NCBI GenBank assembly: GCA_948567375.1
Contig: OX419759.1
Location: 42,002,593 to 42,066,592 of the forward strand
Direction of reading: 5' to 3'
Origin: Lunularia cruciata
Taxonomy: Eukaryota > Streptophyta > Marchantiopsida > Lunulariales > Lunulariaceae
Length of the DNA: 64,000 nucleotides
The notes below the pieces were generated by a model that was not told the origin of the DNA, made no database searches, and saw only the letters and a list, made by a program, of their open reading frames with translations. Position 1 is the stretch's first letter. Every line of letters starts with the position of its first letter. A program made the translations under genes and the position numbers. This document shows positions 1-64,000 of this stretch, one piece after another.

Positions 1-3000
1 TAGAGTGTGAGGAAGCACACGATGGCTCCAAAGTGAATAATTAGAGTGTGGTGAAGATCAAAGTCTTATCAAGACTTTGTATCACATTTTTGGCCTAGAA
101 TTGGAATTTGAGTTTTCCAGGGTTCATGGCAAAAATTGCCACTAGCAATTGCAAGGACGGGCCTGAGCATGAAGGGTAGAGAGGAAATCTGGCTTCATGG
201 ACTGATTCAGATTAGAGATTAGACTGGGGAGAGAAGCATGAGAGGTAGGAGGTGTCATCTTCTATTAGAAGTGTGATGCTTCATAAGAAACTGCCAAGGT
301 GAGGAATTCTTTCAATAGACCTTGCACCAAGAATAGGCACAAAGTGGATAGTTATAAGGATCTAGTGCAAAGAGGGATTGTGATTGCAATGATGGTTATG
401 TTCAAGCTATAATGAACCACCTATGTAACAATGCAACAAGTAGTGTTCTTTCATCAAATGTTTGTAGGAGGAGCGGTGGACTAAGCAAAATGTTTGCACT
501 TGCATGTTGGGCAGATGATCACTGATTGGAGAATGGATATGCAACCCCACTACTTTCTACCCTTTGCAGCTCATTTCTACTTTGGGCTGAATCTATTGAG
601 CTTAGAGGAGAGAGGAACCTTCACTTGATTGCGGTCCCACTTTCACCCTGATTTACTAAAGGAAGCCAATGTGGATAAAAAATACTACATTGAGCAGGTT
701 CATGAAGGTAATGATTACTACCTGAAGAGTGGAAAGGAGAAGATAGTGGTAGTGGATATTCCCATGCCCCTGAAGCAAAGTAGACCAAAAGGACAAATTA
801 CCCCGGTGCAGCCTCAAAAGCTACAAAACCTAAATTCAAAGCCCGCACCGATAGAAGTGAAGGAATCAACTTTGAAGGAGGAATTAGAGGGAGAAACCTA
901 GTCAAAGAGAGAAGAAGAATTTACTACGGAGCAAAAAGTCAAGTAGTGGCAATGAAGGAGAGATTGAAGTTCAGAAAGCCAAGTCTGGAAGTGCCAACAG
1001 CTGAGCGCATGTATGAGAAAGAAGAAGAGGGTGCTTGGTATATCCATGGGTAGCCAAAGGGAAGAGAAGTACTCAAGTAGTCATTGTCAGACCAAGAAAA
1101 GCTGCAGCCAAGGAGGAGAGTTCGGATGGAGAAACGTTAAAGATACAAAGATTGTGTCTTTGGGGTAAGGCACTTGTCAAAAAACAACCTGCCAAAGGCA
1201 AAGACAAAAGAGATAGCAAGGGAAATTGTGATGGAGTTGAGTATCTGTCAAAGATCATGTGTCCTTTGTTTGTGTTTCTGTAGCAAAATAAAGTAGAAAT
1301 GAAGAGTTCTCATCCGGAAGTGAGGGATGATTAGCGGTTGTAGCAAAATGGAGGGAGTAAATTGGGGAGTTGAAGGAACAATTAACTTGAAGATAGAAGG
1401 AAGTCAAAGCACTTTAGGAGGAAGCAATTCTTTGGAGTAAAAGCTCATAATCTGTGAAGGAGAACTTGGTGAAGTGTAGTGAGGAATTGAAGGAGAAGTT
1501 GGCACTGGTTGAGGTAATGAAAATAGATTAATGATGCACGAGTGGAGTTTATGCATTCAAAGGCAAGTGCAGCAATGATGGAGCAAGAGTTGAAGAGTAT
1601 GAGGAAGAGCGTGGCAGAGAAGGACCAACCCTAGCAATGAGAGTTAATAGAGCATAGTTGGGAGGAAGAAGCATTGCGTGGATTGCTAAGAGGAGTTGAG
1701 GATTAACTAGTCTTGCGTATACAAGAGAAGGAAGCATTGAAGGCTGAGTTAGAGGATGAGTTAATGATGTATTGGAATGAGCTGGAGGAAGAAAGAAGTA
1801 AGGAGAAGGTAGTTTTGAATGTGGAGTCAGATGCAATAGGAGCAGTGGTGAAGGATTTAAAAGCAATGCTTAGTACTAAAGCCGAGATAAAGTTGGAGGA
1901 AGCGAGACTGCACAAATTGAAGTTGTTTGTGCAAGAAACTTGAAAAATGAAGGCAAAGGACATTGAATTGAACAAGCTTTTGATTTTTCTGAGAGACCAA
2001 GCTGATGGAAAATCTTAGAGGTAGGAGATAATGTGTCTTGGATTAGATTTAATGAGATCAGATTTTAGATACACTTCATAGTGAGATAAAGTTAGAGAAG
2101 AAGTTTGAAGTTGAAGAAGTAGGAGTACAAGTGTCTTTAGGTTAGTTACTCTAGACATTAGAGAAGAGTGAGTCAGAAGATAATGATGTAGATATATAAA
2201 ATAGGAGTGCAATTGTACTTTGTAGTGAAGAGATAGTCGAAATAGAAGATGTAGGATTAGTATAAGAGAGACCCAAAGGAGGGAAAATTCATGAAGGAAC
2301 ATTGAGTTTGGAAGCCAAAGTTAAGGCTGACTTTGGATAGGAGTAACAGATTTGAGATTTGAAGAGGTAGATATGAAGATGTGCATTGTCATTTTGGATC
2401 CACAGGTTGGTAAAGTTGTTGTAGAACGGTATAATTGTTATTTAATTGTCAATGCCCTCCCAATTTAAAGGAAGCATTCACAATGGGATTTTGTTCAATA
2501 ATCATAATTTATGAAGATAGATAAAGCAAAGTGTTGTATCTCAGTGCTTGTTGCTTGAGCTTAATTCTGAGTATCAGGTTTGTGCATGTGTTTGTGAGTG
2601 TTGGGGGAATTTTGAAGTGCAAGTTAGAGTGCTTATTGGATGTTGGATCCCATAGCACTGATCTTCATTTCATGTGTTTGATCTTGAGTGAAGTGCAATT
2701 GAAGCAATGCCTTGACAGTTCTAATAAGAATTGTAGTGTTGGTAGTATTCTACATTTGTGAGTGTAGCGCAAGGTTGATGCAAAGAAATTTTGATCAAAG
2801 AAGTTGTGCCTTCAATGGAGGGGTGGAATGCAACTTTAAGGTGAGATCATTTTGCAATGAAGTAGCCATCTTTGGGAGAATCTGAATCATCACAATCAAA
2901 GTTGGTTTGGAAAGAACTCAAATCTTTCCAAACCAACTACAAACCAACTATTGTGATTATGGAGTGTTAATTTGTGAGGAGAATGTGATTAGTGCTTGTT

Positions 3001-3166
3001 ACTCTTTTCTAGGGTGTGGTTTCTACCTCAGAGACTAAAGAAGAACTCAAGAGGAACTGAATTGTTACATTTTACTTTGTATTTGACCATTTCTAACTTG
3101 TATCTTTGTGGGAACAAACTTTATTTACTTGATTACCGCAAAAGTGATACTTGTTGGGTTGTCACA
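1..3166 (+). repeat. Family C giant LTR, copy C1 (left end outside window)
   Basis: The right end reads GGGTTGTCACA at 3,156-3,166, the same terminus found at 13,218, 53,426 and 57,426 and, inverted, at 4,191, 54,486 and 59,216. At 53,426 this terminus is followed directly by a primer-binding site, which identifies the unit as an LTR rather than a DNA transposon. The left part matches the C8 copy around 58,600-59,200. No primer site follows 3,166, so C1 is a solo LTR or a truncated copy. The flank 3,167-3,480 shows no recognisable coding sequence. Confidence 0.72.
190..2010 (+). pseudogene. LTR-encoded protein with coiled-coil tail, copy C1
   Basis: Recurring protein encoded inside family C LTRs. 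An N-terminal block (about 190-640) is shared with C2, C5 and C8; recognisable cores are VRNSF, KVDSYKDLVQRGI and TTYVTMQQ. It is followed by HFHPDLLKEANVDKKYY (about 637-690) and then a long charged region rich in Glu, Lys and Leu (about 1,550-2,000; for example KAELEDELMMYWNELEEE) that looks like a coiled coil. This copy is broken by several stops and frameshifts. I recognise no known family: it lacks zinc knuckles, protease and polymerase motifs. A role as an accessory or gag-like structural protein is only a guess. Confidence 0.55.
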
Positions 3167-3479
3167 TTGACAATTGAGGAAACCAAATAACTCACATGGA
3201 GATAGAACTGTGAGTCATTTCCTAGGTTAAGTGTCCAAGGGTAAACTTATCTTGCAATCAAGCTAGGATAACTATGAGACCTTTGCCTATAGACCATCAT
3301 GGGAACTTACCTATAGATTACTACATGATCTTTTGCTTGTAGACTATTCCAGAATTTCTACTTGTAGTGCATGATGGGGTTGTCTTGTACTTCCCTATTG
3401 CGTAGCATCTTGTACCCTTAACTACAAGATTGGACTAACCTGCCAACATTTTTGCATCTATGTCTAATTATATCCTTTG

Positions 3480-4190
3480 GCCTTCTTTAACAATTTAGTG
3501 AGGAATGTAGTGAGGATTCCATAATTAGATATGAACCATTTGTAATATCCCACATGACCCAAACAGGCTTGAAGCTTCCTCAAGTTCTTTGGTAACTCCA
3601 AAGCTTGGATTACCTTGACCTTCTCAACATCCACCTTTACTTCTCATCCAAAAAATTGGTGAGCAAGGAAAATTTAGTTGTAGCATCAATCATGTTGCTT
3701 TGTACTTTTCAAATGTCTTTCTTAAATATAGGAGATGCTCTATTCTTTTTCCAAAGATACAAAAGTCATAAATGAAGATCTCGTTGAACTTTTAAAAGTA
3801 GTCCTTGAAGATGGTGGTCATCATTTCTTGGAATGTGGTAGATGCATGTGAGGATGGCATTTAGTTATAATGATAAGTATCCTAGTTGGTAGAGAAAGTA
3901 GTCTTGTACCTATCTTCTTCTCAAATGGAGACTTAGTAATATCTTAAAAAACCATGTGGGAAATTGTAGCACTCATGTCTTGCAACTTGATCCAAGTTAG
4001 TATTGGTGAATGATAACGGATGATGATCCTTAAGTATCATAGTTGGTAGTGAAGGTAGTCTTGTACCTATCTTCTTCTCAAACGGAGACTAAGTAATATC
4101 TTAAAAAATCATATGGGAAATTGTAGCACTCGTGTCTTGCAACTTGATCGAAGTTAGTATTGGTGAATGATAACCGATGATGATCCTTCT
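3480..4190 (-). pseudogene. Ty3/Gypsy reverse transcriptase fragment
   Basis: Reading the minus strand from about 4,190 to 3,480 gives a decayed RT core: EEDRYKTTFST, then TTFQEMMTTIFKDY, then KFNEIFIYDFCIFGKRIEHL. The last block is the catalytic YxDD region with the first Asp changed (FIYDF where FIDDF is expected), followed by a connection-type stretch. Several stops interrupt it and neither gag nor integrase is present. The right border is the family C terminus at 4,191, so a C copy probably cut it. Its lineage is non-chromoviral by general look, which is not proven. Confidence 0.72.
3876..4189. repeat. 157-bp tandem duplication inside the Gypsy RT fragment
   Basis: Two head-to-tail copies start at 3,876 and 4,033 with the shared string AGTATCNTAGTTGGTAG. 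They stay aligned through the stretch ending GATGATGATCCTT. The copies differ at roughly ten positions. They cover the RT segment just upstream of the TFQEMM motif. Confidence 0.85.
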
Positions 4191-7100
4191 TGTGACAACC
4201 CAACAAGTATCACTTTTGTGGTAATCAACAAGTAGCAATTTGTTCCCATAGAGATACAATTCAAAAATGGTAAAATGAAACAACTAGTTCTTCTTGGGTT
4301 CTAACTTAGTCTCTTAGGTAGATACTACACCCAAAAGAGAGTAACAAGTGCTCAATTTGCAATCTTGTCACAAATTAATAACACCCATAATCACAATTCC
4401 TCAAATCCTTTTCAAATTGACATTGATTATGATGATTCAGTTCTCCTAGAGAAGGCTACTTCACCATGAAATGACTTTGGCTCGGAATTTTGTTCCACTC
4501 TTCCACTAAAGGCACAACTTCTTTAGTCAAAATTGCTTTACATCAATCCAATACTATGATCACAAATGCAGAATACTACCAACACAATAATTACTCATAG
4601 ATTCGTCAAGCTATTGCTTTAATTGTTACCCACTCATGATCAAACACACAAAATGAATTCAAAGTTGTAGAATCCAATATCTAACACACACAAACTTGCA
4701 CTTTAAACTTCTCTAAACACTCACAAACACACACACATGATTGATACTTGAGATTAAGCTAAAATAATGAGCATTGAGTTACATCACTTTGCTTTACTCA
4801 ACTTTGAAATTACAATACTGAACAACAAATCATTGCAAATGCTTCCTTCAAATAGGCAGAGCACTTTGATAGTTACCTAATAACATATTATTTTACAACA
4901 ACTTTACCAACCTGCAGATTTGAAATGACAATCCACCTCTTCATGTTTGCTTCTTCAAATCTCAAATCTTTTATTGATCCAATCCAATGTCTACCTCTAC
5001 TTTGGCTTCTACACCCAATGTACCTTCAATCACTTCATCTACTTTGGGTTCAATTACAACCTCTTCTACTATTGTCACATCTTCAAATTGAATTGCAATT
5101 GAAGCCATTGTGATGTTATCTACCTTCTCCTTCTCTACTCTAACTCCTTCAAACACTTCAGATATCTGACCCAAAGACTTTGCACTTTGACTCCTACTTC
5201 CACTACTTTGCACTTAACTTCTTCCTTCACTCTACTTTGAAGTTTGTCTAATTTAGATCTTACTAAATCTAATCTTAGATAGACATTGTCTCCTACTTTT
5301 GACATCTTCCTATCTACTCTCTCTCTCAAACAAATAAACAAATTATTTAGCTCAATGTCCTTTGCTTTTCTCTTTTGTGTCTCTTGCACTAACATTTCTA
5401 ATTCATGCAATCTTGCTTCTTCCATTCTCCCTTCTGCTTTAATTACATTAACATTACCTTCATTCTCCCTACAATCTCTCCTATCAATTCTAATGTATAC
5501 CCATGAGTGTGGTCCACTTTCAACTTGTCCCGATACATTTTCAATTTGACTTTGTACTCAACTGCCAACATCTTCTTCTCTTCTTTGCATACTGAGCAAT
5601 CTACCCTTTGGCACTTCTTACCAGACCTTATAGTCTTTCCTCCTTTTGATGTCTACTTGTCAACTTGCACTGCTATGCTTGATCTTTCTCCATTGCACTC
5701 AATCTTAGGCTTTCTAGCTCTTGCCCCATTATTGCTATGATGTCTTTTGAGTGTATTAGTTCAATGTGTGCTTCTCCCACTTTGCTCTTCATCTTCTCAA
5801 ACATTGCATTTTGATTTCTCAACTCTTTGGCTTAACAGTCTAGATCCTATCTATGCTTTTCAAAACTCTCTTGCGAGTTTTCTAATGTCTTCTTCCAGAG
5901 TACTGGATCCACCTAAAATTTCTTTGTCTTTGTTTCTTTTGGGTTTACCTCTCCTTCCGTCTTGTGCTTCTTCACTAAGATACTTCATCATCTTCAACTT
6001 GTTCTTTGCCTCTAAATGACCTTCTTGTATCTTCATCTTCATTCGCTTCAATTGCACCAACAAAGGACACATGATCATCAACAAATACTCAACTCCATCA
6101 ATCTCTTGCACCCCATCTTTGTGGTCTTTGTCTTTGGCTTTGACAAGCAAATCCTCCTTCAATGCCTTACCTCAAAGTCATGGTCTTCTTACCTTCAAGG
6201 TCATCTCTTTTGAGCTTTCTTCTCCTTCCTCTTTCACACGGCTTGGACTTGCAATTGTAGCTTGTAGTCCTATCCTTGATGTTACTCCTTTTTAGATCAC
6301 CATCTTTGGCTCTTCATCCATCTCCTCCATAAGTAACTCCAAATAGGGGATGTCTCCTCCTTCCATATGATCAATCACCGCATGGAACTCCTCATCATCT
6401 TCTCCTGCTACTTTATCCATTGCTTGCTACACTTTAGCCTCACCTTCACTCTCACTGCCAGACTCCCAACTTTGCAATGTGAGCTCTTCTTTTGAGTCTT
6501 TTCCCTTAGATTCTACTTCATCTTCAGACTTTGCTCCCAAAGATAGGTCCTCACCACTACCTTGCTCCTTGGGTTCAGTCTTTGTATCTTTTGTGGTTGG
6601 ATAGGTAACACTACTTCTTTGGGACTAGTCTTCTTCTTCATCTTTGGACTTGACACTACTACAATCTTCTTTTGTCCCATCCTAGCAGTGTTTGTCAGTC
6701 AACCAAGTTGCAAGATGTAATGTTGGTCATCCTCGTCCGCCTCTCAATAAAGATCAGGATGGAAATACAAGACATTCTTTGTTTCTCCTCTATTGTCAAC
6801 AAGTTTAACCCTAGATAGAAATGTGCTGCAAGCAATATGACATAGTGAGGTGGTGTATTGTATTTGTCCTCCAATTAACAATCATTTGCCTTGTTCTTTG
6901 GTGGAAACATTTTGACCAATTCACCTTCTCTCTTGCAAACATTTGGTGGGAGAAGCCCGCCTGAATCATCATTACATATGTAGTCTGCTTGGATTTGAAC
7001 ATTGTCATCATTGCCCCAACAATGCTTCTCTTTATTGGGTCCCAGTAGGTATCCACCTTGTAACCATTGTTGGTGCATGGACCAAAGAAAGAATTTCTCA

Positions 7101-7974
7101 CATCTGTGGTCTCTTTTGAAGACTCACACTTCCAATAGAAGGTGACCCCGGCTGTATTACCCACTTTCTTCCCTAGGACTAACTTCCAGTCCAACTTGGT
7201 CCATCAAGCAAGATTTCCTCTTGTCTCCACTACTTTGGGGCCATCCTCACAATTGCTAGCAACTATCTCTACCATGAAACTTGGAAAACTCAAGTTCTAG
7301 CTCCAGGCCAGAAACATACTCCAAAGTCTACTCAAGACCTCAACTCATGCCACTACATCTAATCTCTAAATTGTGAAACTCCTTTCTGCAAGTACGGAGC
7401 TCTTCTTACCACCCTTCTTGGCCATTGTGTATTCACAAACTCTTTTTTTGGATTGGGACAATATCCCCTCTCTTGGATGCATAATTCTAACTCCCTCTAG
7501 ACTTCAGAAAGTTAATCTCATTTGGCTTCATGACTCACATTCCTTCAGGATAGCTACTCAAAGGGATATGATATTTTCTTGGCATTTTTTATTTCCCTTG
7601 GCACTCTTAATTTTATAGTGCTCCAAGATATAGTCATTCTTCAGTCAATTTGAAATTGACTTTCACCACTTCTGCATGTTTTTTTCTTGTCACTCTCAAA
7701 GCATTCATCTCACAACTAGGCCGTTCCTTCAATTGTACCTTCTTGACTGGTCTGCCCCAAAGAAAACTTGTTACGAATTCTTTGGATTGGGATGGGCCTC
7801 CTGATACAAAGACGCCCTTCTTTAGGTCTAACACTTTGTAAGTCCACTCCAAGAACTTCTTTCCTTGATCCACAATTGACTTCTTTGGGTCTACTTTGAA
7901 CACACAATTCCATTTTTTTCTTTGTCACTTGGTTGCAATTTGGTTTCATCAATTGCTATCCAAATTTTCCCACA
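4191..7974 (-). repeat. Family C giant LTR, copy C2
   Basis: In minus orientation the unit ends at 4,191 with the inverted terminus (plus-strand reading TGTGACAACCC). It starts near 7,974, where minus-strand TGTGGGAAAATTTGG resembles the usual family start TGTGGTACCCACA. At about 3.8 kb it is one of the longest copies here and contains the whole coiled-coil coding region. The left flank is Gypsy RT and the right flank is copy C3. No clean 5-bp target duplication was found, and the start is approximate. Confidence 0.65.
5135..7200 (-). pseudogene. LTR-encoded protein with coiled-coil tail, copy C2
   Basis: Best view of the N-terminal domain: from 7,194 the minus strand reads MDWKLVLGKKVGNTAGVTFY, then CTNNGYKVDTYWDPIKRSIV, then FAREKVNWSKCFHQRTRQMI, in about 125 uninterrupted codons. 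Downstream come a proline/lysine linker, an acidic segment, a block DGVEYLLMIMCPLLVQLKR (6,090-6,030) and a long coiled-coil-like stretch at 5,425-5,135 (MEEARLHELEMLVQETQKRK). Stops and frameshifts separate the blocks. Full length would have been roughly 650-750 residues, an estimate from block spacing. Family unknown. Confidence 0.6.
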
Positions 7975-9272
7975 ACTTCAATTTTGCCTCAACTTCTCCT
8001 ACTGATTTCAATGCATAACCTTGAGATTGCTCTGCCCTCAACTCCTCTTGGTTCATCCTCAACTTGTCTTTGTACTCAGCAGCAAGCATCTTCTTCTTCT
8101 CCACATACTGAGAACTCTATAACTAAGCACTTTGTACCAATTCTCTCCACCTTTCTTCTTCTTGATGTCTAATCGCCAACTCTCTCTGCCATGCTTGATC
8201 TTTCCTGGCTGCACTCTTCCTCAAACTGTCTAACTCCTGCTTCGTCACTGCTGCCATTGCTTTCACATGGATACTCTTGATGTGCACTTCATTGACCTCC
8301 ACTTTCATCTTGGTTTCTCTCCCTCTTGACTCAAAACTCTCTTGCAACTTCTCAAAAGTCTTCTTCTTCAAGACTATATCCACCCAAAGCTCTTCAACTT
8401 CCTCGTCTCTTTGGGTTACTTGTTCCTGCAATCCCTTCACTTCAGCCAGCAGATACTTCACCACCTGCAACTTGTTCTTTACCTTCATTCTAGACTGCGG
8501 AATTACCTTCTATTTCTCTTTCAATAGCTCCAACAGTGGCGTTACAACCTGTGCTAAAAACTATATTCCTCCAAAGGTCTTTGGCCACATCTTCTCTTCG
8601 TCTTCGGCCACATCTTTGTACTTTGCTTCTTCTGCCACCTCCTTCTTCTGAAGTCTTGATCTTTGTACTTTCAGCAATACTGCATCCAAGCTTCCTTCTT
8701 CCTTACCCACTGAACTTGGGCCCATAAGGTACTCCTTATCTTCCACAACCAGAGCTACACAGGGATTAGCATTTTCCTCCATACAATCAATCATCGCATG
8801 AAAATCTTCATCTCCTTCTGCTTCAGCTACTTGCTGAACTTCCTCTTCACCTTTACTCTCACTTTTGGATTCCTCACTTTGTAATTTGAGTTCCTCTTCT
8901 TATGAGTCTTCTCCTCTAGACTTTTTTTCCCCTTCAGACTTGGTTTCTGAAAGTTCTTCTTTTACCACCTTCTTACCCCGCATAGTGAGTCTTTGGCTCT
9001 TCCTTTGGACTGGAGGTAACTTTGCTTCTTTGGGTTGAGTCAGCTTCTTCTTCTTTGGGCTAATGACTTCTTCCATCTCCTATTGTCCCATTTTAAAGAA
9101 ATGGTCATCATTGGCTCGCAGGTGTGCCATGTAGTGTTGTTCTTCTTCATCCACTTTTCATCTCAAATTAGTATGAAAATGTGATACCATGTGATGCCTC
9201 TCCTTCCGCTGTCAAAAAATTCAACCCAAAGTAGAAATCCGCAGCAAACGGTGCAAAATAGTGTGGAGGCAT
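7975..9272 (-). pseudogene. Truncated family C copy C3 with coiled-coil coding region
   Basis: The minus strand begins at about 9,272 with MPPHYFAPFAADFYFGLN, which aligns with MQPHYFLPFAAHFYFGLN of C1 (about 537-590), so the N-terminal domain is missing. The segment 8,488-8,123 is open for 121 codons and strongly coiled-coil-like (for example EVEELWVDIVLKKKTFEKLQ). At about 9,272 the sequence switches abruptly to family B leader sequence. At about 7,974 it meets C2. Confidence 0.58.
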
Positions 9273-10389
9273 CAAGAAGGTCCAACATGCAAACCCAAGT
9301 CAAGTAATCCCCTCCTTTCCCTCAATCTCTTGCTCTCAAGTTCAATGGACATGAACTTGCTTTATGTCCCTTTTCTCCACATAGAAAGCACTTAGACTCA
9401 CTCTTTCCTCCAAGCGGTGTAGGTTTTTGAATCCTCTAAACACTCTCTTCAAATTCTATTCTAAACTCTTTTTTCCTCAAATCCACCCCTACAATTACCT
9501 CAAAACCTTGGGGAACCTTGAAAAGTCTCAATTTTCACTCTTGATGGCCCTCTATGTTCCCAAGATGAATCTAAACATTCAAATATGCTTTTTGTTGCTC
9601 TCAAACTCCTCGTGCATGAGATCTCAACTCTGCAAAATTGACTTTTCCTCACAATGTCACTCAAATCTCTCAACTAGAATGTCATAGTCTCGTGAAATTT
9701 TTACCCTTGATCACCACTCTAGGGTGTCCCTCCTTGCAAAATTTCAGATCTTTTCATTGAGCCATTTGGCCTGGACACCTTTCTATTCAGCACACATATT
9801 TCAAATTTGGCTAAAAGCTACCCCCTTTACTTAAAAAACTCATAACTCTTGGCACGAGAATGATCTCTCTCTAACTTTTGTGTCAAAGGTAGGATACAAT
9901 ACATTTAATTTTATTGGAAATTTTCAAGACAATCCACTAGAAACTGAAGAAATAGCATACTCTGTACAATTTTCTAGAGAGCATGCAATTGCATGAGTAG
10001 TTTACGCTATCAACTTTCCAAAATTCTAGCCCAGTGAAAATAGTAGCTCTCACAATAATTTTAAGTGTACTAATTGTAAGATAACCCAAACTATCATATG
10101 TAGAAATTTCAAGTCCAAATCTCAAAGTCTAGATTTTGCCCAAAATCACCTTAATCTCCAAAATCTGCAATATACCTCACACAATCTCTCCAAATCCTCT
10201 CAAGTGTACAAGATGTACAAAATCACCTCAAAGACATCATAATGAACTACATGGTATACAAGTGAGTTGAAGTTCTCTAACATAAGTTCAGCCCTCTCCT
10301 CCCCTAAAGTTTTCTCCAAGTGAGCTCTCATAGCCTCCTTTTGTCTAATATAGAATTGTACACAAAATATTATCTTGCCTTCTAAAGAG
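9273..10389 (-). pseudogene. Family B leader and ORF1 fragment, copy B2
   Basis: On the minus strand this parallels 33,118-34,220 of B1. It contains the reading frame just after the primer site (QKEAMRAHLEKTLGEERAEL at about 10,350-10,290), then GLEISTYDSLGYL, then the zinc-knuckle region near 9,330-9,440 whose translation resembles CFLCGEKGHKASSC of B1. The homology stops at about 9,273 just after the knuckle. There is no gag, protease or polymerase, so only the 5' end of the element survives. Confidence 0.7.
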
Positions 10390-10407
10390 GTCCCGTCAAT
10401 GGAACCA
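10390..10407 (-). other. Primer-binding site of B2 (tRNA-Asp type)
   Basis: Minus strand TGGTTCCATTGACGGGAC lies seven bases inside the LTR end. It resembles TGGCGCCGTTGCCGGGGA, the tRNA-Asp-complementary site known from plant Athila/Tat elements, with several changes of the C-to-T or G-to-A type. Confidence 0.7.
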
Positions 10408-10413
10408 AAAATG

Positions 10414-11034
10414 TGAGCCGGCTTGTTTCTCACTTAGGATGAACCTCTGATGGCTATCATAGTAGTGGACAATGGACTAAGAAGGCAAAGAACCCCAACT
10501 TCATCATACTCCTCCAAGGCTAACACTCCAAGACTCAAGACATTGCTCACTAGTTTATATACTTGCCAATAATTACGCACAAAATTTACTAATTATTGGA
10601 GTAACTCAAGCTACTAGGCTAAAAGTGAAATGAAGTCAAGAAAGTATAAAGGAATATCCATCCACATGGGCATATAAGCATATGATCTCATCTTGACTCA
10701 ACCACTAAGTCAAGGATTCATTCACATGGGCTATCCTTGGACTATAAAAGAATCCAAAAAAGAAAGGCTTGCGATCATAAGGGTTCTCAATTCTTTCCTC
10801 CAAGCCAAACACTTAGGAATAATACTAAGTCAACACACTTGAATCCAAAATAGTGGTGCTCATCTTTTCCACTTCTTCTAAAGTAAAGTACACCACTATC
10901 TTACTATGACTAAATTTAGCTAATCATGACTAATGTAGAACCATATTTTATCTCTATATAAATAATATCTCTTAGTATTTATAATACTAAGCTAAATATC
11001 ATAATATCACACACATGCACAAATGGATGTTACA
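10414..11034 (-). repeat. 5' LTR of family B, copy B2
   Basis: On the minus strand it starts TGTAACATCCATTTGTGCAT at 11,034 and ends CCGGCTCA at 10,414, matching both B1 LTRs (32,397-33,093 and 39,550-40,264) along the length. It includes the TTATATAGAGATAAA segment that is a plausible TATA region. It sits beside the LTR-like repeat that begins at 11,035, which it appears to have invaded or truncated. Confidence 0.82.
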
Positions 11035-11546
11035 ATCCAATCTCCAATTCACGGGAGTGAGTTACAAGCTCCACCTTCAATTTCATCTTCTAAGCTCAAC
11101 TTGAACCAGATTGGTCTTGTGTTCACCTCCCAAGCTCAAAATCACAACTACCGCTTGAAATTGACTCCCTCTAGCTCCAAATTTGGCAAGCACTTCCACA
11201 CACAATCACTCCCAAGGAAATCAAAACTGCGATCACGGTACCACAATCCACTGGGCTTGGAGGTGCTACCACTACCCTCAATTCTTGCACCCAATTTCCC
11301 TTTGACTCTCACTTCTTTGTTGTAATCAATTTGGTTCACAACTCAAATCACACTCAATCAGATCAGTACTTGATCTATCACTCAATGATCTACCAACAAT
11401 TGGACACGGATCATAATCAAGCCACACCTACTCTAGCTAAGAGACCCCAAGTGAAGCTCGCCAACTTTCTATCCACTCTAGCCAAGAACTCAAAGGCTCA
11501 ACAATAGAGAAGTGAAGCTCTCTAGAGATAGACACCTAGGGTATAC
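11035..11546 (-). repeat. LTR-like repeat shared with 41.5-42.0 kb (left part)
   Basis: This block aligns with about 41,473-42,000. Shared strings include GATTGGTCTTGTGTTCACCT against AATTGGTCTTGTCTTCACCT, and the closing segment around AAGTGAAGCTCTCTAGAG. In the 41-42 kb copy the homology runs straight on to 42,233; here C4 interrupts it at 11,547. I infer this is the LTR of element E or of a relative. The short open frames seen here come from repeat sequence and are not called as genes. Confidence 0.68.
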
Positions 11547-13218
11547 TATGGTACCCACATTTTTTGGTTTTGTTATATTTTGACAAAATAATTGTATAGT
11601 TAAGGTAGAATTGAACCCAAATGGAGACAAAAGTAGAAGAATCAAGTCTACGGGTTGAAGCCAATGTAGTTGACTTTGCATTAGAGAAAGAAGGACTCAA
11701 ACCAACTGAAAGGGGGCAGACCCAAAGGAGGAGTGGAAGTTGCAGGTCAGGATTCTTGCGGAGGCTATAGCTTATTGAAGACATGTCCAAATTGTGCATG
11801 CTATATCTCGTTGAAGCATTTCGTTTAGGGCTTTTTGTTGCCACCAAAGTCATTGAGTTTGGAGGTCTGTAGTGGAAGTTACAAGAATTTTAAGTTTCTA
11901 TAGTAGATGTATAGAGTAGTTGAGTGACTTTGGGTTGAGGTTCTTTGGGTTCACATAACTTTGGACTTATACAACTTTGGGTCTGTATGAATTTGGGTTA
12001 GAATCTTCTTTGTCTCAAGACAAAGGTGACCAGATCTGAGGTAGTCGGACCTCTGAGTGTAGTGAAGGTGACTTCAAGGGTCTTGCAAAAGGCATGAGAG
12101 GAAATTACAGTACAAAAAGAAGATATTTAGGATACCCTTGACTTCAATTTCAATTTAGATCAAAGATGGGATAGAAATTGAAGGAAAGTAGCAATAGTGA
12201 ATGAACTCAAAGTGCAAGATTGGACAGTATGTGTCTTTGGATCAGTTTTTTGAGACATTAGAGAGGAGTGCATCAAAAGATAAAGATGTAGATTGATTAG
12301 ATATGAATGGAATTGTAGTTTGTAGTGAAGAGATAGTAGAAATAGCCAAGAAATTAGTAGAATTAGATAGACCCAAAGAAGGAGAAGTGATAGGAAGATC
12401 ATTAGGTGTAGAAGCCAAAGTCAAGGTTGACATCAGACCGGATTAGTAACATATTGGAGATTTGAAGAGGCAGATATGGAGAGGTACATTGTCATTTTGG
12501 ATATGCAGGTTGGTAAAGTTGTTATAGAATGGTATTCTTGTTAGTAACTATCAAGTACTTCACTATTTAAAGGAAGCATTTGTAGTGTTATGTTGTTCAA
12601 TATTCATTTTCTTGAGAATAGGTAAAATGAAGTGTTGAGTTCAGTTCTCATTGCTTGAGTTTAATTCCAAGTATCACTTTTTTGTTTGTACTTGTGAGTG
12701 TTGGAAGAATTTTGAAGTGCAAATCAATGTGCTTGTTGGATTCCACAACACTGGTCTTCATTCAGAGTGAAGTGCAATCAGAGTAATGCCTTGATAGATT
12801 TGAGAGGAATTGTAGTGTTTGTAGTATTTTGCATTTGTGAGTGTAATGTTGAGTTGATATGAAGCAATTTTGATCAAGGAAGTTATGCTTTCAGTGGAGG
12901 GGTGGAACACAATTCTGATGCAAAGTTGTTTTAGATGAAGTAGCCATTTTTGGGATGGAGTGAATCATCACAATCGAGTTTGTTTCGACAGAATTGAAAT
13001 ATTTATGATTATGGGCGACAAATGGTTGTGATAAGATTGCAAATCAGTGCTTGTTACTCTCCTCTAGGTGTAGTTTCTACCTAAGAGATTAAAGATGCAA
13101 CCAAGAAGAACTACATTGTTACTTTTCTCTATATTGAACTATTTTTAATTCATATCTCTATGGGAACAAACTTTACTTACCTGATTACTACAAAAGTGAT
13201 TTTTGCCGGGTTGTCACA
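11547..13218 (+). repeat. Family C LTR, short form, copy C4, with perfect TSD
   Basis: The copy starts TATGGTACCCACATTTTTT (TG decayed to TA) and ends CCGGGTTGTCACA. It is flanked by the 5-bp target duplication TATAC at 11,542-11,546 and 13,219-13,223, and it splits a repeat that is contiguous at 41.5-42.2 kb. At 1,672 bp it lacks the N-terminal coding domain of the long copies but keeps the right-hand part (compare 12,200-13,218 with 2,130-3,166). It looks like a solo LTR of a short, ORF-less subfamily. Confidence 0.85.
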
Positions 13219-13446
13219 TATACTCCTAATTTCAACCTAGATCTCACACCAACAGTCCCATTGATGGCACACTTGATGGTGCAAATGGTGCAAGTGATAG
13301 TGGGCCCCACCATGTAGTCAATACCCAAAACATGAAATTTGACTGAGGGCAAGTAGTCTAAGAGTAACTGCCAAAATACCTCTAACTACTATCATTACTA
13401 CTCTAGTGTCCAAGCAATCTAGATGTGAAGCTACAAATGGCATGAC
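13219..13446 (-). repeat. LTR-like repeat shared with 42.0-42.2 kb (right part)
   Basis: Continues the repeat broken by C4 at 11,546. CAGTCCCATTGATGGCACAC matches GGTCCCGCTGATGGCACAC at about 42,040, and CTACAAATGGCATGACA matches CTACAAATGCCATAACA at 42,217-42,233. On the minus strand the unit would begin TGTCATGCCATTTGTAG, a TG-type LTR start. Confidence 0.7.
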
Positions 13447-13640
13447 ATAGTCAATCCCAAGATGGGAAATTTGTTGGGAAGGTAGCCATAGAGTAAGATT
13501 TAAAGGGAGATGAGTCCCAAGATGGAAAGTTTGACAAGAAAGCAAGCATGGAGCAAGCATTGAAGAGAGATGAGTCCCTAAATGGGAAGTTTGTTAGTGA
13601 AGCATCCATAGAGTAAGCTTTGGAGGAGGATAAGTCTATT
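13447..13640 (+). repeat. Short coding repeat (about 66 bp) in the A1 pre-RT linker
   Basis: Three imperfect repeats of a segment like CAAGATGGGAAATTTGTT (about 13,454, 13,522 and 13,585) encode the same unit seen in A2 as DGKFAKKATMEHAGKRDESL and neighbours (63,998-63,840). In A2 the frame is open, so this is a protein repeat of about 22 residues just before the RT domain. Confidence 0.65.
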
Positions 13641-13673
13641 TTCACAATGTAGATCAAGCAAATTCTACAATGA

Positions 13674-15383
13674 GAATTTGAGGAGACTCAAAAACCTCAT
13701 CAAGCAATGATTTATCAACTACTTTAAGATTTTGCATATGTGTTTCCATATGATCAGCCAAAGGATTACCCTCCAATCGTGATATGCCCTTTAAGATTGC
13801 GTTTTTACCAAAGATTACTCCAATGAGTAGATCAATCTATTGGCTCTCACCAAAGGAGTTAGAACACTTGTAACAACCCTTATAGAGTTATTGGAGAAAG
13901 ATTTCATAGAAGGATTGACATAGTACATTTCCTTGGGGAGCACCAATATTATTTGTTCCAAAGAAGGATGGAGGACTTCATTTCTATATTGACTATTGGG
14001 AGCTCAATAAACAAACAATGAAGAATGCATATCCTTTGACTTGAATTGATGACTTGCTTGATAGATTGAGTGGAGCATGGTACTTCTCCAAGTTGGATCT
14101 TGAATTTGAGGAGACTCAAAAACCTCATCAAGCAATGATTGATCAACTACTTTAAGAGTTTGCATATGTGTTTGCATATGATCAGCCAAAGGATTACCCT
14201 CCAATTGTGATATGCCCTTCAAGATTGCGTTTTTACCAAAGAGTACTCCAATGAGTAGATCAATCTATTGGCTCTCACCAAAGGAGTTAGAACACTTGTA
14301 ACAACCCTTATAGAGTTATTGGAGAAGGATTTCATAGAAGGATTGACATAGTACATTTCCTTGGGGAGCACCAATATTATTTGTTCCAAAGAAGGATGGA
14401 GGACTTCATTTCTATATTGACTATTGGGAGCTCAATAAATAAACAATGAAGAATACATATCCTTTGCTTGAATTGATGACTTGCTTGATAGATTGAGTGG
14501 AGCATGGTACTTATCCAAGTTGGATCTTGAATTTGAGGAGACTCAAAAACCTCATCAAGCAATGATTGATCAACTACTTTAAGAGTTTGCATATGTGTTT
14601 GCATATGATCAGCCAAAGGATTACCCTCCAATCGTGATATGCCCTTCAAGATTGCGTTTTTACCAAAGAGTACTCCAATGAGTAGATCAATCTATTGGCT
14701 CTCACCAAAGGAGTTAGAACACTTGTAACAACCCTTATAGTGTTATTGGAGAAAGATTTCATAGAAGGATTGACATAGTACATTTCCTTGGGGAGCACCA
14801 ATATTATTTGTTCCAAAGAAGGATGGAGGACTTCATTTCTATATTGACTATTGGGAGCTCAATAAACAAACAATGAAGAATGCATATCCTTTGACTTGAA
14901 TTGATGACTTGCTTGATAGATTGAGTGGAGCATGGTACTTCTCCAAGTTGGATCTTGAATTTGAGGAGACTCAAAAACCTCATCAAGCAATGATTGATCA
15001 ACTACTTTAAGAGTTTGCATATGTGTTTGCATATGATCAGCCAAAGGATTACCCTCCAATCGTGATATGCCCTTCAAGATTGCGTTTTTACCAAAGAGTA
15101 CTCCAATGAGTAGATCAATCTATTGGCTCTCTCCAAAGGAGTTAGAACACTTGTAACAACCCTTATAGAGTATTGGAGAAGGATTTCATAGAAGGATTGA
15201 CATAGTACATTTCCTTGGGGAGCACCAATATTATTTGTTCCAAAGAAGGATGGAGGACTTCATTTCTATATTGACTATTGGGAGCTCAATAAACAAACAA
15301 TGAAGAATACATATCCTTTGACTTGAATTGATGACTTGCTTGATAGATTGAGTAGAGCATGGTACTTCTCCAAGTTAGATCTT
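13674..15383 (+). repeat. Four tandem copies of a 427-bp block of the A1 RT region
   Basis: Copies begin at 13,674, 14,102, 14,529 and 14,957, each opening GAATTTGAGGAGACTCAAAA and closing near TCCAAGTTGGATCTT; the last closes at 15,383 and runs into the normal RT continuation. Spacing is 428, 427 and 428 bp. The units differ from one another at only a handful of positions (for example CAATTGTG/CAATCGTG and GAGAAGG/GAGAAAG), and all carry the same disabling stops, so the amplification came after the element had decayed. Confidence 0.93.
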
Positions 15384-17011
15384 CATAGTGGCTATTGGCA
15401 AATCCACACTGATAAGAAGGATGTGCAAAAGATTACCTTTGCATAAGGTTTGGGCATTTTGAGTAGAGAGTTCTACCTTTTGGGCTCACTAATGCTCCAA
15501 CAATCTTCATGGATCACATGCATTGGGTGTTGGATGGACTATTAGATCAATATATGGTGGTATTCTTGGATGCATCTTAATCTATAGCAAGATAAAGGTA
15601 GAACACATGAAGCATATATGAGAAGTCTTAAGATGACTATGATAGTGGAAATTTTACTGCAAGAAGTTGAAGTGTGCTTTTTGGCAAAAAGAAGTTATCT
15701 TCTTGGATCACAAGATCTTATTGGAGAGATCAAGATGGAAGAGGAGAAAATCAAGGCTATTACTGATTGGCCTACTCCAAAGGATGCTATAAATGTATGG
15801 GCATCTATTGGATTGGCTAGTTTTTACCAATGGTTCATCCATTACTATGCTCACGTAGCTACACCATTGACTGATCTCTTGGGGAAGAACTTGAGCTTTT
15901 AGTGGACCACCAAGCACAAAAGCTGAAACATATGGTGTCTTCAAGACCCATTCTTCACATAGTGATTGTGGTGTTTGTGGATAAGCTTAATAAGCAAATC
16001 CATTTAGCATCAACTATTGATATCATGGATGCTCCAATATTGGCGTATACCTACTTTGATATTTTCTTCAAGCATCATAGGATGCCTCACGTACTCATCT
16101 CCAACCGTGATCCTTGATCCGTTTGGAAATTTTGGCAAGCACCATTCTAGATACTTGGCACCAAGCTTGCTTTTTCCATGGCCTATCATCCTCAAACTAA
16201 TGGACAAATTGAATGTGAAAATTGCACCTTGGAGGATATGTTTTGTGCCTTCATCAACATCCACCATACCAATTGGGATGAATGTCTTGCACCTATAGAG
16301 TTTGCATACAATAATTCCAAACAAGCAAGCAATTGATTCTCTCCTTTCTTCCTCAATTTTGGCCAATATCCACTTGTTACAGATTCCATTCTTGCTCCTC
16401 CTCCATCTCATTTCCCTCATAGATTCACCTTCTTGACCACCATATCACAATCCCTCCAACAAGCCAAATCTCATCTCCTTATTGCTAAGAATCCACCAAA
16501 CACAATATGAAAACCACCACCATCATGATCTCACCTTTCAAATTGGTGATAGGTCATGCTCTCCTCTAGTAACCTACCCCTCTACTTGATACACAAGTTC
16601 ATAAACTCACCTCTAATTGGATAGGACTCTTTGATGTCACCCAAATCATCTCTCTTATTGCTTATCAACTTGTCTTGCCTTGTCATATGCAAGTTAACAC
16701 AATCTTGCACATTTCCAAGTTGAAAGCCTTTGTTCCTAACCCATCTTCTTTTTCCTCTTGTGTCCAACCTCCTCCTCTTCCAGTCCTTATCAATGATCAT
16801 GAGGAGTACAAAGTTGATTGTATCCTTGTGTGTTGCCATATCCAATGAGGCCACCAACAACATACGGAGTACAAGGTCCTTTGGAAAAACCAAACTCCTT
16901 CATGATGCTACATGGTAACCTCTTTCTCATCTCCATAATGCACAAACGGCTATCTAGGAGTTTGAAGCTTCATTGGCAATGAGGACGTCACCAACTAGCG
17001 GTGGGGGAATA

Positions 17012-17421
17012 TGTAACAATATGGAGTTTAGCAATGAAGTTAGTTAGGACTAATGAAGTAGCAAATAGGCCAAATTAGCCTAGAATATTCTAGAAGTATT
17101 TAGGAAATTTCTTAGGAAGCTTCTTGGCTAGCTTAGCTTGCACCCCAAATAGGTAGATTCTAGAAGATTCCTACTGGCTTAGCTTGCATGCCAAGTAGGC
17201 GGCTTCCAGAAAGAAACTTCTTGAGAAGTTACTCAGTTAACTTGGCTTGCATTCCAAGAAAGTGGCTCAAGGAAGCTTCTTGAGAAGCTTCTCAAGAGCC
17301 TTGTATGGTCCTTATAAATACCAAGCCAATGCTCATGCTAGGCATTTGGAGTTTTCACACTCAAGTGTCCCAATGTGATCTTCTATTCTCCTATTTCTCT
17401 CCTTGATCTTGGTCTTTTACA
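17012..17421 (+). repeat. 3' LTR of chromovirus A1
   Basis: It starts TGTAACAATATGGAGTTTAG right after the polyprotein tail and ends GGTCTTTTACA. It matches the A2 LTR (60,477-60,842, minus) throughout. It contains three copies of the palindrome GAAGCTTC (17,116, 17,272 and 17,284) and a TATA box. The sequence beyond 17,421 is Copia F. Confidence 0.9.
17313..17320 (+). promoter_or_regulatory. TATA box of the A1 LTR
   Basis: TATAAATA lies inside the LTR about 100 bp before its end. The A2 LTR has TATAAGTA at the matching place on the minus strand, supporting a conserved U3 core promoter. Confidence 0.6.
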
Positions 17422-18215
17422 AGATATGTGGCTTCTAAAATGTTAATATACCACTAACATGCTAAAGAGATTTTTTATATTGGGGTGTAAGCCTATGACT
17501 ACACCTTTGAAGCAAAACAATCACTTGTGTATTGATGATAATGAGCTACTTTATGATCCTCGTAGATACATGTAAATGGTTGGTAATCTCATCTATTGAC
17601 TATCACCAAACCTAACCTGCATTATGCAATTGGAGTTGTTTATCGATTCATGCAATCACCATGCAAATGTCACTTTGCAGCTATTTTATTTAATTTATAT
17701 CCAACACATTTTCCAATTTTCACATTGTAATTTTGCCTTCATTACACCTTTGGTGGATCATTGGTGCTGCAAGTTTACACTAATGCAGATTGTGCATGGA
17801 GTGTCCTTGACAAGAGATCTACTTCTAGGTACACATTTGGACGTGGGAGTGCCTCTATGAGTTGGGCTTCTAGGAAGAAGCCAACTCTAACTACATCCAC
17901 CACTAAGGCAAAGTATTGTGGAGCCACCAATGCAACTTGTGAAGCTATTTGGCTTTGGAGTTTGCTTTCCGATATTGGTGTGGATTATTTATTTCCCATT
18001 CTACTTTATACATATAACATGAGTAGCATAAATTTGGCTAGTAATCTTGTGTTTCATGCCAACACTAAGCACATTGAGGTGCGCTATTATTTTGTTAGGG
18101 AGAAGTTTCTTGCAGGGCAGATTGAGCTTAAGTTTGTTAGCATTGGAGAGAAGATAGCTAATATTTCCATAAAGACTTCATCTAGAGATAAGTTTGAGGT
18201 ATTGAGTGTGCATCC
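17422..18215 (+). pseudogene. Ty1/Copia RT end and RNase H remnant (F)
   Basis: The plus strand reads KQNNHLCIDDNELLYDPRRY then MVGNLIY near 17,510-17,605, typical of the C-terminal Copia RT. After about 100 bp of disturbed sequence comes RNase H: YTNADCAWSVLDKRSTSRYT, WASRKKPTLTTSTTKAKY, TCEAIWLWSLLSD and FHANTKHIEVRYYFVREK, ending with a degraded DIFTK-like tail (NISIKTSSRDKFEVL). The RNase H frame is open for about 150 codons, but the RT part carries stops. No gag or integrase is present. Confidence 0.88.
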
Positions 18216-20889
18216 TGTATCTACGTGGATCATGATCGACCGCCAGTTGGTTCACGATCAGATTTGCTTCTCTTACAATCAAAGTGAGTCTTTTACAACT
18301 TTTGCACGCGCATCTATCTCACACTGAGAGTTGCAAGAATTTCGGACGAAGGAAGAAAGACTTTATGGCCAGTAATGGCAAATAAGCATGAATAAGTTAT
18401 GACACTAGAACGTGCAGATTCCGAAGTTGCAAGAATGCTCAATGTCAAAGCTGCGACCAATAATTACCTCTAATGAGAATGATTTTGTCAACACTTATAA
18501 AATAACTCTCCAAAGCTTCCATGATGATTACCTGCTCGTGTGCAACTGAAGATCTTACCATAGAACCAAAGAAACGCGGGCTTGAGCTTTAACTGAGCTT
18601 TACTGATTGAAGCACTTAGGTTCACTTTGGTAACCCAACCAAGATTCATCCATTCGCAGCAATCTCGGAGTGGATCGCCAATTTCGTCTCTTTGTTGCTT
18701 TGAGCTCCGATTCGGTGAGACAAAAGCGCGTACGACAAATGTCCAAGCTGGTAACCTCAAGCTTCACATTGAAGAAGTCAAATTCAAGATGATTCGTCAT
18801 GCCGAGAGGATGTTTCTGCTATCGACGTTAGAGTGACTTAAATAGAAAGGACACAGGATAGAAAGTTGTTCATGTCAACGAGGGCAACAATGAATGTGAA
18901 AGGTACAACGTCGGAACTTATCGAATTGCAAACAAACCATACTTTGAAGATCTTCAGGTTGGCAAGTGCTTGCCCAGTTTCGTCTTCCTCAGTAACGTAT
19001 GTTGACCGAAACGTATGTTGACCCTCAATTTCAGTTTGATGTGTATCTCTGCGTTTCTGTGAACAGAAGTGCTCCACTCTCCTGCGAGCAACATGGCTTA
19101 GCAGGTCCTGAGAATTTCAGTTTGAGATAGAGTGTTGCCGCTGTAGCAAGGGACTCTCAACAAGGAAAAGGGAGATGGAAAACAATAGCCTACCATATTA
19201 GAAAGAGCAAACGTTGATGCTATTCGTTCTTTCTGTTCAATCAACGTTCGCTCTTTCTTACAAAAACAATACCCTACCATACTAGAAAGAGCGAGTAGCG
19301 AACGAGATGCCGTTATAGCATTATAGCATGGATGAATTGTAGCTGAACGTCAGAACCATTCTCTTTCTAATTCAAAGTAAATCTAACCAGGAAAGATAAA
19401 ATTTCTTCAGATTTTATATCAGTCTACTTGAACGTCTTTAAATCTAGAAGTGAAATTCTCAAGTTAATAGTCTTTTCTTGGCAACACGTAGACAGAGTAC
19501 ACTCGGATCAACAACCGGAAGTCGGAAATCCATGCCATGTAGTACACCGCGAAGGAAAACGAAACAAATAGGGAATACAAGGCACTAAAATGTGCAAAAC
19601 AAGAGAAACAGCACAAAGCCCGGCGCTGGGTCATGAGAACCGGCTCGAAAGCAAGCCTCGAAAAGGGAAACAACGAGCCCAAATAGATCTGCAGTCCACT
19701 TTCTCATTTAAATAGTTACTAGAAATAACAATCGATTAAAGTAATGAAAATAAATTTCTATGAATATGCTCTTCAACTCAGAAATTTATCGACCTATTTG
19801 AGCTTTGACCATTCATAGCTTGGGTATTGATACTCAAACTCATACATCACATTGCAATTATAGGATAGACAGTGCACTCCCATGGGATAGATATCACACT
19901 ACTCTCTTTTTATCAATTCAAGAGATCTCAATCAAAATTCAAAATGGACTTGTAGAGGTGGACCTGTACTATATCTTGGTTTATTATTGTTACGATCCCG
20001 ACGGGGCTTTAAAACTGTGGAGAGCCTCCTTTTCATGTACAGTATCCACTCCACTGCAAGCACAGCATTTTGATATTGTTATGATATTGGGTCAACCTCT
20101 ACTGAGAAGTAGCGACGAGTTACCACCTCTGATTCCTCTCCACGGCCTCTAGATACGGCATTGCACTTTGTTGCTTTCCTTTCGGACAAGGAACTAGAAT
20201 GGTGAGATAACAAATCAACTGAACTATAGCTATATAAAACTCCAAGCACAAGACCTCGTGATTAGCAAATGACTATGAAGTGCACGAGACACCTATTCAG
20301 CTTCAAGCTGTCAAAATCACGCGCAGCGAGAGGAGGAATATAAGCTTTGAAATCGTTAAAAAGCTGCTATTTGTGAGCATTCGAGACAATCTCGTGTTTT
20401 ACTGATTGATTGAAAACCTTCATATCGTCGATCATGAACTTTACTGCTAGTTTGATATTTGTAAGGTTAAAATGATAAACTACTAGAGCCAACGCTCGTA
20501 CTACTTACTCTATACTTTTTGAATTATGTTCGGTAAGTTTTGAATTGGTCAATAAACTGTTAAGCTGTTACAGAACATAGTTCATTATTTATGAACAGCT
20601 ATGTGTTAAGATTCTAACCTCTCCCTCAGTACTAGCTGTGTAATAAACACTCCCACTAACGATCAGAACTTGTAGACCTTCTGCGGAAATCGTAAAGCCA
20701 TTTCCGACCTCTCGGTCCTTCGGAAACTCGACCCTTCTTTCTACAAGCGCTCTCCCTCTGGTAAAACTACCAATTACTTCTCTCTCGAACACCAAATGAC
20801 ATTAACCTCAGTGTCTTGTATCCTTTCATGGACAAACTGCTTGTGAGATAAATTGAATTCAAATTATCTGCAATATTTGTGAAATACAA
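18216..20889. other. Low-copy, CpG-richer interval without a recognised gene
   Basis: No retroelement domain or LTR match to the rest of the window was found. CpG dinucleotides are clearly commoner than in flanking repeats (for example TTCGGACGAAGG, GCGCGTACGACAAATG, CCGATTCGGTGAG). Short open frames exist on both strands (such as 19,805-20,152 plus, 115 codons from a TTG, and 18,600-18,800 minus), but none shows a family I know, so no gene is called. It could be host low-copy DNA with exons too short to see, or a younger or unmethylated insertion. Confidence 0.4.
19200..19258. repeat. Short hairpin (19-bp inverted repeat) with a nearby direct copy
   Basis: AGAAAGAGCAAACGTTGAT at 19,200-19,218 pairs with ATCAACGTTCGCTCTTTCT at 19,240-19,258 with one mismatch, across a 21-base loop. 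A related string, CTACCATACTAGAAAGAGCG, recurs at 19,274-19,293 (compare CTACCATATTAGAAAGAGC at 19,190). Confidence 0.7.
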
Positions 20890-21561
20890 ATACAGATTTG
20901 GGTCCAAAATCTGTATTTGTATCAAGATCAAACCAGTATGATGTTCTTGCGTGAGATATGTTCTCCTTGCACTCCTTATTTCTAAACCAAAGACAGTAGT
21001 TTGTACTCTCAAATCCTTATTCTTAAGGGATGTGAAGAGATCAATTTGAAGTTGGAAATCCTTCGATCATTATCCCCGGTAGATGATTAAATCATCTACA
21101 TACAAAACACAAGAACAATTCCTTAGGATGATGTCTTATAGTATAAATTTATATCATACTTCTTGTGATTGAAATTTGAGCTTCTCCGACATGAAAGAGC
21201 TAGAATGCATGCTCTGATAGGTTTGGGGTAATCTATAGAGTGCCTTTTTATTCTTGCAAAGCATATGTTGTACACTTTGTACTTCAAATCCTTGCTGGTG
21301 AGAATGGTAAACTTAGGACCACATTTGTGATATACATCTAAAGGAAAGCTATCCATTTATTATAGCTAGATTCATAATCAACTTAACAATATTCATCTTA
21401 GAAGCAGGTACATATGTCTTGGTGTGATCCATTCCTTGATCAATTCCTACTAAACTGACCTTATGATGTGCAAGAGAGCCATCTGCATTGTACTTGAGCT
21501 TATATACATATGGGGTTAAGAATGACTTTCTTTCCATGGTATGTAATTGATAAGATACCAA
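20890..21561 (-). pseudogene. Ty1/Copia reverse transcriptase remnant (G)
   Basis: Minus strand from 21,561: YVYKLKYNADGSLAHHKVSL then DHTKTYVPASKMNIVKLIMN, the start of the Copia RT. It then reads in other frames through SCRRSSNFNHKKYDINLYYK and a degraded polymerase core near 21,090 (VLVFCM then a stop where YVDD-type sequence is expected), and GLEIRSARRTYLTQEHHTGL at 20,970-20,910. Several frameshifts and stops. Confidence 0.82.
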
Positions 21562-22142
21562 GTTTTATAGTCAATTGTAGCTTTATATTCTTGAACCACT
21601 GTTTTTCTTCTCTTTGTCTCATTTGCAGCTTCTGAGTCTGGAGAGGTTCTTTGGCTTTTTAATTTGTGTTGTCCAGTTTTGGATGAATCTATCATAGATT
21701 TATGATGTAGTCCTCTTGGAGGTGGACATGTATCTCTCCAAATGTGAAGGGTATGGATCTTTTGATATATGTTCAGCCATCGCTAAAAAAAATCCAAATT
21801 TGGATTAATATGTGGATTAACGACTAATGGAATTTTTTTAGAATAGACTCTTGAAAGTATTTCTTCTTCTCCTCCAACAGTACTATATCATAGACCTGGC
21901 ATTGATGCATCCAAAACTGGACACCCCAAACAAAACTGCCCAAGAACCTCTTCAGACTCAGAAGCTGAAAATGAGACAAAGAGAAGAAAATAATGGTTTG
22001 AGAATATAAAGCCGTAATTGACAACAAAACTTGGGAAGTTATCAATTACCTACCGTGGGAAACGGCCATCCCTACCCCATATGTATATAAGCTCAAGTAC
22101 AATGAAGATGGCTCTCTTGCACATCATAAGGTTAGTTTAGCA
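21465..22142. repeat. Inverted duplication of the Copia integrase-RT junction
   Basis: The arms are about 21,465-21,740 (minus sense) and 21,878-22,142 (plus sense). Both carry ATGTATATAAGCTCAAGTAC, GATGGCTCTCTTGCACATCA and GAGACAAAGAGAAGAAAA in opposite orientation, separated by about 135 bp. The plus arm encodes PYVYKLKYNEDGSLAHHKVS. It is either two Copia copies in opposite orientation or an inverted duplication of one. Confidence 0.85.
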
Positions 22143-22499
22143 GCTGAAGGCCACCATTTTCCTTCTGCATTTTGAATATCATTCTGAACTGAACCATATC
22201 CTCTTGTCCACGATACTCTAGATGCAGTGAATATGACTTGGTGATGGTCTATAAGTTGACAATGTCTTATTGAACGAAAGGAACATCTTGACTTAATATC
22301 ATCGTTTTGTTGATGATAGAGTTAAAAATGTCTCATTGTGCACATAGCTAACCGATATCAACCCGTCGTTCCCATACCGACAATATTGAGGTTTAGCTTG
22401 ATTTTACCTCTTGTGGTTTACCCTTGTAATACTTGATGGGGTCTTCTTATCTTCTTGTTATCCTAAGGTGGTGTCGCCTTTCTATAATAGCAAGCAAAC

Positions 22500-22760
22500 C
22501 TACCTTTTTTGCACTCATGGCTGATTTTTCCGACTTCATACTTGGGATTGTGTATCCATGCAATGCAACTCAACCAAGGGTACCACATATGTACCAAGAT
22601 ATTTTACAGAAATACCTAACATTAAATTATGTTGCTTAAGCATGCAAGGTGCCATATTGACTATTGTTTGTTTTTGTCGCTCCACTATGCCCTGTATGTT
22701 TCTGTCACATTTTTTATTGAAATATTTTTTTATGCTTCCATCAATCAATCAATAAATTAG
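22500..22760 (-). pseudogene. Copia integrase fragment (G)
   Basis: The minus strand contains GIVERQKQTIVNMAPCMLKQ, the segment around the catalytic Glu of Copia integrase (typically NGxxERxNRT). After it the frame drifts (HCMDTQSQV). The upstream DD residues are not recognisable. Confidence 0.75.
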
Positions 22761-22859
22761 TTTCAATGAGTTCAACTCTTAAAGCCTTAGTCCTCAATTG
22801 CATTAAGGTGAGTTTACATGGTTATCTGATGTCTTGTTTCAATGAATAAATTCTCAAAT

Positions 22860-23215
22860 AGAATGAAAGTATGCTTCTTATGCTACTCACTGTGCACCAG
22901 CCAGAATATCCCATGCGTCCTTTGAGGTCAATGCTTTTCTAAGGAAAGGAATTGGAGACTCCACAACTGAATATCTTAGAACTCCATATGCTCTCTTTTC
23001 TCTCTTATTAAGTTCTCTAAATGTTTCCTACTTTGTTGAAAGTGATATTTTTTCAATCCCATCTACAATGTCAAAAAGGTCAATTCTATACTTCCACAAG
23101 CTGTTGTTTATACCACCTCAGTTTTAGTGATTTGCTAAGAATATTATCATGGCTATCACCTCTTACTATCTCTCTTACTTTTGGGTCAATCTAACTTATG
23201 AAACTCAATGAGACA
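22860..23215 (-). pseudogene. Copia gag fragment (G)
   Basis: Minus strand: WKYRIDLFDIVDGIEKIS, then KREKRAYGVLRYSVVESPIP, then TSKDAWDILAGAQ, the pattern of the Copia gag polypeptide domain (W-x-DLV...DAWDIL). One stop lies after the first block and more follow. It lies just inside the primer-binding site, as expected. Confidence 0.75.
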
Positions 23216-23227
23216 ATCACTCACTTG

Positions 23228-23240
23228 GGCCTTGATACTA
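23228..23240 (-). other. Primer-binding site of Copia G (initiator-tRNA-Met type)
   Basis: Minus strand TAGTATCAAGGCC resembles TGGTATCAGAGCC, the usual plant Copia primer site, and sits immediately upstream of the gag fragment. The 5' LTR should therefore lie above 23,240, but its limits were not resolved. Confidence 0.6.
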
Positions 23241-23489
23241 TATAAACATGTGAGAGAATGCAAGAGTGTGGTTCTTTATTGATTCATTAAATCTCTATAT
23301 TTTTGGTCATAATTTTTCATAAGGAACTATGGTGCCAACCTTTTTGTGTTAATTGATTGTTTTAGTATTAATTTTAACTTTGTTTGGGAGGAGGTACTAG
23401 TCTATTCTACCATTTTGATAGGAAAACATGTAGATAGTGCATTCTTTGGAGTTGTGACTTGAGGTGCTCCCCTTTCTTCAAGAATTGCT

Positions 23490-23749
23490 TCTGTTCATCA
23501 TATCAGGCTTAAGTGGTAGAGAACCACTGACAATATTGTAGTTAAGTAGAGAAGTGCCTCAAATGGAGAGACACTTGAAGGAATGACATTAGCAAGCTGG
23601 GATGGGAGAAGCACTTGAAGTGGTGTAGGATAATCTCTAGTACTTACAGGATGTTTAGCACTTGGAATGATGTAGGATAATCCAGAGTACTTGCAGGCCA
23701 ACTTACTTGCAAGATGTTCAGCACTCAGAGTGATGTAGGATGATCCCAA
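23490..23749 (+). repeat. Degenerate short tandem repeat (family H leader)
   Basis: Imperfect repeats of GCACTTGAAGTGGTGTAGGATAATC begin near 23,611, 23,669 and 23,723 (variants GCACTTGGAATGATG and GCACTCAGAGTGATG). Unit length is about 55-60 bp. A similar flavour (GGAGTGCCCTTGGAGTTATG) appears near 43,065-43,195 in the H-like LTR. Confidence 0.5.
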
Positions 23750-24066
23750 ATGTTGACAAGAAGAATGAGTCTAAAGGTCAAGCAAGTAACATGTATCAAG
23801 CTGGCATGCAAAGTTGTGTCACAAAGGAAAAGGGAGAGAGATTCCCCACACATTTCCATCTTGTAGGTTATTTCAAGTCACAACTTGAAGGACCTACCCA
23901 GATCGCCAAGTATTGGCTGGCCAATGCTAAGTTTGCAAAGACAAACCAATTTGTGCATGTAGATGAAGAACTAGCCTTGCCAAAGGGTCCAAGGAAGAAG
24001 AACACCACACCAAAGAAGAAGTCACTTCTTCTAAAAAAGAATTCAAGGCGAGTGCATGTCATGTGA
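23740..24066 (+). CDS. Hypothetical basic protein fragment in H-like repeat
   Basis: Open for 108 codons from ATG. The N-terminal half reads FPTHFHLVGYFKSQLEGPTQ then IAKYWLANAKFAKTNQFVHV; the C-terminal quarter is a very basic tail (GPRKKNTTPKKKSLLLKKN). No zinc knuckle or known domain is recognised. Its placement before an acidic coding-like stretch (24,890-25,615) resembles the LTR-encoded protein of family C in layout, though not in recognisable sequence. The stretch 24,067-24,890 shows nothing I can identify. Confidence 0.35.
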   Translation: MIPNVDKKNESKGQASNMYQAGMQSCVTKEKGERFPTHFHLVGYFKSQLEGPTQIAKYWLANAKFAKTNQFVHVDEELALPKGPRKKNTTPKKKSLLLKKNSRRVHVM

Positions 24067-24889
24067 GAAAAACCAGTCCTGCAATTGAGGTGGGCTATGG
24101 GACATATGGAAGGTGACTTACACAGATCCTTGCACGACCTTGGATTTGGCTTGGGGAGGGGTGTTTCTCCACTAAGGCACAAGAAGTTCCCATAGACACT
24201 TACCTTGGAGATAGTTCAAGGGTATGTCACCTCCATGAACCTTGAACCTTCTATTTGTATGCCACTCAATCTCCAAGTAGCTAGTTGACAAGGCAATGGG
24301 AACTTACTGTCTTCCCAATATTCAAAAAAATAGTGCAATGAGGAATGAGAGTATTGTACCATGAATGAAATTATATTGACTCCACCATTTCCATACAATT
24401 AGTCACCCTTTCCCAGCAATAATATTGAACTACCCTTTTATTGTCTTTCAATAGCTCAATTCTTCTCTACTACCAATCCAAATAAAATGTATGTTTGACC
24501 TTTTATATTAACTCTTGTAGTCTCTTATTACTTTGTTCAAATAGGTGGGAGAGGCTAACCTCCTATACCTTCAAGACAAAAACTAATCAGCCAGCCTATG
24601 AAGTTCTATCTCCCTTAAATACCTAGGCTACCCCTAAAAATAATTTTACTTTGGGCCCTTATCCCTGTGCTTACAATAGGGAGCCACCACTTCAATGGGA
24701 CTCACCCTTCATGCTACTTATATCCCCTCCGTTAGATGTTTTCCTCAGATAATCCTAATCTAACTTGATAGTGTACTACTGGTTCTTAATTACAGTCCTA
24801 AGTTGGGATTTCCTGCAAATGTATTCCTGCCAGATGGGTTCCTGCCCAAGGGTTCCCTAGATGGATCCCCACCTTTTGCTCCATAAAAA

Positions 24890-25615
24890 TGCATAGATTG
24901 TTGAAATTTCCTCTTTAGAAGATGAGCCAAGGACACTGAAATAGATGAAGATGATAACAAAGAGGAGCAAGGATCCTTCACTTTGCAAGGATTGACCTCT
25001 GCTTCAAGAGACAATGATGAAAGGAGAATAACCCGAGGAAGATGCCCAGTCTATACTGCACGTGCAGGACCAAGATATGGACAAGTTCTCTATAGATGAA
25101 GAAGAGCACACGATGGACGAAGCAGCAGTGCCAAAGTAGGCACCATTGAGTCTGGATATGCAGGAAGAAGAAGCCATAGTGGAGATTCAAGAGTGGACCG
25201 AGTGATAGAAGGACCAAGAACTTTGGATAAGAAGAGAGAAGGCGCCCAAAGATTGCATAGAAGAAGATCACATCATAGAAAATGCCAAAAAAGAGGAGGA
25301 GGTTGACATTGTGACTGATCTTCCAAAGGCTGCACCCAAAGTGCAAGAGCTAACAACAAGTTCCAAGTTAGTGTAGATGCAAGAAGTATTGAGCTTCATC
25401 ATTCATTCAATTGGCACTGCATTGCAGTTGATGGAGGTGTTGCTGCCCTAGTACCAAGTTAAGTGCCTTGATGTGGTAGACTACACCACTTTGATCAAAG
25501 CTATGCATAAGCAGGTCTACACTTGGAAGGCCAAAGAAGACTTGGTAAAAGAAAAAGTAGAAAGGCCAAAGGCATATACAAGGCAAAGATTTCAAAGGTA
25601 AGTTGTTGTGCATAT
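24890..25615 (+). pseudogene. Acidic, charged coding remnant in H-like repeat
   Basis: Plus-strand translation gives acidic pieces separated by stops, such as DMDKFSIDEEEHTMDEAAVP, LDMQEEEAIVEIQEWTE, DCIEEDHIIENAKKEEEVDI and KVQELTTSSKLV. Composition suggests a former charged or coiled-coil protein. Function is unknown. It ends before the truncated RT of element E. Confidence 0.4.
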
Positions 25616-25686
25616 ATACATTGTTACACAACATACATCGCTGTCAACATCATAAACAATAGAAGCACAACTCACACATGACCCTT

Positions 25687-26160
25687 TAGAACTCAGCAAG
25701 ATTGTTCTTCAACCCAAACGGTGAGAATTTCCACTGATATAACACATCCTTACCGTGAGGATCAATAGCCTATAATGCTTTTGTAGACTTATCCTCCTCC
25801 CTGATCGGCAAATGATGATATCCCGCTTGAAGATCCAAATTATTGAAGACCTTTGCATGCCCAATCGCATCAAAAATCTCCTCCAGTGTAGGCATGGCAT
25901 ACCAATCATCCTTGGTCTATTGGTTGATAGGACGGTAATATCCACACATCCGCTTATTTGTGTAGTTGCCATGCATATCCTTCTTGGCTAGCATCAATGT
26001 TGTTGATGCATACTCTCCATATGAAATCTCTACCAAACCAGCCTCAAAAAGGTCACTACTCTAGCTCTGAATCAATGTCCTCTCCATGCCACTATAGCGA
26101 TAAGGACATCAAAAAACTGGTGTATCGCTAGTCAGCTCAATCCATATCCCATGTCCCTTC
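25687..26160 (-). pseudogene. Element E reverse transcriptase (N-terminal half)
   Basis: Minus strand: MLAKKDMHGNYTNKRMCGYY then RPINQ, a stop, DDWYAMPTLEEIFDAIGHAK, then motif A NLDLQAGYHHLPIREEDKS, a second stop, and IDPHGKDVLYQWKFSPFGLK. This is clear Gypsy RT up to motif B (SPFGLKNN). The sequence stops resembling RT at about 25,687, before the YxDD catalytic site. Only two in-frame stops interrupt about 150 codons, so decay is moderate. Confidence 0.86.
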
Positions 26161-26321
26161 AGAGCACCAAAATCCTTCATATTGAAGGCAAAACAACTCG
26201 TGTGACTCTTCCAGAACCTCCAAACCCTCGGTCTTTCCTCTCTAACAAGCTTGGGTCTAAGATTTGGCTCCCAAGTATTCTTTGTAACTATCGTAGGAGT
26301 GGAAGATGTGCTGATTGGCTG

Positions 26322-26732
26322 CTACATTCGGCCCTTGGGAGCAATAGTGTCATGCCTCCGACCACTAGAGGTCCCAACCTCTGCGTGAAAAACTCCTTCC
26401 ACTTTGGTTGCAAGCTCCACACGTCCTCTAGTTGCATCCCAAGTGGACCAAGGGTGTAATCTAAGTAGCCCATGCTCACCTAAATGGACTCCAAGTAGAC
26501 CACTCTCCCTACTAGCTATTGGCTGTGTCCCAAGAATATCATGTCCACTCGGTCCACCGCTCCCAGCATGTGCCTGAATTGTCTCTATAGGCACAGGGCT
26601 CACAAGTGTCCGAGTGGTGATACCTATCAAGTGCATCCTATGCTTCTCTACCAAGGCAAGGCTCACAATCCAGGTCATACAGTTCAGGTCCATAGCCTGA
26701 CCTAACACTTGACGCATGGATGCCTCTAACAC
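26322..26732 (-). pseudogene. Element E methyltransferase C-terminus and linker to RT
   Basis: Open for 136 codons. It starts with EASMRQVLGQAMDLNCMTWI, which fits the last conserved block of C5 methyltransferases (motif X, usually a Gly-Asn pair near QxxGN; here GQAMD). It continues into a spacer (HPWSTWDATRGRVELATKVE) without a recognised domain. It is shifted in frame relative to the upstream ERERAMDFAP segment at about 26,770-26,740, so one indel separates them. Confidence 0.7.
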
Positions 26733-27248
26733 TACTGGAACAGCGATAATACCGGTGCAAAATCCATTGCCCGCTCTCTCTCATTGGCATTGGGCTCCAC
26801 TAATTGCTGCAATTGTGAGTCCCAAACAAGTCCAGGTCCTACTTCTTGAAAAGCATGAGAGCTTGGGAAACTCATGAGTGTGGGAAATGCAGCTCTAGGC
26901 TATCCCACTAGGTTCACCACTGCCATAGGTGACCTATCAGCCACTACTATCATCTAAGATTGACACTCGACATCCAAGATGTCATCAACAAGGATGTGGT
27001 CAAGTCGTTGAATTCCATCATAAGCATGTTGTAAAACCTCTCTAGGTAAGAGGTTCGTCCACCAAAGACAAAGGTGATGAGCCCGTGATCCCACTCTAGT
27101 TGCATCTAACAATACAACAGGTCCCATCCAAGAATGGACCTGATATGTACTTGCCACCACTCTAGTGCGAGAATCACCCATCAAAGGCACGTTCTCCAAA
27201 AGGTAAGCTGAAGAAATGGACTGATGAACTTGGAGATGTTGTAGTATC
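26640..27248 (-). pseudogene. Element E cytosine-C5 DNA methyltransferase, C-terminal half
   Basis: From 27,248 the minus strand reads ILQHLQVHQSISSAYLLENV then PLMGDSRTRVV: ENV is motif VI. Then VLLDATRVGSRAHHLCLWWT is the motif VIII region, where an RxR-type core is degraded to HHLCL. Next come LDHILVDDILD, a stop at 26,954, SPMAVVNLVG, and ERERAMDF (motif IX-like). It continues the half at 30,127-30,495: FWEMLR there joins ILQHLQ here in one frame once the insert is removed. Confidence 0.84.
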
Positions 27249-28649
27249 TGTTGTCGTGGGGTTTTGTCCTTGAGAGTGCACCGCGCACCTGGCTGCTAGT
27301 GCTTAGTTGCGATTGGTGTCAATGACTTAAGTCTTCCTGAGGTTTGTCATTCTCTTCCTTGTTCGATATGGCTGGCAGCTCTTCCCAATAGGTCAGGTTG
27401 TTCTAATTGTCCCCAGGGCAGGTTTCTCCCAAGGTTTGTATGTTGGATATTGTAACCTAAAGTTGATCTATAGCATTCAATTGTGTTTGACTGTGTTTGG
27501 CCTTGTAGCTCTACTCCTATATAGTATCGCTTCCAATTCTCTTTTATGTTTGGGTCTGTGGGTTTGGCTCTTGGCTCTTGGCTCAGACAGATTCCTAAAA
27601 TGGCTCTGGTGAGACTTTATGAAATAACCGCAAGCAACTAATGGTGGTCAAACCCGGCTGTATTGATCACTGAACTGTGCAATCATATAGACTGGACCAA
27701 GAGCTCCTAAATGCAGCCCGTCCCTTGACGACATCCATAATTCAGAGTACATTTATCCGTTCATGAATCATCCTCTTCAACCAGTCATACAGCTGTAAGT
27801 CAAACAAGACAAACAATTCTTCCCTATGGAGTGTCCATTCCTACTTTAACACTTGGGCAACCAAGTCATTCCAGCTGAGCATCCAAACTCGTCCAATCAC
27901 ATGCAGACAATCTTCTCAACTCCTTCTCTTTTATCAAACTGTCACTCACCGCTCAGCATTCAAAGCCTCTCCTTCTCTTCTCTCTGCCTGTCACTTCAGC
28001 ATCAGACCTCCAAATCTCCTTTGAGAAAATGGCCTCTCTATCTTCTGCCTAGCATCAGCCATTCCCCAACCTTTGAGAACTGCTATGTTGTCTCCAGCTC
28101 TCTTGGCCCTCACTGTAAAGCTCAAAAATTCCTCTCTGTCTGTCTCTCGTAGTTCACTCTCAAATCCTCACAACTAAATTCTGAAACTCCTCTTTCTGTC
28201 TCTCTTGGTTCACTCTCAACCTTCACAACAACTCGAGAGTTTCTCCTGGGTGTCTCCTGATCAGTCACAGTTCTTCCTTTGAAGCACAGTCCTTGTCTTG
28301 TACAATCCTATTCTCTCAAAGTTCATCTCATTCTCTCCTGACTAAACTTTTGAAACCCAAACTCCTTTCCCTCTGTCCCAGTGCAAAATCTCTCAAAATT
28401 TCCTTCATTTCTCACTTCTCTGTCCAGCTCCTGTACAGCCAGGTCTCTTCCTTCGAAATTTCTCCTTTTCAGCCCTTCTCTCAACGTCCTTCCTTTCAAT
28501 TTCCTCTGCCCATACTCTCCAGCTTCTGTACAGCCAGGTCTATTGTCCAACTCAAAATTTCACTCCTCCTGTCCAGGCTAGCACTCCTTCATTCCTCTCC
28601 TTTTCCTGTCCAAACCCCTCTAGAGTTTCTTCTCTCTCTCTTCAGGCCT

Positions 28650-29290
28650 TCACATTTCCTGCAAAAATGTGCCTTCCTGGTGTCCTCACAAAACCCCTCA
28701 CATTCATGTGAAAATTGCCTTCCTACACCCTCACCAAATCACTTCACATTCCTGCAAAAATTGTCTTCCTGCAGCCCTCACAAAACCCTTCACAGTCCTG
28801 CAAAAATTGCCTTCCTACACTCTCACCAAACCACTTCACATTCCTGCAAAAATTGTCTTCCTATAGCCCTCACAAACCCCTTCACAGTCCTGCAAAAATT
28901 GTCTTCTTGCAACCTCACCAAACCACTTCACATTGCTGTAAAATTTGCCTTCATGAAACACTATCTGCCCTGCACTTTCAAGCCCTCACATTCCTACAAA
29001 AATTTCCTTCATGAAACACTTTCTGCCCTGCACTTTCAAGCCCTCACATTCCTGCGGAAAATTTCCTTCATGAACACCTTCTGCCCTGAAATCTCAAGCC
29101 CCAACAGACCTGCGAAAATTGCCTTCATGCACCTCACCAAACCCATCACAGTCTTGAGAAATTTGCCTTCATGAAACACTTTCTGCCTTGCACTTTCAAG
29201 CCCTCACATTCCTGCGAAAATTTCCTTCATGGAACACCTTCTGCCCTGAAATCTCGAGCCCCAACAGACCTGCGAAAATTTCCCTTCTTG
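28650..29290. repeat. Minisatellite with period change from 46 to 58 bp
   Basis: The anchor CCTGCAAAAATTG (and variants) falls at 28,658, 28,705, 28,751, 28,797, 28,843, 28,889 and 28,935, a 46-bp period. It then falls at about 28,993, 29,051, 29,108, 29,152, 29,211 and 29,269, mostly 58 bp. The longer unit adds a segment around CACTTTCTGCCCTGCACTTT. Neither period is a multiple of three, which explains long open frames in more than one frame here. Confidence 0.9.
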
Positions 29291-29460
29291 CAGTCCTCAC
29301 AATCCCTCTCTTCTTTTAAATCTTCCTGTCATCACCTTCTTTCCCTCTCTCCTCTTTTCCCTGCAAAAATTCCCTTTCTTGCATTCCAGGCCAGCCCTAT
29401 GTTTCTCCAAAGCTCTTTCCCTCTCCTTCGATAATCTCTCCCTCCACCAAACCCCCTCTT

Positions 29461-29690
29461 GTCCAACTCGAAAATTTTCTCTCCTGTGTGTCTTCCTCCG
29501 TCCAAACCCTCCAGCTTCTCCAGAATTTCTCCTCCTGCCAAACCCCCTCCTGTCCAACTCGAAAATTTCTCTCCTGTGTGTGTTCCTCTGTCCAAACCCT
29601 CTAGCTTCTCAAGAATTTCTCCTCCTGCCGAACCCTTTCCTGTCCAACTCGAAATTTCCTCTCCTGATTTTTCCTCTGTCCCTAAAGAGC
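29461..29690. repeat. Two and a half tandem copies of a 90-bp unit
   Basis: GTCCAACTCGAAA recurs at 29,461, 29,552 and 29,642. Each is followed by CTCTCCTGTGTGT and GTCCAAACCCTC, with the third copy cut short. It lies in the same pyrimidine-rich insert as the 46/58-bp array. Confidence 0.88.
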
Positions 29691-30126
29691 CTTCCTGACT
29701 ACTCCTAACATTCATTCCAAAATTCCTTTCGATTCACTTCCTTCCTGCCACCTTCTGTCCTCTGCCCCCAAACTCCTCCTGTCAGTCCCCGAAAAAAAAA
29801 ACCTCTTTTTCTCTCAAAAATTTTGTCCCCAACTCCTCTCTCAAAACTCCCCTGTCACTTTTCCAAAACCCTACTCCTTTCTTCTCCCAAAATTTTCTGC
29901 CACTCCTCTCGAAATCCTCTGCAAACTTCCCTCTCAAAATCTTTTGGCATTTTGTGAAAACCCTCAGCCCTTCTCTGTCTCCTCACTTTCTCCCAAGACA
30001 AGGTAGCAAAACCACACCTGAGACATATTATCATAAATCCCTATTCCTTACAACAAATAAAAGAGAAAAGAAAATTTATCACACCAAAAGCCTCAAGGGT
30101 ACACGTGGGCTATTTTCACGATGACA

Positions 30127-30495
30127 CCGTAACATCTCCCAAAACACACCAGGACGAGGATCCTGAAGACCCAAACCGTGGCCCGCACATGTATGTCCCT
30201 AACATGGCCATCCAGAAATCACAAAGTGAATAGGCCCATGTCTGTCTAGGTCATGCACCCCTAGTAAGGAAATGTATGTTGGTAGGGCCTTCTGGTAACC
30301 TCTAACTACTGACATCGATAATAACTCTGGATAGGCCAAGTGTGCTACATGATGTAGAGAGACTCGCCTAGCAGTCTCACCTCTCTCTACATACAAGTAC
30401 CTCTGTACTCGTATACCCGCCTGTAATACCGTAGCTAGTCCGGTGCTAATCCCACCAAATAACTCGAATAGACGTACCCCCTCTACTAGATACTA
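30127..30495 (-). pseudogene. Element E cytosine-C5 DNA methyltransferase, N-terminal half
   Basis: In frame with the upstream open segment apart from a TAG at 30,493-30,495. The minus strand reads RLFELFGGISTGLATVLQAG (motif I, the S-adenosylmethionine-binding FxGxG block), YVERGETARRVSLHHVAHL, then HFVISGWPC (motif IV with the catalytic Pro-Cys). Immediately after PC comes a second TAG, then GHTCAGHGLGLQDPRPGVFW and EMLR, where the insert begins. Apart from the two nonsense codons the frame is continuous. It would transfer methyl to cytosine C5 if active. Confidence 0.88.
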
Positions 30496-31180
30496 CCAAG
30501 CAATGAGTGTGGTATCCAGAGGTGTCAAAGCAATCAACTCTGGAGGCTCATCCTCACACTCATCTTCTGATGGTAGGAAGGCTACACTCCAAGCTTGCTG
30601 CACCAACTGATCTGCATGCTTTTGCAATGCCTCCTCTAAACTCCACAATGGCACATCCAAGATGGATGGAACAATCCCACTTGTACTCCAAATCCGAGTG
30701 ATCTCCTCTGGTATTGGAGTATCCTCTCCATGGGCATTCCCTTCCAACAAATCACCAGGCCAAGTAACTGCACCACTGAAAGCTAAAACTGATGCGGCCA
30801 TGGTCTCGGACTGTAGTGAGCCAAGATTGCCACTACTAAAGCGTACTGGTAGGCGACATACCCATCCTTCATCAGACTGCCAACCAGGTCTATAGGAGGT
30901 TGTCTCCTCCCAATAGTCAATGCTGAAACCCATGGAGTATAACATTACTCCTCCAACTAGCACATCATATGACTCAACTATTGTTGCAATAGCTTGAGCT
31001 CTCACCACCGAGCTATCTATCGGATGAACAGGCTGAACCTAGACAACAAGCTCCCCACGTGTGATGTACTATGTCAAGCCACCACCTAGAGATGTCTGGA
31101 TCTGAAATGAACACCTCTCCACATCGGTCTTTTGTAACTCCAGACAATTGCAGCCTTCCCCAACATGAAGGGTTGCTCAC
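30496..31180 (-). pseudogene. Element E protease tail and pre-methyltransferase region
   Basis: The segment 31,008-30,496 is open for 171 codons and holds VESYDVLVGGVMLYSMGF, which fits the C-terminal strand of a retropepsin (YDVLxG), then DYWEETTSYRPGWQSDEGWV and an acidic linker (PSEDECEDEPPELI). The same frame runs upstream past two stops to FQIQTSLGGLT at about 31,090. A one-base shift near 31,150 separates it from the LDSGEQ protease block. Confidence 0.72.
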
Positions 31181-31817
31181 CAGAGTCTAGCAAGACTCTA
31201 TGCGGTGTATAGACATTCCTTGAGGGTCCCACCAAACAGAAAATCCCCCTTAGGTTATCCAATAGGACAACACTAGGTGTGAACCGTGCTCTCTCAAAGG
31301 CCGGTCTAATTGGCAACTCTTTCAATCTAGCCGTTGCTCCTTGCCATAAACCACTGGTAGCTAAACAGATCTCATGCTCCTCAACCAAGTCAGCTCCACT
31401 ACCAGCCACCTCTTCTCTAGTAGTAGGAATAGCATCATCCCTACTCTCACAAAGCGTGGTAATCAACCAGAACATTGGGGCTGGGTCAACTCCCAATGTA
31501 AACATGTCATTGGCCAAAAACAAAGGATGTCGCATAATCAGCTAAGCCGCCCCCAACATCATGTTAGACTCAGTTTGTGCAACAGTAGGTAGCTTACTAG
31601 CGGGTAGTCCATCATGTACTCCATCACCACCTACCACACCTACATTGGGACGTCTAGGAACTATGGATGTCGTCTGCAATGCCTCATATAGCGTGAAAGA
31701 CAGGGGAAGTCTGACTTGTCTCCCAACCTCTCCTCTTTGTGGATCCAATCCCACTAATGCTCCTCTAGGCTCTGGAGCATGTACTGCACTCTTGGTCACT
31801 GCTGCAAATGCATCCAC
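31086..31817 (-). pseudogene. Element E gag C-terminus and retropepsin core
   Basis: 31,817-31,542 gives DAFAAVTKSAVHAPEPRGAL and more, without a known motif. After a stop, 31,535-31,086 is open for 149 codons and contains RVLLDSGEQPFMLGKAA near 31,200-31,155. DSG is the catalytic triad of an aspartic protease (retropepsin), followed by the expected hydrophobic turn. The frame then shifts relative to the downstream protease tail. Confidence 0.7.
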
Positions 31818-31921
31818 CTATGATGCTCCGCACATGAAGTCCAAAGCATCTCTATCACCCACATATGAAGTGGAAGCCTCAACACCCAAATCTAATCTCC
31901 TCTAGCTACCACCAACACTAC

Positions 31922-32396
31922 TCAAGCTAGAACTCGTAGGTACAGCCGATCTACTCCTGGCCCGGAGCTTGAAGTGATAGAGATATAGTTTCGAGACCAA
32001 TATTGTCTCCATAACTCAATCTCCTCCAAATGAGCTCTCTTGAACTCATGGTAGTCGTCCATCGGTGGACCCTCCAAGTGCTGAAACAATCCCTTCCATG
32101 CCATGAAGGGTGTAAGCAAATTTGGGTTCCATCTACTGCAGATCACACCGGCTATCAAACTCCTGGATAAAGTCATCCAACTCAATGGTACCCATTATAC
32201 CAGAGTAACGCCTAGGGCATTTAGAGGACCCATAAATCTTGTCCATGTCCCACAACAACGGTGCGGACACACCAAGTGCACTCTCAACTAAATCAGCTCC
32301 AATGTCAAACTCCAACTCAAAGTCAATCTCCTCCCTCACTAGGACTTGAGATACACGCTGATACCAAGCACCACTCCAAGTAAACACACTATGTAC
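31922..32396 (-). pseudogene. Element E gag
   Basis: The minus strand from 32,396 continues the codons at 40,312-40,265: the segment up to GVSLVVHS rejoins VFTWSGAWYQRVSQ when B1 is removed. It reads EEIDFELEFDIGADLVESAL, GTIELDDFIQEFDSRCDLQ, a frameshift at about 32,140, then NLLTPFMAWKGLFQHLEGPP and HEFKRAHLEEIELWRQYW. This fits a retrotransposon gag (helical, W-x-x-F pattern before a small LEGP turn). No zinc knuckle is visible. Confidence 0.68.
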
Positions 32397-33093
32397 TGGA
32401 ACACCCATTTGTGCATGTGTGTGGTATTGTAATATTTAGCTTGGTATTACAAGTACTTAAGAGATATTATTTATATAGAGATAAAGGATGGTCCTATATT
32501 AGTCATGGTAAGCTAAAGTTAGTCATAGCTAAGATAGATGGGACTTTACTTTAGAGGAAGTAGAAAAGATGAGCACCACTATTTTGGATTTTAGTGTGTT
32601 TACTTGGTATTATTCCTAGGTGTTTGGCTTTGAGGAAAGACTTAAGAACTCTTGGGTCTGCAAGCCTTTTTGTTTTGGATTCATCTTTAGTCCAAGGATA
32701 TCCCATGTGAAGGAATCCTTGACTTAGTGGTTGGGTCAAGGTAAGACCACATGCTTAGGGGAATATGCCCATGTGAATGGATATTCCTTTCTACATTTTG
32801 ACTTTACTTGACTTTTAGTCTAGTAACTTGAGTTACTTGAGTTACTACGGTAATAATTAACTTTAGTGTAACTATTTCACAAGTATATAAACAAAGGGTG
32901 AGGAGGTACTCATCATCCTTTCATTTGCAACTATCTCTCTCTCATTGAGTTCTCTAGTGAGAAATGTCTTGAGTCTTGGAGTGTTAGCCTTGGAGGAGTA
33001 TGATGGAGTTAGGGTTCCTTGCCTTCTTAGTCCATGGTGCGCTACTATAATAGCCATCAGAGGTTCATCCTAAGTGAGAGATAGACCGGCTCA
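32397..33093 (+). repeat. 5' LTR of B1
   Basis: It starts TGGAACACCCATTTGTGCAT and ends CCGGCTCA. It contains ATTTATATAGAGATAAAG near 32,468 (likely TATA region) and pairs along its length with the 3' LTR. The start is set by comparison with the 3' copy (TGTAACACCC). Confidence 0.92.
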
Positions 33094-33099
33094 CATTTT

Positions 33100-33117
33100 T
33101 GGTTCCGTTGTTGGGAC
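33100..33117 (+). other. Primer-binding site of B1 (tRNA-Asp type)
   Basis: TGGTTCCGTTGTTGGGAC starts six bases after the LTR end. Against the Athila/Tat site TGGCGCCGTTGCCGGGGA, most differences are C to T, as expected from methyl-cytosine decay. Confidence 0.78.
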
Positions 33118-33136
33118 TTCTCTAGAAGGCAAGATA

Positions 33137-33307
33137 ATGTTCCGCGTTCAATTCTACAATAGGCAGAAGGAGGCTATGAGAGCTCACTTGAAGAGAACAT
33201 TAGGAGAGGAGAGAGCTGAACTTATGTTAGAGAACCAAGATCCATTTGTATACCCTATAGTTCATTATGATGTCTTTGAAGTGATTTTGTACATCTTGTA
33301 TACATAA
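33137..33307 (+). CDS. Short leader ORF directly after the primer site
   Basis: Open for 56 codons from ATG at 33,137: MFRVQFYNRQKEAMRAHLKR then TLGEERAELMLE, ending VILYILYT. The same frame is open in B2 (minus, 10,380-10,200) with conservative changes, although its ATG is ATA there. No known domain. It may be a leader peptide, the start of a longer ORF1, or chance; conservation in two copies is the only support. Confidence 0.4.
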   Translation: MFRVQFYNRQKEAMRAHLKRTLGEERAELMLENQDPFVYPIVHYDVFEVILYILYT

Positions 33308-33954
33308 GAGGATTTGGAGAAATTGTGTGAGGTGGATTATATATTTTGGGGATTAAGGTGATTTTGGGCAAAATCTCAAGTTTGAGATCTGAACTTGAAA
33401 TTTCTACATATAATAGCTTTGGTTATCTTTTAGTTATCACACTTGTAATTATTGTGAGAGCTATTATGCGCATTGGGCTAGAATTTTTGAAAGTTGATAG
33501 GGTAAACTGTTCCCGCAACTGCATGCTCTTTGGAAAATTGTATAGAGTCTACCATTTCTTTCATTTTCATTGGATTGTTGTGAAACTTTCCTAGAAAATT
33601 CAGTATATTATATCCTACTTGCTGACAAAAAAAATAGAGAGAGATCATTCTTAACCAGGGAGTGATGAGTTTTTGAAGTGAGGGAGGTGGTTTTCAGACC
33701 AAATCTGAAATATGTGTGCTGAATAGAAAGGTGTCTACGCCAAATGGCTCAATGAAAAGATCTGAAATTTTGCAGAGAGGGACAACCTAGAGTTTTGATC
33801 ATGTGAGCAAAGTTTTGGAGAACTGTCACATACAAGTTGAGAGGTTTGAGTGAAATTGTGAGGAAGGGTCAATTCTGCAGAGTATAGATCTCATGCATGA
33901 GGAGTTTGAGAGCAACAAAAAGCATGTTTGAGTGTTTAGATTCATTGTGGGAAC

Positions 33955-34422
33955 ATGGAGGGTCACCAAGAGTGGAAATTGAGACTATGCAAGCTTCTCC
34001 AAGGGTTTGAGGTGATTGTAGGGGTGCATCTGAGGAAAAGAGAGTTTACAATAGAATTTGAAGAGAGTATTGAGAGGATCCAAAAACCTACACCACTTGG
34101 AGGAAAGAGTGAGTCTAAGTGCTTTCTATGTGGAGAGAAGGGACATAAGGCAAGTTCATGTCCATTGACCTTTGACAGCAAGAGATTGAGGGAAAGGAGA
34201 GTCTTACTTGACTTGGATTTGCATGTTGGACCTTCTTCACCAAGATTGGGAGGGAGAAGATCTAAGACCAAGGAGTTGTGTGAGGTTTGTGGAGTTGAAG
34301 GACTTCCAAAAGGACATGAGTGTAGTGGAGTAAAATCACTTTTGGAGACTTTGGTGGAGGATCTTGGAGAGAGTCTTAGTATAGTTACAGAAATACTACC
34401 ACCTTCATCAGCTAGTTCTTAA
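33955..34422 (+). CDS. ORF1: zinc-knuckle protein upstream of gag
   Basis: 155 codons from ATG. It has a CCHC knuckle CFLCGEKGHKASSC (C-x2-C-x4-H-x4-C) near residues 55-68 and a second Cys/His cluster CEVCGVEGLPKGHEC near residues 108-122. The N-terminus (KLLQGFEVIVGVHLRKREFT) resembles no gag core I know. It lies in a separate frame block 240 bp before gag. Tat/Ogre-type plant elements are known to carry an extra ORF in this position, so it may be its counterpart. Nucleic-acid binding is inferred from the knuckle. Confidence 0.62.
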   Translation: MEGHQEWKLRLCKLLQGFEVIVGVHLRKREFTIEFEESIERIQKPTPLGGKSESKCFLCGEKGHKASSCPLTFDSKRLRERRVLLDLDLHVGPSSPRLGGRRSKTKELCEVCGVEGLPKGHECSGVKSLLETLVEDLGESLSIVTEILPPSSASS

Positions 34423-34658
34423 GATAAGTGATGGAGATAATCTTTCAACTTATGGATAAATTATCCATAAGGGTTTGATTAATATGCACTCTAGGATTTG
34501 ATGTTGCTATAGAAATCTTGGAGCAACCTGAGCCTTTTGTGTTCCCTAGGGTGGATTACTCTCAAATGGTGTTAGTCATATACATACTCCATTAGTTATG
34601 GAGTGAGAGAAAAGAAAAGAAAAAAATTTGAGAGAAAGGAAGATAGTAAGAGGTTAAG

Positions 34659-36089
34659 ATGGGAAAACTTCCAGTTTTCTTTGGCAAGGATGGAGCAGAT
34701 GTGGAGGCCTTTGTGAGAGATTTCAAGAGAGCTTTCATAGGAAACAATGAGAGGAGGAAGAATGAGTGGGCCTCATTATTATCAGATTTCTTTGAGGATG
34801 CAGCACTTACATGGTATGAGTCAGAATACCAAAAGAGAGAGAGGAGAGATGGGGAAGAGGAGTCTTGAGAGACTTTGACTTCAGCACTCATTGAGAACTT
34901 TCTTCCTGATGAGAGTTATGAGAGATTGATGAGTGAGGTTACATTTCTCAAGCAAGGAGATGGAGAGAAAGTGAGAGTCTATGTGGAAAGAGTGGAAAAG
35001 TTAGAGTCCAGATTTTACATAGTGTTGAGGAAGGGTAGAGATGATGTGGAGACTACTATGATTGGCATAGGGGCCATGCTCACCAAGAATTTTGTGGGAG
35101 GGTTGAGACCACAAATTAGAAGCAAGATGACATATGAGAAACCTTCTTCCAAGGTTGAAGCTATCAAGATCGCAATTCGTATGGAGGAGAGTTTGGAAGG
35201 AGATGAGAGTGATTTGGTGGTGAAGGAGGTTGTGCATCCTCCTCAAGGCTACAAGTATGGTGGAACTTCTGATACTTTGGTGGCAATGGTTGCACCAAAA
35301 GGAGTAGTTGCTCCAATTCTTGCACCTCCACAAAAGGATCCACTTCAAACCATCACAAAACAACGTGCGGATCTCAAGATCAATGTGGTGCAACTATGGG
35401 AGAAGAGAGAGGTGGATCAGGATGTAGGGAGAGGACCTACAAGTTATGGAAACTATCCACATAGAGGAGACCAAAAAACCAACAATTTCAATGATAGAAA
35501 TTGTTTTGGTTGTGGAGGAAGTGGCCATATCCAAAGGAATTGCTCAAATTCCACTTACCATGGAGGAAGGGGTTATGAAGGAGCCAATAGAGGGAAAGGA
35601 GGTAGTGAAACCCAAGTGGCTCCTAATCCCAACAAAGGTAAGGGGATAGCATCCATAGATGTGGTTGAGAGCAAGTATGAGAAGGGAGAGTGCTCAAACT
35701 CCAAGGGTCTTAATTTGGAGCTTTTGGCACAAGAGAAGAAGAGAGCTCATTTTGCAGAGGATGTTCATTCTTCTCAAGGATTTACTCCAAGCAAGGATAA
35801 TCCTATGTCTACTAGGAGCACTCGCACCTCAACACCATCAACAACAAAGACTCCAAGGAAGAAGTTGGGGATGGAGGATTTCTTAATTTCAAAGCAACAG
35901 TGGAACTACAATGTGTTGGAGGATGTTGGTAGCCACAAGGCTAACAGCATAGTGGACCAATTGATTGCTTTGAACCTTACCTTGAGAAAGGAGCTTAGAG
36001 GTTGTTTGAGTTCTACAAGGAGCAAGAAGAAGAAGAAGGAAAAAGCTCCAATATCAATGGGGGTGGTGGATGCCAAGCCAACACCATGA
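34659..36089 (+). pseudogene. B1 gag (capsid and nucleocapsid)
   Basis: It starts MGKLPVFFGKDGADVEAFVR and reads through a capsid-type region (LSDFFEDAALTWYE), an in-frame TGA at 34,866, then ETLTSALIENFLPDESYERL, a capsid C-terminal part (RVYVERVEKLESRFY), a CCHC knuckle CFGCGGSGHIQRNC at about 35,503-35,544, and a basic tail ending in another TGA at 36,087. The same frame continues into the protease. It was probably one gag-pro-pol frame interrupted only by TGA codons. Confidence 0.85.
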
Positions 36090-37140
36090 GAGGCTTGTGA
36101 ATATGCCTCCAAGATTGATGTGAGAGTGAATGGTCACAACATCAAGGATGCACTTGTTGATGGAGGATCAGCAGTGAATGCCATGTCAGAAAGGTTGATG
36201 AAGAAGTTGGGTATGATACCCTCAAGACCTTCAACATTTGTGGTGAGCATGGCAAACAAGCAACAAGTTTGACCAACAGGGGTGATGGATAAAGTGATAG
36301 TTTCAGTTATGGGAGTTCAAAATCTCATGATTTTCCAAGTCTTGAAGGATTCAAGCTATGACTTACTTCTTGGGAGGCCATGGTTGAGAGCAGCACGCAC
36401 AATTGATCGATGGCACAAAGGGTACTTGAAGATTGGGCCATCAAACCATAGAGTCACAGTTTTTGTGACTAACACCACCAACACTTCACATTCAGATACA
36501 CCATCTTGTGATTATTGGGAATCAGATTCTGAAGAAGGAGCTTTAGGTGTGGACACAAGCATGGAAGAGGACACTTCTACAAAGGAGGATGAATCTAAAT
36601 CTGATTTAGATGTGTATCCTTTGTGTGCTTTGGATTTTTCACCTAAGCCAAAGGTTTTGAAGGATCCAAATAAATCACCATTGACACTTGAGGACGTAGA
36701 GAGAAGGTTATCTACCCTCAAGTATGGCCCAAATGTCACCAAGGAGGAGAAAGTGAGATTTGAGGAGATTTTCCGCAAGTTCATCCATGTGTTTGCTTTC
36801 AGTTACAAGGATTTGAAGGAAGTCACCTTGGAGGAGCACAAGATAGAGGTGGAGTCACATGCAAGACCAATCCGCCAAAAGCAACATCACATTAGCCCAC
36901 CAATATCTTTGGTTGTGAAGGAAGAGATTGATAAGCTCAAGGAGGCTGGATTTATCTTTGAGGTAGAGAATTCAGAATGGGTGTCTCCAATTGTCATTGT
37001 GAAGAAAAAGAATGGCAAGCTTCGGCTATGTGTGGATTACAAGAAGCTCAATGTTGTTACCAAGAAGGACTACTACCCATTGCCATTCATTGATGAGATC
37101 TTGGAGGAGGTTGCAGGTCATGAGAGGTACAGTTTGGAGA
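36090..37140 (+). pseudogene. B1 protease and N-terminal RT
   Basis: In frame with gag. The protease site is ALVDGGSAVNAMSERLMKKL (about 36,150-36,205), DGG where DSG or DTG is usual. A third TGA follows at about 36,270, then SSYDLLLGRPWLRAA, the closing part of retropepsin. An acidic linker (about 36,520-36,600) leads to the RT: EEIDKLKEAGFIFEVENSEW, VSPIVIVKKKNGKLRLCVDY and PLPFIDEILEEVAGHERYS. The frame is lost near 37,137 by a small indel at the motif A block. Confidence 0.88.
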
Positions 37141-37726
37141 TGGTTATAGTGGATATAACCAAATCAAGATTGCACCAGAGCATCAACAACTCACCACATT
37201 CACCACACCTTGGTGAACTTACGCTTTCAAGGTCATGCCTTGTGGGCTTTGCAATGCTCTAGCCACATTCCAATGGTTCATGAACAAGGTATTTGAACCT
37301 TTCATTGGGAAATTTGTGAGAGACTTCATTGATGACTTTTTTGTCTATGGGAGCAAGGAAGAGCACTTTGAGCACCTAATCAAGGTCTTGCAACACTTGG
37401 ATGAGGCAAATGCATCACTCAACCCAGAGAAGTGCATTTTTGGATGTGAAGAAGGTCTACTTTTGAGGCACATCATCTCCAAGGATGGAATAGCAATTGA
37501 TCCTGAGAAGGTGAGGAAAATCTCAGACCTTCCATTCCCTTCAAGCTTGACAAAGTTATGCCAATTCTTGGGGATGGTTGGATACTATAGGAGGTTCATC
37601 TTCTCATTTTCCAACAAAGCTTATGCATTGACCATCTACATGACAAAGGGTGTAGATTACATGGTGATTTTGGAGGACAAGAGGCTCTCAAAGCTTTTGA
37701 GGAGCTCAAGCAATCCCTTCTTGTAG
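37141..37726 (+). pseudogene. B1 RT catalytic core
   Basis: After the shift the frame gives GYSGYNQIKIAPEHQQLTTF, a TGA just after PW at about 37,211, then MPCGLCNALATFQWFMNKVF (motif B) and FVRDFIDDFFVYGSKEEHFE, with the YxDD box as FIDD, so the two catalytic Asp residues are kept. It continues through LNPEKCIFGCEEGLLLRHII and FLGMVGYYRRFI (thumb/connection). The frame shifts again near 37,660, before RNase H. Confidence 0.9.
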
Positions 37727-38389
37727 CTCCAATTCTTGCTAAATCCGATTGGAGTAAGCCTTTCATCCTCTACACTGATGCTTCTAATGTAGCTATGGAA
37801 TGCACTCTTAGTCAATTAGACCAAGATGTGCATGATCACCCAATAGCTTATACTAGTAGGCAGATGGTTTCAATAGAGAAGAACTATTGTATCACGGAGA
37901 GGTAAGGGTTGGTAGATCCTTCCCTCTCTAAACCCTAAACCCTTTGGTCTCAAGAAGTTTAGACACTACTTGACTGGAGGGAAAGTCACCATTGTCACGG
38001 ATCACAAGGCTTTGAAGTACATCTTCAACAAGCCTAATCTTGAAGGGAGACTTGCAAGGTGGATGATACTCTTGTCTGAGTATGACTACACCATTGAGGA
38101 TAGGCCAAGAAAGAAATATGCAAATGCTGATTTGTTATCTAGAGCCCATGATCATGATGGAGATGAGCTAGTAGATGATTCCTTCCAAGATGAGGAGCTC
38201 ATGACAATCTCAGTCACTCTAGAGGTTCCAATGGAGTACAAGGAGATTGTGGATTTTGTGACAAGAGGTAACTATCCAGAAGAGATGCATGCTAGGGAGA
38301 GGAAGGCCCTTGCAGCAAGATCTAGACCTTACACAATGGTGGGGATATTCTTTTTCACCAAGGAGCAAATGGTCTACTTCAAAGAGTAG
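37665..38389 (+). pseudogene. B1 RNase H
   Basis: A first part in a shifted frame reads ALKAFEELKQSLLVAPILAK then FILYTDASNVAMECTLSQ (catalytic Asp in YTDAS) and IAYTSRQMVSIEKNYCITER. A disturbed stretch at 37,900-37,950 includes a telomere-like motif. The second part, 37,970-38,389, reads VTIVTDHKALKYIFNKPNLE and YANADLLSRAHDHDGDE. The fragment B3 at 57,715-58,106 lacks the disturbed stretch. Confidence 0.85.
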
Positions 38390-39501
38390 TGGGTAAGAAA
38401 GAGTCTATCTTACTTATAAAGGAGTTTCATGAAGGTTTAGTGTGTGGAGGACACTTTGCAGGAAAAGTGACTGGTTTCAAGATTCTAGATGCAAGTTACC
38501 ATTGGAGAGGGATTTTCAAGGATTGTCTTGATTATTGCAAAACTTGTCATGTTTGTCAAGCTTTTGCTAGAAAGTCTACATCCACTCCACCACTTAGATC
38601 AATTCTTTTGCTAGGACCTTTTGAGAAGTGGGGAATTGATTTTGTAGGTCCTCTCAATAGAACCCCAAGGAGCAATTGGTACATTGTGGTAGTTATTGAT
38701 TACCTTACCAAGTGGGTTGAGGCTAGACCATTGAGGGACAAGAATGAAGATGAAGTTGGTAGATTTCTTTATGAATGCATTATCACTAGATTTGGATGCC
38801 ATTTGGAGTTGGTTTCTGATAGAGGAGGAGAGTTTATAGGAAGCATTACTACAGCCATGCTACGACATTTCTCTATCACAAATAGAGTAACTACATCCTA
38901 TAAGCCAAATTCCAATGGCTTGGTAGAGAGAACCAATCAGACCTTGTGCATGATGTTGGCCAAAGATGCAGAAATGGAATGGGCTAAACATCATTGGGAC
39001 AAGAGGATTTATGCAGTTTTGTGGGAGTATAGGACAACCATGAAAACTTCTACTGGATATTCTCCATTTCAATTGGTATATGGTATTGATTCTACCTTAC
39101 CTATTCACTTTGATCTTCCTACCTTTCAAAGCATTCATAGGAGATTGAAGAAAGCACAAGGAGGTGATGTAGAGAAGTCAAGGAAGGATCAACTCATGGA
39201 GTTGGAAGAGGCAAGAGCAGTTGCTATGGTTCAAGAGGAGCAAGCCCAAAGGAAACAAAAGGAGAGCTATGACAAGAGGCAAGGCAAGAAGAAGGTGGAG
39301 CCTTTCAAAGAAGGTGATTGGGTAATGTTGTTTGATTCCATTCGATTCAAGAGAGTGCAAAAGAAGTTTTTGCCGAAGTACTTTGGACCTTTCATAGTGG
39401 AGAAGGTGTGGGGCAATTACACTTATGATCTCAAGGAGTTGGGAGGAAGACACTTTGATAGGATTAACCATGATAATTTGAAGATGTACCACAAAAGGTA
39501 G
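38389..39501 (+). CDS. B1 integrase (intact reading frame, 370 residues)
   Basis: Open throughout; as a polyprotein segment its real start is by processing, not at the first codon. The zinc-binding region has FHEGLVCGGHFAGKV and CKTCHVCQ (HHCC). The core has GIDFVGPL (Asp 1), LVSDRGGEF (Asp 2) and NGLVERTNQTL (Glu), so the DDE triad is complete. The C-terminal part has FKEGDWVMLFD and FGPFIVEKVWGNYTYDL, without a chromodomain. It ends 48 bp before the 3' LTR, leaving no room for an env-like gene. Best-preserved coding sequence in the window. Confidence 0.93.
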   Translation: MGKKESILLIKEFHEGLVCGGHFAGKVTGFKILDASYHWRGIFKDCLDYCKTCHVCQAFARKSTSTPPLRSILLLGPFEKWGIDFVGPLNRTPRSNWYIVVVIDYLTKWVEARPLRDKNEDEVGRFLYECIITRFGCHLELVSDRGGEFIGSITTAMLRHFSITNRVTTSYKPNSNGLVERTNQTLCMMLAKDAEMEWAKHHWDKRIYAVLWEYRTTMKTSTGYSPFQLVYGIDSTLPIHFDLPTFQSIHRRLKKAQGGDVEKSRKDQLMELEEARAVAMVQEEQAQRKQKESYDKRQGKKKVEPFKEGDWVMLFDSIRFKRVQKKFLPKYFGPFIVEKVWGNYTYDLKELGGRHFDRINHDNLKMYHKR

Positions 39502-39549
39502 AGAGACCTTCACTTTGAGGAAAAAGTGAAAACTTAGTTCGGGAGTAAA

Positions 39550-40264
39550 TGTAACACCCATTTGTGCATGTGTGTGGTATTGTGATATTTAGCTTTGTAT
39601 TACAAGTACTTTGAAGATGTACTTAAATAATCTCTTATTTATATAGAGATAAAGGATGGTTCTATATTAGTCATGGTAAGCTAAATTTAGTCATAACTAA
39701 GATATAGGGGACCTTACTTTAGAAGAAGTAGAAAAGATGAGCACCACTATTTTGAATTTTAGTGTGTTTACTTGGTATTATTCCTAGGTGTTTGGCTTTG
39801 TGGAAAGAGTTAAGAACTCTTGGGTCTACAAGCCTTTTTGTTTTGAATTCTTCTTTAGTCCAAGGATAGCCCATGTGAAGGAATCCTTGACTTAGTGGTT
39901 GGGTCAAGATAAGACCACATGCTTAGGAGAATATGCCCATGTGAATGGATATTCCTTTCTACTTTTTTGACTTTACTTGACTTTTAGTCTAGTAACTTGA
40001 GTTACTTGAGTTACTGCAATAATTAGTAACTTTGGTATGTAACAATTTCACAAGTATATAAACAAAGGGTGAGGAGGTACTCATCATCCTTTCATTTGAA
40101 ACTATCTCTCTCTCATTGAGTTCTCTTGTGAGCAATGTCTTGAGTCTTGGAGTGTTAGCCTTGGAGGAGTATGATGGAGTTGGGGTTCCTTGCCTTCTTA
40201 GTCCATGGTGCGCTACCACAATAGCCATCAAAGGTTCATCTTGAGTGAGAGACATGCCGGCTCA
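39550..40264 (+). repeat. 3' LTR of B1
   Basis: TGTAACACCCATTTGTGCAT to CCGGCTCA, paired with 32,397-33,093. It is 18 bp longer, including an extra GAAGATGTACTTAAATAATC-type segment near 39,615. The upstream sequence (about 39,520-39,549) is only moderately purine-rich. Confidence 0.92.
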
Positions 40265-40312
40265 TAGTACTACAAGGCTAACTCCTTTGGAATCTCCAAC
40301 GAACTCTATCAT
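40265..40312 (-). pseudogene. Element E gag N-terminal fragment beyond B1
   Basis: From ATG at 40,312 the minus strand reads MIEFVGDSKGVSLVV and rejoins HSVFTWSGAWYQ at 32,390 after removal of B1 and one copy of GTAC. The region 40,313-41,030 is presumed E leader; it has no clear coding sequence, and a plausible primer site could not be settled. Confidence 0.6.
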
Positions 40313-41039
40313 GACAAAGTAACCACAACTGCAACCGCAAACCGCAACATCGAACTGCAACTGCAAGTACCCCACCAAGAGCCAACACCCATGGAACACC
40401 ACCCACTAATGTAACTCTAACTCAGATAACTACACTAGGGGAAAGGGCAACCTGTAACCTACCATCACAACACACACTCTCATGGTCTATAGGTCATCAC
40501 TCCCTACTTCACCGGAGAGAAACAAAGGTAATCTGACTAGTCATCACTCCAGCCTCACTACCAAGAGCACACCAGAGCACCAATGCTCAAAAGTTAGGGC
40601 ACCTTATACAAACGTGGTACACAAACAGAAAGTAGAGAATGGAAGGGGTCCAATCACAAGAAATCTAAACAAAATCCTTCCATCTCATAAAACAACACGG
40701 GACTGATTCTACCACCATTTGGCATTTGACATAAGAGAAGTTTATATCTAAGTCCTAAGCTACCAAGAATTACCAAGAATGGGATCAAATTGCCTCTCCT
40801 AGCCAAAGCTACAAGTGTATAGATAACAGTGGCGCAGTCACTAGGACAACAAGTGAGGGTGGACCAGTTGGCTAGGGCACCAATATAGGAACAAGAGATC
40901 TAGGGGTCAAACCCTATTGCACACAATCTAGTAGGATAAGCAGATTTTGCCAACCAATGACCAAGATCTACTCTAAACTAGCTGGCTTGCTAGCCCACAT
41001 AGCTTTGTAGCCTCTCATAGCCTACAGCCCTACGACAAA

Positions 41040-41350
41040 ATTTGGCCAAGTGAGGCTTTCTTCTTGCCACTTTGAACCTCTTCCAAAATCTGACGAAACT
41101 CCTCCAAACTTGCAAAAGTCCTCCAAATCTGGACAACTAGCAAAACTCCTCCAAATTTGGCCAAAATTTGACGTAAAGTCTAGCCAAAATCTGAAATTCA
41201 GCCAAGTGAGGCCTTTCTTCTTGCCACTTTGAACCTCCTCCAAAATCTGGCAAAACTCCTAAAAACTTGCGAAACTCCTCCAAACTTGCAAAACTCCTCC
41301 AACTTGGCGAAAGTCCTCCAAATCTGGCCAACTAGCGAAACTCCTTCAAA
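41040..41350. repeat. Two tandem copies of a unit of about 157 bp with internal short repeats
   Basis: GCCAAGTGAGGCTTTCTTCT at 41,045 recurs as GCCAAGTGAGGCCTTTCTTC at about 41,202. Inside each copy the string AACTCCTCCAAACTTGC recurs several times. It lies between the E leader and the LTR-like repeat, possibly within the E LTR. Confidence 0.75.
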
Positions 41351-41472
41351 TCTGGCCAAAATCTGATGTAAAATCTGACGTTATCCCTAAATTTGGTTGA
41401 CCACCAAATCCCACACTAACTCTTTACTCGAGCCAAATTGAAAATATGGGTTTCTACAAATCACAAATTCAC

Positions 41473-42233
41473 AAGAATAGCTTCCCAACTCCACTTTCAA
41501 TTTTATTTTCTGAGCCCAACTTGCAACAAATTGGTCTTGTCTTCACCTCTTGAGCTCAAAATCACACCATTGCTTTAAATTTGCTCCTTCTTTGCTCAAA
41601 ATTTGGCCACTGCTTCCGCACACCATCTGCTTTACTGCCAAATCTGCATCAATTGAACAAGCTTCTGCACACTAGGGAAAAACTAAACTTGAATCGAGCT
41701 ACCAATGATCCTCCAAGCTTGGAGATACCACCAACACTCAAAGTTCCTGCACCCAATTTTCCACTGAGCTCACTTCTCTGATGTAATCAGATTTTTTACC
41801 ACTCTCAACTCAACTCAACTCAAATCAGTACTTGATCTGCCACTCTATAAACTGCCAACAACAAGGCATTGATTATAGTCAAGCCTCACCCACTCTAGCA
41901 AAGAGAATCCAGGTGACTCTTGCTAGCCTTTGTCCACCATAGCTAGGAACTCGAAGGCTCAACATCAAAGAAGTGAGCTCTTTGGAGCTGCACTTTGAAA
42001 GTTTACCCCCTGGACTCGAGCTAGGTCTGAAACCCTAATGGTCCCGCTGATGGCACACTCGACGGTGCAAACAGTGCAAAGTGATGGTGGGTCCCACTGT
42101 GAAGTCAATACCCTGAACACCAAATCTGACCATCGGAAAGTAGTCTTTGAGAAATTGCTGAAATTACTCTAACTACTATTACTAGAACTCTAGTGTCCGA
42201 GCAACTAGATGCGACACTACAAATGCCATAACA
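41473..42233 (-). repeat. LTR-like repeat, likely the E 5' LTR
   Basis: Minus strand starts TGTTATGGCATTTGTAGTGT at 42,233. The unit is shared with 11,035-11,546 plus 13,219-13,446, where C4 splits it. It sits upstream of E's gag in the right orientation. The end of the LTR toward 41,000 is not defined. Confidence 0.55.
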
Positions 42234-42249
42234 AAGTGCCTTGCTATAG

Positions 42250-42772
42250 GAGAATTAAAAGCTCAAAAGGAGAAGTGCCATAGCAGCAAATGAATGAGAT
42301 CATCTAGCAACAACGATCCAAAGGTTTAAGGAAATTGGAAGGCAATCCACCTCAAGTTTGACTAGTTTAAGAAGGAAGCAAAAGATTGACTTCATGGCAA
42401 GTGCCAAGAGTTGGAGAGCACTTGGAGTGGTCTAAAGGAGAAACATGATTTAGTATTTACTTTGGAGATGCAAGAGTACTGGGAGGAGGTATAAGTGCAA
42501 TTAGAATGTCTCACCAAGGAGGTAGAAGAATAGAGAGTCAAGCATATAGAAAGCCTCCGAGTGCTAGAAGACCAACAGGTGGAATGGAGCAATCAATAAA
42601 AGTAGATGGAAGAGAACCCCAGCTGAAGGCACTACACCAATTGGAAGAGATCCAACCCTTTTTCATGGAGATGTTGAAAGAAGAAGGAGTTGTGCACACC
42701 TTGAGAACTAAACACCATGACTCAAAGATGCAAGTCCAGTGCTTACAGAACCAGGCCTATGAAGAAGAATGA
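42250..42772 (+). pseudogene. Coiled-coil coding remnant before an LTR promoter region (H2)
   Basis: Plus-strand pieces separated by stops, such as KEKHDLVFTLEMQEYWEEV, VKHIESLRVLEDQQVEWSNQ and LKALHQLEEIQPFFMEMLKE, are Leu/Glu-rich with heptad-like spacing. The last 88 codons are open. This layout, coiled-coil coding sequence followed by LTR promoter signals, echoes family C, but sequence kinship is not evident. Confidence 0.45.
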
Positions 42773-43375
42773 ATGGATAGCCTTTCCTAGCACTGAAACA
42801 AGAATTTCAATGAATTGTGTTGGACCTTTTTGTTGGAGATAGCTATGTATCAAGCACAAACATTCTAACTAATCAGATACATGAGAGGTGAACAAAGTAC
42901 TTCACTCCCAATAGTTCCAGTCCAAGGAACTCCTCCAAGGGGAAGTCCTTTGGTAAGGCAGGCACTCTTTGGCAAAAATTAAAAACTAAGTTCTATAGCA
43001 ATTAGGCACTTTGAGTAAGCCATTAGCATCCGCACTCAAAGTTATGTATATATATTTCAGGAGGAGTGCCCTTGGAGTTATGTGGCACTTCAGAATTGTA
43101 TAGGGCTGAAGATGAGTGCTCTTGGATTTATATTGTACATGGAATGTACATAATTGCAGAGGAGTGCCCTGGGGTTTGTATAGGCACTCGGGGTTGTACA
43201 CTAAAGATTAAAAGAGGCTGGGTCTAATATCTCCCTTGACACATCTAGGAGCCTAATCATTTTGCAGATGATTAGGATAAGGCAGCATTAGGATATAAAA
43301 AACCATTGATGGACAGTTCAGATTAGCATTTTTTAGGATTCACTTGGGACCTTGATCCCTTTGGCTTGGAGCCAG

Positions 43376-43383
43376 TATATAAG
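43376..43383 (+). promoter_or_regulatory. TATA box in the H-like LTR
   Basis: TATATAAG lies 65 bp before the AATAAA at 43,441, the spacing expected for the U3/R part of an LTR. Confidence 0.5.
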
Positions 43384-43440
43384 GCTAAGTGCCAGTGGCA
43401 CTTGTGTTTGTTTTTTTGCATAATGTAGACCTTGATTGCC

Positions 43441-43446
43441 AATAAA
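43441..43446 (+). terminator. Poly(A) signal in the H-like LTR
   Basis: AATAAA lies 65 bp after the TATA box and is followed by a GT-rich stretch (TTTGTGTTGTATGTTGTT near 43,479). Confidence 0.45.
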
Positions 43447-43595
43447 GTGTGATCCTACTTCTTTGCAGGTTCTATGTCCTTTGTGTTGTATGTTGTTCAA
43501 TGTCTAGGCAAGAGTAGAGGTAAGGAATTGCACAATAGGTAAAATACCCATTTTAAGTTATATTAAGGAAACCTGTCACATAATGAGCTGATATT

Positions 43596-45158
43596 TTATT
43601 CATACTACAGGAAATATAATACGGTAAGGCCGCATCATCCTCCATTTCTAGATGCTAATAAGGAAGAGCTCAACTATGAGCAATATCAAGATCTGGAGGG
43701 ATTGGAAAATCCCAAGCATCCTCCTTAGGTGCCATTTTGGTCAATTACATCAGAAACTGAGTATGTAGAGGAGGACAAAGGTCCTTGTTGGTTTTCTGGA
43801 CCGCGAAGGTCACCTTGAAGCACATTTGAGCTGAAGTTATCAAAGTTGTACGAGTGTATCATGCTCACCCTTCATGCCTTTTCAAGCGTGCGGGCAGATG
43901 ATTCATGTTTACTTCATTCTCTCTACTTTAGCCAACAATGACTCCTTTAATAATGAGAATGAATCTGGTGGACAGTATGGTTCTATTGACAGCAGTGGGG
44001 AAAGATGTCGTGTAATGGAGAAAGGGTGTATAGGACCCCTGAAGAAGCAACATAGGGCCTGTTTTTGTTGGGAACTGGGACTATGTCATATTGCAAGATG
44101 CTAGCACAGGCCAGATCGTGACCAGTTTGATGGTATTTTGAGATAGATACGACTTGATGAGCACATGGATATCATATATTATGTAGAACCAGAAACCTTT
44201 TGGTAAACATAAGATCTACTTTGAAATCTGTTCAGACTGTATTTAATTTGGTCATGGTGAGAGAAAATTAACAAAAGACATTGACAGTCTAAACATTAAG
44301 TATTACTAGTTTAATTTAATTGATAGATGAAGGAGGTGAAGGGACACAGGTCAATTTAGTGAAGAGTTGCAATTCTTGAGAGGTAAAAATTGGCAACTAG
44401 GCTTGACTCTTCACATTATAGTTGGATTAGATGTGGTAGCAGAGCTCAAAAGGAATCAAGTGGCATTTAAACATCGAAGTAAATTTACATAGCCAATGGA
44501 GGGAGGAAGGCAGATGCAATTGTGAGGCTGTATTCACTATATTTTTCATTTTAGAAAGTCCATGAAGAGACACTTTACACTCTTTGCCTTACTAGGTCAA
44601 CCTATTATACAATATTTTGATGAGATCTGAGAAAGATGGGTCATATAAATGTTTGGAGATTGTGAACTTGTAGTTTGAAATTCCTTGAAGCTATTCTTGT
44701 GGACTCTTGAAAGTTGATGTACATATGTAATTTTACAGTCTGACTTGGGAACATTATTAAATTGGGAGAATTTAGTACACCCTTTCATTCAAAAGGATCA
44801 ACTGATGAAACTGACTTGAGAATAATACTCCATTAGGAGTGCTCAGTACACCTTCTCATTTGAAAGTAATTAAGTGATGAAACTGTAGGACACTTTGCAT
44901 GTGACAAAATTCAAGTCAGAGTGGGTTATTTGGAAAGGATAGTGCAGCCTACAAGTTGATGACCAGTTTGATTATGAGAATTGCAAACATCTATGAGAAA
45001 TTCAAGAGAGATTAAAGACAAACCAAAACAATAATGAATTGAGGTTTGGTGACAACAATGTGTTTTGCTTCATTTTAGGCATTGCTAAATAATATCCTTG
45101 TGAGAAAAAACTATTCTTATTTACTATACTATAAGTAGGTTAAAACTAAGCTATCACA
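43596..45158 (+). other. Unassigned sequence ending in a decayed LTR terminus
   Basis: No convincing coding domain was recognised. The last 60 bases (AACTATTCTTATTTACTATA ... CTATCACA at 45,158) align loosely with the right end of family C (AACAAACTTTATTTACTTGA ... GTTGTCACA) and are followed by a primer site. The interval may therefore include a very old C-type LTR, but its left limit cannot be drawn. Confidence 0.35.
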
Positions 45159-45165
45159 TGCTTTT

Positions 45166-45183
45166 TGGTGTTGTTGCCAAGGA
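45166..45183 (+). other. Primer-binding site (tRNA-Asp type) after a decayed LTR end
   Basis: TGGTGTTGTTGCCAAGGA follows the LTR-like end at 45,158. It differs from TGGCGCCGTTGCCGGGGA by transition-type changes only. The internal region behind it appears replaced by chromovirus D, which is in the opposite orientation. Confidence 0.6.
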
Positions 45184-45249
45184 TACACCCCTCAGAGTGC
45201 CCAAGAGTGAAGTTGTGTGAGGCAATTCATGTTGTCCAAGGAGATAGTA

Positions 45250-45927
45250 GCTATTAGACACCCCATGAGTTAAGAGCAATAAGGAGAAATCATAGATGTA
45301 CTATTAAAAAGTTACAAGGATAGGAGAAACCCCAAGAGAAACAAAAGAAAAGAAACAAAAGGTTTAAATTCTCAATTCTCTAACACCCCAAAGCAGCACC
45401 TTGTCTTTATTATATAGAAAAGAGGATCCACTCAAAAGGAGATACTCTTAGAGCAATACATGGATTGGTGACATGTTAACAAGCTTCACCCTTAGTTAGC
45501 TGCATGGATTGGTGACATGTTAATCCTTGTACTATTTGGTTGGTCAAACCAATTTAACCAAATGGTATCTTTGGAGGATCTTCTTATTGAAGCTCAAAAT
45601 AACATGGATGAGGTACTATTGGAAAGCTCTTGACAAGATAAACAAGGAGAGAGGAGAAGGCAATGCCTTTTTTCCCCAAAGAGTAGATTCACCTTAGATT
45701 TCTCCTAAGGCTAAATTCAAGATATAATTTGAGGCTTATTTCATTTCAAGGCCTCCAAAATAGGCTTTGAGGTTTTAAGGGTGTTTTTAGCCTTTGCTTT
45801 ATGAATGGATATACTCTTTTTGTGACATCTCTATCTAATATTCTAAGACCATTATATATAACATCCCTTAAGGTATTACCAAGCCAATTTCCACCTCTAG
45901 ATAATTTCTTTAGTTAATGGTATTACA
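45250..45927 (-). repeat. Chromovirus D 3' LTR (low-side end approximate)
   Basis: Minus strand starts TGTAATACCATTAACTAAAG at 45,927, directly after a polypurine tract and the chromodomain stop. It includes a TATA-like TCTATATAATAAAG (plus coordinates near 45,407-45,420). The far end near 45,250 is a guess because no second copy is in the window. Confidence 0.5.
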
Positions 45928-45945
45928 AACTTCCCTTCTTTTAAG
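45928..45945 (-). other. Polypurine tract of chromovirus D
   Basis: Minus strand CTTAAAAGAAGGGAAGTT abuts the LTR start at 45,927, as required for plus-strand priming. Confidence 0.6.
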
Positions 45946-45967
45946 ATGCAATGTCCTTGTTGCAAAC

Positions 45968-46750
45968 CTATTGCTTAAAAGATTGCAATAACACTAGTGC
46001 ATTGGTCAAGTTAGTTATGGGCTCCCATGTTGCCTCACAAAATGGGTACCCTTTCCAATATACAAGATATTTCACATGCAGATGGCATGTACCACGGGTG
46101 TGTTCTTGGAGATTGATATGACTTCATATTCCCTTGTGCCATCAATGTGTGTTGGACAAGTATAGCTTCTTGGGAGGCAGTTAGGGTGCATATTTGCAAA
46201 TCAAGTAAACATGGAGCATAAGATGAATCTTCATGTGTGAAGTAGCTTGAGGTGATAAGCCATTGTGCCTATTTGATGGATGATGGGAAAAGGACCAATA
46301 AAACAAGGTCTGAGCTTACAAGGGCCAACTAGCATGAGGTTAGTTGTGGAAAACCACACTTGATCCCCAATGATGAACTCCATGTGGCTATGATATGCAT
46401 CTATAAATTATTTTTATCAATTTTTGAGCTATCTACAACTAATGCTTGGCATTCTCCACACCTTTTTGGATTCTAGAAACAAAAATGTTGAGAACATCAA
46501 CTTTTGTAACCACTAGGTGGATCTTTACTGAGCTTGAAGGTGTGAAAGGGTGTTCTCCATACATGAGGAATAATGGTGTGATCTTTATAGATGCATTCAC
46601 TAAATTGTTGTAGGCTAATTCTACCAATGGAAGTAAGGTGTCCCAACTTTCTTGCTCCTCTAAGGTGAAGCCCTGGAGCATGTCCTTGATAGTGCAATTG
46701 GCCTGCTCTATTTGTCCATTGATTTGTGGATGGTATGTCATGGACATAGC
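45968..46750 (-). pseudogene. Chromovirus D integrase C-terminus and chromodomain
   Basis: 46,747-46,439 is open for 102 codons: MSMTYHPQINGQIEQANCTI covers the integrase catalytic Glu region, then WDTLLPLVELAYNNLVNASI. Further down, with stops, come GDQVWFSTTNL and a chromodomain: near 46,060-45,980 the frame reads YWKGYPF-like then CEATWEPITNLTNALVLLQS, the classic YxVKWKGY...TWEP fold. The chromodomain marks it as a chromovirus that would target histone-marked chromatin. Confidence 0.82.
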
Positions 46751-47339
46751 AAGTTAAAGACTAAAATAGAGTTAAAACTTGAGGTGGTCTTGAGTAATTC
46801 ACAAACCAGATCCATGTTGTCCTACTCCTAACATTATGTAGGATTAAGGAGGAGTTGAAGGAGGCTTGTAGGAGCTTGATTAGAGGTTTTATTTTGTTGA
46901 TAGAGCAAGCAGCTTCAAATATACTCCATCACATTGTTGCTCACTTTGGGCCAATCGTAATAGCATTTGATTGCGTCTAACATCTTTCCACTACAACATG
47001 ATCTACAAGGGCTTAATCATGACATTCCACAAGGATTGTGGTTCTTAGATCTAGAGCATCCAAGATCCATAACTTGCCATCATGAAAGGTGCGTCCTTTG
47101 GTATTGGTTACGCCTTTGAATTATTGATCTTCTATAATTTGTGGGTCAATCTTCAAAGCCATAAGAATCATTAGTAAGAAATTTGGGTGCATTTTGACCT
47201 TTACAACCAAATTATTCTCCATAAGCATTTGAGTATATTCATCTACAAGTTTCTTCTTACCTTCCACATATATGATCATCATGTAGAACCATTGTCTACA
47301 CTCTACCAAACAAATCTATTGATGAGACAAATCTTTCTA

Positions 47340-48460
47340 TATTTTAAGGTAGACTAATGGTTTTTAGTCTGTCTTCCCTATAAATGCCTTCTCACCAAGA
47401 TAGTGCTTCTAATGCTTGGTTGCAAGGACAATAGCCAACTCTTCTTGTTTGGTGGTGTGATAATTGCACTTAGTTGGTAATAACTTTTGAGAGAAATGTG
47501 CGACTAGATATTATCCATGACTCCATTCTTGTTATATGACTACTCCTATTGCAATGCCTGATGCATCTATAGTTAGCTTGATTGGATGTGTTGAGTCATA
47601 CCGTTTCAAGATCAGTACATGTAATAATGCATCTTTCAATTCTTAAAAGGCCAATTCCTATGAAGTTTGCCAAATCCAATTCTCTCTCTTGACAAGTAGG
47701 GGTTGTGTGACCTTGGAAAAGTCCTTGAAAAATTGACAATAAAACCCAATCAATCTCAAGAAACTCTTAAGTTGAGTCTGATCTTTTAGATCACCCCATT
47801 TCTAAATGATACTTATTTTATTTGTTAAAACTTGGTTACCTTCTTCACTGACTCTATTCCCCAAATAATCTATTTCAAAATTGCCAAACTCACACTTTGA
47901 GGCTCTGGCTTACAACTAGTTCTATTGTAGAATCTGGACGGCTTCCCATAGATGGTGCTTCTGCTCCTTCGTTGTCATACTATAGTCTAAGATGTCATCA
48001 AGGATAATGATAATAAACTTATCCAAGTAAAGAAAAAATATACCATTTATCATACGCATGAAAGTGGCGGGTGCACTTTCATGCCAAATGGAATCATCAG
48101 GTACTCAAAGTGACCATACTTTGTTTGAAAGGCAATTTTGTATATATCTTTCTCCATTATCCTTAGATCAAGTTTGGTGAAGCGTTTTGCCCCATTGAGT
48201 TGATCAAATAGGTCATCTATGTGAGGTAATAGATATTTTCTTCACTATTTGTTGATTTAGGCCTTGATAGTCAATGCAAATTTGCATCATACCATCCTTA
48301 TTCACAAACAAGACAATAGCACCATATGGTGATATGCTAGCTTGGATAAACCTTTTACTATAGCATATCCTCAATTTGAGCTTTGCACTCCTTCATCTCA
48401 TGAGATGATAATCAATATAGGACCTTACAAGGAGGTATCTTCCCAATAAGTATCTAGATT
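47340..48460 (-). pseudogene. Chromovirus D RT and RNase H
   Basis: RT (about 48,330-47,900): [20 protein letters not shown], a frame break, then [20 protein letters not shown] and IIIILDDILDYS, the YxDD box as I-L-D-D. RNase H (about 47,640-47,400): LTIDASGIAIGVVI (catalytic Asp), HFSQKLLPTKCNYHTTKQEE and LAIVLATKH. Several stops and shifts. The zinc-finger part of integrase between 46,750 and 47,340 is poorly recognisable. Confidence 0.82.
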
Positions 48461-48699
48461 TTATGATTTAATTTCTTTTTTGGTGGTAATATTGAGAGTT
48501 AATCATCAAGAAAGACATCTGAAACTCATTGACTACATCTTTCAAATCCTCAAGAATTTTTCTATCAAGTTGTGCACTATGGACTTCTCTTATTAGACCC
48601 ATAAAACATCTATCTATAGTTGTTGTCCCTATCATATAGAGAGGCAATTATTTCCTTTGTGATCTTTCTCATCTCCAGATATCTTCCATTGACTAGTTC

Positions 48700-50316
48700 T
48701 CACTGTTTTCTTTCTCCAATCTACCATGGGGTTGTAGTGTTACATCTACAACATGCCTAAGATCACATTGTAACAAGTGAATTGTATCACTTGCAATCAA
48801 TTTTTCCTCAATATTCTCCTAAAGGGAGTGTTACCTTTTTAGATAACAACTAAATCCTCTCTATCTGACCATTAGGTAACTCTAATTTTTCATTTTCATC
48901 CTTCTCTAGTTTCATCCAACCTTATTGTAATAGAGCGAGACAAGAAATTCTCTATTGCTCTAAGGTGTATCAATACTCTCACTTGATTGCCTTCTAGGAC
49001 TCCATTTACAACTATCAATTGTGCATTTGTCTTCCTCAACCTTTGTGCACTCATCCTCTTCTTCCTTCTAATTTTACTCCTCTTTATTGAGCCACTAAGG
49101 CTATGTGGTACATTTATTGGTGATCTTTTTTTCTAATGTGATTTGTCTCTCCAAGTTGTTCAAAGATCACTTGTATAGAAACCAAGGACCTCTTGGAAAG
49201 TGGGCATGACAATTGTTAGCTACGTGCACAATCAGCCATAATTTTAAAAACATTGTTGTTCTACTTGAGTCCCCTCCCCTCATGCAACTCCATCTCTCTT
49301 TTATTTGACTTGTCCTTATTCTCCTCGGAGTAATTGTGCTCCTCGGTCTCAAAAACAAATGTTGCCCAAGGGACTAGTATACCAAAGTAAGGTGTTTTAG
49401 CCTAATAGTGTTGTGTCTTGACCACCTCTGAGCACTCTTGCTATTCTCTAAGTACAAGCAATTGACTTTAAAAATAATGTGAGGATTTTATACCATTACC
49501 TCTTGGTGAATTTGCTCTATTAACCTCCATTTGAAATTGTCAAGAGCTTTGCTAAGCTTATATTGGTTATTGCAACCTAAAAATCAAGGATTATCTCTAC
49601 ATATTTTTGTATGCTATTCTTCTACTTCAATCCCTACAGTCAAGTTTAAGCTATGTGCACAAAATCTATGGATTGGAAATTTCTTCAATAGCCCTTCTTG
49701 TATCACCATCCAAGTGATCTTTCTTCCTTTCACCAACATTGATTGTTCCCAAGTATCATACAATATGAGGGTTTTATATGTCAAATACCCACATGCAAAC
49801 GAACTTGTTGAATGATCGGTGATCTTAGTTGTGAATAATTGAAACTATTGATTCATTCTTGAAATCTAGCTTTCTATTACACCTATTCTTAAAATCTAGT
49901 TTTCCACTACTTGATGTTGCATGTCTTCTTCATCCATAGTAACAATATTGCTTCATTGTTGATCGGGGTTGGTGTTATTAGCATGAGTGACTCTCCAAGT
50001 ACTTCAATTGCTATTATTAGGTTTTGGGATGATTCCCCTTCTTGCATTACATGATCATACTTGAAGGTAAAAACTTGACTTTGTAATGCCTCTATTGTCA
50101 TCTTGATCTCTCAAAACTCATTCAACATCCCCTTCATTCCTTGCATGAGATTCTAGAATTGCAACTCCATGTTTTGCACGCATGGCATTTGCTCAATCAA
50201 TTCTCCCTACTTCAATAGAAGGTTAATATGATCTCTTGGGAGGAGGCACATATGATTGAGACTACCATTGGGACCTCAAAGGCTGGTTGATAATGTTCCT
50301 TACCAAAATTATAGAC
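48700..50316 (-). pseudogene. Chromovirus D gag and protease remnant
   Basis: Near 49,060-48,900 the minus strand reads QLIVVNGVLEGNQVRVLIHL then RAIENFLS, a degraded retropepsin (usual LIDSGATHNFVS; Asp to His here). Upstream, 50,100-49,910 holds a 64-codon open piece (MTIEALQSQVFTFKYDHVMQ) and other gag-like fragments without a clear zinc knuckle. The 5' end is cut by C5 at 50,317. Confidence 0.55.
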
Positions 50317-53300
50317 TATGCTATCCATTTTTTTGTTTTTGTTTATTTTTAGAGAAGAAGTGAAATGTTGAAGCCAAATTAAAGCCAGACGGAGAAAAGA
50401 AGATCAAATTCATGTGCTTGGATCCAACCCAAGGAAGTCAACTTCATGTCAAAGGATGAAAGACTCGGACCAAACTTGGAGGGCGGTAGACCCAGAGTAA
50501 AGCTACTTTGCATCAAAGAGATCAACCCAATCCAAAGACACCTTAACTCTTTAACTTAGGCTGTACCAACCAAGAAGGTACATTCAGCAAGAATAGTTAC
50601 TTCATGTTAGGATAAATTTGAGAGTGACTCAAATAAGTCATGCAAAATGTGTGAGTTACAATTGAGGCTTGTCTAAAGAATGACTATGAATGAAAAAAGT
50701 GAAAAATTGAAGCAATGCTTAAGTTCTATCCTATTCCTTTGAAGAGTTGTTCTAAAGGGGTTAGAATCACAAGCCAAGTCATGGGGTTAATTTGTGTGAG
50801 ACCAATAGTTACAAAGCAACCAATGCCAATAAAGGGCAGCAGACAGATTCAGGCACTTGCAATGCAAACCCTACAATTTGGAGACTAGATATGGTTGCTA
50901 GGACCAAAATGTCTTGAGTTGGCTTTGGATCACATTTTTGGCATAGAATTGGAACTAGAGTTTTCCAAGTTTCATGGCAGAGATATCTACCAATAATGGT
51001 ATAAATAGTCCCAAAGTGGAGGGGAAGAGAGGGAATCTTACTAGGTGGACTGAGTTGGATTGGAGACTTGTGTTGGGGAGAGAGGCAAGAGATGTGACAT
51101 GAATTGCCTTGGAAGTGGGATCCTATAGAGGAGATTGAAGAGTTGAAGAATACCTTTAGTGCACCTTGCTTGAAGAATGGTTACAAGGTAGACACTTACA
51201 AAGACCCGATGAGGCAAAGTATTGATTGGGCCCTAATGGCTACAATAAAGCTAGAGCCAACCACCTATGTTACAAAGCATCATGCAGTTCTCTTTCATCT
51301 TATGTTTGCAAGTGAGAAGGTGAATTGGGCAAAGTGTTTCTATCACAGAACAAGGCAGATGATTGGGAATTAGCAAATAAATATGCTACTCCTTTTATGT
51401 ATCATTTGTAGCACATCTCTATTTGAGTTTGAAACTACTAAACTCAAAGGAATAGAAGAAGATGGTGCTGCACTTTCATTTGGATCTTTGTCAAGATGCA
51501 AATGAAGACAAGAGACATTACATGGTAGAGATTAGAGAAGGAGGTGATTGCTTCTCCAAAACTAGACATGAGAAGATAGTGTTAGTCTCCATACCAAAGT
51601 CTAGGAAGAAAAGTCAACCCAAGGATATGGTGTTCTATGTGTAGAGGAGGATATCTCAAAGACTCAACCTAAGGCACAAGATGGAGGTGGTCAATTTGTC
51701 ATCAAGAGCGGAGTTTGAAGTAGAAGAAAAATCCAACTATTGACCCGAGGTGAAGTGGAAGCGGAAGTACTTTGGGATGATGCGGTAATTTATAAACAAA
51801 TTTTGAAGGATTTGCAAGAAAATTTTGAGAAGCATGGAGGTGTTTTGGAACGTCAAAAGGAAGGAATTGAAGGAGAAAAAGGCAACATTCCTAAAGGAAG
51901 AATTTGATGATGTTCAACTTGAAGCTATGCATTCCAAGACTAGAGCATTGTTAAGTAATAAGTGGGAAAGGAGTTGAGATTAGTACAGTGGAAAAGGATT
52001 GGGCTTGGCAACATGAACTGGAAAGCAAAGGATGTGAAGGATTCAGCAAGTGCTCGTAAGCTCAAGTGGCACATCAGGCTGAAGAGAAGAAGGAGTTGGA
52101 GGCAAAGCATGATGAGGAGTTAAGGATCCTTGGAGAGAAGATGAGAGAGGAGATGACTCGTGATGAGCCAATCTCATAAAAGAAGTTGAAATCAATGGAG
52201 GAGATTGTTAGTGGAATGAAGGTGATATTCAATATTGAAGCCAAAGTACGGTTGGAGGAGTCTCAACTACATGTGTTGAAGTTGTTGGTGCAAGAGACTC
52301 AAAAGCATAAGGCGAAGGACATCAACACGAATAATCTGTTAGTTTGTTGTAGAGATAGAGTAGATTGGAAAATAATTGAAGTAGGAGACAATGTTTGTCT
52401 TAGATTAGATTAAGTTAAAACAAAAGAAGATCAAATTCAAAGTAGTTTGAAGGATAATGTAGAAACCCAATGCAAAGAAGTTGAAATAGGAGTGTAGGTG
52501 ACTTTGGGTGAATTACTGAGTTAGCTAAAGAAGTTAGGATAGAGAAAGAGGAGATAGATAGACCAATGATTACTTCAATTTCAGCTCAGACCAAAGATAT
52601 GACAAAAGAAGATGAACATGTAGAAGTAGTAGATGAACCCAAAGTGCATGAGGCATTTGTAGAAATCTCGGGCGTAGAAGTTGACGTTGAGGTAGTACTT
52701 GGATTGTATTAGAAATAATAATTTGAGATTGGATGTGGTAGGTACAAAGTGGTAAGAAGAAGATTTGGATCTAGAGATTGTTAAGGAATGGTTTAATAGT
52801 TTTTAGTATTATGTTTGAAGTTGAGTAAACCAAAGCATTGACTCTTTATGCTCATCATTTTAGCTTAGTTCCAAATATCGATCATATGTGTGTGTTTGTG
52901 AGTGTGAGGAGAAGTTTGAATTGCAATTGGGTGTGTGTTCTAAGATGTTGGATTTTGTATCTTTGATTTCCAATTGGTATGTTTGATCCTAATTGGATAG
53001 TAATCTATGCAATGCCTTGGAAATCTATGAAGAATTTTAGTGTTGGTATTTGCCATTTGTGAGTGCAGGCATTGGATTGATGCAAAGACATCTTGATTGA
53101 GGAAGTTTCTACCTTCAATGGAGGGGCGGAATGCAATTCCAAGATGAAGTCACTTTGTGGTAAAGTAGTCTTCTTTGAAGCAACTGAATCATCACAATCA
53201 ACATCAACTTGGATAGATTTGAAGAATTGTGATTTATGGGTGATGTTTAATTGTGACGAGACTGCAATTAAGGGCTTGTTACTCTCATCTAGGAGTGGTT

Positions 53301-53426
53301 TCTACCCAAGAGACTAAAGATGCAACCAAGACAAACTAAATTGTTAATTTTACTTTGTATTTGACCATTTTTTACTAGTATCTTTGTGGGAACAAATGCT
53401 TACTCACTAATTATTGGGTTGTCACA
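50317..53426 (+). repeat. Family C giant LTR, long form, copy C5 (a 5' LTR)
   Basis: It begins TATGCTATCCATTTTTTTGT, a decayed TGTGGTACCCACATTTTTTG, and ends ATTGGGTTGTCACA. It is the key copy: right after the end come TGATTT and a tRNA-Asp-type primer site, so the 3.1-kb unit is a genuine 5' LTR. The coding region lies wholly inside it. It interrupts the 5' end of chromovirus D. Confidence 0.8.
51046..52412 (+). pseudogene. LTR-encoded protein with coiled-coil tail, copy C5
   Basis: N-terminal domain: TELDWRLVLGREARDVT, a stop and shift, then CLKNGYKVDTYKDPMRQSID, TTYVTKHHAVLFHLMFASEK and VNWAKCFYHRTRQMIGN. Next LHFHLDLCQDANEDKRHYMV (51,470-51,530), a linker with PKSRKKSQPK, then a coiled-coil-like end at 52,186-52,413 (EAKVRLEESQLHVLKLLVQE, then VGDNVCLRLD). 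Domain order is the same as C1 and C2. Function unknown. Confidence 0.6.
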
Positions 53427-53432
53427 TGATTT

Positions 53433-53450
53433 TGGCACCATTGTTAGGGA
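53433..53450 (+). other. Primer-binding site of the C5 element (tRNA-Asp type)
   Basis: TGGCACCATTGTTAGGGA starts six bases after the C5 LTR end. It matches TGGCGCCGTTGCCGGGGA apart from G-to-A and C-to-T changes, and it proves the LTR nature of family C. Confidence 0.8.
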
Positions 53451-54485
53451 TACCAATATTGAGAGTGGAAAAATACAAAGTTGTTTTTTAAGCTGATTTT
53501 TTGTCAAATATGAATGTTTGCATTGAGAGAACAATAAGAGGAGAGGGCTTGTAGATGAAATTTGCAACACAAGGAAGAATGCTAAAAGAGCTAACTTATT
53601 ATTGAAGAATCAAAGGAAGAGGCATTGGACTTACAACTTCTTTGTGACCTGCAAGAAGCCTTGCAAGAACTCAAATAGAAGAAATGAGAAGTCAGGTGGT
53701 GAGACTACTTTACACCCCGTCATCCCAAAAGAAAGAAAGAAAGATGCAAGTGCGCATACATATTCTTTGAGACACAACTCACCTACTTCTCCCAAAATTA
53801 CTAAGGGAGCCGGTTATTTTAAAGATTTGATTTGTGAAAAAACAACACAAATTGTGATTGACAAAGAGTGCGAAAACATCTTACATACAATCCCTTGAAT
53901 AGTTTATTGGGATCTTGAAGAGCAATTTAATTATATTGATCCTCTTCTTGAAACTTGGGTTGAAGTTAAAGTACATTTGGTTGAAATACCCCTTGACAAA
54001 GACCAAGTGTTTGATTTGGTACATTGGGACCCTTGGCTTGGATCCAAAGCACAATCCCCTTCAAGATTTAGGTCATTCAACCAAGCTTGGTACTTGAGGA
54101 GCCTTTCCATCAAACCTTCAACATGCATCCATCCATATTACAAGAGAAGCTTATTAGAAGTACAAGAGGATTGAATGCGATATTCTATTGAATTTATTGA
54201 GGAGTTTGAGGTGATTTCTTCTACCAACAAGGAACACAACTCCACAGATTGACTGTGAATTTCCCAAGTCTGCTCTAGAAGAAAACTTGGAGTTGGTATA
54301 CCCATGTTACTCAAGAGGAGGTCAAGCCAACTGATTGGATAGATCTTTGAGACAACTTCCTTGAACTATTTTGGGATGTTGCCTGTAATATGAGTGTATT
54401 TTTTGCACTTAATGATCTAGATCATGGCAAGAATGAGAAGTTGAGAGACTAATGAGAGCGGTTCTTGGTAGTGTCAAACCAAGTG
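53451..54485 (+). pseudogene. Leader and gag-like start of the C5 element
   Basis: After the primer site, 53,602-53,898 is open for 98 codons (KNQRKRHWTYNFFVTCKKPC, a basic start, and CEKTTQIVIDKECENILHTI). The frame continues past a stop with WDLEEQFNYIDPLLETWVEV and LVHWDPWLGSKAQSPSRF to about 54,170. No domain is recognised; position suggests gag or an upstream ORF. The rest of the element is lost at the border with C6. Confidence 0.45.
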
Positions 54486-55511
54486 TGTGATAACCTAGCA
54501 AGTTCCACTTTTGTGGTAATCAGTAAGTAATTGCTTGTTCCCATAGAGAAATTGGTCAAAAATGGTCAAGTACAAAGTAAAATGTCACAAAAAGTTCTTC
54601 TTGTTTGCTTTTCTAATCTCTTGGATAGAAACTACACCCAAAAGAGAGTATAAGTGCTCAATTTGCAATCTTGACACAAATTAACAACACCTATAATCAC
54701 AATTCATCAATCTCTTTCCAATTCAATCTTGATTATGATGATTTAATTCTTCCAAACTTCACCATGAAATGACTTCACTTGGAATTGTGTTCCACCTCTC
54801 CACTAAAGGCGCAACTTCACCAATCTAAATTCCTTTGCATCAATCTAGAGTTGCACTAACCAATGCAAAATACTACAAACACTATGATTCTTCACAATTT
54901 CATCAAGGCATTTCCTTGATTGCTATCCATTTAGGATCAAACACACAAAATGGAATTAAAGCTGCAAAATCCAACATCTAACACACCCAAACTTGCGAAT
55001 CTAACTTGTCTAAACTCTCACAAACACACATAGAGGATTGATACTCAAAATTAAGCTAAAATGATGAGCACTAAGTTATACCATTTTGCTTTACTCAACT
55101 TCAAAAATATGAATATTGAACCAAACAATAATATACTATGAATGCCTCCTTTACATATGCAATGCACTTCAATAGTTATCTAACTGCATACCTTTTCAAT
55201 TGCTACTTCGCCAACCTGCAGATCCAAAATGCCATTCCACTCCTTTGTATCTGCCTCTCCAAATCTCAAAATTGTTACTACTCCAATCTGACGTCTACTT
55301 CTACTACAGCTTTGACACTTGATGTAACCTCAGTCACCTCTTTCACTTTGGGTTCTTCTATTTCTTCTATATCTTCTTCTATTTATATCGTATCTTAAGT
55401 TTGAACTAAAATTGAAGTCATCATTGTATAATTTACCTTCTCCTTCTCTCCTCTAGTTCCTTCACTCAACTCAAGTAACTCACCCAAAGACACTTTCACT
55501 CCTAGCTCTAT
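54486..55511 (-). repeat. Family C LTR copy C6, right-hand part
   Basis: Begins on the plus strand with TGTGATAACCTAGCAAGTTC, the inverted terminus, and runs as the minus-sense right half of the LTR. C7 interrupts it at 55,512 and it resumes at 57,427. Confidence 0.75.
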
Positions 55512-57426
55512 TGTGGTACCCACATTTTTCATTTTGGACGAATTTTGAAGAAGAAGTGCCTTGCTGAAACCAAATTGAAACCAAATGGAGAAGAAATGAG
55601 TGGAAACTTGTGTTTTGATCAAGCTCAAGGGAGTCTTCTTCATGTGAGAGGAAGAAGGATTCAGACTAGATTAAACCTAAAGAAGCTTACTTCGTGTCAG
55701 AGGAGTGAAAAACTCTGACCAGATGCCGAAGGAGGGTTTTTTTGCATTGGAATGAATGTTACAAGTTAGGAATACTCCGGGGGCCATATCTCAATTCACA
55801 CAAGTTCAAATCAAGTGTGCTATATCTCGTTCACAACGTCTCGTTCAGGGCTTTCTATTGCCACCAAAATTGCAAAGTTTGGAGGTTTGTAGAAGAAGTT
55901 ACAAGCATTTGAAGTTTTGGGAGTAGATGTGAAGAGTAGTTTGGTGTCTTCGGATCAATGTGACTTCAAACTTCGTACTTCTGACTTTGGGTTTACATGA
56001 CTTTGGGTCTAAAGACTTCACCTCAAGACTAAGATGACTGACTAAACCCAAGGAAGTCGGACCTTGGAGTGCAGTGAAGGTGACTTCGAGAATCTTAGGG
56101 GAAGCATCAAAGGAAGTTAGAGTAGGGAAAGAAGATAGTTAAGATACCCATGACTTCAATTTAAGTTCTGATTGAAGATGGAACATGAATTGAAGGAGAA
56201 GTAGCAGTAGTGAATAAACCCAAAGTGCAGGATCCGACAGTAAGTGTCTTCGGGTTAATTACATGAGTGATTAGGGGAAAGTGGGTTACAAATTGAAGGT
56301 GTAGATAGTGTATTCATGCTTTCAATTACAATTCTTGATGATGACATAGTAGAATTAGTAAAGTAATTGATAGTAGTTAGACCCGAAGTAAGAGAGATAG
56401 GAATGCAGGTGTCTTTGGATTTGACATTTGACACTTTAGAGAAGAGTGGGTCGGGAGATAGAGATTTAGAAGACTTAATTATGATAGGAATTGCAGATCA
56501 GGAAGGAGAAGTGTTAGAATTAGTGGAGAAATCAGGAGTTGTGAAACCCGAGGACAGAGCAATAGGAAGTACAATTACTTCGGGTTTGGGTTTGAAAGCG
56601 GAGGAAGAAGAAGACATTGGATCGGATTAGTAACGGATTTGAGATTTGTATAGGCAGATATGAAGAGGTGCATTGTCATTTCAGATCTGCAGGTTTGTAG
56701 AGGCATTAGTAAGAGGTGTATTAGGAAGATAATTGTCTATTTTTTCACTACTTAAGAGTGACATTCGCAATATCATGTTGTTAAGTGCTCATTATTTTTG
56801 AGAATAGATAAAGCAAAGTGCTGTGAAGTAGTGCTCGTCACTTGAGCTTGATTCCGAGTATCAGCTTTGCGATTGTGTTTGTGAGTGTGTGGAGAAATTC
56901 AAAGTGCAAGTTAGAGTGCTTGTTGGATGTTGAATTTTGCAGCCTTGATCTTCATTTTGTGTGTTTGATCCTGAGTGAAGTGCAATCAAAGTAATACCTT
57001 GACAAATTTGAGAAGAATTGTAGTGTTGGTAGTATCATGCATTTGTGACTGCAGTGCAAAGTTGATGTGAAGCAATTTTGATCAAGGAAGTTGTGCTTTC
57101 AATGGAGGGGTGGAACACAAGTCTGAGGTGAAGTCGTTTTGCAGTGAAGTGTTATTTTTGGGAGAGCCTGAATCACCACAATCAAGATTGTTTGGAAAGA
57201 TTTGATGGAGTTGTGATTATGGAGTGTTAATTTGTGACAAGATTGCAAATCAGGGCTTGTTACTCTCTTCTAGGTGTGGTTTCTACCTGAGAGATTAAAG
57301 ATGCAACCAATAAGAATTACATGTTACTGTTTGACTTTGTATTTGACCAATTTTGACTTGTATCTCTACAGGAACAAACTTTACTTACCCGATTACCGCA
57401 AAAGTGATATTTGCTGGGTTGTCACA
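55512..57426 (+). repeat. Family C LTR, short form, copy C7, nested in C6
   Basis: TGTGGTACCCACATTTTTCA to CTGGGTTGTCACA, 1,915 bp, flanked by TCTAT (55,507-55,511) and TCTAC (57,427-57,431), a 5-bp duplication with one transition. It lacks the N-terminal domain of long copies and aligns with C4, sharing the motif around TATATCTCGTT and the string TTCAGGGCTTTCTATTGCCA. It keeps the common right half. The short open frame at 56,367-56,630 is repeat sequence without a known domain. Confidence 0.85.
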
Positions 57427-57714
57427 TCTACTACTTTGCATCGGGTTCTTACTTTCTCAATACTCCAAGCTTATCTTATTCAGATCTCACTAGATCTAAT
57501 ATGAGATAGACATTATCTCCTATCTCTAACAACTTTCTATCTACTCTCTCTCTTAAGCAAATAAACAATTTTTTCATATCCACATCCTTCACTTTCCTCT
57601 TCCACATCTCCTACACTAACAACTTTAACTCATGTAGTCTTCCTTATTTCATTCTCACTTTGGCTTCAATACTCAACATTGCCTTTACCGTCTTGATGAT
57701 TTCTCTAACTGATT
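57427..57714 (-). repeat. Family C LTR copy C6, left remainder
   Basis: Resumes C6 after C7: TCTACTACTTTGCATC parallels TTCCACTACTTTGCAC at 5,199 in C2, then the coiled-coil-coding stretch (antisense) up to GATTTAAATG near 57,718. It is truncated by or joined to family B fragment B3. Confidence 0.7.
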
Positions 57715-58106
57715 TAAATGTACTTCAAGATGGGCATGATAATCCAATAGCTTATGCTTACAGGCAAATGGTTTTAACAAAAAAGAACTACTATGTTATA
57801 GAGAGAGAAGGGTTGGAGTGATCATTGGTCTAAAGAAGTTTAGACACTACTTGATTGGATGGAAAACCACCATTATCACCAATCACAAGGCTTTGAAGTA
57901 CATCTTCAACAAGCCTAATGTGGAAGGGAGGCTAGCAAGGTGGATGATACTCTTGTCTGAGTATGACTACACCATTGAGGATAGGCCAGGGAAGAAACAT
58001 GCAAATGTTGATTTGTTATCTAGGGCCTATGATCATGATGGAGATGAACCAATGGATGATTCCTTCTCAGATGAGGAGATCATGACAATCTCACCACTCA
58101 AGAGGT
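57715..58106 (+). pseudogene. Family B RNase H fragment (B3)
   Basis: Matches 37,820-38,215 of B1: translation from 57,818 reads IIGLKKFRHYLIGWKTTIIT then NHKALKYIFNKPNVEGRLAR and KHANVDLLSRAYDHDGDEP. It shows the undisturbed RNase H sequence where B1 has an insertion with telomere-like repeats. It is cut on the right by C8 at 58,107 within the codons corresponding to TLEVPMEY of B1. Confidence 0.85.
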
Positions 58107-59215
58107 TGTGGTACTCACATTTTTTGTTTTTTGAGTTTTAAGGAAGAAGTGCATGGTAAAGCTAAAGGAGCGCTAAATGAGAAAGAAACACAAAGAATCA
58201 TGTCTTTTGGTGTAAACCTAAAGTCTACCTTGGGTCAAAGTAAGAAAGACTTAGGATAGAAGCATGAAGCCAAAGACAAAGGACTCTCCATCAGGATGCG
58301 CAACCCAATCCAAAGAACCTATAATAACTTTTCCTTGGGTTTTTCCAATCAAGAAAGTAAGTGGGAAGAAAGTGACTACGTTGAGACCAAGATGATCTTG
58401 AAAGAGATAGGAAACCAACCTATAGAATTGGTGGGTGAATGGAGAAATGATTGAAGGATGAAAGATCAAGAAAAGACTATAAAATTGAGACTTTGACGAG
58501 GAAACACTACAATGTCTAGAAGGTATCATGTTCCAATTCAAAGTCAACCCAAAGGAATTCAAATTTCAAGTACGTAAGAGGAGTGGGTTAGAGTCTTGGG
58601 TTTCATCTTTCATAAGCAAAGAGTGAGGAAGCATACAATAGGACCAAGGAAAAATAAGCTGAGTGTAGTGAGGGGTCTTGCAATTTTTTGATAAGATGTA
58701 TTGGCAAGGATTGAAGTCTTGTCTAGACTTTGCATCACATTTTTGGCATGGAATTGGAATTTGAGCTTTCTAGAGTTCATGGCAAAAATCACTGCCAATA
58801 ATTGTAAGGACGGGCCCAAGCACAAAGAGAAGAGAGGAAATCCGGGTCTATGAACTGAGTCAGATTGGAGATTAGTCCTAAGAAGAGAAACAGGAGAGGT
58901 AAGAGGTGTCACCTTCTATCAAAAGAGTGATGTTTTGGAAGAAATTGCAGAGGTGAGGAATTCTTTCATTATACCTTGCACAAAGAATGGGTACAAGGTG
59001 GATAGTTACAAGGATTTAGTACAAAGAGGGATCATAAGCATGATGATGGCTATGTTTAAGCTAGAGCAAACCACCTATATAACAATGCAACAAGCAATAT
59101 TCTTCCATCTGATGTTTGCATGAGAATCGGTGGACCGGACAAGGTGTTTGCACCAACAAGTTGCGTAGATGATCACTAGTTGGCAAATGGATATGTTGTC
59201 CTTCTACTTTGTACC
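58107..59215 (+). repeat. Family C LTR, long form, copy C8 (left part)
   Basis: Starts TGTGGTACTCACATTTTTTG inside the B3 fragment and runs to 59,215, where C9 begins in opposite orientation. It contains the LTR-encoded N-terminal domain at about 58,850-59,130: SDWRLVLRRETGEVRGVTFY, VRNSFIIPCTKNGYKVDSYK and TTYITMQQAIFFHLMFA. The remainder of C8 should lie beyond the window. Confidence 0.75.
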
Positions 59216-60476
59216 TATGACAACCCGGAAAATATCACTTTTACGGTATCAGGTAAGTAAAGTTGTTCCCGTAGAGATACTAGTAAAAAATGTCCAAATA
59301 CAAAGCAAAGTAACAATCTCAGCTCTTCTTGGTTGCGTCTTTAAACTCTCAGGTAGAAACCACACCCAAAAGAGAGTAACAAGCACTGACTCGCACTCTC
59401 TTCATGAATTAACACTCCCTAATCACAACTCCATCAAATCTTTCCAAACAATCTTGATTGTGATGATTTAGGCTCTCCCAAAAACAACACTTCATTGTAA
59501 AATCACTTTGCCTCAGAATTGTGTTCCACTCCTTCACTGAATGCACAACTTCCTTGATCAAAATTGCTTCACATCAACTCTACCATTCATAAATCAAAAT
59601 ACTACCAACACTTCAATTCCTCTCAGATCTATCAAGGCATTGCTTAGATTGCACTTCACTCAAGATCAAACACACAAAGTAAAGATCAAGGTTACTGAAT
59701 CCAACATCCAACAAAGACACTGATTTACACTTCAAAATTTTCCACACACTCACAAACGCAAGCACAGAATTGATACTCAGAATTAAGCTCAAATGATGAG
59801 CACTACTCCACAACACTTTGCTTTATCTATTCTCAGAAATTATGAGCATTGAACAACATTTTATTGCAAATGCCACTCTTAAATAGTGAAGCAAACAACA
59901 ATTACTAAAAACTATATTGTTCTATGATAACCCTCCTAACTTGCAGATCCAAAATGACAATGAATCTCTTCATATCTGCCTCTTTAGATCTCAAAACTGT
60001 TACTACTCTGATCCAATGTCTACTTCTTCCTTGGCTTCCAAACCCAAAGTAACTTCACTCACTACTTTATCCTCAGGTTTCACAACTACTAATTCTTTTA
60101 TTAATTCTAATACTTCTTCACTCTGATCTACAATTCCTATCATAAGTAATCCTTTTTAATCTTTATCTCCCGACCCACTCCTCTCTAAAGTGTCAAATGT
60201 CAAATCCAAAGATTCCTGCACTCCTATCTTCCTTGCTTCAGGTCTAACTACTATCAATTCCTTAACTAATTTTACTATGTACTCATCAAGAATTGTAATT
60301 GAAAGCATGGGTACGCTTTCTATGCCTTCAATTTGTAACCCACTTTCCCCTAATTGCTCACGTAACTGACCTGAAGACACTTACTATCCTATTTTGCACT
60401 TTGGGTTCATTCACTACTACTATTTTTCTTCTAATTATATCCTATCATAAATCAGAACCAAAATTGAAGTCGTGGG
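59216..60476 (-). repeat. Family C LTR, short form, copy C9, nested in C8
   Basis: Begins TATGACAACCCGGAAAATAT on the plus strand, the inverted terminus with TG changed to TA. Inside it resembles C7 in reverse (for example TTTGTAACCCACTTTCCCCT against AGGGGAAAGTGGGTTACAAA). It is cut at 60,476 by the LTR of A2. Confidence 0.75.
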
Positions 60477-60842
60477 TGTAAAAGACCGAATCCAAGGAGA
60501 GAAACAGGAGAATGGAAACTCACATTGGGACACTTGAATGAGGGAAAACTCCTAATGTCTAGCATGAGCTTTGGCCTTGGTACTTATAAGTAGTATACAA
60601 GGCCCTTGAGAAGCTTCTCAAGAAGCTTCCTCAAGCGGCTTTCTTAGAGTGCAAGCCAAGTTAACTGAGGAGCTTCTCAAGAAGCTTCCTTCTAGAAGCT
60701 ACTTACTTGAGGTGCAAGCAAAGCTAGCCGGGAAGCTTCCCAAGAAGCTTCCTAGATACTTCCTGAATATTCTAGGCTAATTTGTCTTATGTGCTACTTT
60801 GTAAGCCCAACTAACTACGTCGCTAAACTCCAGATTGTTACA
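60477..60842 (-). repeat. 3' LTR of chromovirus A2
   Basis: Minus strand TGTAACAATCTGGAGTTTAG to GGTCTTTTACA, 366 bp, matching the A1 LTR. It has five GAAGCTTC palindromes and a TATA-like TATAAGTA. It is preceded on the minus strand by the polyprotein end (...LPTSGGG), so the coding sequence runs almost into the LTR. Confidence 0.9.
60610..60751. promoter_or_regulatory. Cluster of heat-shock-element-like dyads in the A2 LTR
   Basis: GAAGCTTC occurs at 60,610, 60,622, 60,681, 60,732 and 60,744. Each fits the GAAnnTTC dyad that heat-shock factors bind. A1 has three such sites at matching places. The dyads are separated by four bases in the closest pairs rather than the ideal two. Confidence 0.4.
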
Positions 60843-60849
60843 TATTCCC

Positions 60850-61942
60850 CCGCCGCTAGTTGGTAACATCCTCGTTGCAAATGAAGCTTTGAATTCCAGG
60901 ATGGCCATCTATGCATTTTGGAGGTGAGAAAGGGGTTCCCAAGTGGCATCATGAAGGGGATACCCTTTCCAAAGGACCTTGTACTCCGTATGTTGGCGAC
61001 AGCCTTGTTGAATATGGTGATGCGCAAGGATACGATCAACTTTGTACTCCTCATGATCATTGATAAGGACATGAAGAGGGGGAGGTTGGACTCAAAAGGA
61101 AAAGGAAGAGGGGTTAGGAACAAAGGGTTTCAACTTGGAAACATGAAAGACAGGATGGATACGTATGTGACAAGGCAAGGCAAGTCAATAAGCAATAAGA
61201 GAGACAATTTGGGTGATGTCAAAGGGTCCTATCCAATTAGGGGCAAGTTTACGAACTTGGGTATCAAGTGGGAGAGGGAGGTTAGTGGAGGATAGCATGA
61301 ATTTATCACGAACTTCAAAGGTGAGATCAAGATGATGGTGGTCCGCATATTGTTTTTGGCAATTCTGAGCAACAAGGAAGTGAGACTTGGCTTGTTGGAG
61401 AGATTGGGATATATTGGTCAAGAATGTGGAAGTATGAGGAACTTGAGATGGAAGGGGAGCAAGAAGAGAATGTGGAACAAGCAGATCTTGGCCAAAATTG
61501 AGAAAGAAAGGAGAGAATCCGGTGCTTGCCTATTTGGAATTGTTGTAGGCAAATTCTGCAGCGGCAAGACATTCATCCAATTGGTATGGTGGACATTGAC
61601 AAATGCACGTAACATATCCTCCAATGTACGATTTGCACAATTGGTTTGTCCATCAGTTTGAGGATAATAGGCCGTGGACAAAGCAAGCTTGGTATCGAGT
61701 ATCTGAAAGAGTGCTTTCCAAAACTTTCCGGTAAATTGAGGATCACGATCTAAGATGAGTATGTGTGGCATCCCATGATGCTTGAAGATATTCCCAAAGT
61801 AGATTTGCGCTAAGGTTGGAGCATCCATGGTATCACAGGTTGATGCCAAGTAGATTTGCTTACTAAGCTTATCCACAAACACCACAATGGCGGTGTGTCC
61901 TTGTTTTGTCTTTGGCAAGGATGTGTTGAGATCCAAGCTCAC
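60850..61942 (-). pseudogene. Chromovirus A2 integrase and chromodomain
   Basis: 61,942-61,418: TAIVVFVDKLSKQIYLASTC (Asp 1 region), PHILILDRDPQFTGKFWKAL (Asp 2), STAYYPQTDGQTNCANRTLE (the Glu is degraded: NCANRT where ERANRT is usual). After a shift, LDTQVRKLAPNWIGPFDITQ (61,300 region). The chromodomain near 61,050-60,910 reads INDHEEYKVDRILAHHHI then TEYKVLWKGYPLHDATWEPL. Only a few frame breaks separate these pieces. Confidence 0.87.
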
Positions 61943-62047
61943 ATGCTCCCAGCGAGCTGATGGAATGGCAAGCGGTTGAAGGAGTCCACTCGGCTTTTGG
62001 TTGCTAGCCTTGTTACGTTGGTAGCTCTCACATGATTGGACAAATTC

Positions 62048-62488
62048 TCAAACATCTTGTGTCATGTTGGGCCACCACCGTTGATGTTGGATGGTACCCA
62101 AGGCCTTGTCCACACCCATGTGACCAACAATGTATAAATCATGGGCTTCTTGAAGGCGCACAAGTTGAAGATCACCTTTGGCTAGAACATAGATCCGGTC
62201 CGCATGGAATAGAAGGCCTTCCTTGAAGGAGAAGGTCTTGTACTCCTTGTCACCTATTGTTAGACGATCATGTACCATTTGAAAGAAGTGATCTTGTTGT
62301 AGAGCTAACCGAAACTCGTTATGGATCTTGGGGTCAATTGACACTGTCGTAATTGCTACCGCAATGAGAGGAAGAGACTTCAAATCAGGTCGTTGTGATA
62401 GAGCATCAAGGATGTCATGGAACCGACCTAGTTTGTACTCAAGTTTGATGTCGACAATTGGAGTTGCTCTTCCCATTGATGATGTCAA
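62048..62488 (-). pseudogene. Chromovirus A2 RNase H tail and integrase zinc-finger region
   Basis: 146 open codons: VDIKLEYKLGRFHDILDALS (end of RNase H), a linker, then EAHDLYIVGHMGVDKALGTI and QHQRWWPNMTQDV, the HHCC region of integrase. The Cys pair follows across a stop (FVQSCESYQRNKA). A frame break separates it from the RT/RNase H frame above. Confidence 0.85.
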
Positions 62489-62538
62489 CTCTTCATGTGC
62501 TCCAGGTGTAAGGTCTGCAACAATGGCTTGTGATCAAT

Positions 62539-64000
62539 TCACATGATCACTTGTTTCCCCAAGAGATAATGCCTCCACACCTTGGTGGCATATACCATTG
62601 CAAGTTGTTCCCGATCTTGAGTAGAGTAATTTCTTTTAGCTGTATTTAGTCGATGAGACACAAAGGCAATGGGATGTAGTCCATTTGGGAATTCTTGTTG
62701 CAACACAACTCCAATTGCAAAGTTAAAAGCATCAAAATCAACTACACAAGGTAGTTGAGGATCATATGGTTGAAGAATGGGTCTTGAAGACACCATATGT
62801 TTCAACTTCTGGGATGCTTCTTCATGCTTGGTGTTCCATTGGAAGCTCAAGTTCTTTCCCAAGAGGTCAGTCAATGGTGTAGCCACATGAGCATAATAGT
62901 GGATGAACCGCCAGTAAAAACTGGCCAATCCATTGAATGCCCGTACTTTTGTAGCATCCTTCGGGGTAGGCCAATCAGTAATGGCCTTGATCTTCTCTTC
63001 TTCCATCTTGATCCCCTCTGAGGAGATCTTATGACCCAAGAAGGTAACCTCCTTCTGCCAAAAGGCACACTTCAACTTCTTGTAGTAAAATTTCCATTGT
63101 CGTAGTTGTCGTAGGACTTCTCGCACATGATTCACATGTTCTGCCTCTATCTTGCTATAGATTAAGATATCATCCAAGAACACCTCCATTGACCGATCCA
63201 ATAGTCCATCCAACACCCAATGCATCTGATCCATGAAGACTATAGGAGCATTAGAAAGTCCGAAAGGTAAAACTCTCCACTCAAAATACCCATACCTTGT
63301 ATGAAAGGCAGTCTTTTGCACATCCTCTCTATCAGTTGGAATTTGCCAATAGTCGCTGCAAAGATCCAACTTGGAAAAGTAATGTGCTCCACTTAGTTGA
63401 TCAAGCAAGTCATTGATCCGAGGCAAGGGATATGCATTCATCACGGTTTGCTTATTGAGCCCACAATAATCAATACAGAAACAAAGTCCTCCATCCTTCT
63501 TTGGAACAATAAGTACCGGTGCTCCCCAAGGAGAGGAACTATGTCGTATGAAGTTCTTCTCCAACAATTCTGTAAGTGTTGTTCGCAACTCCTCCAACTC
63601 CTTTGGTGAGAGCCAATAGATCAGTCTACTCACTGGAGTACTCCCTGGCAATAACTCAATCTTGAAGGGCATACCTCGATAGGAGGGTAATCTCTTTGGC
63701 AGATCATCCTGAAACACGTCCGCAAACTCCTTAACGATCCGATCAACCATTACTTGATGACGCTCTTGGTCCTCCACAGATTGGTCTTGTGCAATCGGCT
63801 TGATCCACACCAAAAATACAAACTTATCTTCCTCTAAAGCTTGCTCTATGGCTGCTTTACTAACAAACTTCCCTTCAAGGGATTCATCTCTCTTCCCAGC
63901 ATGCTCCATGGTTGCCTTCTTGGCAAACTTCCCATCTTGGGACTCCAATTCCTTCAAGATTTTCTCTATGGCTACCTTCTTGATAAACTCCCCGTCCTGG
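62539..64000 (-). CDS. Chromovirus A2 pre-RT repeats, RT and RNase H (partial, runs off window)
   Basis: One open frame from the window edge to a stop at 62,539. In order: about 22-residue repeats (DGEFIKKVAIEKILKEL, DGKFAKKATMEHAGKRD, EGKFVSKAAIEQALEED); an approach segment (VMVDRIVKEFADVFQDDLPK); RT with [40 protein letters not shown] and LPFGLSNAPIVFMDQMHWVL; catalytic MEVFLDDILIYSK (F-L-D-D); FLGHKISSEGIKMEEEKIKA; RNase H with VDFDAFNFAIGVVLQQE and DREQLAMVYATKVWRHYLLG. RT catalytic residues look intact. It stops within RNase H, where the frame was probably longer originally. Confidence 0.92.
   Translation of the reverse strand, partial: QDGEFIKKVAIEKILKELESQDGKFAKKATMEHAGKRDESLEGKFVSKAAIEQALEEDKFVFLVWIKPIAQDQSVEDQERHQVMVDRIVKEFADVFQDDLPKRLPSYRGMPFKIELLPGSTPVSRLIYWLSPKELEELRTTLTELLEKNFIRHSSSPWGAPVLIVPKKDGGLCFCIDYCGLNKQTVMNAYPLPRINDLLDQLSGAHYFSKLDLCSDYWQIPTDREDVQKTAFHTRYGYFEWRVLPFGLSNAPIVFMDQMHWVLDGLLDRSMEVFLDDILIYSKIEAEHVNHVREVLRQLRQWKFYYKKLKCAFWQKEVTFLGHKISSEGIKMEEEKIKAITDWPTPKDATKVRAFNGLASFYWRFIHYYAHVATPLTDLLGKNLSFQWNTKHEEASQKLKHMVSSRPILQPYDPQLPCVVDFDAFNFAIGVVLQQEFPNGLHPIAFVSHRLNTAKRNYSTQDREQLAMVYATKVWRHYLLGKQVIM

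What the first reader, a model, noticed from the sequence alone, without database searches (positions are those of the whole stretch)
26322..31180. A Gypsy retrotransposon carrying a cytosine-C5 DNA methyltransferase between protease and RT
Seen: on the minus strand a retropepsin block (LDSGEQ, then YDVLVGG) is followed, in the same frame as the protease tail, by FELFGGISTG (C5-methyltransferase motif I), HFVISGWPC (motif IV with catalytic PC), ENVPLMGDS (motif VI), a motif VIII-like block and VLGQAMDLN (motif X), and then a Gypsy RT. The linker and RT show this is one polyprotein, not a host gene caught nearby. Established: methyltransferase-bearing retrotransposons have been reported from dinoflagellates and charophyte algae. 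Inferred: this is a land-plant member, suggesting that self-methylating elements persist well beyond those groups. It could write methylation on its own DNA, or counter host silencing, if an active copy exists.
Basis: partly seen in the sequence, partly recalled or inferred. Interest (0 to 1): 0.92.

Follow-up and report, generated by a model that had tools for sequence, protein, structure and literature searches.

The report
Methyltransferase-carrying Gypsy retrotransposon, decayed copy
This is the broken remains of a jumping gene that carries its own DNA-methylating enzyme; relatives occur in liverworts, peat mosses and green algae, which suggests that such elements can mark DNA with the same chemical tag that hosts use to silence them.

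Summary

Precedent: KnitGypsy-Dnmt3 of Klebsormidium. A limited open-access search found no land-plant report. Activity and dN/dS untested; host unknown.

The parts
32356..32366 (-). PBS-like TGGTATCAGCG just upstream of gag (initiator-Met-type primer site, recalled); the end of a 5' LTR would lie just above
   Evidence: read; naming recalled, weak
31973..32246 (-). gag N-terminal part, in two frames; about 330 gag residues of relatives (incl. the zinc-knuckle region) missing after it
   Evidence: tblastn P0003/P0004
31143..31889 (-). gag C-terminal part and start of retropepsin (LLDSGEQ 31193-31173); two TAG stops
   Evidence: tblastn
30118..31152 (-). retropepsin tail (YDVLVGG), linker, MTase motifs I-IV, one frame with four TAG stops
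   Evidence: tblastn P0002/P0004, summed E 9.98e-136 for P0004; stops
30439..30468 (-). MTase motif I FELFGGISTG (SAM site)
30202..30228 (-). MTase motif IV HFVISGWPC with catalytic Cys; TAG follows directly
27251..30117 (.). nested insertion without recognised coding domain, C-biased, with 46/58/90-bp tandem repeats; splits the MTase; not removed or bridged here
   Evidence: homology break
26759..27250 (-). MTase motif VI (LLENV) to ERERAMDF; motif VIII arginines both lost (SRAHHLCLWWTN); two TAG stops
   Evidence: tblastn 57-63% identity to bryophyte elements
26322..26780 (-). MTase motif X (VLGQAMDLN) and C-terminal linker; 44 residues from HPW to the stop
26322..26324 (-). UAG in context UAG-CAG-CCA (fits UAG-CAR-YYA, recalled), where relatives' gag-PR-MTase proteins end; RT continues in the same frame
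25677..26273 (-). Ty3/Gypsy reverse transcriptase, N-terminal part, homology ends at 25677

Best explanation
A decayed copy of a family of Ty3/Gypsy retrotransposons of green plants and algae that carry a DNMT3-type cytosine-C5 methyltransferase. In the lineage of this copy, gag, protease and MTase form one ORF that ends in a leaky UAG; RT, RNase H and integrase (plus a PHD finger in L001) are made as a readthrough extension in the same frame. The MTase would therefore be made at Gag-like abundance, be packed with the genomic RNA in the capsid, and methylate the element's own new cDNA before integration. Shown by sequence: domain order, DNMT3-type fold of a relative, conserved catalytic residues, stop position and context, same frame. 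Inferred: readthrough, packaging, methylation of the cDNA, benefit to the element.
Against: No activity, readthrough or methylation was measured. Only two DNA sequences bear on the stop context. P0155 and P0156 run through from MTase to RT without a stop, so readthrough is not universal. dN/dS could not be computed. No plant host DNMT3 was in hand for the tree. Window pieces alone give weak or no methyltransferase hits.
Confidence: 0.68

Rival explanations
1. The MTase acts in the nucleus, not in the particle: it deposits methylation in trans on chromosomal copies or neighbours, tempering the element or disguising it as host DNA.
For: Same enzymology; a PHD finger after integrase in L001 and in many relatives suggests contact with chromatin; published discussion lists related roles (PMC5890265, section 11 read).
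Against: MTase sits on the Gag side of the probable leaky stop in this lineage, which favours particle packaging; localisation signals were not examined.
Confidence: 0.2
2. The domain is kept as a nucleic-acid-binding module (cDNA or RNA binding, integration targeting) and catalysis is secondary or lost.
For: Motif IV has Glu in 25, Asp in 3 and Ser in 2 of 80 domains in place of the usual Pro.
Against: Catalytic Cys in 78 of 80 (one miss is a gap in a Marchantia gene model, one a Tyr), Glu 79 of 80, each Arg of RxR 77 of 80; hard to explain without catalysis.
Confidence: 0.1
3. A host methyltransferase gene fragment that happened to lie in or beside an ordinary Gypsy element in this genome.
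For: None beyond the decay of this copy; no second copy in this genome could be looked for (genome search did not complete).
Against: Same order in elements of several species and in one apparently complete contig.
Confidence: 0.01
4. The UAG between MTase and RT is an ordinary terminator and RT is expressed another way (reinitiation, separate RNA), the CARYYA match being chance.
For: Only two DNA sequences; P0155 and P0156 have no stop there.
Against: Match in two elements whose MTase pieces share 46-49% identity, where 0.2-0.4% of stop triplets have such a context; same frame on both sides; no Met before the RT core in L001.
Confidence: 0.2

Closest known systems
KnitGypsy-Dnmt3 of Klebsormidium nitens (de Mendoza et al. 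2018, PMC5890265; abstract, outline, sections 9 and 11 and passages seen)
   Same: LTR Gypsy-type pol carrying an unrearranged, intronless DNMT3-related methyltransferase in the Pol polyprotein; several copies; purifying selection reported there (Ka/Ks < 0.2).
   Different: Charophyte alga; its repeats are described as DIRS-like (no inverted repeat of 40+ bases in L001). No K. nitens protein was named in my hit lists, so sequence kinship was not tested. A leaky stop and a second placement of the MTase are not described in the parts I read.
SymbioDIRS-Dnmt3 of Symbiodinium (same paper)
   Same: DNMT3-type domain in a retrotransposon polyprotein; the paper reports that it can methylate CG.
   Different: DIRS class; here relatives have a DDE integrase (rve) and the RT is Ty3-type.
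DNMT3A/DNMT3B catalytic domain
   Different: About 20-26% identity; sits inside a retroelement protein; Pfam lists no other DNMT3-type domain in P0002-P0004.
Plant DRM2
   Same: Related profile (E 6.7e-9).
   Different: DRM motifs are rearranged (PMC5890265 section 9); here I-IV-VI-VIII-X are in canonical order.

Membership tests
Ty3/Gypsy LTR retrotransposon | Ty3-type RT with retropepsin upstream | tested here: met
   RT piece hits Ty3 RT 1.6e-12 and groups with Marchantia/Sphagnum element RTs, 98/96; DSG protease upstream
Ty3/Gypsy LTR retrotransposon | RNase H and integrase after RT | tested here: inconclusive
   Window copy is truncated at 25677; both present in L001 and P0155
Ty3/Gypsy LTR retrotransposon | paired LTRs | tested here: inconclusive
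   No LTR pair for this copy among the 20 of 23 direct-repeat families shown; only a PBS-like site
DNMT3-type C5 methyltransferase | profile and fold match, canonical motif order | tested here: met
   (on relatives; the window copy aligns colinearly with them)
DNMT3-type C5 methyltransferase | catalytic Cys, Glu, RxR | tested here: met
   72 of 80 relatives have all four; the window copy keeps Cys and Glu but lost both Arg
DNMT3-type C5 methyltransferase | groups with host DNMT3 rather than other MTases in a tree | not tested
   no plant DNMT3 in hand; only one human DNMT3A segment used as outgroup
DRM | rearranged motif order | tested here: not met
KnitGypsy-Dnmt3 | DNMT3 domain in the Pol polyprotein of a Gypsy element | tested here: met
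   definition from PMC5890265 section 9
KnitGypsy-Dnmt3 | DIRS-like repeat structure | tested here: inconclusive
   no inverted repeat of 40+ bases in L001, whose LTRs were not delimited; window copy incomplete
KnitGypsy-Dnmt3 | sequence kinship with the K. nitens copies | not tested
   no K. nitens sequence named (120 of 492 listed)
SymbioDIRS-Dnmt3 (DIRS) | tyrosine recombinase instead of DDE integrase | tested here: not met
   rve integrase in relatives; the window copy itself ends before that part

The most novel reading that the evidence does not exclude
One ancient capture of a DNMT3-type enzyme gave rise to methyltransferase-bearing Gypsy elements across the whole green lineage (chlorophytes, charophytes, liverworts, peat mosses). 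The domain moved once within the polyprotein, between the Gag side before RT and the slot between RNase H and integrase. In the protease-side lineage a leaky UAG makes the methyltransferase a Gag-level particle protein that methylates nascent cDNA inside the capsid.
Probability: 0.33. Interest if true: 0.82.

Novelty: new variant of a known kind. Interest (0 to 1): 0.62.

Why it matters
Hosts use cytosine methylation to silence transposons; an element that brings its own DNMT3-type methyltransferase, and keeps its catalytic residues across bryophytes and green algae, implies that methylating DNA benefits the element. The tractable liverwort Marchantia holds several gene models with near-complete MTase domains of this family (P0003, P0004, P0008, P0010), so the question raised by the 2018 algal and dinoflagellate work becomes testable by knockout and methylome sequencing. 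The two placements in the polyprotein and the probable readthrough organisation say where in the life cycle the enzyme may act.

Tried and rejected
Direct Pfam scans of window pieces found no DNA_methylase; not taken as refutation, because colinear relatives are PF00145-positive. The VI-X piece alone against the PDB gave nothing relevant. Viral contigs: searches found no relative of the element; one search gave 14 loci and one hit (a contig already), all matching only inside the MTase part of the query (phage-type C5 MTases by presumption; not followed). Prokaryote genome contigs: of 60 pattern matches 1 encodes a relative, L001. Insert ends: TG...CA-like ends but no clean target-site duplication by eye; identity of the insert unresolved. 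Host identification: no tRNA and no Rfam family; the 6 ORF rows of 220+ aa look by eye like retrotransposon parts or, for 28293-29174, repeat sequence, and were not scanned with Pfam. Whether the MTase-bearing Gypsy RTs form one clade among all Gypsy RTs was not decided; the one MTase-less Gypsy RT included (from this window, branch 2.1) fell, without support, on the side of the protease-type group, which does not favour a single RT lineage. dN/dS not done: DNA of only one intact relative. The MTase tree is rooted by one long DNMT3A segment (branch 2.5-2.8), so I do not claim which placement is ancestral. Papers: 10 searches; no listing or passage seen reported DNMT-Gypsy elements in land plants; subscription papers are mostly not held and bioRxiv is not.
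Full report
What is there. On the minus strand the window holds a decayed Ty3/Gypsy element. Tblastn with relatives maps it piece by piece and colinearly: gag N-part 32246-31973; gag C-part and protease start 31889-31143; protease tail, linker and MTase motifs I-IV 31152-30118; MTase motif VI to ERERAMDF 27250-26759; motif X and linker 26780-26340; RT 26273-25677. About 330 gag residues of the relatives are missing, RT homology ends at 25677, and a ~2.87 kb C-rich, tandem-repeat insertion (~27251-30117) splits the MTase. Frame changes occur within gag, in the protease and at motif X, apart from those across the gap and the insert. Five pieces hold 14 in-frame stops, one of them the UAG discussed below. 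Motif VIII has lost both arginines, so this copy is dead.

Conservation. Of 194 proteins retrieved, 80 hold a near-complete domain by my cut-offs. Catalytic Cys is kept in 78, the ENV Glu in 79, each motif VIII Arg in 77, all four in 72 of 80. The Pro of motif IV is Glu in 25, Asp in 3 and Ser in 2; 22 of the 28 Glu/Asp rows are of the RNase-H-side type. I cannot explain this.

Architecture. All 194 proteins were ordered by profile: 111 show the MTase alone; in 10 the MTase precedes RT in one protein, and in one more it precedes RNase H and integrase; in 32 protease precedes MTase and no RT is seen; in 30 RNase H precedes MTase, 23 of these followed by integrase and 22 of those by a PHD finger; 10 have MTase then integrase only. 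P0155 is PR-MTase-RT-RH-INT-PHD in one 2358-aa protein; P0168 of the green alga Monoraphidium neglectum is PR-RT-RH-MTase-INT-PHD. In the MTase tree (80 domains plus a DNMT3A segment) the protease-side group (24) and the RNase-H-side group (36) are separated by one branch (100/99); 20 domains have no assigned architecture. The RT tree separates them as well, more weakly (87/87; 7 and 28 rows), but the one MTase-less Gypsy RT included falls on the protease-type side, on a long branch and without support. MTase and RT distances correlate over 30 elements (r 0.65), 27 of which are of the RNase-H-side type (r 0.61 among these), with 0 of 2000 permutations as high in either test. So the MTase is an old, co-inherited part at least of those elements. 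A single capture is plausible but not proven, as no host plant DNMT3 was in the tree.

A probable leaky stop between MTase and RT. In relatives the gag-PR-MTase protein ends 43-45 residues after an HPW block in 13 of the 31 proteins that hold that block. Three of the 13 (P0045, P0049, P0083) belong to a group in which other rows run on to 87 residues, so these may be contig ends; the other 18 of the 31 end at 17 to 301 residues, some being fragments or models that run into RT. The window has its UAG at 44 residues, at 26324-26322, and RT continues in the same frame. Marchantia P0011 and Sphagnum P0023, which run on into RT, skip this stretch, probably through modelled introns. The stop context is UAG-CAG-CCA, which fits the plant-virus readthrough consensus UAG-CAR-YYA (recalled). 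It is the only such stop among the 14; background is 13 of 7093 stop triplets in the window, itself included. The one apparently complete element whose DNA I obtained, L001 (9285 bases, ends overlapping by 127 bases, filed under a cyanobacterial MAG), has the same layout: the gag-PR-MTase ORF ends in UAG-CAA-UCA and a 1047-aa RT-RH-INT-PHD ORF follows directly in the same frame, with no Met before residue 117. P0038 and P0152 end with the same residues, NALSATK, as that ORF. This makes readthrough the likeliest way to make RT, and would put the MTase at Gag-like abundance. Readthrough, packaging and cDNA methylation are inference.

What is known. De Mendoza et al. 2018 (PMC5890265; outline, abstract, sections 9 and 11 and passages seen) described DNMT3 domains in Gypsy elements of Klebsormidium and DNMTs in DIRS and LINE elements of Symbiodinium; SymbioDIRS-Dnmt3 could methylate CG, while a tested SymbioLINE-Dnmt did not methylate DNA in yeast, and purifying selection was reported. 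A 2025 survey (PMC12344493, passages) mentions DNMT3s in retrotransposons of streptophytes and dinoflagellates, citing the 2018 paper and naming LTR Copia and DIRS. The passages seen of PMC10952607 and PMC6453930 mention no such element in bryophytes. Ten searches of open-access papers showed none for land plants; this is a limited search.

Verdict. The window copy is a fossil; its interest lies in the family it points to.

Noticed in passing
L001 1-9285 (contig CADCWO010000201.1): An apparently complete methyltransferase-Gypsy element with open ORFs and a 127-base end overlap sits in a genome record labelled as a Synechococcales cyanobacterium; it looks like a eukaryotic contaminant. P0036 is likewise filed under an Obscuribacterales MAG.
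   Followed up: partly
relatives (e.g. P0155, P0168, P0161): Catalytic motif IV has Glu or Asp instead of the proline beside the catalytic cysteine (GWEC, GWDC and the like) in 28 of 80 domains.
   Followed up: partly
P0154, P0155, P0168, L001 ORF2: PHD finger after the integrase in many relatives, P0168 also with a weak Tudor-like hit below its cut-off; possible chromatin-guided integration.
   Followed up: no
32467-40264: Separate retroelement with an LTR-like pair (two blocks, 32467-32766/39635-39934 and 32867-33093/40038-40264, 94-95% alike), apparently inserted just 5' of the methyltransferase element; related inverted stretches lie at 9338-10889.
   Followed up: no
27251-30117: Nested insertion with strong GC skew (-0.57 in 28001-30000) and 46/58/90-bp tandem repeats; TG...CA-like ends without a clear target-site duplication.
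   Followed up: partly
13674-15383: Tandem array of four 427-bp units, 98% matches.
   Followed up: no
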